Shown: one piece after another, positions 1-64,000 of the stretch | How positions within the stretch are numbered: position 1 is the first letter of the stretch | Layout: each line of letters opens with the position of its first letter | From: Coprinus comatus | Lineage: Eukaryota > Basidiomycota > Agaricomycetes > Agaricales > Agaricaceae | Assembly (NCBI GenBank): GCA_034638255.1 | Contig: JAWPGT010000022.1 | Coordinates: 124,001-188,000 of the forward strand | Length of the DNA: 64,000 bases | Direction: 5' to 3' | Program-made: the position numbers and the translations under genes | Notes under the pieces: model-generated | Databases searched by the model: none | What the model was told of the DNA's origin: nothing | Seen by the model: the letters and a program-made list of their open reading frames with translations, nothing else

Positions 1-323
1 TGCAACTCGCTTTTCCTTCGGAATTTAACATCACATCTTCCTGTTAGTGCTTCTCATTTAATAACCAATACATATTTTCCTCTCTAGACCATCCTTTAAT
101 TTTGATTTTAGATGGCAACTGCCACAAGGACCTTCTTTAATTTACTCGCTTCCCGGCTGCATCTGCACCGCATCCTCGCTATTCACGCCCGTTTCCTTGA
201 GACCATATGGATGTTGGAGCTTTTAACGAGTTTTATATACCATTATACCCGGCACCGAAACTAGCCAGCCACACCCTCTACCTTTCCTTTCCCTGACACT
301 CTTCGTCTTACAATTTATTCGAG

Positions 324-1714
324 ATGTCTATTGGGATTAATGAGGTGAAGCAAGTTTAATCGTTTAGCACCTAGATCTTTATTGATGCTCTGAATAGGCC
401 AAAGTGATTGGTATATTCATCGAAGCATGTCTATGTGGTAGGCATTTGTGAGCCCATAACCATTTACTCGTGTATCCAATAGATCGCACAGGTGCCCTTG
501 CAGTGATGTATATCTTTTCCCTCTGGACATTGATCTACAACCGTCCTTTTCATCGACCACTGTGTAGAGTCTCTGTGTTCCTCATGACATTGATGTTTAT
601 ATTTCCATGCATGGTTAGTGTTGTTACCAATATTCTAAACCTCAAACGAGTTTTTTCTAATCTCACGTATTCAAATCAGCACCTTGGAACCAGCTTTCTC
701 GAATTCTTCGTGTACTTTTCAGAAATGGTCCTGAAACCATTCCACTGGGGACATATTGGCATAAACAATCGGAGAGGACACAGGTCTTTAGTAGTGCGTT
801 GTATGTTGTACAAACGTTCGTTGGTGATTTTGTTGCTGTGAGTTCACACTTTGTCCTCTAACTTGTGATTGTTGAGAAACACGGTGCTCATCACACATAG
901 ATGTACCGAACCTACATCGTTTGGAATAAGCGACACCAATATTCAGCTATGCCTGCATTGACCTATATGGGAAGTTGGGGTGAGTACTAGTGCCATGAAA
1001 GTGGTATATAGCGGTGGCTTACTAGAAATGGTACCACAGTTACTGGCGTTGGAACACTCATTATCATGAGTAAAACACCAGATTCCGAACTCTTCGTTGG
1101 GAATATTCATCGTTGGCATATCAGCTTCTTTGTCTGTACTCTAACCCATAGTTTAATTTGCACCGGTAAATTTCCTTCAAGTTTTGAGTGTATATATATT
1201 TGACAGCCTCCTCCTGCTTTGTAGGATTGATTGCTTCGAGAATCTGGTATCTTGGTCGTCGAACATTGTCAAGAGGAAAATTCAGTTCGGTTGCACGTGG
1301 TATTGCAGAATCGGGAGCTGTATATTCGAGTGTGCTGGTTGCTCTGATAGTGACAGATGCCACCCGTTCATGGTTTGCATACGTACTACTTGATGCGGTG
1401 GGTTTTAAAGCTTTAATAACTCTCTTGATGATTGTTCGCTGATCAGAGTCACATATGTATATAGTTGGCTCCTATAATTGTAAGTAACTCGGACTTGGGG
1501 TTATTGTTGATTTGCATTTGCTAATGAAATAAAATCATAGGGAATGGTGTTTTCAATCATCATAGTCCGGGTAGGTATGGGAATTGCGATGGAACCTGAT
1601 ACCATTGAGACCTCTTCATCCCCAACACTTTGGTATTACCTAAAAGTTCAAAAGGATCAGATTCCGGAGTCAAAATTCAATATGAGAATAGGTTTGATTT
1701 GTAACATTGTGTAG
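324..1714 (+). CDS. Multi-pass membrane protein, agaricomycete family A, copy 1
   Basis: Spliced gene of about eight exons. The first exon (start ATG 324) is very short, followed by hydrophobic exons. Family A marks seen here: an early segment ending CLCG-ALAVMYIF, NRPFHRPL, the exon with YVVQTFVGDFVA, then YRTYIVWNKRH, LIASRIWYLGRRTL, the signature GIAESGAVYSSVL, and VFSIIIVRVGMGIA near the end. The same order of motifs occurs in the genes at 12619-14125 and, more diverged, 38757-40675. Six or seven membrane helices are likely, with a short polar tail. The family is common in mushroom genomes but has no assigned function; a receptor- or channel-like role is only a guess. The stop at 1712-1714 fits the reading frame of the last exon. 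Confidence 0.7.
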
Positions 1715-2066
1715 CCGCAGCGTGTTATAAATATAAATTTGGGAAGATCATGTGAGCGGCCCGAACAGGGTCGAGTAAACCATATTCCTGCAACTTAACA
1801 ACATCCACGACGACCTTATCCCTTTCATGACTCTCTAAGGACCGCTGGAATCACATATTCTACGACCTCTTGACGCTACCAAACACTCAGGATTATCACA
1901 ATTTCCACGTAGAATCAGGTTGGTCGATGTGACTGCGCCGGCTGCGTGTGTGAATGCTCACGAACACGCTTTTAACAGGACCCTCCTTCACAATAACTCT
2001 TGTTATACTTGGAAAATCCATAAATCTTTTTACTTGAAGCAGATATACCTCAGGAAACCATAAACC
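1715..2066 (+). other. Intergenic: 3' end of membrane protein gene and SYN8 promoter
   Basis: 352 bp between two plus-strand genes. No open frame of note and no recognisable repeat. It must contain the SYN8 promoter, but I see no clear TATA box. Confidence 0.5.
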
Positions 2067-2996
2067 ATGTCTACAAGTACCAAATCGCTTGCGAAACTCA
2101 CCTCACTTTCAACACAAACTCTCTCTTTACTTCTTGAACGTCAACGTCTACAATCATTCCCCTCTGCTTCTCTTAATCCTTCTACACAATCCAAGAGTCT
2201 ACATGCTACCCAAATCAGCAAGAACTTACGACAGCTACGGACTGGCATTCTGGAATTGGAAGATAAAGATGGAAGGACCGAGGCTGTTACACTGCTGCGC
2301 GGACAATACGAAAGAATGAGAAATATGCTTGGCTCTGATGCCGCTGGTATCGACGTTGAGAGGTATGTTACATATCAACGGGGATGGGAGAGAGAGATGA
2401 TACTTATCCATGAACCACAGCCTCGACCCGCCTACCCCGCCACAACACTCTTCTGCATCTTCCAGTACAGATACACTTTCAAGAGCACCATCACCACCTA
2501 TGGTTTCACCTCCGACACCTCCTAGTAAAAACAGTGGAGAATATGATTATACGCCGTACAGAGATGAACCCGAAACACGGTCATCCCCCGACGATGAGGG
2601 CATTATGCTTCAACAAAGGATGATGATGAATGGTACGAGTTTTTTTTCTTTGGTTCTAGGCGTGATTAACACCCAATTTATTGTACACTTTATCAGAACA
2701 AGATGATCATCTTGACCGTTTATCACAGTCTGTCGGTAGACAGCACCATATATCTGTACAAATCAATGAGGAGCTTGAGGTCCATACGGGATTACTTGAA
2801 GAGCTTGATACGGACATTGATCGAACACATAGTCGTTTAGGAGGTGCTCGAAGACGACTGGATCAGGTCGCTAAAGGAGCAAAAGAGAATAGTGAGTTTA
2901 TTTCTAGTTAAATTGTATTGGGCAGAATGCCTGATCTGTTTGATAATTTTCGTAGGTTCTGCAGTTACTATAGGAGTTATTATATTCGTACTCTGA
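2067..2996 (+). CDS. SYN8: Syntaxin-8-like t-SNARE (Qc SNARE)
   Basis: Four exons. Exon 1 gives an N-terminal helical region (TQTLSLLLERQRLQ, LRQLRTGILELE). Exon 2 is Pro/Ser-rich (SLDPPTPP, SRAPSPPM) and ends with the start of the SNARE motif (MLQQRMMMN). Exon 3 carries the rest of the motif: QDDHLDRLSQSVGRQ, INEELEVHTGLLEELD, RTHSRLGGARRRLDQV. A Q sits in the expected central (zero) layer, as in Qc SNAREs. Exon 4 (2956-2996, after a 2892-2955 intron) encodes only SAVTIGVIIFVL and stop, a short C-terminal membrane anchor. Proteins of this family act in endosomal and vacuolar membrane fusion. The layout (N-terminal helices, SNARE motif, tail anchor) and length fit SYN8/syntaxin-8. Tlg1-type Qc SNAREs are the main alternative. 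Confidence 0.8.
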
Positions 2997-3400
2997 TACT
3001 GATCATTGTCTTCAAGACATGATTTGCATTGTATTTTTATGGTTGGGAATAGGACTGGGATATTTCTCTCTTATTTACTTTTTTATTCTCACTGTTTACA
3101 TAGTAGGCCACCTCGAACGATATTATGAGACAAATACACCCGTACTCCTACAAAGGGTATCAAGATATTGTTTTATTTTCCAGGCTTCGGGAGAAATGCT
3201 CAAACATTGGATCACACAGCTAATATTTGACAACTGGAACATTTGCATGAGCCACAAAAATGAAGAAAACTTGTTAACATTCCGAAACAGAGAAACAAGC
3301 AACTCAATCAGACACTCAAATAATATGCATGCCAGGCAATGAAGCTCAACGATATCATTATGAAAACTCAGACAATAGGGTATACTAATGGAGAGCGTAA
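2997..3400. other. Intergenic between converging genes
   Basis: About 400 bp between the SYN8 stop and the stop of the converging hydrophobin gene. It holds the two 3' UTRs. Frames here code for nothing recognisable. Confidence 0.5.
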
Positions 3401-3839
3401 TTAAAGGTTGAGGATGAGAGGGCTGCAACCAAGGGCAACGAGGCCGTCTAATAAAGCAAGTCAGCAAATGTGAATTGCTACTTGATCGAGAACAGAGAAG
3501 AGTCATACTGAAGTTGTTGTTTGAGCAGCAAACGGGTTGAGCATTGCTATAAAAAGAATCAATATCATTGTCCTAGGGCTAGGAAGAAAGAAAGAAAAAA
3601 ACTTACCAAGAGTTGCCACCAACACCAATGACGGAAAGAGGAGAGCAGTTGAAACCAACTTGACCGGTGATAGAACCGACGTCAAGGTTCAAAAGACCAA
3701 GAACTTTGGAAGCTTTGGCGGATTGAGCGTTTTGAACATCATTGCAACAGTATTGGTTGGCAACGTTGCAAGAGTTGTTGATACCACCAGCAACGGCGAA
3801 GGTGACCAAGGAGGCAACAGCGATGAATTTGGCAAGCAT
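3401..3839 (-). CDS. Class I hydrophobin, cluster copy 1
   Basis: Small secreted surface-active protein that coats hyphae and fruiting bodies by self-assembly at air-water interfaces. Exons 3839-3607, 3546-3509 and 3447-3401 join to 105 residues. There is a hydrophobic signal peptide (LAKFIAVASLVTFAVAGG). All eight cysteines of the hydrophobin pattern are present in order: NSCN, YCC, FNCSP, then GNSC (codon split by intron 1), VCC, and GCSP near the end. The C-terminus NGLVALGCSPLILNL is typical for agaricomycete class I hydrophobins. The intron borders fall as TG|C and A|AC, the same as in the other copies. It is first of three tandem minus-strand copies. A TATA-like TATAAAAA lies about 105 bp upstream of the ATG. 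Confidence 0.93.
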
Positions 3840-3942
3840 TATGAAAATAGTTGGTTGGGTAGTAGAAGAAAAGATTGAAAGGGTTGATTAAAACTGCGAG
3901 TAAGTGTTCGAGTTGGGGAAAATATGAGAGGAATGCCTGGGG

Positions 3943-3950
3943 TTTTTATA
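3943..3950 (-). promoter_or_regulatory. TATA box of hydrophobin copy 1
   Basis: TATAAAAA on the minus strand, 104 bp upstream of the ATG at 3839. Position and sequence fit a core promoter for a highly expressed gene; not tested. Confidence 0.55.
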
Positions 3951-4625
3951 GGTTCCAAAGGTTTCGTATTTTGGTGCGCTGGCAGTTTTGCTTCAAGCCA
4001 GGGTGATTGGAACTCAACAAGAAAAATTATTGAAAGGAAGCCGCACACTACTAAATTTACATATTGAAAGACAGGTTGATGGCACTAGTGTTAAATTCTT
4101 TGGACCGGCATGACTTATTCAATTGAAATGTTCATTTTTAGTTAATGTTGATAACGAAATATTTGCTAGCTTCTATTTATTTGACCCTGAGCGTTTTACT
4201 CAAACGCCAAGAATGAGCGTTCCGTTCAGGATTTTGGGTCAATTAATCTTTGCACTTTGGAAGCCCAACTTGGGGTTAACAGAACCTAAGCCTCTGGGTG
4301 TAATTACCACTGAGCACTGAGCGATTCAAAGCAGGTCAGGTAATGATGTATACTAACCTTGAATAAAAAAACTTTTTTTGATCCATTAGTCCATCTGATT
4401 ACTCCAAGCGAGTCCAAGTTCCCGAGAATCCAAGGACAATGACTGGACAATGGCCATAAGCAGGCCCACGGAACATAGACGTCAGAAAGATCTCCGGTTT
4501 CGAATAGAATTGGCAATGTCATTCTGGCAAAACTTCGAAAGCCAATCTTAAACATAGATTCTATTGTTCGACTCGACTTCAGAATACATTCAGTTCCGAG
4601 TCAAGATGTCTGCTATTATAAACTA
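3951..4625. other. Intergenic between hydrophobin copies 1 and 2
   Basis: About 675 bp. Holds the upstream promoter of copy 1 and the 3' region of copy 2. No coding frame recognised. Confidence 0.5.
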
Positions 4626-5070
4626 CTACATGTTGGCGGCAATGGGGTTACACCCAACAATGGCGAGTCCATCTAAAAAGGAAAGCAAATTAGCATAAAA
4701 TTAGGTATGGAACGAAAGCTATCCTACTAAAGTTGTTGCCAGTACAACAAACTGGCTGTGTGTTGCTGTGGTTCGGATAATATAGTGTTAATTCTTCAAG
4801 TGTTCTTTGAGTATAAACGAAAGCCAAATACCAAGAATTTCCACCAGCACCAACAATAGAAAGAGGGGAACAATTGAAACCAATCTGTCCACTAATGGAC
4901 TGGATATCAATTTTTAAGAGACCAAAGACAGCCTTGGACTCTGTAGATTTGGCGTCGTGAACGGAATGGCAACAGTATTGGTTGTGTGTGTTGCAAGAAT
5001 TTTGGATAACACCAGCGGTTGCGAGCGTGAAGAGAGAAGCGATAGCAATAAATCTGGTGACAGTAATCAT
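4626..5070 (-). CDS. Class I hydrophobin, cluster copy 2
   Basis: Exons 5070-4832, 4765-4728 and 4672-4626 give 107 residues. Signal peptide FIAIASLFTLATAG is followed by NSCNT, YCC, FNCSP, GNSC (split codon), PVCC and VGCNP, so all eight hydrophobin cysteines are in place. The C-terminus is NGLAIVGCNPIAANM. The two intron positions match copy 1 exactly, which shows tandem duplication. Relative to copy 1 the stretch between the CC pair and FNCSP is similar in length and includes FGLLKIDIQSISGQ. A TATA box (TATAAAAT) sits 65 bp upstream of the ATG. Function as for other class I hydrophobins: monomers secreted and assembled into rodlet layers. Confidence 0.93.
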
Positions 5071-5134
5071 GATCTTTTATGAGGGGGCTGGCAGAGTAAT
5101 TGAATATGGGGAAGCCTTCAAACTCATACTATGG

Positions 5135-5142
5135 ATTTTATA
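5135..5142 (-). promoter_or_regulatory. TATA box of hydrophobin copy 2
   Basis: TATAAAAT on the minus strand, 65 bp upstream of the start codon at 5070, a usual distance in basidiomycete genes with strong expression. Confidence 0.6.
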
Positions 5143-5695
5143 CCTGTATTATTCGTTTCCGAGACCATGTGTGAAGCGCATGCTTTTGATAAGGATTTAC
5201 TTAATGTATTGTACAAATTGGGTGCGCACTTTACTTACTATAAGCTCATGCATTTTGACAAAAAGTTTGACTAATGAACAACTTCGGTGGCGCTTTACTT
5301 CTTCTTCAAAAGGTCCTCGGGACTACCACTTAAATCATTCCAATCTCTTTCGATTACCCGTAGTACCAGAGTAGCACTGGCTGACACAAGAAAAAAAAAT
5401 CGAAAGAAAAAAATAGGGAAAAAATCGAAGTCATCATTCCCTGTTTGACCCTGATTCCATCTTAGCCCCAGACCAGAACCTTCACGGATGGTCCCGAGGT
5501 TGGACGTTGGACGTCGGGCGCTAACTTGGCGCTAAGGGCCGGAGCAAAAGCTTTCAACCAAGTTGCGACCCAGAAAGTTGATTTGAGACGTTTCTTTATT
5601 ATACCTAATGGCTCGGAGAACCTTCCTTCAAGTTTCAAGTCTGATTGATCTCGGGAAGAGGGAGTGTATCACCAATAAGAAGCGACTCGGAGTCT
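5143..5695. other. Intergenic between hydrophobin copies 2 and 3
   Basis: About 550 bp with an A-rich stretch near 5390-5425. No gene seen. Confidence 0.5.
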
Positions 5696-6137
5696 TTAAA
5701 CATGGGCTACGAGGGGAGAGCAACCAACTACAACACCATCTAACGATAAATTCAACATTGATAAATTAACTGTAATGCCGAAAAGGATAGCCTTACTGAA
5801 GCTGTTGCCAGTACAACAAACGGTCTGAGTAACGCTGATTATGGGCTTTAGATGGACAGTCTTCGAACAGTTATTGAAATAGTACATACCAGGAGTTTTC
5901 ACCGTTACCAATGACAGACAGTGGAGAACAGTTAATACCAACTTGACCAGCGATCATCGATGTGGCAGCACCAAGATTCAGGCCAAGCATACTAAGGAGG
6001 CCCTGGGAGCGAGGGCCTCTAGTATCCTGTAAAACGTTGCAGCAGTATGCAGCTCCGGTATTGCAGTAGCTCTCAATGCCATGGGCGGTAATGATAAAGG
6101 TGAACAGAGAGACCAATGTAATGATTTTGATGATCAT
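5696..6137 (-). CDS. Class I hydrophobin, cluster copy 3
   Basis: Exons 6137-5890, 5834-5797 and 5739-5696 join in frame to 109 residues. Signal peptide IIKIITLVSLFTFIITAHG, then SYCN, YCC, INCSP, ENSC (split by intron 1), VCC and VGCSP: the full eight-cysteine pattern. The C-terminus NGVVVGCSPLVAHV is one residue shorter in the last loop than copies 1 and 2, and the loop after the CC pair is longer (RGPRSQGLLSMLGLNLGAA). GENS replaces the usual GGNS before the fifth cysteine. This is the most diverged of the three tandem copies. No clear TATA box was seen within 120 bp upstream. Confidence 0.92.
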
Positions 6138-6464
6138 TGTATTAAGATCGAAAATCGGAGAGAAATTTGAGAGAGGGATGATGTGAGTTGAAGGAGTGAC
6201 GATTAGATGCCTAATGGACTATTTCAGTTTGCGGGTTGCGTCTGAGGTTGAACTAAGGTTGATATGCATCTCCTATGGCGAGTCAGCGCTGTAGGGCTTG
6301 TTCAGTTATGTCAGGGTCACGAAGTTGCGTGATACAACTTGATTAGATCACCAAAAACACACATAAAGCAAGGCTTTTGGCGCTGAGCGCTGAGCACTTG
6401 GAATCGAGACAGTTTAACTTCGTAAATATCACGAAAAAAAATATTAGTGTATCTTGTCTCATTT
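6138..6464. other. Intergenic upstream of hydrophobin copy 3
   Basis: 327 bp holding the promoter of hydrophobin copy 3 and the 3' end of the amidotransferase gene. Nothing else seen. Confidence 0.5.
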
Positions 6465-7503
6465 CTAGGAATCTACACCAAGAATTTTCCAGAAGACCTT
6501 GCCTATGAGGTCAATACCATCGGTAGACCACCACCTCCTACCCGTACCCTCCTTGTTCTCGGGCTCGCTGCTATCCCCATGATCACCCACTTGCCCAAAA
6601 TATGATTCAACAACAGAACCATTCATCACTCCAGATGCAGAACGTTGACGTATAATGCCGGTTACAATCTGTTCTGTGAATTCTGGATGGCCTTGGAGGG
6701 TGATGATCTGAATATCCTTGGGTGAAATATCCTTGTTTGTGGAAGGTGAACCTGGGGTGAATTTCACAAAGCCTTGGTTTTGGGAAACGTCTGTTGATGC
6801 TAGCAGGTGAATATCAGAGGAAAGACCTGGAAGGGATTCCAGAGGGACATGATCACGATGCATTTGTTGAATGGTCTGAGCACAAACCGTCATCAGCAGA
6901 GGAGCACCCTCAAACGATTAGAATAGTACCAGTTGACCAACTCCGAAAAGTGACCTTCCGACATCAGTGAGTTGTAGGATGGTTGGACCAACTTCCCATA
7001 CACCCCCGTTTGGGACACATCTGCCGCCGAGAACTCGACTGAGGATTTGATGACCGAAACAGATAGCTGTTGTAATACCAATTTTAGAGATGTCATATTA
7101 GCTTTCAGACAACATACCTATGATCTTGATTTCTGGATATTCATTGACCACCCGTTGTGTCCAGAATATAAGGCGGTTGATCCATTCAATATTTTCATAC
7201 GCAGAAGCAGCTGAATGTGTACCGGGATCAGTTCATAACTCGGTCTTTTGAATAGTGATATTACAAGCCTGATCCTGTGAGTATTATAGCGTCGTAATCC
7301 TTAAGTTGATCATCTTTGGGATACTTGATTTCCGTAACTACGTCAAACCCATCTACAACCAAAGTAGTGTTCAATTCTGGAGGAAGGGCAGCCTCTAGAT
7401 ATCGCTTGTATACGTCATAATAGTCTCCATTTTTATCCCGAACAGATCCTGTTAAACCACCGCAGATAAGCAAGGCAACTCGAATGAAGCGATGACAAGA
7501 CAT
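6465..7503 (-). CDS. Class I glutamine amidotransferase-like protein
   Basis: Four exons. Exon 1 (start 7503) encodes VALLICGGLTGSV, then YDAIILTGS. Exon 2 has AYENIEWINRLIFW and EYPEIKII. Exon 3 carries the nucleophile motif ICFGHQIL, followed by LGGRCVPNGGVWEVGP. Exon 4 (from about 6879) has LQGHPEF, holding the other two residues of the Cys-His-Glu triad. The C-terminus adds about 55 residues (SSEPENKEGTGRRWW...). This matches the fungal stand-alone GMP-synthase-like GATase domain, which releases ammonia from glutamine or acts on a related amide. It is not a full GMP synthase, because the ATP pyrophosphatase half is missing. Substrate unknown. The exon 1 donor that gives the best protein is GC rather than GT (G|GCTTGT), so this junction needs RNA support. 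Confidence 0.8.
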
Positions 7504-8131
7504 GATATACTAGTTATTGGAAGTCGGTAACAGGGTTTGAACGGATCCTCTTATCACGTGAGACAGTTTGGAGTCCGACAAATCTCCGAGTTGATTGTTC
7601 TTCTGGCGGCAACTAGTGGAATAGCTTCCATCGCCCCGACGACCGTAAAGGCGGTGAGCTGGCAGTAACACTCAGACATCCCAGCTAAACAATTAAGTAT
7701 AAAATGTTGGAAAACAAATATGGAACAAAGGCATAATAATGTACTATTCAATGTGCAACATGTTACAGCGTTACAGCCAGGGACATGGACTGGTCTTCTC
7801 AACTACATTATTGAGTCTCAATAATAAAAAATAGGAATGTTCAATGTGGTAGAATGTCTAAACAATCTTCACATCATGTGTGTCGACTCAGAACAGTCCC
7901 ATGATCCATCAAATCCACTTATAAACATCCCATGCTTCACGAAGAGGTAAGAATAGTTAGTTTTCATCACACATAATAGCTTCTCCTTGACTATGATGGT
8001 CCCTAATAGAGTCCACATAAGTAGGTGTGTTGTATTTTACATCAATCATTCCGTGCATCGCCACACCCTAGATTAATGATAACCCGTGTAACGACTTCTA
8101 AGAACATTTCCATCTTCCGTCTTACTTTCAT
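7504..8131. other. Intergenic between divergent genes
   Basis: About 630 bp between the amidotransferase start (minus) and a membrane protein start (plus). It should contain both promoters. No gene or clear repeat. Confidence 0.5.
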
Positions 8132-9585
8132 ATGGCACCCTCAACCTCTCAGCGGGCTGAGGTACCGACCATTATAGCGTTTGATGTACTTGCAGCTACA
8201 GCAACTTTCTTGGGAGCCCTGGTGGTTCTGACAGCTTTCTTCTCGCCGAGAATTTATCGCAGGCCAACGTGGTATGGTGCAATCATACCAAGCTTCTTGT
8301 ATACTGCATCATTCCTTCTCCTCCTTGGGCAGCAGCACATTGACATACCGTCGTATAACACGTGTGTCTTTCAAGCCTTTTTGATATATGCTTTTCCACC
8401 ACAGTAAGTCCCTTCTACGGAATTGTTTATTAAATTTCGCTAAGGATATTTGTATAGCTGTACGACTGCACTTATGTGCTTCGCTATTGACGTAGGACCA
8501 TCTCATATGTGAAGCAATGACTGCAATCATTACTCACCCCTTATACCACCATAGCTGTATGTTACGGCCAAAGGCATTGTTCTTGAAGGCGAGATCCACC
8601 GTCCAAGCTCAAGACAAACGGCAATTGTCAGTCCAATTACCAGCAATGACTAGACTTCCTATAGCTGTACAGGAAAAACTGCTAACTTGTAAATAGTTGA
8701 TACTTCTACCTTTCTTGGGTTTCATAACTTCCGTTATAACTACTCTCCTTGTAAGTACCGTTAATTGTTGTGGTGTAACTCCCATCTCAGCCTTTTTTTT
8801 AGGTACTCGTATCCGGAGCCAATCATCCTGTCATTGAATGGCAGCTGCACTTTTACTGTCATGCACGCGTGAGCACTCCGTAAATTGTCTTGTCACCGGA
8901 GGGATGGCACTTGACTGATTAAGTATCTTCAGCTCGTTGGTCAGTTCTGTGATCACTTTATGCAGTTTCTGCGTACTTTCTGTCGTACTAGGCAATTACG
9001 CTCCATCAACCAAGTAACGATGTTGTTTCTTATGAGACATTAACCTCACAGGTCGCACAGCATTACTTATACATAGACACTACTCTGGATTGAAGCAACA
9101 GGGATGTCTTCATCATGAGCTCATGTCATTGGCCATCCGCATGTCAGTATTGTCTTTTGGAATATTTTTTGGCATAGCGTAAGTCATTCAGGATCCACAT
9201 CCACTTGCTATAAGAACCTAACTCTACTATAGCATTGGGATCGTGTCGATTCTCGATGTTCCAGCTGCTGAAACGCTTGGAGCATTTGCCTATTTAATCG
9301 GTATTCACCTCTCTTCTCTTTCCACTTCCATCAATTGACAGGAAGGTGTTGGTATCTTAGCACCCATTGTTGTATTTGTGTCTCTAGGTTCACAAAGGGT
9401 AAGTATCAAGTAACATCTTTTTAATTGGTAAAACTAACTATCAAATATAGGACATCATGATGGAGTTGACGTTTTGGAAGAAACGGAGTGTTGATCAGGC
9501 AACAATGTCACTCCATAGGAATATCAAGAAGGATGACAAGAATAAGTCAGCAGTGCAAATGGTGGCAATCCGAGAATCCCACTAG
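8132..9585 (+). CDS. Multi-pass membrane protein, agaricomycete family B, copy 1
   Basis: Multi-exon gene with seven or so hydrophobic segments. Exon 1 encodes TIIAFDVLAATATFLGALVV, then a short basic loop with RRPTWYGAIIPSFLY, a helix with FLLLLGQQ, and CVFQAFLIYAFPP. Exon 2 adds CTTALMCFAID. Later exons include LLPFLGFITSVITTLL and end with DIMMELTFWKKRSV and a polar tail; stop TAG 9583-9585. The same motif order (RR-WYG, LLY, C-FQA-LIY, CFAID, DIM-FWK) occurs in 48664-50118. The seven-helix plan recalls G-protein-coupled receptors, but no known receptor family is recognised. Middle exon borders around 8630-8700 are uncertain. Confidence 0.65.
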
Positions 9586-10338
9586 ATACTGAATCCCAAT
9601 TGAGTCGGCCTGAGACCTGTGGTTTAATTATTGAATCGGGAACATTCCCTGATATGTATATGTAACATGGTGTATTACCTGTCCCTTAAAATGTTATTGT
9701 ATATATGTATAAGTATATTGTCCGTACTTGACTCCTTCGAAGCATATTAATCCAGTGGCACAAGTTGATCATACCAACTTCAGGTAAGATTAAATACCGG
9801 TGGTGAAATCAAATTTGAAAAACCGGTAATACAAGGGCAGGGGTAGCACTACAACCCACTACAACAGACTTACTGGTATGGAGTGTGTGCAAAGCTGTAG
9901 GTTTTGCGACCGTGACAGCAGAGCGACCGTCCCATCACAGCGCCTTCCCTGGAGGCCACTCGTTTGATTATCAGCTCGAACCATCTTGATGCAAAGATGG
10001 CAATCGCCACAACGTATGGTCATTTGTCACTTGTTTGCCACAGAAACGGGTTACATAAACCATTTCGGAACCGAGAACTTTTCTAGGTTGGATATATAAA
10101 ACTGATATTATCCGGGGATACTCGTTTCATTGTTTTTGCCATCATGGTGCACCAAACTACTCTGAGGCAGACTACCCAAGCCTAGTGTGATAAATAGTGC
10201 TGGTCTGCAGCCGCTTTTGATAGATCCTTTGCATAGTCACTACCAGTTGTTGATATCTTCACTAGGAATGTGTTGCAGTAAAGAAGTCCAATAGGAACAT
10301 TTGTTCCTGCCATCATTCGAGGTCATAGTGAAGAGCGA

Positions 10339-10376
<38 letters not shown>

Positions 10377-11285
10377 ACATCGATCATCAATCGATCATTG
10401 GTCTGACGTCCAACACCACTGATTGACTGGTCCTCCGATGTCTTGATTGACAAGTACTGCTCTCAATAGTACTGAAATGAGAGAAGATATAGTACCAGAC
10501 CAGACTAAAAAGATATATACCCTGCTCCTCGCCAAGAAATATCATTGCATATCCCATTTATCACTACTACACTTGTGTGAGATTGGGATTTATGTTCAGT
10601 GTGTTACCTCCGGTTGTATTTTATATTATTATATTATTTGAGCATTGCTTCTTGAGCTAATTTCCCTTCGTGTCCTGGGAGCTTTTACTTCGTTAGTCGG
10701 ATGTTTGTTTTTCCTATACTTCGTATTTTGATTTTTAAAACACTGTCATCCAACAGACTCTATTTATTGTTTGGCATTTCAAATCAGGATCATCGATCAT
10801 TATGTACACTGTTCTGTAAATTCTTTTGCCAAAATTCAATAAACTGAAGGACTGACTTTTTGGTATGTTGTCACTCTTGCCGAGGCCGGCATAGCGGACT
10901 ATCAACTAATTTGATCGTTTTGACATCATCTGTGCTTAAAATAACTTGGTGTGGGTTGGTCAGCAATAATGGTCACGATCATGTGCACCGTTACGAAGCG
11001 AACTTCTGGTAAAAACGAACATATAGTATGAACTAATCACTCTCAGAATTTAATTAGATAAGTAGGCAAGTTCAGTGTCCATGGTTATAAATGGAAAGGG
11101 GGTTTGTTGTGTTAAATGAATGTCTCTTAGTTCCCTAGAAATAAAACCAAGAATATTGCAATATGTAGTGTAATAATGTCAAAGAACATCGAGTTACATA
11201 TATCCACCTCAAGAAATTATTAGGCAATAGATTTAAGGATGCCAAAAACGCGATGGTATCTTCTACGGTGGAGGAAAAATCATGA
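9586..11285. other. Gene-poor stretch
   Basis: 1.7 kb without a recognised gene. It contains the T35 tract (10341-10375) and short ATCGATCAT-type repeats just beside it (about 10378-10400). AT-rich, with no long open frames. Confidence 0.5.
10341..10375 (+). repeat. Homopolymer tract T35
   Basis: An uninterrupted run of 35 T. Read on the minus strand it is a poly(A) tract, which could be the tail of a retroposed sequence lying at positions above 10375. No source gene or target-site duplication was recognised. Confidence 0.9.
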
Positions 11286-12256
11286 CTAGGTGGCTGTGTT
11301 TGAACCAGAAGGAGAATTTGAGGCAGCTTTCTGTTGTTGTTGTGCCAATAAACGCCTAACGAAGGCTGTTCAAAAATACTTCTGTTCAGAGTTTTGGAAT
11401 GTAACTCACTGTCTCGCGGCCAAGATCATTTTTGCCTTTCTCTCCCTTAGACTCGCTTCTCTCTTTTCAGCAGTATCCTCCCAGGCTGCCTTACCACCAA
11501 CCTCTGCTTCCGAGATCTTCTCCGCTTCCCCAGAAGATATACGTTGTTCAAGTTGGAAACGAGAGATAAGATTATTCTTTGCGAGTTGTTTTTCATTTGT
11601 AGGTTGCGCTAGGGCTCGCGGGGCAGCGGCTGATGTTTCAGCACGGGGATAAAGGGTATAGTATGCAGTGGGAGGCTATTGGAGAGAGTTAGTGGTTAGT
11701 GATGGAAACACTGGTATGATTTCGACATACATTCTCTAGATAACCACGTTCGAGAATTTTATTCGTGGTTAGCTCCACACTCCCGGAGCGTAATAGGTCA
11801 TATCTAATGTTTTCACTGTTAAATATAAGGAACCGTAATTAGTCGTTTGACGCTCGTGAACGATGGGAAAGTGATGTGGAGACATACGCTGGTACGTCAG
11901 GGAACATTGAAGATATTGTTGTAATCTAGTATCGTTGTCAGCTATTCCCCTTCAGCAGTGGGATTAAAGGAGGCGATAGTGCAATGGAAGTTCGGTGTAG
12001 AAAATGGTCCGCTGAGGATCCAGGAGAGACCCACCATTTCTTGTGTTACATTCTTCGGCCGGAATCCTAGGACTTCAGCTGGTGATCTCTGCCTCGATTG
12101 CTCGTTTGTATTACTTCCTGTGGGTCATAAAAGGCGAAAGGTGAGCGCCGCAGCAGTATGTGAGTGAATATGTGGGAATCGCGTACCCGAAGTGATCCAT
12201 CGGAAAAGAAAGATGATGACTGCGAATGCAACGAGTACATTAACTACTTCACCCAT
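11286..12256 (-). CDS. CUE-domain ER-membrane protein (Cue1-like)
   Basis: Start ATG 12256. N-terminal membrane helix VVNVLVAFAVIIFLFRW anchors the protein. After a linker (PAEVLGFRPKNVT) comes a CUE domain: MFPDVPAENIRYDLLRSGSV followed by ELTTNKILERGYLEN, the conserved M-F-P and the Leu-Leu-type ubiquitin-binding pattern. The C-terminal half is charged (QLEQRISSGEAEKIS, EKRESSLRERKAKM) and ends with QRLLAQQQQKAASNS and a stop at 11286-11288 after a last small exon. This is the layout of yeast Cue1, which recruits and activates the E2 enzyme Ubc7 at the ER for ER-associated degradation. At least five exons; borders chosen to keep the CUE motif intact. Confidence 0.8.
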
Positions 12257-12618
12257 TGTGCCTGAGTCCTGGTGAACCTGAAGCGTAGTGTTTAGAGATT
12301 GAGGGTAACGGTGCGTGTGGTAGGTTTATTAGTGACGTTGTTGACACGCTTTCTCCGAAACAAATAAATCCGTATTAGGAAAGCCCCTGAATGCTCGGAT
12401 TCCGCCACTATATTTGTGTGGTTATCTTTTACTAATGAAGCAAGGTAGAATGCGTAACGAGCAAGGCAGGTGCTTCTACACCTTATACAGTAGTATATTG
12501 TAAATACTTGCTTGACTCACCTGCCGAAAAGATTACAGATGACAATTTGCCAGTGGCAGGTTTCAACTGGTTCCTTTGTATGGGACTGAATCACGTAGCT
12601 GATACATTCATATAATAT
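12257..12618. other. Intergenic
   Basis: 362 bp between two minus-strand genes; promoter of the CUE gene and 3' region of the membrane protein gene. Confidence 0.5.
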
Positions 12619-14125
12619 CTACACATTATTCTCTTTGTTTTTCTCACTCTTAGCTGCATTTACTTCAGACTCTCCTAGACCACTATTCTGATAATGCTCA
12701 AGATTAAGTTTCACCACATGCTTGGAACGATTCGCGTCTTCGTTATTGGAGGCTGCTTCGAATGCACTTAGTTCATGAGATATCGCTCCAGCGACACCAT
12801 CGTTTAACGTTGAACCTCCTATGGACGTAGATTGGATCGTGTCCGGATCTGTAGCGATTCCAAGGCCTATACGAATGATGATAATGGAGAAGATAATCCC
12901 CTATTCAATAATAATAATTTTAGTTTGATGGATTTGGAGATGTAGCCAAATATGTTAAGATTTGCTTACAATCAGCGATGACAGCTGCGAGGGTAATTAT
13001 GTGTAAATTGGGATTTTACAATTAATGAAACTTGAGTGAAGCGGCTTACCATATCGACAAGGATGTATTGGAACCACGATTTCTGTCCGTATAAAATCAA
13101 CAAGGCAATAAGTAATGCCGAGTACAGAGCCCCAGATTCGAAGATGACTCGTGCAAGGGGATGCAAACTTTGTTTAGCTCTAGTACTTGTGATTTGGCTG
13201 CTCAAGTACCATATTCGCGATGCAAGTAGCACTGTACAAGGTCAATCAGAAACCCATAGGCTCATCATTACTGAACATTACTGAATACTCACATGTACAA
13301 ATGGTACTCGTCACAAGACTGAACGAGAAAAAGTTTGATATCCATGTGCCCAATTGGTTTGCAAAGACAAGATCACCATCTCTAGCATGACTCATTTCGT
13401 AAAGAATCCCAATACCTGAGACTAGTTTGCTTCTATCAGTCAATCCGGAGAGCAGGTACAAATATAAAATTAAGACAGTTTGGTACGCACCTAAACTACC
13501 AGTATAAAGTATTAGTGGTAATATGATGGCCACAGGACGTCGATGCCATACAACATAACACCTATAAATCTGTGTAGTACAATTCAGAAAAATTGGTCAT
13601 AAATGATTAAAAGGACTGACTGCAACTCCATCACCGGTGAATGTTTGAAGTATGTATGTTGTACTTCCAAAAACCTGAGTGAAGTCGGCGAGTTGATTGA
13701 AAAATGCTTCGGGTTCTTCAGCATGATCGATGAAAGCTCGGATTATTCTGGTAAAGTTAGTTGCGAGTTGCTGATAAAAACGTAATTTAATGAGTGTATT
13801 TTCATCCGTATAGACATGACTTACCATGGTAGCAAGTACAAACATGAGAATGGCCACAGCGAGCATTGATTTGTGAAGTGGCCTTCCACGAGGTCGACGA
13901 TATAACAATGTCCAGCAGGTCAGGACAAACATCACTGCGAATGATCCTGTTCAAAGGAATATAATATAAGTACAGGGTTGCTTCTTGGATAGAGAGATTA
14001 TGATACCCCATAGGCATGATTGAACGAAGATGGCTATGAGCTTGGACTAGTAGATGGAAGTTGGATTAGTTTTATTGCAAAGGATCGGCAGGACCGTTAC
14101 GCGCCTCGTTCTCAGTGACCGGCAT
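12619..14125 (-). CDS. Multi-pass membrane protein, family A, copy 2
   Basis: Paralogue of the gene at 324-1714. In order it shows LIAIFVQSCLWG-SFAVMFVL, CWTLLYRRPRGRPLHKS, a hydrophobic helix AVAILMFVLATMV, STTYILQTFTGDG, VVWHRRPVAIILPLILYTG, GTWISNFFSFSLVTS, LASRIWYLSSQI, the signature RVIFESGALYSALLIALL, and IIFSIIIIRIGLGIATDPDT. The tail is long and acidic (ISHELSAFEAASNNEDANRS) and ends at the TAG at 12621-12619. About nine exons. The start is uncertain: MPVTENE at 14125 is the candidate first exon, analogous to MSIGINE in copy 1, but a clean GT donor after it was not found. Function unknown. Confidence 0.65.
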
Positions 14126-14580
14126 AACTATAATTTTGATGGATCGACACACGAAGTGGCCAACTTCGAGTTCTGTAGTTATATAGTACGATCGATTGAT
14201 ACGGTTTCAGTACCCTTGACTTGTCGGACGGATTGCAATGGTGCAGTGCAAGGTGGGAGAACCTCCTTTCAATCAACGCCCAGTTGGGCGGTGAGTCACT
14301 TGGCACATTCCATGAATAACTACTTCGATTCGAATATTCGCACCGTGGTAGCTCCGTGGTTTCCCAAGCCCAAGTTTGAGGCTCGAAGACTGAAGTAAGT
14401 TTCTATTTCGAGGTATGTTATATTTAGCGTGGATTATTTTTGTCTCCTTCCAGTGAAATGTTAACTTTTTCAAGTTAGATTCTGAGAAACGTGCGAAGTA
14501 AATGCCCAAACAGCAGAAGTGAGTGTACGATGAAAACAGTGACAAGACAAATACGAAACAAATTTCTGATCACATTTTGA
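14126..14580. other. Intergenic
   Basis: About 450 bp between the membrane protein gene and the aldo/keto reductase stop. If the reductase is read only in frame 0 its stop lies at 14475, inside this stretch. Confidence 0.5.
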
Positions 14581-15941
14581 TCAACGAACCACTCCTCCGG
14601 ATTCAAAGTCCCATCCCAACTGCTCATATGTCCAACCGAAGCATGAACCTCCCAGGTCAGATGAATGGAACCCACAGACTGTTCTATGCATGTTCGGTTT
14701 AAATAAAGTCGATCAAGGGTATCCAAGTCGACCGTTTTCAGTTTGACAACCTTCAAATCTCTACATGAGACACCTCGTAAAATAGATCAAGAAAACTTGA
14801 CCTTACCTGGAGGTTTTCGGCAAGCCTTTGTTCTTTCTCGGACTTGGGAACAACACCAGTACCACGTTGTACAGCCCAGCTTAACATCACTTGGGATGGG
14901 GTAATACCTAAACGCTTAGCAATATGAAGAATATCTTCATCGTCTGCAAATTTGTGCTTCCCGATCGGAGAGTAAGCGACAAGAAGGATACCCTTCTCTT
15001 GACAATATTTTAGGAGATCATGCTGCGGTAAACAGGGGTGAGCCTCGACTTGATTGATTGCAGGTACGATTGTTGTTCTCGGATGATGCAGCACAGCGGA
15101 TAGAAGGGATTGTGAGAAGTTAGATACTCCAATAGCTTTCGTTTTACCTATCAGACCACACGTTTGATTTAGCTTTTAATAATGTGTTTATCGACTGTCT
15201 CTCTCGCCTGTCTGGAGGACCCGTTCCATAGCATGCCAAGTCTCAATATAGGTCGGGCTTTCATTCGGCTGAAGGGCAAAACCTGAGAGAATAACACATC
15301 GACGTGAGGCTTCAGCGCCGGGACCAAAAAAGTGGTAGCTTCGTACCATCAGCCCTTAGTGTCATGGGCCAATGCATGAGATACATATCAACAAAATCCA
15401 TTCCCAGCTTCTGAAGGCTATTTTCCAATGCCAAGAGAGGTTCAGCATGATCTTCGCTCCTACATCCAGCAACAGAGATGAGACTGTAGCCTCTTGTGTT
15501 ACACAACACTGACTTACGCCAACTTCGTTGTGACGAAGATCTGTTCACGAGGAACACCGGATTCACGTATGGCTTGTCCAACTGAAATCTCGTCTCCTAC
15601 CAGAAATAGTCTCAGCATCAAAACTTCAAGAAACGAACGATGCTGATGAGAGGCTATACCATAGTTAGCTGCCTAGTAATAAATGATTAATCGCTTCCTT
15701 GTATAACCTTGCAGTGTGGAACTGACTGTGTCAATGTGCCGATATCCCAGTTTTAGCGCCGTCTTGACCATTTCTACAACATGGCTTCCTTCACCTTGAT
15801 AACCCATCCAACAACTACAGTTTATCGAACCTTTTGAGAACTAGGTTTATATAGTGATCATCTTTGTACCTACCCAACTCCAATGGCTGGTATGGTAGCA
15901 CCAGTATTCAAAGAAAACAGAGGTACCGGCAGCACTACCAT
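14581..15941 (-). CDS. Aldo/keto reductase with C-terminus in the -1 frame
   Basis: NADPH-dependent reductase of the AKR superfamily, close to glycerol dehydrogenase/Gcy1-like enzymes. Exon 1 (start 15941): LNTGATIPAIGVG. Then WMGYQGEG, LKLGYRHIDTAANYG (catalytic Asp and Tyr), IFVTTKL (Lys), MYLMHWP (His), so the full catalytic tetrad is present. Further: WHAMERVLQTG, KTKAIGVSNFS, VPAINQVEAHPCLPQ, ILLVAYSPIG, GVVPKSEKEQR (cofactor loop). The frame-0 exon reads LKVVKLKTVDLDTLDRLY, and then the family-typical end (PNMHRTVCGF, GGSCFGWTYEQLGWDFE) continues only in the -1 frame to a TGA at 14583-14581. The switch coincides with a TTTAAAC heptamer at 14697-14703. Frame 0 instead runs on to a stop at 14475. 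One intron (after LQT, about 15147-15210) seems to start with GC. Frameshifting, a 1-nt sequence error or a decaying gene are all possible. Confidence 0.8.
14697..14703 (-). promoter_or_regulatory. Possible -1 ribosomal frameshift site TTTAAAC
   Basis: On the coding strand the frame-0 codons are TAT TTA AAC CGA. The heptamer T TTA AAC has the X XXY YYZ form of efficient -1 slippery sites and is placed exactly where the aldo/keto reductase homology passes from frame 0 to frame -1. I did not find a convincing downstream stem or pseudoknot by eye. Confidence 0.35.
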
Positions 15942-17990
15942 TTGATGGGAGAAGGAAAGTTAAAGATGGCTGTTTCCGCTGCCTCTCGGCTCCCCGTGCT
16001 TCCCATGATAATCATAGAAGTTAGATCGGAACAAAAGCTTCTAATTTATATCCATCATTGGCTGACTCGAGTTGAAGTATTGGGGCGCTTTTCCTTGAGC
16101 AAATTGTATCAGCTCTGACCATAGATTGAGATTGATAACATTGCCCTCCAACCTTCATCATGCTTCGATGCGATGTTCTCAAAGGTGGACATGGTGAAGC
16201 CAGAAATGGAAAACATCATCGCCATTTGCGTTTGAGCGTGAATTCTGGATATGAATTCCAATATTGGTTGGTGTGCAGTCCTAGGAGTTCTACGTATGCA
16301 AAGAAGGCGTATTGGTAAATGGTGTGATGGGTGAGGATAAGCCAAGCGCCGACTAAGCAGTACATACTACAACAGACAACAACACATCGAACAATTCAGT
16401 CAGTTCCTTGAACTTACCACTTTGACCTCTATGTGAAGCAGTGAGTTAGCAGAAATTATCATTATTCACGACAACGAATGGAAGAGTGTGCTATTGGCAA
16501 GCCATTGGTGACATGTCTCAAGATCTCAAGTCTACCAATAATTGGGACTCTTTACCCTTACAAGGCGGGCCCGTCAATCATCATTTCATTGTCTTGCAGA
16601 TCATAACCACACAACACCTTCTACTGCCATTCGGACGTTTGGACTTGGGCTGATTAGCTAGCTTTAACAGTATGCTTTCCAGACGCGACGGTTGTCAAAA
16701 TTCTATCTACTGTCCAGCTTCGAGATATCCTTGCTATCCGCCAGGTACTCGATCCCGTACAGAAAGTATATTTGAGTGTAACTAGTGCCGATATCCATGT
16801 TGTGGCTAACTGGGACGACGGCTCACCAAGAGAAATATTGATTGATTATCCCCGCGACCAGTACAACTTCCACCATGTACGTTCCAATTTGATTATACAT
16901 AACTTGAACTCAAACATCCTCCAGATTCATTCTACCTTTCGTTTGTTTGGTTGGTATCTTTTTATTTTATCCACGAGCTCTCGAAATACACGATTTCGAA
17001 TGTATATTAGCAGGGCGACAACGACAACAACTCTATTCAAAGTGACCATCACTCTAGACACTGCTTCACAGAAGATGTGTTTTTTTTTTTTTGGTTTTGT
17101 TGATGCACTGTTTTCCATCGCAAACGGGTCACTTCGAAAGCCATTTGTCTAACTTGGGGCTCCAACTTATATGCCGCAGCATGGTGTCGGTTTAGAATGA
17201 CCATTTTCAGCCTTTATCACTACAATATTCACTTCCGACCGGATAGTATCCCACCCGTTATAACAATCAAACTTCTCGATCGCTTTATCGCGGAAAATAG
17301 AAAGTCAAGCGATTTCTGTAGCCATAAATTCCAGCACGGTAGATTCGCCATCCAGTCATTCTCTATGGGAAGGCATTTTAGGCGTGGTGTATCTTGCGAG
17401 ATTTCTCGTGGATGCCGATTCAAGGTATAAAAGTCTGGGATGTATCTCCGTCTGGGTCTGAGGGAACCAGTTGTCGAATTGTATCGCTGTGGGGCCCCGT
17501 GCAAATTCGACGTCAAAGGTAAGAGAATGAATTTTTCTGTTCTTTTTGAAAGTTGGACATGAGTTTGAATATATACATTGTTTTAGGGTACATAGCTCAT
17601 TGTTCTGTTGGGGAATCGACTGGGATTATTGTACTGGGATTGAAAATGTCAAACGTCGGTACTGTGTATTTGCTTAACACGCAGAGATCTAAAACACTAC
17701 CTCGCAGTTGGGAAAACATTATGTTCGTCGGTGCGAGGAGATTATCCAACCTCAATATCCATAATATCATTGAATAAAAGCACATCTATAGTAATAATAT
17801 TACAAATACATCAGTAAAACTGTCATTTCTTTAATCTCTAGGGTTGTAACTATTCATGTTTTCATATTTTGGATTTAAAATTTTGGAAGGAACTTGGTAT
17901 ATAGGCACTGTTGTGGTAACGATAAACAAGACAAATCTAGAAATCAAGAGAAGAAAGAAGTCGATGAATCATATATCACACAACTGGTAA
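15942..17990. other. Gene-poor stretch with an unrecognised frame
   Basis: About 2 kb. A plus-strand frame at about 16690-16880 encodes VQLRDILAIRQVLDP, VTSADIHVVANWDDG and PREILIDYPRDQYNFHH, which looks like real protein but ends at a likely splice donor. I could not join it to further exons and recognise no family; it may be a gene fragment. No other gene seen. Confidence 0.4.
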
Positions 17991-20914
17991 CTAATTATAA
18001 GCAGCCGATTTGACACTATTAAGTCGTACAACCAGAGGAAGTAAAGACACATTTTCACTAGAAGCATAAAACTGAACACAATCCAAATGTACTTGGAACC
18101 TGAAACATTCACGACAAGTAAGTTACATGTTCTTCGCACTTGTAGTATAACAATAGAAAAGAAGAGACTCACCAATGATTGAAATTTGTTTCGAACTTGC
18201 CAAGGAATTCCCATCTCTTAGCCATTGATTGATCACCTTCAAGGCTTTCGGAAGCTGCAATTGCCTGATTAGCTGATTTGGTAAAGCTCGATGTGTACAC
18301 AGCGAAAGTTGAACAAGTAACAATAAGCCTTGAGTAAGCCTAATACACGTTCGTTAGCGTCAACACGCGTTGAGAAAATGTGCAAAGGAATAAAAGAAAC
18401 TTACTCGTAACAGTTTCGAACTCGTCAACATACACTCTTTCAAACATGTATCCAAGAAATCAACATGATCTCTCAATAGTTGATCAACAGTAGTAACTTT
18501 TTCCAGTTTAGCTTCAAGCATGCGCCAATTTGGTTCGAGGACTTCGAAGGTAGCGAAAGCAAGTATTTGTTGTACAAATGAAAGCATTCTTGCACGTAAG
18601 AGGCAAACTCGTAATCTCCATTTATCAAGCTCAGGATGGTGAGGCACTTTACGACGCCAAGGTGCAGTCTTTTGCTCAATCCACATAGATGATAATGATT
18701 GTTCCACGTGTTTGAGATGAAGGAGGAACCGGAAAAGGAGTTGATATCGGAGAATTGTCTTGCGTGAAATGACGAGAGATAGAGGGAATTTCACTGTGTA
18801 ATCAAGAGTGAGGGCATCAATAGCTATAACAGAAACGTGTTAGATGAGTCATAGAGTTTGTCCTGTATAAACGCAACTTGCCATGTATTGCTTTCTTGTC
18901 CTTTTCATCCTTCTCCTTCTTCGGTTCTTCTTGTGTATGCGCGTTGTTATCTTCTGCTCCTTCCTCCCTACCACCAATACCGCTTACATTAACAACCTTC
19001 AACAAAAAGTCGTACAGTCCGCTGTCAGCCATAGTTACTTTGACATCCTCACGGTATAGCGTATCTTCTCCTTGCGCATCGGTGTTAAGTGCAAGGTCCA
19101 ACAGACTTTGCAGCTTGACAATGGATGCGGTGCGAGAAGCTTTCCTAAGTTCTGTGGCTGACAAGTCCAAGAGATGTGTGAGGAAAGAGGACTGTGATAG
19201 GAAGAAATATCTTTTCAAGGATCGTAGCCGAGGTATCAGCTGCTGGTCTTTGATGAGGAGTTGAAGGAGTGTTCGATTAGCATGTGAATATGCGTCTTCG
19301 ATATGCTTATAGAACCTAAGGACAGATTGTTAGCAAATACACTGACGTGATGGAAGGCAAAAATAAATCACTTTTCATTATCCATAGACCAGTCATCAAT
19401 GTTGGGTATATTCTCTTGTTTGACATCAATACCACACTCCCGTATCACGTTCAGGTACTTTCCGGCCAACAGAATCTTATGTTTCCATCCTTCTAAAAGC
19501 GGCGGAACACATGCACCTCCAGGCAGACGCCCGCTAGCTGATCGGGGAGAAGGTATACCCGCTTGAGAACGTTTGGAAGACGCAGACGTGGATCCATCAC
19601 GCAACTGGTTAAGCATAAGTTGCATGACAATTTTGAGTGCATAAATGACCAGTCACTCACTGTATACCGCCTCTCCCAGTACTCATCTGTATAATCCATT
19701 TCCAGAATCCCACGATTGATGAACTTGCTTTCTTTAACTATTAATTCTTCATAAGGATCAACGAGTTTCCCTGTAGTGACCCAATCCCGAACCATATTGA
19801 CATATGGTTTCCCCGCAGCCTTCAACAGTGTTCCATAGATGGTCTTAGCAGTCGGGTCGCCGCTCATGTTTTGCATTCGATCATAGATAATAGCCAAAAC
19901 CTCTCCTCCTTTGACTACAATCCCACTTGAGCCTGATACACCATTCTTCGAGATCTCTGAGAGTACGGCTCGAAGCTTGTCACCGCCCAATCCTAGTGCC
20001 TCGTTCCTTGCCTCCTCCTCTGGATCTATCTCAGAAGATGATGAAGATAATGAAGCAGATTCATCTACATCGGCAGTTGCGAGTTCGAGAGTGAGCTGAT
20101 ATATCAGGGATAACGTGTGAACCGTTGGGTGAACATAAAACCAGAGTTTTTGAAGTGAGAACTGCGGCGAGGTATTAAACGCATGTTCAAGCTGTGAGAG
20201 AAGCGTTTGATAGTCCTACTCTCTGAACAATCAGAGAAATGTATTATAACATGAAGGGAGATACGCGTACCCTGAGCATATCTCGGATCGCTGCACAAAG
20301 GGCATGATTAACCAACCCATAGTCCAGATGACTGCGGTGCTCCACGTAGGCAGATACGGCAGTGTAGTAAGTGCCTAAAGGTAAAATTCGTTCTACTAGA
20401 TCTCTGAGGGACGCATCTATTATATATTAAGTATTCTATCTCATCCTTGACAAATCTACTCACCAAGAGAGGAAGAGACTACAAAACGAATTCCTTGAAG
20501 TGGATCATCATCTTCCGCAGAATAATCGGCATGGAAGGTTATATACGTTCCTTCTATCCCCTTAGGTCTGGCAAGTGAGAATAAGCAACAAGAGAGGTTG
20601 GTTCGTGCTCACCATTAAAACGTAGAGCAAATCCTCGAGAATGATGGCTTCCTGGATGTCCAAAGGAACGCGGTCGAGGGTTTCTTGTTTGGCTTTCCCT
20701 TTTGTTTTAGCCGTAGCAGTATTAGACACGACACGAGAGTTCAATGGTGCGCGAACAAACGAAGTTTCGGCTAGGAAGGAGGATTCATTCTGGCCTAAGA
20801 GGTATATAATTCAATTGGAGTATAACAATACTTTATGCAGCGCGTACCTTTGGAGCCACCTTCATTTGAATAATGTATTTGTTCGTCAATGTCATTGTCT
20901 GCCCCGTCTTGCAT
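17991..20914 (-). CDS. Gamma-tubulin complex component 2 (Spc97/Alp4 family)
   Basis: Core subunit of the gamma-tubulin small complex, which nucleates microtubules at the spindle pole body. Start chosen at 20914 (MQDGADNDIDEQ). The next exon includes PLDIQEAIILEDLLYVLM. GRIP1-type region: GGEVLAIIYDRMQNMSGD, AKTIYGTLLKAAGKPYVNM, ILEMDYTDEYWERRYT, LLAGKYLNVIRECGIDV, FYKHIEDAYSHANRTLLQLL, LKRYFFLSQSSFLTH. GRIP2-type region: YTVKFPLSLVISRKTILRYQ, FLLHLKHVEQSLSSMW, LDTCLKECMLTSSKLLR. The C-terminus FETNFNHW, VHLDCVQFYASSE ends at TAG 17993-17991. Motif order and wording match GCP2 rather than GCP3. An acidic insert (EEPKKEKDEKDKK) lies in the middle. At least ten introns. Divergent from the F-box-like gene at 21661. 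Confidence 0.9.
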
Positions 20915-21660
20915 GCGATTTCGTCGCACGGACGCAATTGTCCCCGTAATCTACGATGATGAGATCAGAGGTCATGGTAAACTAGGAGCTGCACATGCCT
21001 TTGAGTACTCTTTTGCTGATAAGGCAAAGGTTTTTCTGCGCCTGTCTACTCGTTGTCCTGGTGTGTATGGATTCGTTATGTTCGACATCTCGATTCCGTA
21101 GTCCTTGAACGTCAATTGACTACAGAGAGATTGACTCTGTTCCCAAACCTGAGGTCACGTGGGGATCATATACTATATATAGATCTGGTACTGTTCCCTG
21201 AATTCTTAAAATGTACGAGGAAAGTCGGAGCATAAGTACAGGAAGAAATTGAGAGCGGGACTGGGAGTAGCCGTTACCCTTGCTATTGTAGATAAGGATG
21301 AAAAATAATGGGTTATAATCTGTCTTCAATCCTTTGAAAATGTTGTTTCTTTCAATGAAATCTTTCTTGAATATCGGATGCTATGGCCATCACAGAGAGG
21401 ACGTATAAGAGCAGACATTTAGGTAGCAGCGCGGGGTAATCACTGTACCTTATTGAACAAAACGTGTTTGAATTGACCACCACCAGCCCTAAGTTACCAC
21501 TGATCCCTTTGAAGCTCTTTGAGCCATTGTCTGGACATTGTGGTCGATGTCCTCCTTTCACAAGAAGAAAATTACGCGATATAATGCACACCACTATATA
21601 TAGAGGCTTGAAGCTTGAAGCAGGACGTCCTCCAACCATACTACAATTCGAAAAATAAAG
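20915..21660. other. Intergenic between divergent genes
   Basis: About 750 bp holding the promoters of the GCP2 gene and the F-box-like gene. No further coding region recognised. Confidence 0.5.
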
Positions 21661-23271
21661 ATGCCACTACACGAACAACGCGAACCCATTCCAACTGACG
21701 TCATAGTCGAAATCATGAGCCATGATGTCCTACCTTCGGATCTCATTCGCTACAGATATGTACGTTCATTCTTCCCTAACCTTATAACGAATATGAATAT
21801 GAACTAAGAATCCTTTAGGTTTCTCGCCAATTTCAGATGGCATCGTATCAAAAGCGCGTCTGGTGGGCCGCATTCTGGAGATCGAACCCGCTTCCTGAAA
21901 TTGACTTAAAAAACACATCGAGAAAGAGGTTGGAAAGAATACTCTTCACTATGGAAAGAATGAACAACATTTGGGATAATCCAAACCAGTACCAGCCTCT
22001 CATCTCGAACATGCCTTACCTGCCGGCGGAAAACTCGGATACACTTGAAGTTCCAACTTGCTGGTTTATTGGACCTTTTACTATCGTTATACGTGGTGGT
22101 CACCAGGTCAAATTCTACATGGAAGATCAAGTAAACGGACATCCCGTTTGGATATATTGTCCACTAGATAGTATAAGAAATGGGCCTATCTACGGTTATG
22201 GATCAAATATTACGGGATATTCTGATGTTGGAACCAATACATTTAATGTCGTGCATATTGACGTTGAAGAAGGGTCTGTTTGCCTGTGAGTGGACTACAC
22301 TGCCTATTTATTTAATTATAAAACCCAATAATAACCGTTACCTTCAGGAAAATTGTTTCAATCAAAATTGATACTGGAGCCACTGCCTTTACTGCGACAG
22401 TCAAGCGCTACCCTCTCTATACAGTTGCGGATTTTGAATCCAGATATTTTGGGCGGAAATTCTATCTGGAAGTACAAAATGACTTTTTCCATGTGCACCG
22501 CTACAATCCCAGTGATGACGAGTCTAGTATTAGCTTTGTTTCAGCTTCATCGGATGACACAGAGACTAGAGATGAAGCTACCGAGATCATACACATCGCG
22601 ACAAAGTTTCGGATCACTGGTTCTTATCGTGCATATGTAAGTATATTTTATGCTAGAAATCCCATTTCAATCTTATTGTATCTTTTTAGTGGACAACCAA
22701 TCGATATCACATCCTGTCACACGATCCTACTGATCATACAGTGTCGTTTTACGAGAACCCGGTGCCTCAAAACACATCCCCTGGTGAAAGTCCGAGTACA
22801 AGTTCCATTAATGCATCCCAGCTACGCTTGACACACAAGGGTGTAATAAATCTGTCTAGTGGGCACAAATTCCTTCCTCAATCCCCTTCCTCTTATGCCT
22901 TGGTTACCGTCACCCTAGAAGGAAACACAAACCAAAGGTCGATCATAATCGAGTCAACGATGTATGACTTGGAACCCCGGACTCGCGATGTAAAAGTGGC
23001 ATGCTGTAGAAGATTCACTAGTGAACCGGGCATGGAAATATTAGGCATGACTAAACTCAGTTCGGATCTGAGGTACTCCATTTATTCAAAGACTTATCAT
23101 GGAGCTATAACGACCAAGCTTTCTGGTGAAAATATGAAGGGGTTATTTTACAAGATTGACTTCAATTCCGAGGAACCGACCTTAACCGTAACGGAGTTCA
23201 CATTTAGGGTGTTTGATAACGCCTCTCGTGTTGAAAGAGTCAAAATTCAATTATTTGATTTATTTAATTGA
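21661..23271 (+). CDS. F-box-like protein, agaricomycete type
   Basis: Four or five exons. The N-terminus, starting at ATG 21661, reads IPTDVIVEIMSHDVLPSDLI, then RYRYVSRQFQ, which fits a degenerate F-box (the Skp1-binding motif of SCF ubiquitin ligases). The rest has no known repeat: FWRSNPLPEIDLKN, LEVPTCWFIGPFTIV, a beta-rich middle with GPIYGYGSNITGYS, KIVSIKIDTGATAF, and a C-terminal part with ALVTVTLEGNTNQ and FTFRVFDNASRVERVK. Mushroom genomes carry large expanded families of such F-box-like proteins; the substrates are unknown. The stop at 23269-23271 is in frame with the last long exon (22741 onward). Confidence 0.6.
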
Positions 23272-24398
23272 CGAATGTTGATTCAATATAGCACGGTACC
23301 GTATAGGGATACGGCCGAAGATTCCGAGTGGGCGGATTGGCCATGGCATGAGACTCTTGGAGATGGCTTTCTTTCTGCCCGCTTCATCTGACTTTGATTC
23401 AAGGATTTCACTTTCAATCCTGGGTGTCAATGGAGGATACCGTTAACCATTACAGTTCTAATCTGTTTCGGTCTGTATCAAGTTATTATGTATTCATTAA
23501 TGAATATTGGTAATCAATTCGAGATTGTTTAAACTGTTGAACGCTGCATCAATGGAGGAGTTTTCAGGAGCGTCTATTTCGGATTCGGCGTGCTGTCAAG
23601 GAGTTGTTTGCCAAGACTATGACATCTTGGCTAATGCATGATATTTTGTGGATCAATTTCGGCTCTTGAAGAAGCGAGAAACATCAAGTCGGATTCACGA
23701 TATAGATGATAATCGTCTAGGATCATCTCCAACATAGACTGCTGCATAGTTCCCTGGATGCCAAGCGTTATATACTCCTTCAAATTAACACCCTCCATCT
23801 GTGTATGTGTTAGCATCAACCCTTGGGACCTGAATATTTGAATGGTTCCCCAGTTGACAGAATGTTGACAGTGGCGGTGCTAAATATAGATTCAATCAAT
23901 GGAGATCTCCCAGGATCTCCCTTAAGTTCAGGTGGCGTATGTAGATCTCTTGGCTTGTTTAAACGTTTAGACTTGGCACCGGCGGCAAGTTAAGATCATT
24001 CAATACTCGCCACAGCACGTCAAGAATCAAACATCTCAGCCACCGATTAAGTTGTGTTTATCAGTTTTAAAAAATAGCAATTTTAAAATAAATTGTCCCA
24101 TTGACCTCGGGTCACCCTGAAACCTCAAAGTGGAGAGAGCACTTGAAATCTTCCGCAGAGTTAGCAGAAAAGCAGAATCTCTCCGATATATTTCTTGATG
24201 TATCTTCAATCTATGCGAAAATAACAAAAGCTATCTTTTATCAGAGAGAGTCCGTACTCAACGGCAGTGGGCGCAAAGTTATGTTTACACTTTAAAAATC
24301 ATCAATCATTGGTATAGAGCATAAACGTGAGCTACTACAATTCATAATTCTATTCTAATATCATTCGATGTCGTCTCAGAATTATACCATTACCATTT
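23272..24398. other. Intergenic between convergent genes
   Basis: 1.1 kb. A minus-strand stretch at 23631-23819 (MEGVNLKEYITLGIQ, DDYHLYRESDLMF) may be a remnant exon but cannot be extended. Nothing else seen. Confidence 0.45.
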
Positions 24399-25898
24399 TT
24401 ATGAAATAGTTCCCATTGCATTAATCTTTGCAACATAAACCATTGTCTCCCCCAACACAACCAACCTGTTAGGTCCTGCAAAAACAACACTGGGAGCAAC
24501 ACCTCCAATGTAAAACTTTCCAAGCAACAATCCATCAGGATTCCAGACCTAAAATTTAAAACGACGTTAATATCCTGAAGTACGAGGGGAAGAGAAACAC
24601 GAACGTGAACACCATCACCAGAAGCTACATAAACATTTCCTTTTGAATCAATTTGAATGCCATCTGGAACACCTGAATCAACGAATGCAAAAGTCCGGCG
24701 ATTCTTGAATGTGAATGAACGTTCGTCAACATCGAATACATAGACAGTGGAGGGTTCTGTAGAATTACGACCGAGGAATCCAAGGAAACCTCCGGAGTCA
24801 CCGCTAGAGCGAAAAATTATTACGAATGTCTGAAGTTATTTTTGAAAAAAAGTTTACATATAGACTGTCTTGCCGTCAGGGGTAAAAGCGAGGCCGTTGG
24901 GTTTAGCAAATCCTGTGGCTACAATTCTTACTTCTTGTGTGTTGGGATCGACACTGTAGATTTGATTGGGGAGTAGAGGTAGATCACGGAAACGTAACAA
25001 GTAACCATAGCTACACATAGCATCGTCAGACAGCGACACAAGGAAGAGGAAGGCAGACATACTCAACATCGGTAAAGTAGAATCTACCATTCGTAGGGTG
25101 AACCTTGATATCATTAAGAGAATTGAATTGACGGCCCATGTAATTGTCCAAAATAATCGTGGAGTTATAGGGTGGCCTAGGATTGACGATTGCGACGGTC
25201 GGAGGAAGTGGACCACGACCAGAGTTGAGCAACACAAGTTTCCTTCGTATGGACCAGTTGCACCATTGGTCATTTGAATTGAGTCGGGTAAAGGAAGCTG
25301 TAGATGAAATTAGCTCAATTGAATACATAAATAGTTCTTAATGTGAAACCGCTTACCGCTGTCACCGTGACATTGATAGGATCTATTCCTGGGCTAGCCA
25401 CCCACTTCTCTTCGACCTCATGCATGCTAATGTTGAAATAATGATTGTTATGGAACAAGTCTGTATGTCCGTCGGGTCCACCAGCGTTACTGGCAAAGAA
25501 GAGCTCGTCATTCGCTGCGACGTATACTGGGGCTTCATGAGCAATTTGCCACTGATCCATCGGATTGCGAGCAACGAGTCGGAATGATGGGTTGTCTCCT
25601 AGAATCTCCAAGAAATCGGGATGGAATACTTGGAAAAATGGCCCAGAGGTGTTCGTAGGATTGAATCGATCGTCGTAGAAATCTTGTCGGTAGGTACCAT
25701 TTTGTGGCATAACCGCGAACGAACTAGGAGGTATGTACTATACGTGAGAAGTGAGTACAAGAGGTCGGCATAGTTGATGTAGGGCAAACATACCACCACC
25801 TGGGGAGGTAAATCGATCTGTCTCCCCTTCTTGCCTGTGGGGCTAGGTAGTGCATTAGCGACCACCACTAACAGCCCAAGGATGGCCAAGATCTTCAT
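24399..25898 (-). CDS. Secreted SMP-30/gluconolactonase-like protein, copy 1
   Basis: Six-bladed beta-propeller of the SMP-30/gluconolactonase/LRE family, likely a secreted metal-dependent lactonase. Start 25898, signal peptide ILAILGLLVVVANALP. Domain marks: HEAPVYVAANDELFFASN (the Glu of the family EGPxW motif), NSLNDIKVHPTNGRFYFTD, RFRDLPLLPNQIYSVDP, KPNGLAFTPDGKTVY, SGDSGGFLGFLGRNST, VDSGVPDGIQIDSKGN (metal-binding Asp), VWNPDGLLLGKFYIGG, and the end VLGETMVYVAKINAMGTIS with stop at 24401-24399. Six or seven exons; intron positions equal those of the copies at 51519 and 60553. A TATA box lies about 92 bp upstream. Substrate unknown; aldono- or aromatic lactones are hydrolysed by characterised fungal members. 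Confidence 0.85.
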
Positions 25899-25989
25899 AA
25901 TTTCGTGTTAAAGGTCGAGATAGAGAAGAGATTCAAGAGCTCAGAGATGAGTGGGCTTGAGAATGAGGATTATCAGAGTAAAGGGGCAC

Positions 25990-25997
25990 TTTTTATA
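25990..25997 (-). promoter_or_regulatory. TATA box of lactonase-like copy 1
   Basis: TATAAAAA on the minus strand, 92 bp upstream of the ATG at 25898. Confidence 0.55.
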
Positions 25998-26942
25998 GGT
26001 TTTTGAGTTTTATTAATCCGGGAATATTTCCAACTTGCTTTCAAAGGGATAATAATAGATTCGACTTTGCCGAGCTAGCCTTCTCCTTCTTGCAAGGTTG
26101 GGCTGAAGTAAAGGAGTAGCGCTATATTTTATCAATCAAACCAGTTGTGATTGTCCTCGAAACACCCCGTATCAATCAGGCTCTCGCATAGTTCATGTCA
26201 GACCAAAAATGCCTGGTGCGTTCACATAGGAGACAAGTTAGTGGCTCTGCATTCGCATACAGAAGCATATGTTAATATGAAATGATGATCGGTAGGTGAG
26301 GAATCCAGCAATCTAGGATCATAGGATAGATTGGTAACACTTGTTTTGATTTTTTTTTTGGAGTCGACTGGATCACTGATAGTTTTTAGTATCCGTAAGA
26401 GGATCCACCAGCTGCGGACTCGGGAGCTAGCCTTATGTAGATAGTATCCAGGCCATTATGGATCCCGCAAGTATTATAGTTCCAATCATGCGTGTCGAGG
26501 AATAATAAAACAAAAGCGAAAGCCACTCTTTGCATGGAACACGGGTATATGATATCATCGATGACGATAATCCAGCTATGACATGCCAGCATCCAGAATG
26601 TTCAAGAAGGCGCTGCTGACTCCATTGATACAGTAAAATTCCATGCGGTCTCCTGCGATAATTATCAGTGAAGTTGCTTCACTGAATCTTCTATAATTTA
26701 CCCCCATACTATCTCGACGATTGGAGCTATCAACTGGTTTAACTTTGGTTGAACGGGAGCCAGGTATCTGTCAGGTTTAGCGTTTGAAATGTACTGTTCC
26801 GGATGTGTCGCCATTAGTGAGTCCTTCCGTTGATCAGCGAGTTTGACAAATTTAGCACGTTCCAGAGGAGTGAGAGTGAGATGGAGGTAGCAGTCAAAAT
26901 GTAGAGCACGGTGGTATGGTACCCGCTAGTCTAGGTGACCCA

Positions 26943-26992
26943 TGTTAAACGGAAGGCAGTCGTTGCCCGTGTTAAACGGAAAGCAATTGTTG
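26943..26992. repeat. Imperfect direct repeat, two units of 23 bp
   Basis: TGTTAAACGGAAGGCAGTCG and TGTTAAACGGAAAGCAATTG begin 27 bp apart, each followed by TTG. The first 12 bases are identical. Confidence 0.75.
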
Positions 26993-29721
26993 TTAGCTCG
27001 GCGGCATAACCAAGTTGGATAAAACACTCCACAAACACGTGTGTACAAAAGTCACTCGTTGTGGTATCAACTCACATGAAATTATGGGATATTCATGTCC
27101 CACAGTGAGAGAGTCGATAAACATAGTAGCAGCTTCTAATGTCTACTATCGTCCAACGTAACGTTGACGTTGATTGTTCGGCGTTGATTGTTCGGCTGCC
27201 CGGACCAGGTATCCCGCGCAAGCGTACCAACATATACCACACGTAACCACACATCCACATAGTATATTCTTCTACTTTGTAACTTCTCCGACCCACAGTT
27301 GCACAGACTCCAGCGTACGACCCAGGCCGCAATATCTTCCCATAATCCTTGATTGACAGTTTAGAATGGAATGTTTCAATTTCTATAAAAATAAAAAAGA
27401 ATTGAAACAATTCTCAGATTACACAATAATTATTACGATGCTAAGATAGGCTTCATACTTCATGGAAACTTTCACAGCTTTATTGTAATCTTGAAAACCA
27501 AACTATGTGTAAAAAATATTGTCATTTTTGATAGCCCGTGGGGGTTGTTACTCACAACTTTTGACTCTAATATTTAGCTGCCATTGTGAAGATAGTTTAG
27601 CATAGCTGTAATATTCAATTTGGACGTAAGATACTGCAAAACGAGTGAGAAATAATAGAGACAAAATTAGGCTAAATTTGATGTTTTTTTTTTTTTCCCT
27701 CCTGGATAACTTCGCCATTGACATACTTCTGCCAGTAAAATGGGTACTGGATTGCTTGCCTAGTATTATGGTACTCAGATGTGTACTTCTTTTTCTTAGA
27801 TTGTGTGGAAATACAAAATGTAATAAGTAATAAATAATATACATTCTCACCAAGTTCGATTTCACAAAAGTGCAAGAAATGTATCTCATTCAATTCATAT
27901 TCACTTATAAATTTAGAATATACAGGTCTAAGAGTGCTACTTGCAGATTTGACAGCAATGTTGACAAAATACTATTGTATGCTACCAGCAAAATATTACC
28001 GATTTGGAAAAAATGCGCTTGCGCCCTAAATGTTCTGCAAATGGCTGTAATCAATAACTGTGAAATTTTTCAAGTCACCATGCCCATACTATGCATTCCT
28101 CTATCATTTTCCCAGATGAACTCGAATAACCTCTGACAAAAGACATAGATTTATTGATTGCGTTGATTCAATATCATAGATCTCAGTTGTGATGAACGGC
28201 CTCCGCCATTGATTACGCTATTTGAGCACTACTAATCATTATTAATTATTATCAAATCTTTCTCCTTTGCTAATCGAGAGAAGATGTGCGAAATGTTGGT
28301 GCCATATCAGGGGAGAAGATATGAAGCCTTCATCTCTTTTCCTTGGTCTACCAACAAGAACTCGTAACTATTGGGCAGTTTATCCAGTGTCCACTGGGAG
28401 AAATCGACATTCATCGGGAAAGCACCTGCAAAGTCAGTAAACTTAGATGGTCTACTTCAAACCTTTTTAGGGCTACTGTGACGTAGTTCAACTGTTTGTA
28501 CCAGTAGTATAGTTGCGGACCTTCATGTGGCGCTGTGCCCAAAAAACCATCGACTTGATCGTATTGGGGCATTGATACAACACATTAAATGTTAGGGTTA
28601 ACTCCCAATGCGTTGATATATAGTAGTAACCTGTAGTAACATATTAGAAATACATTCTATCCGCCGATGGCACACGATGCGGTGACCAATGGACGAAACA
28701 ACTTCGGACATATTTCATAATAAGACATAGGTGAGTCAGAAGGGAGTAGTCATTCGAGGCAGGGGTTAGAAGTGGCAGTTTATAAATATTGGAAGAATGG
28801 CCTTGTTGACCATGTGTTGAATCCCGGTTGAACCGTTGAAGAACTCTTCTGCTTTGGACAACATGACAACATACTTGAACATGCTAAAAATAAAGTAATA
28901 AGGCTATATAAGCTCTCTCAACGCCTCCGCACTTGTTTTTCTGCCCATCTATCCTTTCCCTACATACACCTATATGTGTCCTATATTTTCCTCTAAGTTC
29001 GAGAACTCCATAGCTAACAATTGGCTAACAATCCTTTTTCTGAACCAAGGTCACTTCGTGGGTTGTGAAGGCCAAGACTTACGCGCATATAATCAGTTCT
29101 TTAGCGTCAAGACTCCCATTTGGATACCTACACCCAACTTACACATAGTTTATAAACAGAGGCAACAGGGCCATCACCGGGCACCGAGTACCAACGTGAA
29201 AGATAGGGTCAGCCCTTCGACCACCAGACTACCAACAGGTGTATCAACTAGAACACGCCCCCCAGTGTCCACAAGTGTTTCTCATGATGCCAATACCTCC
29301 TCGGCCTCAACACTCAATACATGATCCCAGTAATAGCTACGCCCTGGTATTTCACAACATCAATTTCCGATGGAACCAAGATGGAGCACATTGTGGCACA
29401 AAACCCTTGATGATTACGACTTCATGATATCAATTTTCATCGCATGTATTCTGCATTTACCTACTTACATAGTAAAGGATTGGTGGTTGGCGGCTTCTTG
29501 TCATTCATCTTGACCACTTTCTAGACGTTCGGTCAGTCTTGGGAAGAAGCCAAGGCACCAAGGTACCTACCAAACGATGTGCGTCTTTTGATGGTTCGAC
29601 TTCTCCCATCACTCTAACAGTCTCAATCCGACTCTGAACAGAAACGAGGCCTAGCGTCCTACCATCCGGGGAACGTGAAAATTCCCATCCTATCGGATAT
29701 TCCCATAAATCTCATACATGG

Positions 29722-29925
29722 GGACCCCCGAATATCCCTATTTATGACTGGGTCCTGACCCACCCGGACAAAAAGTTTTAAATCTTGCACCAAAAAAACT
29801 TTTTGTTGATTCGTAACAACGAAAAACGCACAGACAACATGGGAGAAGGTTTTTTTGGTATGGACTAAAAGCCTCGAAATCGCCCGAATTAGGGATCCGG
29901 CCTTAGTAGGGATATTTGGGGGTCC
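29722..29925. repeat. Inverted-repeat element, MITE-like
   Basis: The left end GGACCCCCGAATATCCCTA (29722-29740) is matched by its reverse complement at 29907-29925 with one mismatch in 19. Inside lies a second perfect 10-bp inverted pair, ACAAAAAGTT (29768-29777) and AACTTTTTGT (29798-29807). Total length 204 bp, no coding capacity. No clear target-site duplication. Either a miniature transposable element or a hairpin-forming non-coding sequence. Confidence 0.5.
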
Positions 29926-30898
29926 TTCTACGTGGCCAGCCATCTGACGAGACACCTGACGGCTTCTATAGAATGCAACTATAACACATCTCTCAACTTC
30001 CGCCTGACTTATGGCATTTATAGTCTTCTATGGCAGTCCTTCTCCTGGTGCTCAAACTTTCTTCCCCTTCCGCACTGCCTCTACCATATTGGGTTGTCCC
30101 AAATCCTTGGTTTCTTTTTTTCGAGATTCACGAACTCTCAGGTCCTTGCTTTTACACGCGGTCGGAAAGTAACTTTCTATTAGAGAAGAAGGGGTATGTG
30201 AATGTCCTGAGTTTATTTTTGACTTTTTGGGGAGAAGATGGCAAGGGTTCAATAGACCCAGAACGGAAACTCCGAATGGTAAGTGATTATAGACCCAATG
30301 TCCCCATCCTGAACCGGACAGATTCCCAACATTTTAAAATCCTGATCCTCTACCCTGTTCCTCCGGATTTCAAATTCACTATTAATCTGTTGATGATAAC
30401 CTAGACTTACCTTTGCATCGTTTTGATCATGTATTGAAGATAAGGTATAAAAAGGAACACATACAACTTTAAACTAAATTCGCAAGTCAACCCCCGCTAT
30501 CTATCCGTCATATTTCCCACCTAGTGTCTGGGCGCACGATATAGGCACTCAAACTCAGACCATAGCACAGGTAACCACAGATAATTCGTGCCTGCGCTTT
30601 TTGATTTTTCTACAGCGTGGGAGGGGAAAGATTAATCTTATTTGGACCTTCGCTTGACGTTCAAATTGCGATTGCGACTCGGAAGACTTGACCCTGTTCG
30701 ACGCACAACCTCATCTATCCAGACTTTTCGCCGATACCGGCTTCGGCATCTACCCACCTCCCTTTTGTGAAAAAACACAACCCTTGACTCTGTTCTTTTT
30801 ATCTTCGTGCTTCCGACTCTGTTGTAGTATTGTATCCGAAGCAGATTAAGCATTGTTTAGTGATTGGTGGTGTTGGCAGGTTTCCATCAAAAAGAAGA

Positions 30899-32470
30899 AT
30901 GAAGACAGAAAAGACAAGGTTAGCGTCTTACTTCAAGCCTTCATATTGGACACAAGATTTCCCTCCCTTCATTGGAATACGCTGGTTCAATGTCGCTGTG
31001 CTTCTCATGACCCCTGCTATGGCAGTTTGTGGCCTCGTTTATGTTCCCTTGCGAAGGGAAACCTTGATCTCCTCAATTTTATATTATTTTTTCTCGATGT
31101 TGGGAATCACAGCAGGTAAGCCATCTATCACACCAAACATGCAGTTCTTAGTTATATTTATTTATCTTAACCAATAAAGGTTATCATCGTCTTTGGTCGC
31201 ATCGCTCATACACTGCTTCCCCTATCCTTCGACTTTTTCTCCTCTTCGGAGGTACCTCTGCAGTCCAAGGATCTGTTTTATGGTGGGCCAAATCTCATCG
31301 CTCACATCATCGACATACCGATACCGATTTGGACCCATACAATTCTGAGAGAGGTCTGTTATGGACGCATGTAGGGTGGATGTTAGTGAAGACGAAGGAG
31401 AGGACAGGGGTAGGGAAGGGATACGTGGATGTGGAGGATTTAAAGCGTGAACGATTAGTAGAATGGCAACATAGGTGGTATTTCGTGTTGGCTATTGTTT
31501 GGGGTGTATTGGTTCCATTGTTGATTGGTGGATTGGTTGGAGGGGATTGGTGGGGTGGATTGTGTTTTGTAGGAGCTGCGAGATTGACTTTGGCGCATCA
31601 CGTTGAGTGGTTTTTGTTTTATTTTATTATAATAATAATATGAGATTGACATATGTTATATAGAGTACATTCTGCATTAATTCAATAGCACATTATTTGG
31701 GGACAACACCTTATGATGATGAATTGTCCCCGCGAGATCATCTCTTGTCAGCACTGTTGACAATGGGTGAAGGATATCATAATTTTCACCATCAATTCCC
31801 TATGGACTATCGAAATGCGTACTTGTGGTATCAATGGGATCCTACAAAATGGTTCATTGGAACGTGTAACCTCATGGGTTTGGCGAGGGATTTGAAAATG
31901 TTTAGTGGGAATGAGATTGAAAAGGGGATGTTAACGATGGAATTGAAGAGGTTGAAGAAAGTACAAGATGAGTTGAAGTGGCCAAGGAAGAAGGATGAGT
32001 TGAGGACGTGGAGGTGGGAAGAATGTGAGTGTTGACATTTGTACTGAGAGAGAGTGTGTGTGTGTGTGATGTGTGTTGGCTAATTTGTTCAACTTTCGTT
32101 TTTTTTTTTAGTCAAGAAAGAATCGGGATCGAGAACGTTGTTGTTGATATCTGGATATGTTCATGATATAACATCATTTGTGGCACATCATCCTGGTGGA
32201 AAGAAGTTGGTGGAGAGTTATTCGGGTAAAGATGCAACAGATGCGTTTTTTGGAGGCGTTTATAAACATTCGAGTGCTGGTCAAAACGTAAGTGTTTTCT
32301 TTTCTTCTTTCCTTTTTTGGATGAGCGTCTAAGAGGTTACACATGATTGTTTTTGAAATTAGTTATTGGCGATGATGAGAGTGGGAGTGCTGGATGAAAA
32401 AGATGAGAAGGAAATGTTTGCACCTTCGGAGAGATTGTATATTGGACGGAGGGATGTTGACAAAACTTGA
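30899..32470 (+). CDS. OLE1: Delta-9 fatty acid desaturase with cytochrome b5 domain
   Basis: Stearoyl/palmitoyl-CoA desaturase of the ER membrane that makes oleic and palmitoleic acid. Start at ATG 30899 (MKTEKTRLASYFKPSYW). Transmembrane parts include IRWFNVAVLLMTPAMAVCG and YFVLAIVWGVLVPLLIGGL. All three histidine boxes are seen: HRLWSHRS, HRSHHRHTD and HNFHHQFP. The conserved HHSTFCINSIAHYLG is formed by splicing over the intron at about 31602-31670. The C-terminal cytochrome b5 domain has ISGYVHDITSFVAHHPGGKK with the heme-binding HPGG, as in fungal Ole1, so electron transfer is built in. Stop TGA 32468-32470. The first exon is short of the usual N-terminus, and an upstream exon is possible. 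Confidence 0.92.
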
Positions 32471-32616
32471 AGAAATCATTTTTTTCTTGATGTGTGTTGA
32501 GTTAATTTAGACAGATGTGGGAGTTTTTTTTATTATTAAGTTCGATGCGTTTAGATTATGTACTTCTTTTTTGGTTTTTTTTTAACCGGAACCACTGCTA
32601 CTTCGACTACACTTCT

Positions 32617-33874
32617 ATGAACCCAAGTGACTGTGAATCGAAAGATGGTGGATGTCGAGAAGGAAGATTGAGTTCTGATGTTGAAGTCGAGGAGACCCAG
32701 ACGAAGAGACAGTTGGAAGAATTCGTGAGGCATATTTTGTTTGATTCTAACAGTTCGGGGGAAGAAAAAGAAAAAGAAAAAGTGGATGTGGATGTGGATG
32801 TGGATGTGGAGGATGTGGTAAAAGGAATTAACGAAGCTCAAGGAGAGTTGGGAGAGAATTTAAGGTTTTTAGCGGGACATATTGTTGGAAGAGAAAAAGT
32901 GATCAAGGCGAGAGAGGGTATTTTGAATTCTGAGAAAGTGAAAAGGGAAGTGGAAAGGAAGGAGAATGAGTTGAGTGTTGTTAGAGTTAATGAACGAGTT
33001 GCGAAGATGGAATATTGGAAAAAGTGGAGTTTGTGTTGATGTCTTACGTGAGTTTCTGTTTGTTTTGATTTTGATGTTGGGTATTCATTTTTTTTTATTT
33101 TATAGAAAAAGAAATAAAGAAGGTAGAGGATAAATTAAGGAGTGAGAGAATGAAGGAAAGGAGGTTGGAAGAGATGAGGATTGGGATTGAGAGGATTGGG
33201 ATTGTTAAAAAGATGTTGGATGATCTTAGAGTTCAGGTTCAAGTTGAAAATAATAGTAATAATAATGGGAAAGCTATTAGGGTCGGAGATGGAGAGATAA
33301 GAAAAGTATTGAATTGGAGGCCGAGGCATTCTCGACAAGCGATTACGGTGAGTGAGTGAATGAATTATATATTGTATTGTGTATTACATATACTAAGCGG
33401 AGGCGGCGTAAAGAAATGGCATGTGTATGTTAGAAGGCTTGGGAAAGTGAAAGGTGATGTGGAAGTTGCAGAACAGAGGATTAGAGAGAGGGTTAAAGGG
33501 ATGATGGGGATAGAGATGAGTGAAGGGGAAGTTGAAGAGTTTTGTAATAATTTGAAATATGATTATCAAAGGGAAAAGACGGAACAAAGGAATACAAGCC
33601 GAGAGTGGAGATGGGGATGGAACAGAAAGAGGCCGAAGTGAGGCGTGTGAATGAAGAGATGATGGCCAAGTTGTCAATTGTAGATCAGTTGTTGAAGAGA
33701 AGGATGACAACTGAAGAGATAACAACTGAAGAGATAACGACTGAAAGGACTACGGAAAAGATAAGTCAAGGAATAAATAATAATAAAGATACAGCTGGGA
33801 GTATAGCTTGTGCTGTTAAACGTGATCTTGAACGTTGTAGGTGTGTTTCATATAATTATATTTCTTCTAGCTAA
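32617..33874 (+). CDS. Charged coiled-coil protein, unrecognised
   Basis: Start ATG 32617. Exon 1 is very charged: QTKRQLEEFVRHILFDS, a low-complexity VDVDVDVDVED run encoded by tandem GTGGAT units (about 32782-32806), INEAQGELGENLRFLAG, VKREVERKENELSV. Exon 2 continues KEIKKVEDKLRSERMKERR and GEIRKVLNWRPRHSRQA; exon 3 KKWHVYVRRLGKVKGDVEV. The last part (VEMGMEQKEAEVRRVNEEM, VDQLLKRRM, TTEEITTEEITTERTTEK) is in another frame, reached best by an intron at about 33531-33598. The whole protein is helical with long coiled-coil parts, perhaps cytoskeletal or kinetochore-like, but no family is recognised. The end at 33874 is uncertain; the nearby GTGTGT may be a donor. Confidence 0.45.
32782..32806 (+). 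repeat. (GTGGAT)n microsatellite inside coding exon
   Basis: About four tandem GTGGAT units encoding alternating Val-Asp, preceded by GAAAAA-type units. Confidence 0.7.
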
Positions 33875-34218
33875 TGACTACAGGCTCTGCATTCGAGTGT
33901 ATTCCGCCCATCAAGAGGTTACCAGTGATTTACCCCACAAAAACAACGTCGGAGGACTGGAGCGGAGTACTGGAGCACAAGCTGGGCAAGGCAGCTGCTG
34001 GTGTATGGATTGCGGGGGATGTGGAGGGGATGATTGACGAGGGGGAGCGGGTGTAGTGGCGGCAGAGCGGGGTCATTGTATACGCAGAGAGGTATAAAGG
34101 CAGGGCTGTGATTGGTTGGCGGGTAAAGGTATTCACGTGCTCCAATCCTACATAAATTTCCGTTTTCCGGTCTCTTCCATTATCCTTCTTCCTGTTCCTC
34201 TCCTCATCGTCACCGACG
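33875..34218 (+). other. Intergenic: aconitase promoter
   Basis: About 340 bp, G-rich in the middle, pyrimidine-rich just before the aconitase ATG. No gene seen. Confidence 0.5.
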
Positions 34219-36911
34219 ATGTTCAACCTCACTTCAAGGACAGCAAATGCTGCTCGCGCAGTTAAGCGCATGACTGCTGGCCTTGCCACAGCCGCTCCTC
34301 GTATTGGAGACACAAAGGTCCCCATGTCACTTCTTGAGAAGGATTCTTTCATCAACTACCAACGTATCGAGGATAACCTTGAAATCGTCCGCCAACGGTC
34401 CGTCTGCATCCCATTTAGTGTATCCAGCATAACTGAACAAGTTCCGATAGCCTCCAACGTCCCCTCACTCTCTCCGAAAAGGTCCTTTACGGACATCTTG
34501 ACGATCCTCATGGCCAGGATATCGAGCGCGGTGTTAGCTACCTCAAGCTCCGCCCTGACGTGCGTATCAGCCGTCCTGTTTTTGGTTCTGCTTGTCTTAT
34601 CTTTATTGTGTACAGCGAGTCGCCTGCCAGGATGCTACCGCTCAGGTACGTTAGCATCGACGTCACTGCCTTCTCAATTGCTGACGTAATATCTATAGAT
34701 GGCCCTGCTCCAATTCATGTCCGCCGGCATGGACACTGCTGCTGTCCCCACCACCGTTCACTGTGACCACTTGATTGAGGCCCAGGTTGGTGGTGTTAAG
34801 GATCTTGCTCGTGCTATCTCCATCAACAAGGAGGTTTATGATTTCTTGGCCACCGCCACCGCCAAGTATGGTCTTGGTTTCTGGAAACCCGGATCTGGCA
34901 TTATTCACCAGATCATCCTCGAGAACTATGCCTTCCCCGGTGGTTTGATGATTGGTACCGACTCACATACCCCCAACGCTGGTGGTCTTGGTATGATTGC
35001 TTGCGGTGTTGGTGGTGCTGATGCTGTCGATGTTATGGCTGGTATTCCCTGGGAACTCAAGTGCCCCAAGGTCATTGGAGTCAACCTTACTGGAAAGATT
35101 GGTGGCTGGACTACTCCCAAGGGTGTGTAATCAGTTGTTTTTCTGATATTTTAGGCGGATATTGACATGTTATGTAGATGTTATCCTCAAGGTTGCTGGT
35201 ATCCTTACTGTCAAGGGTGGAACTGGTGCTATCGTCGAGTACCGCGGTTCTGGTGTCGAGTCTCTTTCTTGCACCGGTATGGCTACTATCTGTAACATGG
35301 GTGCCGAAATTGGTGCCACCACCTCCATGTTCCCCTACAACCCCCGCATGGCCGACTACCTCAAGGCTACCAAGCGTTCCCAGATTGCCGACTATGCCCA
35401 GGCCTTCTCGCACAACTTGAAGGCTGACGAGGGTGCCGAATACGACCAGATGATCGAGATTGTGAGTGTCATCGAGATTTGTTTTTTGTTTGTTTGGCAT
35501 TTACTCAATGATGTTTTCAGAACCTTTCCGAGCTCGAGCCCCATATCAACGGTCCCTTCACTCCCGACTTGGCTACTCCCCTCTCCAAGTTTGCCGAGGA
35601 AGTCAAGAAGAACAACTGGCCCGAGGAGCTCAAAGTCGGTCTCATCGGTTCTTGCACCAACTCCTCCTATGAGGATATGACCCGTTCTGCTTCCATTGTC
35701 AAGCAAGCCGCTGACCACGGTCTCCACTTCAAGAGCAAGTACACCGTCACCCCTGGATCCGAGCAGGTTCGTGCTACCATTGCTCGTGATGGTCTTATCG
35801 ACGCCTTCGAGGGTGCCGGTGGTGTTGTCCTCGCCAACGCTTGCGGTCCTTGCATTGGTCAATGGGACAGGAAGGATGTCAAGAAGGGCGATGTTAACTC
35901 TAGTATGTATTCCTTCTGTGCAGGTTGTCGATGGTTTAATTAACTTTTTGCTTAGTCATCACCTCTTACAACCGTAACTTCACTGGACGTAACGACGCTA
36001 ACCCCGCTACCCATGCCTTCGTCGCTTCCCCCGATGTCGTCACCGCCCTTGCTTTCGCTGGAAGACTCTCCTTCAACCCCCTCACCGATGAGCTCGTCGG
36101 CGCTGACGGCAAGCCCTTCAAGTTCGAAGCCCCCAGCGGTAACACCCTCCCCCCTCGTGGCTATGACGCTGGAGAGAACACCTTCCAGGCTCCTCCCGCC
36201 GATCGTGCTAGCGTCAACGTCGCTGTCAGCCCCACGTCTGATCGTCTCCAACTCCTCAAGCCCTTCAAGCCTTGGGATGGCAAGACCCCCACCGACCTCC
36301 CTATCCTCATCAAGGCCAAGGGCAAGTGCACAACCGATCACATCTCCGCTGGCGGTCCCTGGTTGAAGTACCGTGGCCATCTCGAGAACATTTCTCAGAA
36401 CTGCCTCATCGGCGCCATCAACGCTGAGAACGGCGAGGCCAACAAGGTTAAGAACCAGATCACCGGTGAATATGCTGGTGTTCCCCAGGTCGGTGCTTAC
36501 TACCGCGACCATGGTGTCAAATGGGTCGTCATTGGTGACCACAACTACGGTGAGGGTTCCTCCCGTGAACACGCTGCCCTTGAGCCCCGTTTCCTCGGTG
36601 GTCTTGCTATCATTGTCCGCTCCTTCGCCCGTATCCACGAGACCAACTTGAAGAAGCAGGGTATGCTTGCTCTCACCTTCGCTGATGCCGCCGACTACGA
36701 CAAGATCCGCTCTGACGACAAGGTTTCAATCTTGGGTCTTGAGAGCTTCGCTCCCGGCAAGAATCTCACTCTCGCCGTCAAGCACTCTGATGGTTCCTCT
36801 GAAGAGATCTCTCTTGCTCACTCTTTCAACGAGGGTCAGATCGAGTGGTTCAAGGCTGGTTCAGCCCTTAACCTCATGGCTGCTAAAGCTAAGGCTAACG
36901 CCTCTGCTTAA
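34219..36911 (+). CDS. ACO1: Aconitate hydratase, mitochondrial
   Basis: Converts citrate to isocitrate in the TCA cycle with a [4Fe-4S] cluster. The N-terminus ([20 protein letters not shown]) is rich in Arg/Lys/Ser and lacks acids: a mitochondrial presequence. Then [58 protein letters not shown] motif ([10 protein letters not shown]), [14 protein letters not shown], cluster cysteines in [13 protein letters not shown] and [11 protein letters not shown], and the swivel domain with [33 protein letters not shown] and [16 protein letters not shown]. Stop TAA after AKAKANASA at 36909-36911. At least seven exons, with small early ones. Codon use is strongly biased to C-ending codons in the 3' half, unlike the neighbours, as expected for a highly expressed gene. 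Confidence 0.97.
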
Positions 36912-38756
36912 ATTCTTTCGGGTTGAGGTTGAATTAACCTGATCTCACAACACTGACGTACTGCCGTGTGATCGGTTTTGTCGGTTGTATTGAAAGCGGG
37001 ACCTGATAAAAATTGAGGTTGTCTTTTTGAAGCATCTCACTAATTAGCATCGTCTTGGTGTCCTGTTTTCATTTTTTTTTTTATGTCTCTGAGACTCTTT
37101 GTTATTTGCATCTTTTGTTGTCTTTTTTTCTTTTGCGCTATCTACCTGTATGTTCTCAGATTCGGAGAGGGTTGAAATTAGAGGAAGGAGGGATCAAATG
37201 GCTGTATTTTAATTAGTGAGGATCCATCTCTGAATCGAATTTCCTTTTCCTATGTCTTTTGTGTTGAATGTTTGAACGTCAGCTTGGATATATTATATTA
37301 GAGAATCGATTGTTGTGTTGTAGTGGCATATATCTGTCCCGTCTTCTGGGTACTGCCTGAGGATGAAACTTCGTTGGCGTTATAGTCCTCGTAATCCCCA
37401 TAAGTATTTTCGGTGCGATTGACTATCCACTTGTTAGTTGTGCAGATAGGTAGGGTCGGCCGAAACATAAACGCAGAGTACCTTGGTGTGTTCAAGTAAT
37501 CGTTGCATTCGTTATGTCTGTCAAATGTTTTAATTATGTTGTAACGATCTTTCATTTTTTGCATATTGTGTAAAACGTGTAGTGATTTTGTTAAAACATG
37601 CGATTTGAATAGGATAGGCGGTGGTGGCAGGTAAGTAAGTACTGGAGTTTTTGTGGAGGTCGGACCGACTCCGATGTAACTTCCAAGTTTATGGTGATAT
37701 TTTTATTGTATGTACTGTATATATGATATCATCTCAAGACTCATATCATCTTATGTGTTATCTCAGACACTACGCATACACTCGGGGTTACTTATAGTAA
37801 GGTTGTAGAGGTAAGGAACCAATAAGAAGTAGGATTCAGGAATCAGGGATCAGGGATTTTGCAGGGATGCTTGAGATTAATGTATTGAATGGATTCTCGT
37901 GTTCCAAGTGCTGTGGGGGGTGTGCTGTGGGGTAGAGAACTAGAAGTGATAAGGGTCTCTTGGAATTGTATTAACTTATGTTACGTATCATTTACTTTAT
38001 GTATATAAGGTAGGGAGGGGTCTGAGAGGAGTTTTTTGAAACACCAACACTTATTTTCTTTTTACCCTCCGTTTTTAACCCCCCCCTTTACACTTGTTCA
38101 CACGGTTTCTTTCCGTCTCTCATAAACCTTGTTTTTTTGAACCTAGTTTTCTCTAAGTTCAGACTTTTTTAAAAACGTTTTTTTTTTGTTGTCTGAATCT
38201 GGGGTTATTGGTTTTCAAAATCTACTTTTTCTGTCTCTCTCTCTCTTTTTTTTTCGACTTTTCTCCATTCCACGGACCACAAGAAACTTCTAAATCATCT
38301 CCTTGATTTTTTTTACCGTCCTTCTTACCTACTTCAAAAAAAAAAACTCGACTTCACCTGCCCGCCCGCAGCTTAGATTAGTATCAAAACAAGGGTTTTC
38401 GGAGATTAGTAGGAGACTAGGATTAAAATTAAAATTAGGATTTAGGGATTGGGAGATTGAGAGGTTGGGAGGTTTGGAATTAGTTTGACACAGCCTCGGT
38501 TTTTTTACTTCTTTTGACGCCTTCAAGTTCTCAACTTTCAAATTTCAAAGCCCAGGCTGTTGGAACGGATATCGTTATCGAAAACACTGTCGGTACGATA
38601 AACTACGACGACTACGATTACGATTACGGATACGGTTACGAAAAGTTTAAAAGAGGAAAGAAAAATTTACCCCCCCCCCCCGGAAGTTCCAAACCAAGGA
38701 AACCTTTACAATTTGAATTTTTTGAAATTGATCCTCCCCGAGTTTCTTGATCGATC
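36912..38756. other. Intergenic with long pyrimidine-rich leader
   Basis: 1.8 kb. The first 400 bp contain the aconitase 3' UTR. The stretch 37990-38340 is rich in T and CT runs, typical of a promoter and 5' leader in basidiomycetes, upstream of the membrane protein at 38757. A C10 run lies near 38673. A frame at 38514-38750 is open but has no ATG. Confidence 0.5.
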
Positions 38757-40675
38757 ATGGGCGCTTTGAATCTTACGGTGGATATTGAACAAGAGGTTGT
38801 TGATGTTGGGTTTCCGCTTAGGTTGAGTGCTTATTTTGGGGCTGTTTTGGTATGTGTTTTTGTTTCTTGGATTTATTTTTTTTGGGGGGGAGCTGACGCT
38901 GTTGTATGTTTGGTTTTTTTATTTTTTATTTTGGGCAGTTTGAGGTTTTTTTGTTTGGTACGTTCGGTTTCTTTTTTTTTTTCTGATTTGGGTTTGTGAT
39001 ATGGGTGTATTCAAGAGTATTTATGGTGATGGTTTATTATAGGATTATTCACAACGTTGTTTATAATAAGCGTTTATGTTCTTGTTTTTCTACAAGAAAA
39101 ACCATCATCTCCAAATTGTCCACCTAACAACACTTCTACTATCACCCATACTCACACCCACACCAATGCCAATGCCAACACCAATGGTTACGGAGGTCGT
39201 ATTTCAACATCAACAGTACCATTAACTTCTCCACTTCCAACACCAAAATCAAATATCCAGTTAAACGAAGGAAGGAATAAAGCAAGAACGAGAACAAGAT
39301 ATTTGTTATTGGCAACTTCGATTTTAATGTATCTTATAGCGGTGGCTGATATGGCTTATACTTTGTGGTTGTTGTTTGAGTGTTTGATGGGTAGGATTTA
39401 TCCTACTAGTTCGGGTAATCAGCTTATTCAAGTTGATGAGGAGGGGAATCAGGGGAGTTTGAAGGCATTGGCGATGATGGAGATTGAGATGGATTTGGAT
39501 ATGGGAGTTATGATGATGTTGATGGTAAAAGGAAGGAAACAGTTTAGGTTTCGGTTGTTGTATCCTAAGTATGTTTTTTATGTAACGAATAAGTGAGTTT
39601 TTTTTTTGGTATCGTTGGAATTCGGTGGGGTGTTAATTGATTGATTTGATTTGATTTTTGGGATTTTATTATTAGCTTGATTGCGGGTGCTTTGATGTTG
39701 TATAGATGTATTGCTGTTTGGAAAGGTGCTTCGATTGGAAGGAAGTGGCTTGTTGGACCAGGTATTGTGATTTTGGTTGGTGTTACTGGTTGAGTTCTTC
39801 TCTTTTCCCCCTTTCTTCTTTCTGTGTGACTGATAATATTTTGTATATTCCAATCTATAAGTGTGCGGATATGCGCTAGAAGGAACTTCATTAAAATTCG
39901 TCTCGAAGGCATGGATATATGTTTCTTTGACTTTAGTTATGAATGTACTTTTGACGGGACTCACTGGTATGTACTCTTTTTGAGTTTCTTATGTGTTTCG
40001 TAAATGACTTTTTGGTCCATGTATAGCTGGAAGGATTCTATATATGACAAGAAAAACATATCATCTTCTACCTCGTTTTATAAAACGGAGGTATATCATG
40101 ACTATTGCGATTCTGTGAGTATTTATAATAAGATTTGGTATCTTTAGAGAACGTAAGGGTGGAGGGCTGATTTTGGGATCTTTGTTCTCAGGATTGAATC
40201 AGGTTTTCTGTGTGTATTGTACCTTGCACTAAATCTAGGATTCCAAAAACATCCTGTAGCAAATGTACGCGTTTCTTCTTTTTTGGTTCCATTGGAAGAA
40301 TTAAAAGAACTGCTAACATACACATGTCCATGTTTTATATATACACAGGTGATTTTAGATTGTGGAGGGGTACAAATAATTGGAATGGTACCGATGATAA
40401 TTATCGTTCAAGTCGGTCTAGGAAGAACAATCGTACAGGAACAAGAGGCGAAAGAAGAAGAAATGGGATCTAGAAGTCCTGATTCTGAAATTCGATTTAA
40501 TAGAAGGATTTCCCTTGTCAGAAACGAGTATAGTAATGAGAATGGGAATGGGCATGCAAGATTTTTGTCTGATTCAGTGAGACCTTTGATGTCGGAACAG
40601 GAACTGCTTGGTAGAAGTAGTCTTGGGATTAGTAGACCAAGGTCGGGGTTGGGTTCTGATGAAGAACTGGTTTGA
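38757..40675 (+). CDS. Multi-pass membrane protein, diverged family A-like
   Basis: Start ATG 38757 (MGALNLTVDIEQEVVDVGF). Exons show FPLRLSAYFGAVL, a helix LFIISVYVLVFLQ, a long Thr/Asn-rich loop (THTHTHTNANANTN, from a CA-rich repeat), ARTRTRYLLLATSILMYLI, VADMAYTLWLLFECLMG, ALMLYRCIAVWKGASI, LVGPGIVILVGVTG, SKAWIYVSLTLVMNVLLTGL, GRILYMTRKTYHLLPRFIK, IESGFLCVLYLALN and IIGMVPMIIIVQVGLGRTIV. The E-S-G...Y and I-I-V-Q-V-G-L-G motifs tie it to the family at 324 and 12619. The C-terminal tail is polar (SPDSEIRFNRRISLVRNEY). About eight exons with T-rich introns. Function unknown. Confidence 0.65.
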
Positions 40676-41398
40676 AGATGAGGATGGCCTTTTTTCGTGA
40701 GGACTTTTTGTTTCTTCTCTGGGACTGCTTACTACAGTGTTTGTGTGTTTTAAAAAAAAAGTTTATTTATGAAAATAACACAACTATGGACGGACCAATG
40801 TATGTAGTACTGGGATTTTACGCTACGAACTTGCCTTCATTTAGCTGTTTGTTAGAAATAATAAAAAGTACATCCTATTAGCAATAGTTCTTAGTTGATA
40901 GTAGCTCCCCGGGGAATTGAAGCCTTCCGAGTCGCGCGTCCGAAGAATCCACGATAAAAAGCCAAGACAAAAAGCCCATATGGTTTTCATGTTCATGCTA
41001 TACCTACAGCTAAATTTGTGGAATTTTATTGCTTGAAGCGAGAGTGCAAGGACCGAAGAAAAACCGCGACAAAGGACGAAGCAGTGAGCGTGGGAAGGAG
41101 TTACCATCTGACTGTGCTTCTATTGGATTGGATCGGTCCCTGGACATTATTGTCGGACTTTGTGCTTTGCTACATCTCTACACAAAAGTCTTGCTGGAGG
41201 TATGTACCAAGCGTGCAGCAATTCCAGCAAATCAACCGACAAGCCTGACAGGCGAGCAGTGTAGTGTGGAGTGCTGCTTTTGGTCATGTGCCGCTTTATC
41301 GTTGTCTCCGGGGCGCTAGTCGTCCGGTCTGTCTACTCACTCTCATAGATCTATTTCCCAGCCATCGCAACTCTGTACATTAATAAATTCAAGCCCAC
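40676..41398 (+). other. Intergenic
   Basis: 720 bp between plus-strand genes; 3' region of the membrane protein and promoter of the GH95 gene. No gene seen. Confidence 0.5.
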
Positions 41399-44300
41399 AT
41401 GGATGTCTTCTCGCTCTCCTCTTCTTTTCCCCCCTTGCCGGTTCTCCTGGCCACCCTCAGGATGTGGATTCATCGTACATTCTTTGCTCTCTTACAGCTC
41501 TTTCTCCTCGTTAGAACAGCTCCTTCTGGCTTTCCATCGTCGGGAAATGGTCTGTGGTACTCAAAACCAGGCATAGTTTGGTCAAGGGAGTGGCTTCCTG
41601 TAGGCAATGGCTTCCTTGCAGGCAAGTAACAGGTGTAATCCAATTAAATTGATCAGCGTTATTAACTCGGCTCCAGCTACAACTCCTGGTGGGACTAGTC
41701 AAGAGACGGTGCAGCTGAACATCGAATCGCTGTGGTCTGGCGGTCCTTTCGCAGATCCGGTACGCAGTTAGTTTTTTAAGTATGCGTTACTAGGGACTTA
41801 AATCCTCGATGCCCAGTCATACAACGGTGGCAACAAGCTCCCTTCAGAACGAGAGGCTACTGCCAAAGCGTTGCAAGGCATCCGTAATGGGCTATTCTCT
41901 AGTCCTGTTGGCGAAATCGACAGTAAATAAGCTCAAGTTCTCAAATGAGGGATTATGATGCTAAAAATACATTTAGATGTGACGGCTCTATGTTCGGATC
42001 CAGGACAATATGGTACGTATTTCACAGTAACACCATGTGCTACTACCTTCCACACCATATCTCGTGGTACGTTGTGCTCACAATAGATTCCAGGTTCATA
42101 TGCTGGTGCAGGTTATCTGATTTCTAATATCAATTCTACCGGTCCGGTGACCAACTATGGACGATACCTTGACCTCGATCAAGCAATAGCCAGAACTGTT
42201 TGGCGTCAGGATGGTACCACCTATCAAAGGTATTAACTATGCCTTCACTATGCATTATTTTCATTTCAAACCTTAATCAGGACATTATTTTGCTCTCACC
42301 CTACTGGAGCATGCACGCAACACATTACATCCTCAAATGCCATTCTTCCCATCAGAAGCTCACTTCCGACTATCACTTATGGATTCTCCTCTGCACTCGA
42401 AGATGGTCTTCCCGCACCTGACATAACCTGCTTGGGTAACGATACTCTTGTCATTCGTGGTCATGTTTCTCCGACACCGAGCATGCTCTACGAATTTGTT
42501 GCCCGCGTGTTCGCTCCAGGAGGTACCATCACATGTAGAGAACTTCCAGGAACGCCTTCAAATTCCACTATCGAAGTAACTGGTTCCATAAAGGAAGCTT
42601 GGGTAACTTGGGTTGGTGACACAGAATTCGATGGAAACGCAGGCAATACAGCTTCAGACTTTTCTTTCCGCGGCCCAGATCCACATAGTGAACTTATTTC
42701 AGTCATTACGGGACCTACTATATCTAGTTCATCATATGCTAGACTTCTTTCGCAACATGTGGATGATTATAAAGCTTTCACTACCGCTCCTTTCGCTTTG
42801 GATTTAGGTCAAACTGCCCAATTGGATACCCCTACGGATGAATTAGTAGAGAAGTATAGGATTGATGCTGTTGACAATTTAGCAGGAAATGTATATGTGG
42901 AATGGTTATTGTTTAATTATGGTAGATATTTGTTGGCGAGTAGTGGGAGAGGAGAGTTGCCTGTCAACTTGCAGGGCAAGTGGGCTAACGGTGCTAGTAA
43001 TGCTTGGTCCGCAGGTGAGTATTCATCTAATGTATGTTATCTAAATTTATATTCATATTGTTTTTCAGATTATCGTAAGTTTCAGATTGGAAAATGAATT
43101 TATGCCGCGCTAATGACTGGTGATAGATGCTAACATTAATATTCAAATGAACTACTGGGCTGCGGATATGACTAACTTGGACGTCTCGAAACCTATGTTT
43201 AATTATCTCCTGGTGCGCGTCAATATTGCTTGCGTATAGAAACTCACAAGGCTGATACCCACTACGATGGTATAGAAAAACTGGGCCCCACGAGGTGCAA
43301 TAACTGCTGAACTCGTGTATAATATTACCCGTGGATGGGTTGTCCATAACGAGGTATGTTTTTATATAACAATATGCTCATATATGTATTCTAACTGTGC
43401 CACAGATGAATGTAGGTATACGAGCTGATGTGTGATTAAGTGTATACTGAAAGGAATGTTAGATCTTCGGTCATTCAGGGATGAAAGGATTTGCGGGTAG
43501 CAACACGGCATCCTGGGCAAACTATCCAGGTAAAAATCAATCTTAAGGTTTTGTTGCTGTGGAAACTGAGCTATCATATGCAGAGGCAAACGTTTGGATG
43601 ATGCTCCACGTCTGGGACCACTTTGATCACACCAATGATGTCGCCTGGTGGAAATCAACGGGATGGCCCCTTCTGAAGGTATTATTTCTCCATGTTTCAA
43701 CTCCGAGATGTATTTTAAAACAAATGTCAGGGCGTTGCTTCCTTCCATCTTGATAATCTAGTCGAAGATCGCCATTTCAATGATTCCACGTTGGTCGTGA
43801 ATCCTTGTAACTCTCCTGAACAATGGCCCATCTCTTTTGGTTTGTACCTTTTTTTCTTTGGATTCTGTCGTGATGACTGACGTCACTTCTTGGTTGTCAG
43901 GATGTGCCCATTCCCAACAGTTGATCTGGCAGATGTTCAATTATGTAGAAAGAGGCTTCTCCGCTTCCGGTGATACTGATACCCAATTCCTTGATGAAGT
44001 TCGTGCGGCTCGTGATAAAATAGATAAAGGCCTTCGAATTGGATCCTGGGGCCAATTACAAGGTATGTTACCAACACTCCAAGCCCGTAACGAAACCGGT
44101 ATTTACTAATCATTACAGAATGGAAAGTTGAGAAGGACTCTCCCACTGATACCCACCGCCATCTATCTCACTTGATCGGGTTGTATCCCGGATACGCCAT
44201 TACCTCATACGATTCTTCATTACAAGGATCAATCCCCGTGAACGGGCAACAAATCACATATACAAAGCAGCAAATCCTTGACGCTACCCGTACTAGTCTT

Positions 44301-44938
44301 GTACACCGAGGTAATGGTACTGGCCCCGATGCTGATTCTGGTTGGGAGAAAGCTTGGCGGGCAGCAATGTATGCTCAACTTGGTGACGCAGAAACCTTCT
44401 ATCATATTTTAACTGTGAGTTTGTTCTTCGTGTAACAAGACTGGTAAGGGCTGAACGTCAAAATTTTATAGTATTGTATAGAGAGGAACTTTGCTGCCAA
44501 TTTGTATTCTATGTATAATCCCTTCGACCCTAATCCAATCTTCCAGATTGATGCCAACCTTGCCTATCCTTCCGCTGTTTTGGTTAGTGTATTCATATCT
44601 AGGCGGTGATATTCGTCCACATGCATTACTGATCTTCATTCCGAAAATACCAGAATGCACTATTACAAGCACCGGATGTTCCCACCTCAAACACTCCTTT
44701 GACGATCACACTCCTACCAGCACTTCCATCACAATGGTCCCATGGCTCTATTCGAGGGGCTCGTGTACGCGGTTCTATTTCAGTTAATCTTTCTTGGAAC
44801 AACGGAAAACCTACTCAAGCGGTTTTGAGAGTTGATGCTGGAGCAGCTCCGAGAGATGTACAGGTTGTGTATGCTGGAAGACGGGTGACTAGTTTCAGAA
44901 GTTCTCCTGGATTAAGCAGGACCATCACGAGGTTCTGA
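41399..44938 (+). CDS. Secreted GH95 alpha-L-fucosidase-like hydrolase
   Basis: Glycoside hydrolase family 95 enzymes remove alpha-1,2-linked fucose or related L-galactose from glycans. Two in-frame starts: 41399 and 41462; the second places the hydrophobic signal [15 protein letters not shown] nearer the start. Motifs in order: [112 protein letters not shown] (family Asn pair), [110 protein letters not shown]. The last motif belongs to the C-terminal beta domain. More than ten exons; the first intron is GC-AG (41622-41676). Stop 44936-44938. Confidence 0.88.
41622..41676 (+). other. GC-AG intron in GH95 gene
   Basis: Exon ends CTT GCA G at 41621, intron begins GCAAGTAACAG and ends CTCCAG at 41676. 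Removing it joins the reading frame exactly into the conserved GFLAATTPGGT. G|GCAAGT is the standard consensus for the rare GC donor. Confidence 0.75.
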
Positions 44939-45166
44939 AGGTCGTAATGGCAAATTCTTTTTTGACGACATCTTATGAGCATTAATGATTTTTTTTGTGT
45001 AATACTTATCAATTATGTATGTACAGTATGTATTGATGTGCTTTAAGGGGGGTGTTTAGTATCTCCCTCTGTTCTGTTGTAAATTAAAGATGTAGGCAAA
45101 CAGTGTGTATCATTGTTCTCTGTCCCTGAATACATCTCCTCTACTTCTTTCATCTTACCCCTTAAG

Positions 45167-46524
45167 ATGTCGACGACTGATCTAATTTTTGACTATGTGA
45201 AAGCAGAAGAACTACAAGACGCCATTGTTATTGAAGAAGAAGGTGAGACGAGAGCAACTAATCAATCGACACAATAGCTCATAATGTGATATTGCATTGC
45301 AGGGTTTCCACCTGATGAAGCTGCCGACTTGGACAAATTCAGGTGCGTTGTGGAACTTTTTAGATTATAAGATGTAGATATAACGGTACGACCTGGTCGC
45401 CTTGGAAATAGGTTCCGTCAACGTGAAGCCTCTGATCTTTTCTTAGGTGTGTACATGCCACAAGAAGATGGTAAACGAAAGATCATCGGTTACATCTGTT
45501 CAACCCTTTCCCCCTCCGAAACACTTACCCATGATTCCATGTCTACACATGTTCCGAATTCCTCGTCCATCTGTTTACATTCTGTTTGTATCTCAAAACA
45601 ACATCAAAGAAAAGGAATTGCTACAAAATTGTTGAAAGAATACGTTGGAAGATTGAGAAGTAGAGTGGAGAATGGAGAAGTTCCGTATGAAAGGATTGTT
45701 TTGCTTGCTCATGATAATCTCATTTCATTGTATGAGAATGTTGGATTTAGGAACGTTGGGAAAAGTGATGTTGCTCATGGGAGTTTGCCTTGGTTTGAAT
45801 TGAAGGTGGACCTTAAAGAATCAAAATCACAATCACAATCTTCGAATGTAGCATCATCATCGATTTTAGCAAAAGATGTGGCCTCTATGCTACCTGCACA
45901 ACAACAACAGGAAACTCAACAGATTCCACTCGGAGTTTGGGAAGCTTTATTGAAATGTTCATCAATGAAGAATAGACCTCAAGGGAAATTGTTACAGGCT
46001 TTCGAGAATGGGTTGGGTGATGTCCTTGATTCGGATAGTGAAAATCAGGGCTTGTTAGTTAATAAGTTTGATTTATTGTGTCCGAGACCGGAATGTGGAA
46101 GTATTATTTTGAAGGGTGGGGTAGGTAGTTGGGTAGAAAGGGCGAGTGAACAGGTAAGCTGGAATTCAAGTTATCTGTTTATTATTTTTTGACGAAGGGC
46201 TTTCGTATATAGTTACAACCACCGGAAGTACCTCTGAGCCCTTTGCTGGCACCTCTACCACCTGATGGAGAAACGACACAATGGTGGTTGATTAAGCCTT
46301 CACCTATGGCGTTTGAAAACATTTCATTTACAAGACCAATCGGTAGAGCGGGTGAGTTAATGTTCTGCAATGTGATGTTCGTTAGGTGTAAATGCTCATC
46401 TACTATAGGGTCAAGAATGAAGTTGTTGGCTTGTGCAGAATGTGAATTAGGTCCTTTAGGTTGGAGTAAGGAGGGAGGAACGGAATTTTGGCTTGCTTGT
46501 TCTCGTGTGGCTTACCGAACATAA
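45167..46524 (+). CDS. GNAT acetyltransferase fused to Mss4/Dss4-like domain
   Basis: Two domains in one gene. N-terminal part: TTDLIFDYVKAEELQDAIVI, GFPPDEAADLDKFR, FRQREASDLFLGVY, IIGYICSTLSPSETL, then the acetyl-CoA loop HSVCISKQHQRKGIATKLL (Q-R-K-G-I-A) and ISLYENVGFRNVG. This is the arylalkylamine/AANAT-like GNAT fold. After a Ser/Gln-rich linker (SKSQSQSSNVASSS) comes the Mss4-type part: FDLLCPRPECGSIILKGG, PLPPDGETTQWWLIKPSPM, AFENISFTRPIG, LLACAECELGPLGW and FWLACSRVAYR. The two cysteine pairs would bind zinc. Mss4/Dss4 proteins are chaperone-like nucleotide-release factors for exocytic Rab GTPases. Five exons. Start ATG 45167; stop 46522-46524. Confidence 0.85.
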
Positions 46525-47375
46525 ACATGAACTTTAACATGTTGCCTGTATAATGGGTAGTACGTTTCAGCATACCGATAATAGTTTAGACCTGATGCTC
46601 AAAGTTTCTTTGACGTTGATTAAGAGTGTATTTACGGGTGGAGGACTTAAGTTGTTAAAAGTAAATCGGGTCCGCAAGAACCTCGTTTTCTCCATTACGA
46701 TTACCTTTCTCAAGAGGCCGGGATTAATTATCTGGGGGCAGCGGTTCATGGTATGTTCAGGTTCATGTTCTCGGGCTTGTTCTATCTTGTTTCCACAACA
46801 GCTTTTTCTTTTCACTGTCGTCATGGATTCTTTAATCCTTTCCTTGCTCAACACACACATGGCGCTCTATCTCCATCACAAATCTCGTGATTGATTCCTC
46901 CTCCGCTGACGGCTGTCCGAAGTAGTACAACATACACCACTCTTCGGATCCTGCATCTAACCTAGTCCAAAGCTCATATACATAGATTGCTTCTACTCCA
47001 ATCAAATCTATCTAGTAGACCGAATTAAGCTCCCAGTCCCACTAAAGAGAGGAGGACAATCCATCGAAATCATTGTTCTGGTTTATCGGTGACCTAAATT
47101 TAGCGGTTCTTACGTATACGATATTTTTAGTGATAGGGAGTGTCTGTGAAAACTGGATACTTTACATGCTGGATGTTATTTCATAAACGCTTGCACCACC
47201 GACGGAATCTAACTTCTAGGCCATGCCACCAGTAGTACACTATGTCGAAAACCCCAAGCTAACGCAAACTAAGTACGTTAACAATGATTCAGCAAAATGT
47301 ATAAAAGTAGAGACGGTTTCAGTCAACTCCCCTCAGTTCACGAACTACTTTCTACTTCCATCTATCACATTTACA
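46525..47375 (+). other. Intergenic
   Basis: 850 bp with the promoter of the fourth hydrophobin. Open frames at 46553-46894 show no domain. Confidence 0.5.
47300..47307 (+). promoter_or_regulatory. TATA box of hydrophobin copy 4
   Basis: TATAAAAG, 69-76 bp upstream of the start codon at 47376. Confidence 0.65.
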
Positions 47376-47879
47376 ATGTTCTCCAAACTCTTCACCATTG
47401 CAGTTCTCGCTACCGCAGTCGTTGCACAAGACACCAACAAGTGCAACGTTGGCTCACTTCAATGCTGTATGTTATCATCATTCGTTTAATCCTGTTCTTA
47501 CGAATACACTGATTCGCTAATATCATTACTATTTTCTTAACAGGCAAATCCGTTCAAAGCTCTAAGAGTGCTGCTGCTCAAAAACAAGCTGGCGTCGTCG
47601 GAGCTGCATTGGGTGCAGTCGAAGTTCTCGTCGGCCTTCAATGCAACCCAATCACCGGCCTCATTGGTGTTGGAGCTGGTGCAAACTGGTAAGTTTTAAC
47701 AGATTATTGCTATAATACAGTGATATTGATATTCTACCGTGTAGCAATGCCAACCCCGTCTGCTGCGAGAACAATAGCTTCAGTATGTGCTTGTTCTTTT
47801 TTTGTGTGCGGTTTTCTAACCGTTTCCTGTAGACGGTGTCATTGCAATTGGTTGCACTCCCATCAATGTCAACCTCTAA
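47376..47879 (+). CDS. Class I hydrophobin, isolated copy
   Basis: Four exons. Signal peptide KLFTIAVLATAVVAQ, then NKCN, QCC (split by an intron TGC T|GC), LQCNP, AN-C (TG|C split), PVCC and IGCTP: eight cysteines in hydrophobin order. The C-terminus NGVIAIGCTPINVNL is typical. Compared with the 3.4-6.1 kb cluster it has one more intron, in the first CC pair, and a different central region (AAAQKQAGVVGAALGAVEVL), so it belongs to a separate subfamily. It has a strong TATA box. Lies 170 bp from a tRNA gene on the other strand. Confidence 0.93.
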
Positions 47880-48042
47880 GGAGATCCATACATTTGCGTA
47901 GTTTTCTATACCTGTCTTGAGTGTTGTGGTATTTCTCTACTAGTGTAATACGTTCCCGTTGGAATGCATATTTAATGGTATCGAGATTGGCGTAGTGAAC
48001 AAGGGTGCTTAAGACGGCTTAAAAAGGAGCGCAGAATTCACG

Positions 48043-48048
48043 AAAAAA
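48043..48048 (-). terminator. Pol III terminator of tRNA-Val
   Basis: Run of six T on the minus strand directly after the tRNA 3' end (A at 48050), the usual RNA polymerase III stop. Confidence 0.75.
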
Positions 48049-48049
48049 G

Positions 48050-48123
48050 TGAGTCGACCCAGGTTCGAACTGAGGACCTTCTGTGTGTTAGACAGATGCG
48101 ATAACCAACTACGCCATCGACCC
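48050..48123 (-). tRNA. tRNA-Val (anticodon AAC)
   Basis: 74-nt cloverleaf on the minus strand. The 7-bp acceptor GGGTCGA pairs with TCGACTC (one G-U). The D arm holds GCGTAGTTGGTT...CGC. The anticodon stem TCTGT/ACAGA closes the 7-nt loop CTAACAC, anticodon AAC, which reads Val GUU and, with inosine, GUC. T arm CTCAG-TTCGAAC-CTGGG; discriminator A. No intron. Internal A and B box sequences are as expected, and a T6 terminator follows. Confidence 0.95.
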
Positions 48124-48663
48124 TTACGTTATGTCTCAGCATGAGTGTACAGAATCCGCATTCCCTTCTACTTGTGGAGTGCGACTCGTGTGTAGAATGG
48201 CTACTGTACAAACGTTCCATTCTAATAGCTTCTCGTTGCTCGCTCTTGATACCAGCAGTGTCCAATCATTTGCATCCATCACCCGGACTGACAAGCCGTT
48301 CTCTGATGGTCCTGGGATGTTACAAGCTGTTCATCAAGATGCAGTGGGTACATCAAGATTGTGATGTAGGATAATGCAGAATTAGTAGGGCTACTTACTC
48401 ATCGAGGTGGCGGGCATATACATTTTTGCATCATGATCAGTGACTACATCAATCCAGTGCAGCTTTCCTTGTATTTTATTTTCCGACAGTCAACTCTACA
48501 TACACCACGTCCGACATCAGATCTTCTGAAGCTGGAATTACATTTAAACGATGCGAATATTCGGGGCTTTGATACCGCTCAACGCTCCAACCTTCTACCA
48601 CACATCCCTGTCACTCTTTTTTGTTAATAAACTATCACATTTTCCTCATTCATTTTTCCTACT
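48124..48663. other. Intergenic
   Basis: 540 bp between the tRNA and a membrane protein gene. No gene seen; a TA-rich stretch precedes the next ATG. Confidence 0.5.
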
Positions 48664-50118
48664 ATGGAGTCGTCAGCCACTAGGGTCATCGTCGGCTTTG
48701 ATTGTCTCGTTTTCATTTCCGCACTGTTTGGTACATTGGTACTAGCTACAGTAATAGTTTCACCCAACGTCATGCGTCGCAGTCCGTGGTATGGTTTCGT
48801 TGTACCGATGTTATTGTATGATATCATCTTGATGCTTGGATTTGGCACACAAACGGATACTGGACCTCCGCCAGCTTTGTGTTGGTTCCAAGCTTTGATT
48901 TTGTACTCGATCCCAGGATGGTACGTCGACTATTATTCCCTTTCTTATGATCGTTTAGTGATAGGACGACCTAGGGCAACCGTAGCATTTGCTTGCTTTG
49001 CTATAGATGTAAACCAACATCTTACTACTCAAATCTCCCGACCCATCTAATGCGTTTTATCAGTTTTACTTTGAGCTTAAAAATATGGTGAATACGGAGA
49101 ACAGAGAACATGATCCTGATCGGTATGTTTATGTAGTTTCAAAAAGAAGAAAGTGGTGGTAATTTGTCATATCCATTTTATTAATGTTCCGGAGTTTGCT
49201 AATATAACTGGATACAGTTGCTAGTTACACCTCTGGTATCTTTCTTGATATTCATACTTATCAATGAACTGGTGAGAATAGTAACCAAACTGAGTAGTGG
49301 ATACTAATACGATAGCTATGACTATCTATCTGTAGTTCATGGCGACATCTTCTCATCAGCCCCCGATGGCTATGAACAAGGATAAACTTTACTGCTCTCC
49401 TAAAATTCGCAATGGGTAACGTTCTAACAGACATTTACCAATGACGTTTTTCTAATTGAGGTGAACACAGGCTTTATATTGGAGGTTCTATCATGATAAT
49501 GGTAATGATTGTATGGATTCTCGTCATGGGTTCGTTCGATTTATACACCCGAGTGTTATAATCCCTTTTAATTGTGACAAATTCAGTGAACTGTGGGATT
49601 CTCCTGAAGACACACTACTTAAGATTGCGTTCAAATCATCCAACATCAGCTATTAATCGAATGCTCTCGCTATTTATTCGCATGTCCGCCATCTCCATTT
49701 CTTGTGGTCTGGTTATCGGGTGAGTTAAACTCATGCCAGTCCGTTCCCATGTTGTGAATGTTCGTGACTCTTATCACAACTAACTCCCTACTACTAGAAT
49801 GTATTTAGTATCCTTTGCAACGAAAAATGCAGACGATCTTGTAACCTCTTTTCTCTCTCTCTTCGTAAGTAACTTTATAGTACAACAACGAACACCACAA
49901 ACTAACATATAATATATTTATGTAGCTAGTCTTATCATCTTTCTGGCCTTTGGGACGCAAAGGGTTAGTATTTTACGCACGGCGTGATATGATGATTTAC
50001 ACATTTTAATCAGGACATCATGAGTTGTTGGGCCTTTTGGAAAAGAAACTCAATTGGGCATATGAGCGGCGTACCACAATTGATCTTACGGACGGAAAAG
50101 TTACACCCAATGATCTGA
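48664..50118 (+). CDS. Multi-pass membrane protein, family B, copy 2
   Basis: Paralogue of the gene at 8132-9585. Exon 1: VIVGFDCLVFISALFGTLVL, then MRRSPWYGFVVPMLLYDII, LMLGFGTQTDTGPPPALC and WFQALILYSIPGW. Later exons: LLVTPLVSFLIFILINEL-like helix (about 49220-49270), LYIGGSIMIMVMIVWILVM, LLKTHYLRLRSNHPTSAINR, SLFIRMSAISISCGLVIG, LVLSSFWPLGRKG, and the end DIMSCWAFWKRNSIGH with stop TGA at 50116-50118. Seven membrane segments are likely. The pair of family B genes shares intron phases and the D-I-M-x-x-x-x-FWK(K/R) C-terminal motif. Function unknown, receptor-like topology. Confidence 0.62.
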
Positions 50119-51284
50119 AGAAGGTTGGTTATAATTGGACTATGGTGGGTATGGGACAGGCCTTCGGTATAAGACCTAGGTCGTGATGGGGTCTCAGCAC
50201 TGACCGCATTACACCCTATAAGCCTGCAGGCCCGGTTGTATAGTGTATACTTATTTATATTCTAACTTTATTGCCAAGTGCGTTTTCTGTGTCAGAGCAA
50301 GAATCATTATACAATGTTGCTTTAAAGCACATTTTCGAGATAATATATTATGTTTTCTATGTATTAAACCATGTAATTTTTGAAACACCACATTTACAAT
50401 CCTTTTTTTTTCGTCGCGTGGCCGAGGATGAACGTTGCAGAATTTTGGTGTAAATCTCCCATCAATGGATATATTATTAAATTGATAAACCCTCCAATCA
50501 TTCTATGAGTGATTTTTTGCCAATTCTTTGGTGCATGGATGTTGGTGACATATTACTTACTTGGAAGGAAAGGGAAGAGAATCCATTGGGCGTGGGAAAA
50601 ACAGTCGGAAAGAGCCCGAGATATCATGTTCCGAAACACGTTGCAGTGCTACTTGTCCATTTTACTCTCTTCTACATCAATATTCGTGTACTAACTCAAT
50701 CTTAACTCGCAAATCAACAGAAGAACGCACTAACACTAGCGAGTCACTCTAAGCATCATGAGGGAAAGATCCATTCAATACCTGGCTCCCTGCAATATGA
50801 CACGAGTCCACGAGTCCGAGCCAACGAACCCGAAGTGCTAGTTAAAGACGCCTTCAGGGAATAGTAATACTAATAGTCATTACGAGACTGGCAGCAGATT
50901 TATTGGTTGTTTGTCTTGGATGGGTGTTGTGCTAGGGTTGGTGGGTTTCTTCCCTGAAGTCCTGAACGCTCATCCCTGTAAGTGATGTCTACTCTCCGGC
51001 GGCTTCCTAGGGCTTGGTGTCATGGGGTGATGCGCTGGCTGCACCTGAGTTTGCACCAGAAGACTCACGATGCAAGTTTGATGTAAGTCAAACAAAAATA
51101 AGATGTTTTTCACGACCCTGACATCGATCATTCCGGCGAATTGTTGTTCTAGATCCAAAATGCCTCGGATAATGTTCAAACCTATCCTTGTAAAGTCTAG
51201 GAGCACCGAGTGGTCTAGCTCTTGAAGTCATTAAATGAAACTACGATTATGCCGGTTTGCATTGGACACTTAGAAGTTAAATTT
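50119..51284. other. Intergenic left of the inverted duplication
   Basis: About 1.2 kb without a recognised gene. Similarity to the opposite arm (near 62232) begins at about 51285. Confidence 0.5.
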
Positions 51285-51425
51285 TTTTTGCTCTTCGTTA
51301 CTTCAGCTGTACTAGTACATGGAGTCAACCGGCAAAGAAAAATTTAGTCTTCTTTATCCCCAAATCTCAAGTAGACTCACATGCATACTCCTGATAAGAG
51401 CCATACCCAGTGAATGTTGGAGTGG

Positions 51426-51433
51426 TATATAAA
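51426..51433 (+). promoter_or_regulatory. TATA box of lactonase-like copy 2
   Basis: TATATAAA, about 90 bp upstream of the ATG at 51519. The mirror copy has a TATATAAT at the equal place. Confidence 0.6.
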
Positions 51434-51518
51434 GTCTCGTCTACCCTCCCAGAATATTCATTCTCAAACTAATTCATCTACTAAGCTCTTGGGTTTCTCG
51501 TTTTCATCTTACAACATC

Positions 51519-53014
51519 ATGAAGAGCTTTGGTGCCGTTCTATTGTCTATCACGCTTGCTTATGCACGTCCAAGCCCCAGAGACGATAACGAGACATCGG
51601 TCAAGTTACCTCCACAGACGGTGGTACGTTTGTTATCCATCGTCAGCCCCATATACTCACTCGCTTTCAGTATTTACCTCCTAAATCATTCGCAGTGATG
51701 CCAGAAAATGGTACCTACCGCCAAGATTTCTACGACAACCGATTCAACCCTACAAATACTACTGGTCCCTTCTTCCAAGTCTTCCATCCCGACTTCCTAC
51801 AACTTCTTGGAGATAACCCGTCCTTCAAACTCATTGCTCACAATCCGAATGATCAATGGCAGATTGCACATGAAGCACCAGTTTACATCGCAGAAAGTGA
51901 TGAACTCTTCTTTGCTAGTAATGCTGGTGGACCAGACGGACATACGGATTTGGAACATAATAACCATTATTTCAATATCAAAATGAAGGAGGTTGAAGAT
52001 AAATGGGAGACAACACCAGGAGCGGCACCTATCAATGTCACTGTAACGGCTGTCAGTGATTCTATGTAATTTATTCATTCCAGTTAACTGATTCTATAAT
52101 CTATAGCTACCCCTACCAAATCTGATTCAAATGACCAATGGTGCAACCGGTCCATACAAAGGGAATATGATATTGGTGAATTCTGGTCGTGGACCTCTCG
52201 CTCCTACTGTTTCACTCGTCAATCCCAAGCCACCTTATAATACTACGATTCTTTTGGACAACTATTATGGTCGTCAATTCAATTCTCTTAATGATGTCAA
52301 GGTGCACCCTACGAATGGCAGGATCTACTTTACTGATGTCGAGTATGTCTGTATTGTTTTCTATCAACTGAACTGACAATTGACGATTATGTGTATGTGT
52401 AGTTATGGCTACTTGTTGCGTTTCCGTGATCTACCTCTACTCCCCAACCAAATCTACAGTGTTGATCCCGAGACACAAGAAGTACGAATTGCAGCAACAG
52501 GATTTTCTAAACCCAATGGTCTCGCTTTTACCCCTGATGGCAAGACAGCCTATATGTAAGCGGTTACAAAGATTATTTCAGACACTGGGATTAATTTATT
52601 TTTGTTGTTAGTGGTGATTCTGGAGGATTCCTCGGATTCCTTGGTCGCAATTCGACAGAGCCCTCTGCGGTCTATGCGTTTGATGTTGATGAAAGCACAC
52701 ACATCTTGACGAATCGCAGGGTGTTTGCATTTGTCGATTCTGGTGTTCCGGATGGGATCCAAATTGATTCAAATGGAAATATTTATGTTGCTAATGGAGA
52801 TGGTGTTCATGTTCGTATCCATGTTCCCGTTATTCTTCAAATTTCTAATCTGAACTATCTCTAGGTCTGGAATCCTGCAGGAATGCTACTTGGAAAATTC
52901 TATATCGGAGGCGTTGCTCCCAGTGTTGTATTCGCAGGACCTAACAGGTTGGTTGTATTGGGAGAGACAATGGTATACGTTGCACAGATTAATGCAACGG
53001 GTACCATTTCATGA
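51519..53014 (+). CDS. Secreted SMP-30/gluconolactonase-like protein, copy 2
   Basis: Start ATG 51519, signal peptide SFGAVLLSITLAYARPSP. Exon 2 begins YLPPKSFAVMPENGTYRQ. Family motifs as in copy 1: HEAPVYIAESDELFFASN, NSLNDVKVHPTNGRIYFTD, LLPNQIYSVDP, KPNGLAFTPDGKTAY, SGDSGGFLGFLGRNST, VDSGVPDGIQIDSNGN, VWNPAGMLLGKFYIGG, VLGETMVYVAQINATGTIS. Stop TGA 53012-53014. The protein part from MPENG to DSM in exon 2 is identical to copy 3, and the following intron has no differences I could find, while exon 1, intron 1 and the promoter differ clearly. Convergent with the small secreted gene on the minus strand, with 286 bp between the two stops. Confidence 0.87.
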
Positions 53015-53300
53015 ATCGGATATTTCTGAAAACAACGACTTTAGAATTTAGAAGACAATTATGTATGTACGATTAAGACAAAAGTAGTACACCGATACTT
53101 CTCTTGAATATTTTTAACGAATAAATTTTACTATTTCTACCGGTTACATACCATGTTCATATTGAATGCTCGAAAAGTGCAGAAAAGCCAGCATGTCAAA
53201 GGTTGCATGTATATTGCATAGAAGATAAACCAATATATTCATATACAACACAAAGAGAAATAGTCCACAACTTTTTCCTTCCAAAGAGCCAGCTCAGACT

Positions 53301-53935
53301 CTAGAAGTTGGTGCTGCAATCACCATCATTAGGATCAATTGCAAACAAGAAAGGAGCATTGGGGTTAATCTTTCCCCTTCCACCCTGATAAGAAAAGATA
53401 AACATATCAGTCTCTTTTGATGTTCAAGATTGTGAAGAATCAAGATACTTACGGTTGGGCATCTGTCAACAGCCGTTCTGAGGACAGTCTTACAGTTAGC
53501 ATTGCTAGCGCTAATAGGGCTTCCTCCATTATTAGTATTGAAAACGGTGAAGTCGCCTGAAACCCCGGAAAACGTCAGGGATTTTGTTTAACTGGATGAA
53601 TATCAATATGCTTACATCTGTGACCGTTGGCTACGTAGCAGCGTTGGCCATTGTCTCTGGGGCGGTACTAACGATGTAGTTGAGCTATGAAAGCAGTAAC
53701 AGGATATAAATGTGACTCACAAGGTTGGGAGTAAGAGTGTTGCAGAAGTCGTCAATGTAGCGAGCACAGGAAGCAACATCATTGTTCCCGAAATTATCAT
53801 AACATGAAAAAGGGTTTTGAGCTAAAACACCAGCAGCAACGGCGAGGACGGTGAACTGGTAGATGTTTTATTAATAAGAATGAAAGATACAGTGAGCTGA
53901 AGTTGAGGAGAACGTACAATCTTGGTGGAGATCAT
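53301..53935 (-). CDS. Small Cys-rich secreted protein, Y3-lectin-like, copy 1
   Basis: Start 53935. A five-residue-plus first exon (MISTKI) is followed by the rest of the signal peptide (FTVLAVAAGVLAQ) and the mature part: SCYDNFGNNDV, CARYIDDFCNTLTPN, RPRDNGQRCYVANGHRC, DFTVFNTNNGGSPI, NCKTVLRTAVDRCPTGGRG and FLFAIDPNDGDCSTNF. Eight cysteines and no membrane helix after the signal. The pattern C-Y..., F-I/Y-D-D-F-C, GGxGK...F...DPN-G-C resembles the small glycan-binding Y3-type proteins of mushrooms; this is from memory of the family and is tentative. Five exons. Mirror copy at 59650. TATAAAG lies about 65 bp upstream. Confidence 0.75.
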
Positions 53936-53997
53936 TGTGTAGTTTTAGAAGTCGAGATGGGGATTTCGAACTGCTGGATATCTAACTTTCTGCCTGG

Positions 53998-54004
53998 CTT
54001 TATA
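53998..54004 (-). promoter_or_regulatory. TATA box of small secreted gene copy 1
   Basis: TATAAAG on the minus strand, 63 bp upstream of the ATG at 53935; conserved as TATAAAAG in the mirror copy. Confidence 0.6.
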
Positions 54005-54220
54005 CCTTCCCGTAGACTCTTAATCCCGGCATTTACTATTCAAAATCATTTTCATTTTCGAGATACTAAAAAAAGAGCACCAGCTGCCAACTAAGAAGTT
54101 CAGAGGTGAAACTCTACTAACTGTCTTGAGCGAATTTCAGGGCCCCGTAGTATTGTGCGGCGTTCAGTTCGGTCCATTTTTGACAGTGGTTATGGTTCTG
54201 TGCTATTGAAAGGGACGTAG

Positions 54221-55430
54221 TAGCAAAGATCTTGAAAAAAAAACAATAGAGTCAGTGCACTCAGGTAATCAACTTGTATCCCTATTCAAAAAAACGATTG
54301 TTTATGTAGTGACTATAATCTAATTATCCACCGCTCCGAAAGCTATAAAGTTACCCGTACTACCTCAGCTCGTACTTGACGTAATGAAATCAACCCGTAG
54401 CATGAATTAAAATACCACACTTCAAGGGAACCGAATTGTTCGATCAATGACGGTAGGTTAATCAATGATTTTCAACGTTTCAACGTTTTTTGGAGAAAGT
54501 CTTCTAGTGAGTAGGCCCAAGAATTGCTGAACGATTTCGGGTTGATTTCGAATTTTTTGGGCTGGTTATGGCGTTAAAAATCCACTTAACACCAGGCGAG
54601 GCGACACCAGGCAGTGTAAGGTCGTACTAATAATACCCTTCATAACTAAGTCCGAGACACGTGGTCCCTGCATGATCCGATTGATACAGTGCTTCTGGCG
54701 CAAGTCTGCTTTTTAGATGAGATTGAAGTTGATGTTGGCAGTCAGTGGCCGCGCTGCGGCGCGCTTTTTTTCCCCTCGTGGCTGACGAAACATAAAAGTA
54801 TGGAATACGCAGGATTCGATACCTAAAGTAGGCCTCCCATGTCAGGAAGACCAACACCCACATTTCTACTGGTAAGCGTTCTCTAAGACTTGCTGATAAA
54901 TGTGGTATTTTACACCGTATATTCGGCAGTTTTAAGTTGCTGAAAGGTATTCTTCAATTACTTACTCGTTACTTACTATGCCGTGACTCAAGCTTCAATT
55001 ATGTAGCCGCCGTAGTTCGTTAGTACCCGTGAAATTCCATTCAGGATTCATTCCAGAATGTCAAATTATGGGGCGGACTCGCAATTCGCCCACCCACCTT
55101 ACCTTATATTGATATATTACCTATGCAGTTCTTTTGAATGTCTGAGTGGCCGTGTCAAGCCGCGAGTCTAGCAGAGTCGCCACACAGATGGCACACCCAC
55201 CCTCTCGCGATCTCTTCAACTCCCACTTCCCGGTACTAGTGTGAGTTTTTTGGGTATACGGTAGCGAAAATCTTCAGATTAAAAGAAGAAAAAGAGATTA
55301 TTAGAGTATGTTGTAAGTACTACATGTGTTGAATAAAGGCTATATATAACATGTATAAACTTGTGGATCTGACAATTACACAAATTATAAAAACGAAGAA
55401 CATAAAGAAGTAAATTCGTCTTTCATGTCT
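54221..55430. other. Intergenic in the spacer of the inverted duplication
   Basis: 1.2 kb. No gene supported on either strand; AT-rich with scattered GC stretches. Confidence 0.5.
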
Positions 55431-56633
55431 TTAGGCCTTTGCAGCTGATTTCTTGGCGTTCTTTTTCTTTGAAGGAGTGTTGGGGGTCGTAGTGTTAGCC
55501 TCGCTGGTAGTATTGTTAATGATGCTCTTCCCACTACCAACAACCTTAGCTTCCCAAGCACCAATCAAATGGGTGTTATAGACTCTCAATCCAAAAAGTG
55601 AAGATAATATGAAGGCACTTAACGCTCTAGCTTCAGTAGCGCTCAGGCTTGTAGGGATAAATGAGTTGTTACTTGGGAAGACAATTTGCGCGATGTTGGA
55701 AATGATGGGGAGGTTGAGAATGGTTGGGACAAAACCTATGAAAGCCGGGTGGTTCATAGTAACACCATAAACAATTGCTATTTTAAAAAACAAAAGAAGG
55801 AAATATTAAGTCTTCTATCTCGAGCACATAAAATTAAAATACATACCAACAAGTGCTCCACCCCACACATCCAAACTTCCCCATAAACCGGCTTTCAAAA
55901 ATGGTGGGGTACTCATAGCCCAGGATTCGGACCAAGCACCAAGAGTACTAGCCGAAATGCCACCGCCTGCTGATGCTAATGCACCAATTATCATATGTGA
56001 AAGTGGAGAGGTGGTGTACAGTGGATTGATCTGTCGATAGGTGGGAGAAGAGGGCGAGAGTAGGGAGAGGGTACCGGTGACGGCCGCAGCCCGGACCGCA
56101 GCATCGATAGGGAATAATATTGTATCAAGGGTTGGTGGATGAAGGAGCTGTTGAATAGTTGTGGTAAGTCTGTGTTAGCAAAAGAAGAAAAAGAGGCTAA
56201 CTCACCGAAGGAAATAAAGAAAGAATAGTTGTGAGTACAAAGTGGACCGTGAGATAGTTTATCCAAGGTGCAAATGAATATAACATAGGAGGAGGGAGTC
56301 CTAGCATAAAATTGGACAGTAAACCACCTCCCCAGCACTGAATATATGTAAGAAGCGCCAGTAAACTCGAAGATAGGGGGCATACCATAATAAGATACCC
56401 AGCAATATACGTTCCCCAGGTCAATGTTGTTGGAGATTTACGTGCATTAGCCTGATAGGCAATAGAAATACTGTTGCGCCCATGAATATATTAACGCAGA
56501 ATGCAACACACGAAGGGACCAACCGAGCAGCATGGATGGTAGGAACTAGAGCAAAAGGAAAGAACGTGGGATGTACTTTTGTGGTTGTGATAAAGTGCAG
56601 AATTCCTGCAAATACTGGCAGTACTTCAGGCAT
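55431..56633 (-). CDS. Multi-pass membrane protein resembling TRIC cation channels
   Basis: Start 56633 (MPEVLPVFAGILHFITTT). Six or seven hydrophobic segments: FFPFALVPTIHAARLVP, ANARKSPTTLTWGTYIAGYL, the motif CWGGGLLSNFMLGLPPPM, APWINYLTVHFVLTTILSLF, SHMIIGALASAGGGISAS, LKAGLWGSLDVWGGALVAIV, ALSAFILSSLFGLRVYNTH. The G-G-G-x-L-S-N-x-x-L-G-x-P-P box followed by a W...helix, and the second Gly-rich box (ASAGGG), recall trimeric intracellular cation (TRIC) channels of ER membranes. The lysine-rich C-terminus PSKKKNAKKSAAKA also fits, as a cytosolic tail. I could not check alignment; another membrane family is possible. About six exons, one intron near 56470-56510 only about 41 bp. Head-to-head with the V-ATPase E gene. 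Confidence 0.55.
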
Positions 56634-56819
56634 TTTTAAGGTATACAGCTAATTGGTTGAACTTGATTTCGGAATGTGATATGACACGAAGACATACGTT
56701 GGTAGTGATGCCATGTAATTCCCACGGTCTGAGATGGCCAATTCGGGTCAGTAGGGAGTCGGACAATGCTGGACTCATAACACCATCCTCAGCAGCACAT
56801 AGCCTACTCTCCTCCAGCC
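56634..56819. promoter_or_regulatory. Bidirectional promoter region
   Basis: 186 bp between two start codons that point away from each other (56633 minus, 56820 plus). It must drive both the TRIC-like gene and the V-ATPase E gene. No TATA box seen, in line with housekeeping expression. Confidence 0.6.
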
Positions 56820-57795
56820 ATGTCCTCACGCGCACTCAACGACGATGAAGTTATCAACGAGATGAACAAGATGGTCCGTGAGCTGCTTATCTCAAATTCC
56901 CAATATCTAATCTCTCTATCCTTTCGTTTGCGTGAATAGGTGGCCTTCATCAAACAAGAGGCACTCGAGAAAGCTCGTGAAATAAAGGTCAAAGCAGATG
57001 AAGAATTTGCCATTGAAAAGGTCAAAAAATCACAGCTCAATCTACATCCTCCTATTCATCTCTTCCTACCTTAGGCCAAACTTGTCAAGCAGGAGCAACA
57101 AGCCATCGACGCCCAATATGACAAGAAACGCAAGGGCTCAGAGGTTTCTCAGAAGATGTCTGTTGCTTGTCCAACTTGTATCCCAAGACTCCACTAATCT
57201 CTTGGAAATAGTGCCCAATCAACCCTAACTAACCGATCCCGTCTAAAACTCCTCCACCGTCGCGAGGAACATCTCCAAGACCTCTTCACAAACTCTCGTT
57301 CTCAACTCACACAATTGGCCTCTTCAGACTCAGGAGCGTATGTCCAATTCCTCGAAGGCGTTGTTGTACAAACTTTCCTCCAACTTATGGAACCTTCCGT
57401 CATCATCCACGCTCGTAAGCAAGATATTGAAGCTGTACAGCAAGCTGCAGAGGCTGCATCGAAGACTTATAATGATCTTACCGGTTTGAATGTCTCGTTT
57501 GAAATCGAGCCCAGCCTGCCTGAGGATAGGTACGTTTTCTCCGTTAGCTCCTACCGCCTCCTGATTAATTTATGCTTCCCATAGCGCTGGTGGCATTGTG
57601 CTGGTAAATTCTGCCAAGAGAATCACTGTTGATAACACCCTTGACGAACGCCTGAGACTATTAGAGGATAGGGTGCGTTTTTCTGAAAACACATTTGTAT
57701 GACACATCAGCTTATCGTTTATGTCCTTGTAGATGTTGCCCGAGATCAGGAAGGATCTATTTGGTGCCAATGAAAACCGCAAGTTCTATACATAA
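56820..57795 (+). CDS. VMA4: V-type proton ATPase subunit E
   Basis: Peripheral-stalk subunit of the vacuolar H+-ATPase. Start ATG 56820: SSRALNDDEVINEMNKM, then VAFIKQEALEKAREIKVKAD, EEFAIEK, AKLVKQEQQAIDAQYDKKRK, the long N-terminal helix typical for subunit E. Then NRSRLKLLHRREEHLQDLF, FLEGVVVQTFLQLMEPSVII, IHARKQDIEAVQQAAEAASK, AGGIVLVNSAKRITVDNTL, ERLRLLEDRMLPEIRKDLFG and the end ENRKFYT. The stop TAA is at 57793-57795. Six or seven exons, including very short 5' ones. The domain order is complete. It lies inside the spacer of the inverted duplication. Confidence 0.95.
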
Positions 57796-59334
57796 GTTAC
57801 CCTCTGACAGTTTTCGTCATAATGTATACCTTCCCTTTCTTGGTCTTATAAATGCCCCTTCTAAGTCTGAATTGGATCTTACAAAAGACCACGAAACCCA
57901 GATGGTCTAAGGGTATTGGTTTACTGGGGCTTCGGTGGATCTACTTCAAAAGAACGTTAAACTTGAAGTTGGAAATGTTTATGGGGATTCGTAGGTTTAC
58001 CCTTTACTACGGCCGTCGGTCACTAGTAATAATGTGCGATATACTATCACGAAGTGAAGGCAAAAGCCACGTCAAGTTCCGTTCATGGATCATTCATTTC
58101 GAGCGAATAGATGGTTGCAAAACCCGTGGCGTATTTTGTCGAACATATTACTAGACTTGCTAAGTAGTCGCAATCAGCACTCTAACCCACTACCGCAGAA
58201 ATGCCATTGCGAATTGTGATACTACTCAGGCAATCATAGTCTCGCCGGAGGCAGGCGGTACTAAGAGTGGCATAAACTTGTACATGTGGTTGTTGGTACT
58301 AGCTCAAGGTCTCGTGTGTAGTCATAAGACGTAATATCCAGGTAAGAGACAAGCCGGGGGTATCAGAAGTAGTTGGCGGCAAAGCTCTAACCTAGACAGA
58401 TATTATTCTCAGTTAGAGTTCGGACATTGTGGGTCGTTAGTCTCAACAAAATCAACAAGTAGCAGCTACTATATTATAGAATTCTAACTGTTTATTGCTA
58501 GCATTATTTCAAGGCTCTAACAAATTGTCACTGGGTGTTTTAACATCAATCTTCTATTCATTTGGTTGATCCATGTGATCCGCGAAATCCATCTTTTTTG
58601 GACTTGGCACTGCCAGAAGTACTGTATCGGTGTGATCATAGAGCTTGAGCTTAAGCTACCTCTGAACTGCTTGGTATTGGATATTTATCGTCAGGAAATA
58701 GCGTCGATTCTTTAACTGGTTCTTTGAAAGGAAAGAAATGTCTTTTAAAGTTGAAGAAAGGCAAAAAAAAAAACCTTAAGAGTGCTAACTTATACATTAA
58801 ATCTAGAGCACCTGAGGCAAAAAAAAAAAAAGTCATTAGAAGACAAAGTCCGAAGAGAACTGGTTAAAGAATTTGCGGTCCCCCTGATGATTATGTTGAA
58901 TAACCTGACCACTGTTCGGCAGTTCTTTGAGAAGTTGAACTTGAGTACTAGAAGCTGACTAGAAGACATTCCCCGTCGGTGTGGCGTTGAATGGTCTACG
59001 GTTACTGACAGAATAATTCGGTACCTTTGAAATATAGTGTTTTTAATCCAGCACATGGGTCAATTTCATGATTTCATCACGTCAAGTTGGAAGTTGTTGG
59101 AAGCGCTGCGGCTGAGTAGGTGGCTTCTGGGAACTTTGCAGCCTCCGGAGCAGATTCGGAGCCTTCAAAGTACAGTACATATCACTGCGCACCCGATCGT
59201 TCGTTTTATGTTTTTAGGGGGTTCAAGGATCCAGTGTGGTTGATTTAAAAACCTTTAACTGTTGTTCAAGTTAATTAGTCCGGTGTATAGTGGGTGTTTT
59301 CACAGTAACATTAAAGCTTTGAATTTACTTACTG
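57796..59334. other. Intergenic in the spacer of the inverted duplication
   Basis: 1.5 kb, no gene supported. Contains an A12-type run at about 58819-58831 and an A9 run near 58765. The inner edge of the right arm begins at about 59335. Confidence 0.5.
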
Positions 59335-59576
59335 CTATTACGTCCCTTTCAATTAGAACCTTAACTACTGTCAAAATGGAAATGATTAATGAGCCCCGCG
59401 GGATACGAAGGCGCCCTGGAATCGTTCAAGGACTCTAGAAGTTAGACTGTCACTTCTGAACTTCTACGTACTACTTTAGTCAGGAGGCTGAGGTGTTCTT
59501 TTTTAGCTTCTCGAAATTGAAATTGATTTTAATTTTCGAATGGTAAATGCCAAGATATATAGTCTTTTATTGAGGG

Positions 59577-59584
59577 TATAAAAG
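59577..59584 (+). promoter_or_regulatory. TATA box of small secreted gene copy 2
   Basis: TATAAAAG, 66-73 bp upstream of the ATG at 59650. Confidence 0.65.
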
Positions 59585-59649
59585 CTGGGCAGAAAATCAG
59601 ATATTCAGTAGTTCGAAATCCCCATCTCGACTTTCAGAACTACTACACA

Positions 59650-60276
59650 ATGATCTCCACCAAGATTGTACGCCCTCCTCAACTTGCTTACCGCATCTTT
59701 TTAACCAATTCGTATTAATAATTCACCTACCAGTTCACCATCCTCGCCGTTGTTGCTGGTGTTTTAGCTCAGGACCCTCTTTCATGTTATGATAACTTCG
59801 GAAACCGAGACGTCGCTGCCTGTGCTCGCTTCATCGACGACTTCTGCGACACTCTTACTCCCAACATCGTGAGATTCATTATCCCGTTAGTTTCTTCATA
59901 ACTCAACTGCATCGTTAGTATCGCCCCAGAGACAACGGCCAACGCTGCTACGCAGTCAATGGACACAGATGTAAGATTTAGCATATTATTGGAATCAAAA
60001 TGCCTGACGTTTTACGGGATTGCAGGTGACTTCACCGTCTTCAACACTAATAATGGTGGAAATCCCATCAGGGCTAGCACTCCCAACTGTAAGACTGTCC
60101 TCAGAACGGCTGCTAACAGATGTCCCACCGTGAGTATCTTCACAACCTTGAACATCAAAAGACTTGAAGACTGATAATAATATGTTCATCAGGGTGGAAG
60201 GGGAAAGATTAACCCCAACGCTCCTTTCCTGTTTGCTATTGATCCTAATGATGGTGATTGCAGCACCAACTTCTAA
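59650..60276 (+). CDS. Small Cys-rich secreted protein, Y3-lectin-like, copy 2
   Basis: Mirror copy of 53301-53935 with the same five exons. Mini exon MISTKI, then FTILAVVAGVLAQDPLS, CYDNFGNRDVAACARFIDD, FCDTLTPNI, YRPRDNGQRCYAVNGHRC, DFTVFNTNNGGNPIRAS, NCKTVLRTAANRCPT, GGRGKINPNAPFLF, AIDPNDGDCSTNF and TAA at 60274-60276. All eight cysteines are kept. About ten amino acid changes against copy 1, mostly before the last exon; the last exon is identical in protein. Secreted, function tentative (glycan-binding Y3-like). Both copies look intact and have matching TATA boxes. Confidence 0.76.
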
Positions 60277-60552
60277 AGGCTGAGCTGGCTCTTTGGAAGC
60301 CAAAGTCATACAGTAGCCACTAGGATGTGAACTATTTATCCTTGCGTTGAATATGAATACTGGTTGGTCTTTTTTGATGAAATACGCAAAAAACTGAGGA
60401 GTAAGTATGCCGATCGATACAAGCTAGGTATATAACCGATTGAAAGGAAATTTTTATTCGTTAAAAATATCTAAGCGGTTAACATACTACTTTTATCTTA
60501 ATCAATACATAATTATCTTCTAATTCTAAAGTCGTTTTCAGAAATATCCGCT

Positions 60553-62044
60553 TCATGAAATGGTACCCTTTGCATTAATCATTGCAACGTAAACCATTGT
60601 TTCACCTAACACAACCAACCTGTTAGGACCAGCAAATACAACACTGGGAGCAACACCTCCAATGTAGAACTTCCCAAGTAACATTCCTGCAGGATTCCAG
60701 ACCTAGAGGCACACGTTAGCATTCTGAAGAATGAGAAGAGGATGAATACGTACATGAACACCATCCCCATTAGCAACATAAATATTTCCATTTGAATCAA
60801 TTTGGATCCCATCCGGAACACCAGAATCGACAAATGCAAACACCCTTCGATTCGTCAAGATGTGTGTACTCTCATCAACATCAAACGCATAGACCGCAGA
60901 GGGCTCTGTCGAATTGCGACCAAGGAATCCAAGGAATCCTCCAGAATCACCACTAACAACAAAAATTAATCAATGCCAGTGTCTGAAATAATCTATGTAA
61001 ACGCTTACATGTAGGCTGTCTTGCCATCAGGGGTAAAAGCGAGACCATTGGGTTTAGAAAATCCTGTTGCTGCAATTCGTACTTCTTGTGTCTCGGGATC
61101 AACACTGTAGATTTGGTTGGGGAGTAGAGGTAGATCACGGAAACGCAACAAGTAGCCATAACTACACATACACATAATCGTCAATTGTCAGTTCAGTTGA
61201 TAGAGAACAATGCAGACATACTCGACATCAGTAAAGTAGATCCTGCCATTCGTAGGGTGCACCTTGACATCGTTAAGAGAATTGAATTGACGACCATAAT
61301 AGTTGTCCAAAAGAATCGTAGTATTATACGGTGGCTTGGGATTGACGAGTGAAACAGTAGGAGCGAGAGGTCCACGACCAGAATTCACCAATATCATATT
61401 CCCTTTATATGGACCGGTTGCACCATTGGTCATTTGAATCAAGTTTGGTAGCGGTAGCTATAGATTATAGAATCAGTTAACTGGAATGAATAAATTACAT
61501 AGAATCACTGACAGCTGTTACGGTGACATTGATAGGTGCCGCTCCTGGTGTTGTCTCCCATTTATCTTCAACCTCCTTCATTTTGATATTGAAATAATGG
61601 TTATTATGTTCCAAATCCGTATGTCCGTCAGGTCCACCAGCATTACTAGCAAAGAAGAGTTCATCACTTTCTGCGATGTAAACTGGTGCTTCATGTGCAA
61701 TCTGCCATTGATCATTCGGATTGTGAGCAATGAGTTTGAACGATGGATTATCTCCAAGAAGTTGTAGGAAGTCGGGATGGAAGACTTGGAAGAAGGGACC
61801 AGTGGTGTTTGTGGGGTTGAATCGATTGTCGTAGAAATCTTGGCGGTAGGTACCATTTTCTGGCATCACTGCGAATGATATAGGAGGTAGATACTATATG
61901 CGAGTGAGTATATGAGATCGGCAATCCATAAGATAGACATACGACAGCCTGTGGAGGAAGTTTCAAGTTATCTATCTCTCCTCTGGGACTTGGTCGTGCT
62001 GACACAAGTATGATGGACAGCAGAACAGTAGTAAAGATCTTCAT
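60553..62044 (-). CDS. Secreted SMP-30/gluconolactonase-like protein, copy 3
   Basis: Start 62044, signal peptide IFTTVLLSIILVSARPSP, then RGEIDNLKLPPQAV. Motifs as in copy 2: HEAPVYIAESDELFFASN, NSLNDVKVHPTNGRIYFTD, KPNGLAFTPDGKTAYM, SGDSGGFLGFLGRNST, VDSGVPDGIQIDSNGN, WNPAGMLLGKFYIGGVA, VLGETMVYVAMINAKGTIS, stop 60555-60553. Differs from copy 2 in exon 1 (deletion of two or more residues and several changes) and at the C-terminus (AMINAKG versus AQINATG), but exon 2 is identical in protein. All splice sites are intact, so both copies should be functional. Convergent with the small secreted gene at 59650. Confidence 0.87.
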
Positions 62045-62107
62045 GATGCAGAGGGAAGCTCAGATGAGGTTGCGTTGAGAATGAAGATTCTGAGACGTAG
62101 ACCAAAC

Positions 62108-62115
62108 ATTATATA
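62108..62115 (-). promoter_or_regulatory. TATA box of lactonase-like copy 3
   Basis: TATATAAT on the minus strand, about 65-70 bp upstream of the ATG at 62044. Confidence 0.55.
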
Positions 62116-62232
62116 TCCTTCCAATGTTCATAGATCATTCTCATCGGTATATGTTATGACACAGAGAAAAGACTAGCGTTTGCCAAGCGGACTCCATGTA
62201 GGGCTGAAGTAACGAAGAGCAAAAGGCTTAAT

Positions 62233-63575
62233 ACAGAGCCTGTTGAACTCGACCGGTATAACCGTAGCTTCAATACTATAATTTGAGGAGCAAGAGGCAA
62301 CTCGGCGCTACTAATCCCTATATGGACAAGTTATGATTATCCGATTTCGATCTAGAAGTATTTATCAACTAGCATCAAGTGGTAGAAAACACATAACATA
62401 CCATTTATTTTGGATACAAGTCTGAAAGAATGAGGGGGATAATTCCAGCACCCATCTAAAATCTCGAAGTATCTGTTCTACCAGACAATGCATTGAAGGT
62501 GTCTGCCATGATGAAATATCTTGAAAGCACAATGATCCGAGTACACCAATGATGCGAATAATAAGTTCTTCCGTTGATTGGCGCGTTAATCGACGCGTCT
62601 TGATTGCCAGAGAAGTGCTAGTGAGGAGATTCGTGTTCTGGGCACAGGAGTTTGCCGGCATGTCTTCCGTAAGCCTTTGGAGCTGTGGAACGTGCGCGTG
62701 GACCGGATCGCACCGTAGACCGGAAGTCAATGCTGGGACGGTTAATGACTAGTTATAACTAGTTACGATAACCGGTTATTAGTTATAACTGTAGTTAAAT
62801 AACCCGTAACCATTGGTGTAGTATGGGAAAATTGATCGTAAGTCGACTTCAATGGCATCATCTTCTGCCCCCTCTTCAAGCTTCAAGCTTCACCATCGTT
62901 CCCCCATAAAGACCATAAAATTGCTTATCAATAATAAATATAATACATAATACACCTCATCGTCTAAAACTTAAACTTGCAGCTTGCTAAGAATCTCCAA
63001 TGATCATCATGCATGTAGGATGTAGCTACTGCCGAACAACATCATATGTCTACCAGAATCAAGGAGACTCGAGTCTCGAATGAAGTTGAGGTCCATCTTC
63101 TGTATCTTAATCTGGCAATAGCCCCAAACAAAGCTACTTTTGCACACGCACGTGGCGGTTAACGGTTATTGACTCTGGTTAATAACTATAGTCATTTAAC
63201 TAGTCATTAACCATAAGCAAATCCGAATTGGTTAGTAACTACACATCACTGCCGGAAGTAGACTCTCTTCAAGATCTGGGTAAAGTACATAAAACCCGGG
63301 GGTAATATTACTTTTAGATATCGAAATATTAGTAGTTTACCGTGAAGGGGACCGAGGCCAAATTCACTGAAATTTAATTGCAATGTTCTTGATATGGATG
63401 CGTGCGTTTGTTAATATCCTATCGTGCGTTAAAGGAGGCCAGAAGTTAAGACCTTCTTGTTAAAAATTATTACTATATCGGCCCAACTTCATGGACTGCA
63501 TTTTAAATTATACAAAGATACTTAAAGTGGATATGTTCAACTTTTCATTAGAAGAAAAAGAATTTTAGATTTAGA
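62233..63575. other. Intergenic with inverted GTTA-rich repeats
   Basis: 1.3 kb. Holds the inverted repeat pair at 62740-62755 and 63198-63213 and clusters of GGTTA/TAACC words around both. An open minus-strand frame at 62365-62730 has no recognised domain and no clear ATG. Confidence 0.5.
62740..63213. repeat. Possible non-autonomous element with inverted ends
   Basis: GGTTAATGACTAGTTA at 62740-62755 is the perfect reverse complement of TAACTAGTCATTAACC at 63198-63213. Both sides continue with further GTTAT/ATAAC words (62756-62815 and 63160-63197). 474 bp in total, no coding capacity. Looks like a MITE or a solo fragment of a larger element; no target duplication seen. Confidence 0.45.
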
Positions 63576-64000
63576 TTAGGAGATGAGACCCTTCGCAGCA
63601 ATCTTCGCCACGTAAACCATAGTCTCCGCCAAAATGACTAATCTACCAGGTCCAGCGAATACCAAATTAGGAGCAACCCCTCCGACGAAAAATTTACCAA
63701 GTAAAACTCCAGCAGGATTGAAGACCTATATAGGGAAAATTGAAGCACTTATGTTAGTTTGATAGGTAAATTGCGAAGGAGAGTACGAACTTGAACACCA
63801 TCGCCACAACCTGTATAGACATTTCCATTTGTATCAAGTTGAATTCCATCAGGGACGCCGGCGTCGACGTATGCAAAGGTCCTGCGATTCTTGAATCCAT
63901 GGGTAGTTTCATCTACGTCGAATGCGTAGATGGTTGATGGATCAGTGGAATTTCGACCAATGAATCCAATGAATCCTCCCGAATCACCACTTGGATGGAA
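63576..64000 (-). CDS. Secreted SMP-30/gluconolactonase-like protein, copy 4 (partial)
   Basis: Runs off the right edge; only the 3' part is present. Reading leftwards on the minus strand: SGDSGGFIGFIGRNSTDPS, IYAFDVDETTHGFKNRRTF, AYVDAGVPDGIQLDTNGN, VYTGCGDGVQV, then after an intron (about 63727-63790) VFNPAGVLLGKFFVGGVAP, NLVFAGPGRLVILAETMVY, VAKIAAKGLIS and stop at 63578-63576. Clearly the same family, but more diverged from copies 1-3 than these are from each other (GCGDG for ANGDG/ASGDG). Same strand as copy 3, so a tandem array may continue beyond the window. Confidence 0.82.

Follow-up and report, generated by a model that had tools for sequence, protein, structure and literature searches.

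The stretch of Coprinus comatus DNA analysed here (64,000 nucleotides of contig C22, hereafter the window) holds two mirrored copies of a convergent gene pair on either side of VMA4, the gene for V-ATPase subunit E, as the original prediction had it. Both arms carry a lactonase gene (PF08450) and a small secreted gene, Y3, arranged convergently and inverted between the arms. Arm A spans about 51150 to about 54230 (forward strand), its outer edge drawn from weak promoter homology and its inner edge from the reach of the inverted blastn match and the loss of identity beyond it; arm B (59323 to 62380, reverse strand) was delimited with inverted pairs, blastn, and alignments. The spacer between them (54231 to 59322) is about 5.1 kb long, and the alignment fades at both of its edges.

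Arms, spacer, and gene content

Of the twelve inverted pairs in the window, 11 form a collinear series that begins at 51286-51312/62198-62224 and ends at 53939-54001/59581-59643; I3, the remaining pair, matches a different paralogue at 63.8 kb. The collinear pairs are joined by blastn into a single match (C22:175515-178225 versus 186048-183333; window 51515-54225 and 62048-59333; 84.7% identity over 2780 columns, E value of 0), which extends over introns and 3′ flanks and over promoters, that of Y3 included. The prediction of a continuous inverted match past the coding exons, with homology from the promoter flanks to the inner edge, is thus borne out, and the outer reach is slightly greater than claimed, since weak homology extends to about 51,150/62,380 (alignments judged by eye). 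Beyond about 54,230, identity between the arms drops to about 50% or less. The arms are inverted and match past the coding sequence, as in a palindrome-type repeat, but high identity does not hold over the full arm (about 1.1 kb at 97%, the rest at 62 to 92%). The two predicted arms of about 2.9 kb therefore stand as inverted copies and not as a single homogeneous repeat.

Within the spacer, the predicted VMA4 was confirmed as a multi-exon gene (56820 to 57795, forward strand; PF01991, E value of 1.6e-56 on the hand-spliced protein, start and stop codons checked). Its neighbor, a membrane-protein-like gene (55431 to 56633, reverse strand, exon limits approximate), is at most weakly TRIC-like, as a rough hand splice matched PF05197 at an E value of 0.056, below the Pfam cut-off, and its last exon alone gave no family match at E values up to 1 in a Pfam profile search; the predicted label is accordingly weak.

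Lactonase A (51519 to 53014, forward strand) was hand-spliced into six exons (51519-51623, 51671-52051, 52107-52342, 52403-52555, 52612-52810, and 52865-53011, then stop) with GT..AG introns, giving an open frame of 407 amino acids with a checked stop. It matches the SGL profile PF08450 (E value of 1.1e-24; 87.8 bits against a curated cut-off of 26.3), and the protein search placed a protein of Collybia nuda first (58% identity over 92% of the query). By eye, its N terminus resembles a secretion signal, and N-D, P-N-G, and D-G motifs, which we take to be metal or active-site positions, align with 3dr2. Lactonase B (60553 to 62044, reverse strand) has the same six exons, with limits transferred from A by alignment, and an open frame of 406 amino acids (start and stop checked). 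At least eight lactonase copies were detected in the genome by DNA similarity, seven of them on the same contig. A mobile element with terminal inverted repeats is not favored, as the arms hold members of this wider gene cluster.

The Y3-like gene of arm A (53301 to 53935, reverse strand; PF22803 match) has five exons and an open frame of 130 amino acids, and that of arm B (59650 to 60276, forward strand) also has five exons and 130 amino acids (PF22803, E value of 1.9e-30, 105.8 bits against a cut-off of 28; PDB 5v6i, E value of 2.9e-73). On sequence likeness, the small secreted gene of the arms is Y3, the glycan-binding tobacco mosaic virus (TMV) inhibitor of C. comatus.

Uneven identity between the arms

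Identity between the arms is concentrated in a core (51,690 to 52,790) that is 97% identical, introns included. Eleven 100-column windows from 51,688 to 52,787 show 96 to 100% identity, against 64 to 72% in the four windows just upstream and 62 to 92% in the thirteen downstream, to 54,047. The steps are sharp: at intron 1, identity goes up from about 72% to 96%, and it declines again in the 100-column window starting at 52,788. With gaps counted, the arms differ at 16 of 49 columns in intron 1 and 18 of 54 in intron 5, versus 7 of 171 in introns 2 to 4 combined. Introns lying beyond the lactonase core show differences of 17 to 30% between the arms. Since introns share the identity step, protein constraint is not the cause of the near-identical core, nor is the core a slowly evolving region, because there A and paralogue D are only about 64 to 89% identical (80-column windows). 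Introns and synonymous sites were homogenized along with the exons.

In favor of a recent inverted duplication that involved no conversion, with divergence running faster away from the lactonase core, are the 97% identity of that core and purifying selection on the protein. Such selection is indicated by the substitution rates for exons 2 to 5 (A-B dN of 0.0013 and dS of 0.111, NG86). However, the difference between the arms amounts to a third in introns 1 and 5 but to 4% in introns 2 to 4 (gaps counted), and in the segments on either side of the core (P and R below) the arms are not nearest relatives, so we give this explanation almost no credence; the intron contrast likewise rules out a young palindrome. 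The Y3 genes of the two arms are identical at 114 of 130 residues, with a dS of 0.354 (NG86).

The uneven identity also bears on recombination. A good substrate would be mainly the stretch of about 1.1 kb, because only there are the arms near-identical, the flanking windows being at 62 to 92%. Recombination at the repeats had been predicted, and its traces are present at the locus, but they involve a third copy outside the window and are explicable by conversion without inversion.

A third copy and a mosaic of segments

This third copy, C, lies about 5 kb past arm B, just outside the window, with its start codon at C22:191,640, 5.6 kb from that of B. Over part of the gene, it is nearer to each arm than the arms are to each other. 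For exons 2 to 5, dS (NG86) is 0.061 for A-C and 0.086 for B-C.

Three adjacent segments of arm A (forward strand) show different relationships. In segment P (51185 to 51670; promoter, exon 1, and intron 1; B partner about 62,326-61,894), B and C are nearly identical and A has diverged; over 188 gap-free columns of promoter and 5′ untranslated region, B and C have one mismatch, and A is unlike both at 66. In segment K (51690 to 52540), the shared core, all three copies are close. Segment R (52545 to 52960) begins at the end of exon 4 and takes in most of exon 6; here it is B that has diverged, A and C being nearly identical, and intron 5 differs at 1 of 54 columns between A and C versus 19 of 54 between B and C.

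Trees of P and R conflict. B and C form a clade in P (100/99; A+B rejected with a p-AU of 0.0001, A+C with 0.0003) and A and C in R (98/97; A+B rejected with a P value of 0.0086, B+C with 0.032), so that A+B as nearest relatives is rejected on both sides of the core, although segment limits were picked after the site pattern was known and these P values thus overstate the conflict. For K, the best tree pairs A with C (85/87), and neither A+B (P = 0.138) nor B+C (P = 0.108) is rejected; in the 3′ segment (end of exon 6 and 3′ flank), every pairing is compatible and none is rejected. Sites common to copies fall into nonrandom runs: 211 informative sites, counted in segment P from 51,250, group into 45 runs where shuffling gives 103.7 on average (none of 20,000 shuffles went as low), and the 83 sites from 51,650 onward form 33 runs against 48.8 expected (1 of 20,000 as low), in a test that assumes independent sites.

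This flank pattern, with C like B at the 5′ end and like A at the 3′ end, is also what would be expected if C had been copied from the gene then at B and a later crossover between the A and B cores had turned the VMA4 spacer around and exchanged the 3′ halves of the two genes. The cores are near-identical over about 1.1 kb and inverted, and such an inversion would be cheap, since it would leave the two recombinant genes intact. Set against this, inversion with conversion predicts that A and B are closest in the core, where the best tree instead pairs A with C (A+B not being rejected); toward the end of exon 6, within about its last 50 bases, some sites go back to linking B with C; and homogenization of the A and B cores would be needed anyway, which makes the crossover an extra event. 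We regard this history, with its inversion of the VMA4 spacer, as possible but unlikely. A little less likely again is the stronger version, in which the spacer flipped in this lineage through a lactonase-core crossover that swapped promoters and signal peptides and is still flipping; if so, isolates would differ in orientation and in the pairing of promoter and 3′ end.

An assembly artefact deserves consideration, whether through copies that were collapsed, wrongly joined, or polished against one another or through the mixing of dikaryon haplotypes, as the data come from a single genome assembly of 134 contigs, and consensus or haplotype-mixing errors could imitate part of the mosaic. Yet each copy is set in flanks of its own and shows differences peculiar to it, the identity steps fall within individual genes where the contig is unbroken, and polishing would hardly homogenize copies 30% apart unless they were already close. 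We consider it very improbable as an explanation of the whole, if marginally less so than a recent duplication without conversion.

Probable gene conversion among three copies

The reading that we favor, and hold to be probable, is an old inverted duplication in the lactonase cluster that was later overwritten by overlapping gene conversion tracts among A, B, and C. What is seen directly is the inverted arrangement, the abrupt changes in identity, a mosaic over three copies, and segment trees in conflict; conversion as the process, and the order of events, we infer. Gene conversion among clustered paralogues is a process of known kind. The ancestral step would have been an inverted duplication of the convergent lactonase-Y3 pair within a larger secreted-lactonase cluster. 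Much later, nonallelic conversion among arm A, arm B, and copy C would have overwritten parts of the lactonase genes, one tract joining B and C from the promoter to the core and another joining A and C from the core to exon 6. The lactonase core of the arms would as a result look freshly duplicated, while the promoter of A, like the Y3 genes and the 3′ flanks, would keep its old divergence. The homogenized product would be a secreted-looking protein of the SMP-30/gluconolactonase family, a lactonase by family, and its residues 41 to 398 (A numbering) are the same in A, B, and C.

By our count, C as donor to both arms requires the fewest events. Differing columns in the core (51671-52540; A-C 13, B-C 17, A-B 20) fit C as a hub but are not decisive; with the majority of five paralogues as a crude outgroup, shared states there number six for A=C, four for B=C, and two for A=B. 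For a short stretch beyond the 5′ end of the tract, A, B, and C can still be aligned, as expected of a conversion tract that ends inside older homology. On account of that alignability, and of a 3′ flank of C that has diverged from both arms, we do not favor the view that C is just a recent copy of B. B and C are more alike in the promoter than in the core, which implies tracts of different age or constraint on the promoter. At the 3′ end of exon 6, six sites again pair B with C, which two tracts do not predict; compared with five paralogues, three look like A-only changes, two look like a state shared by B and C, and one is ambiguous, so that a further small tract or a chance pattern may lie behind them.

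On the conversion reading, the locus is a compact case in which exchange with an unseen third copy gives a long-standing inverted duplication the look of a recent one, which calls for care when dot-plots are read and duplications dated, and the lactonase trio would allow conversion tract length to be measured in a mushroom.

The locus was not found in the titles and abstract openings surveyed on Coprinus comatus, on inverted repeats with conversion, and on inverted paralogues, a survey that took in few subscription papers. The wtf genes of Schizosaccharomyces pombe are reportedly a clustered family reshaped by nonallelic gene conversion. The likeness lies in family members reshaped by conversion, and the difference in that the present case is a mushroom secreted-lactonase cluster with two of three partners in mirror arms. 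In Komagataella, mating-type switching proceeds by inversion (PMC11764356); both loci have a gene-bearing segment between repeats that could invert, but the present locus gives no evidence of inversion, still less of a programmed one. Yeast inverted repeats are described as undergoing arm homogenization and spacer inversion by template switching (PMC8604942), and they resemble the present arms in being made alike by exchange, with spacer inversion a possible by-product; those repeats are described as short, whereas the arms here are about 3 kb, with about 1.1 kb homogenized and a third copy involved. The published Y3 of C. comatus (R4HEK3; PDB 5v6i and 5v6j) is of the same family (PF22803), and the arm B copy is nearer to it (124 of 130 residues identical) than the arm A copy (111 of 130). 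The present genome, in contrast, has several Y3 copies, at least four on the same contig and a diverged one on contig C94. The locus thus places Y3, a mushroom protein whose structure is solved and for which cytotoxic and TMV-inhibiting effects are reported, in its genomic surroundings, and shows it to be one of a small family of which two members form a mirrored pair.

Mirror-image arms and their genes

The window covers positions 124,001-188,000 of C22, a 388-kb contig in a genome of 35.7 Mb and 134 contigs. The large mirror-image duplication around the V-ATPase E gene claimed in the original prediction is real, but its meaning is corrected here. The two arms, A and B, gave a single blastn match in inverted orientation (window 51515-54225 versus 62048-59333; 84.7% identity, 2,780 columns), with weaker promoter homology extending outward to about 51,150 and 62,380. 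Each arm pairs a six-exon lactonase gene (PF08450 profile match) with a convergent five-exon Y3 gene (PF22803 profile match); the reading frames of both lactonases and both Y3 genes are open. The lactonase has mushroom-type relatives (best match, 58% identity over 92%, among the best 120 of 729 matches). The spacer contains VMA4, as predicted, and a membrane-protein-like gene, for which the proposed TRIC label is weak. Elsewhere in the window, the end of an open frame (47223-47489) resembles, by sequence appearance, the start of a secreted, Cys-containing putative hydrophobin.

Uneven identity and a third copy

Identity between the arms was 96-100% in eleven 100-column windows (51,688 to 52,787; the lactonase core), 64-72% in the four directly upstream of 51,688, and 62-92% in thirteen downstream of the core, to 54,047. 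Lactonase introns followed the same pattern, with 7 of 171 columns differing in introns 2-4, 16 of 49 in intron 1, and 18 of 54 in intron 5 (gaps counted). Divergence (NG86) was dS 0.111 and dN 0.0013 for lactonase exons 2-5 and dS 0.354 and dN 0.063 for the Y3 pair, whose four introns differed by 17-30% (gap-free columns). The core lacks intrinsic conservation, because paralogue D is only about 64-89% identical to A across it (80-column windows). The last Y3 exon and 3′ flank (53273-53389/60188-60304) reached 94% identity, above most of the Y3 gene; either constraint or a minor conversion tract of its own could explain this.

A third lactonase, copy C, has its start at C22:191,640 and the strand orientation of A; it begins 3.6 kb past the window end and 5.6 kb from the start codon of B. 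It shares a 1.86-kb block with B (94.9%) and a 1.58-kb block with A (93.9%), and all three proteins are identical across residues 41-398 (A numbering). In 1,720 gap-free aligned columns (window 51250-53030 by A), A was odd at 141 sites, B at 51, and C at 19. These formed 45 runs (shuffled mean, 103.7; 0 of 20,000 shuffles as low), leaving out one site where all three differ; from 51,650 onward, 83 sites formed 33 runs (shuffled, 48.8; 1 of 20,000 as low). B matched C from the promoter to intron 1 (across the 188 promoter/5′ UTR columns, B and C differed at one, whereas A stood apart at 66), all three were close from there to about 52,550, and A agreed with C at about 52,550-52,960. At the exon 6 end, six sites grouped B with C again, three of which look like changes in A alone.

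Segment trees, which included the five other lactonase copies, had limits picked after the pattern was seen, so their p values are optimistic: the first segment (promoter to intron 1) joined B and C (100/99; A+B rejected, p-AU 0.0001; A+C, 0.0003) and the last (about 52,550-52,960) joined A and C (98/97; rejection at 0.0086 for A+B and 0.032 for B+C). In the middle segment A+C came out best (85/87) with no other pairing rejected, and the 3′ segment (exon 6 end and 3′ flank) gave a weak B+C (84/86; no alternative rejected).

Conversion or inversion

In the lactonase gene, 5′ and 3′ of the core alike, the arms are not closest to each other; C, outside the mirror, is nearest. The simplest reading is that an old inverted duplication of the lactonase-Y3 pair was later overwritten by overlapping conversion tracts, between B and C from promoter to core and between A and C from core to exon 6. 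If C donated to both arms, two events would be enough for the main pattern, and the summed core differences (51671-52540; A-C 13, B-C 17, A-B 20 columns) fit this without being decisive; that direction of transfer is not proven. The six exon 6-end sites are left over from the two-tract account. A crossover between the arms, flipping the VMA4 spacer, would also leave C resembling B 5′ and A 3′, but ranks second to conversion because it requires additional events for the homogenized core and perhaps for the exon 6 end. An A × C crossover, between direct repeats, would be expected to delete VMA4.

Lactonase and Y3 families

DNA similarity identified at least eight arm-type lactonases (A, B, C, D, F, G, and H on C22; E on C26); an exon-wise profile search concurred and added an SGL gene on C1. 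Frames are open in A, B, C, and E. The match to protein A shifts frame within exon 3 of D (window 24398-25859, minus strand) and within exon 2 of F (C22:197,996-199,338), so both look like decayed genes or sites of assembly error. Copy H perhaps also changes frame within an exon. Copy G (minus strand, about 70% identical to the arms) spans the right edge of the window, from 63580-64000 onward to C22:189,017.

The arm B Y3 protein shares 124 of 130 residues with the tobacco mosaic virus inhibitor Y3 of Coprinus comatus (PDB 5v6i). Together with the mushroom-type relatives of the lactonase, this points to Coprinus comatus or a near relative as the likely source of the DNA. The Y3 family looks sparse in one profile search, which reaches solely proteins sharing short exact words and returned 3 of 3,184 candidates (Y3 plus two proteins from Cyathus striatus). 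Two open, hand-spliced, five-exon Y3-like genes (C22:76,568-77,217 and C22:79,896-80,555) match the arm B copy at 76% and 79% identity, and a diverged one lies at C94:56,167-56,868. The recombination process at the locus is of an already known kind.
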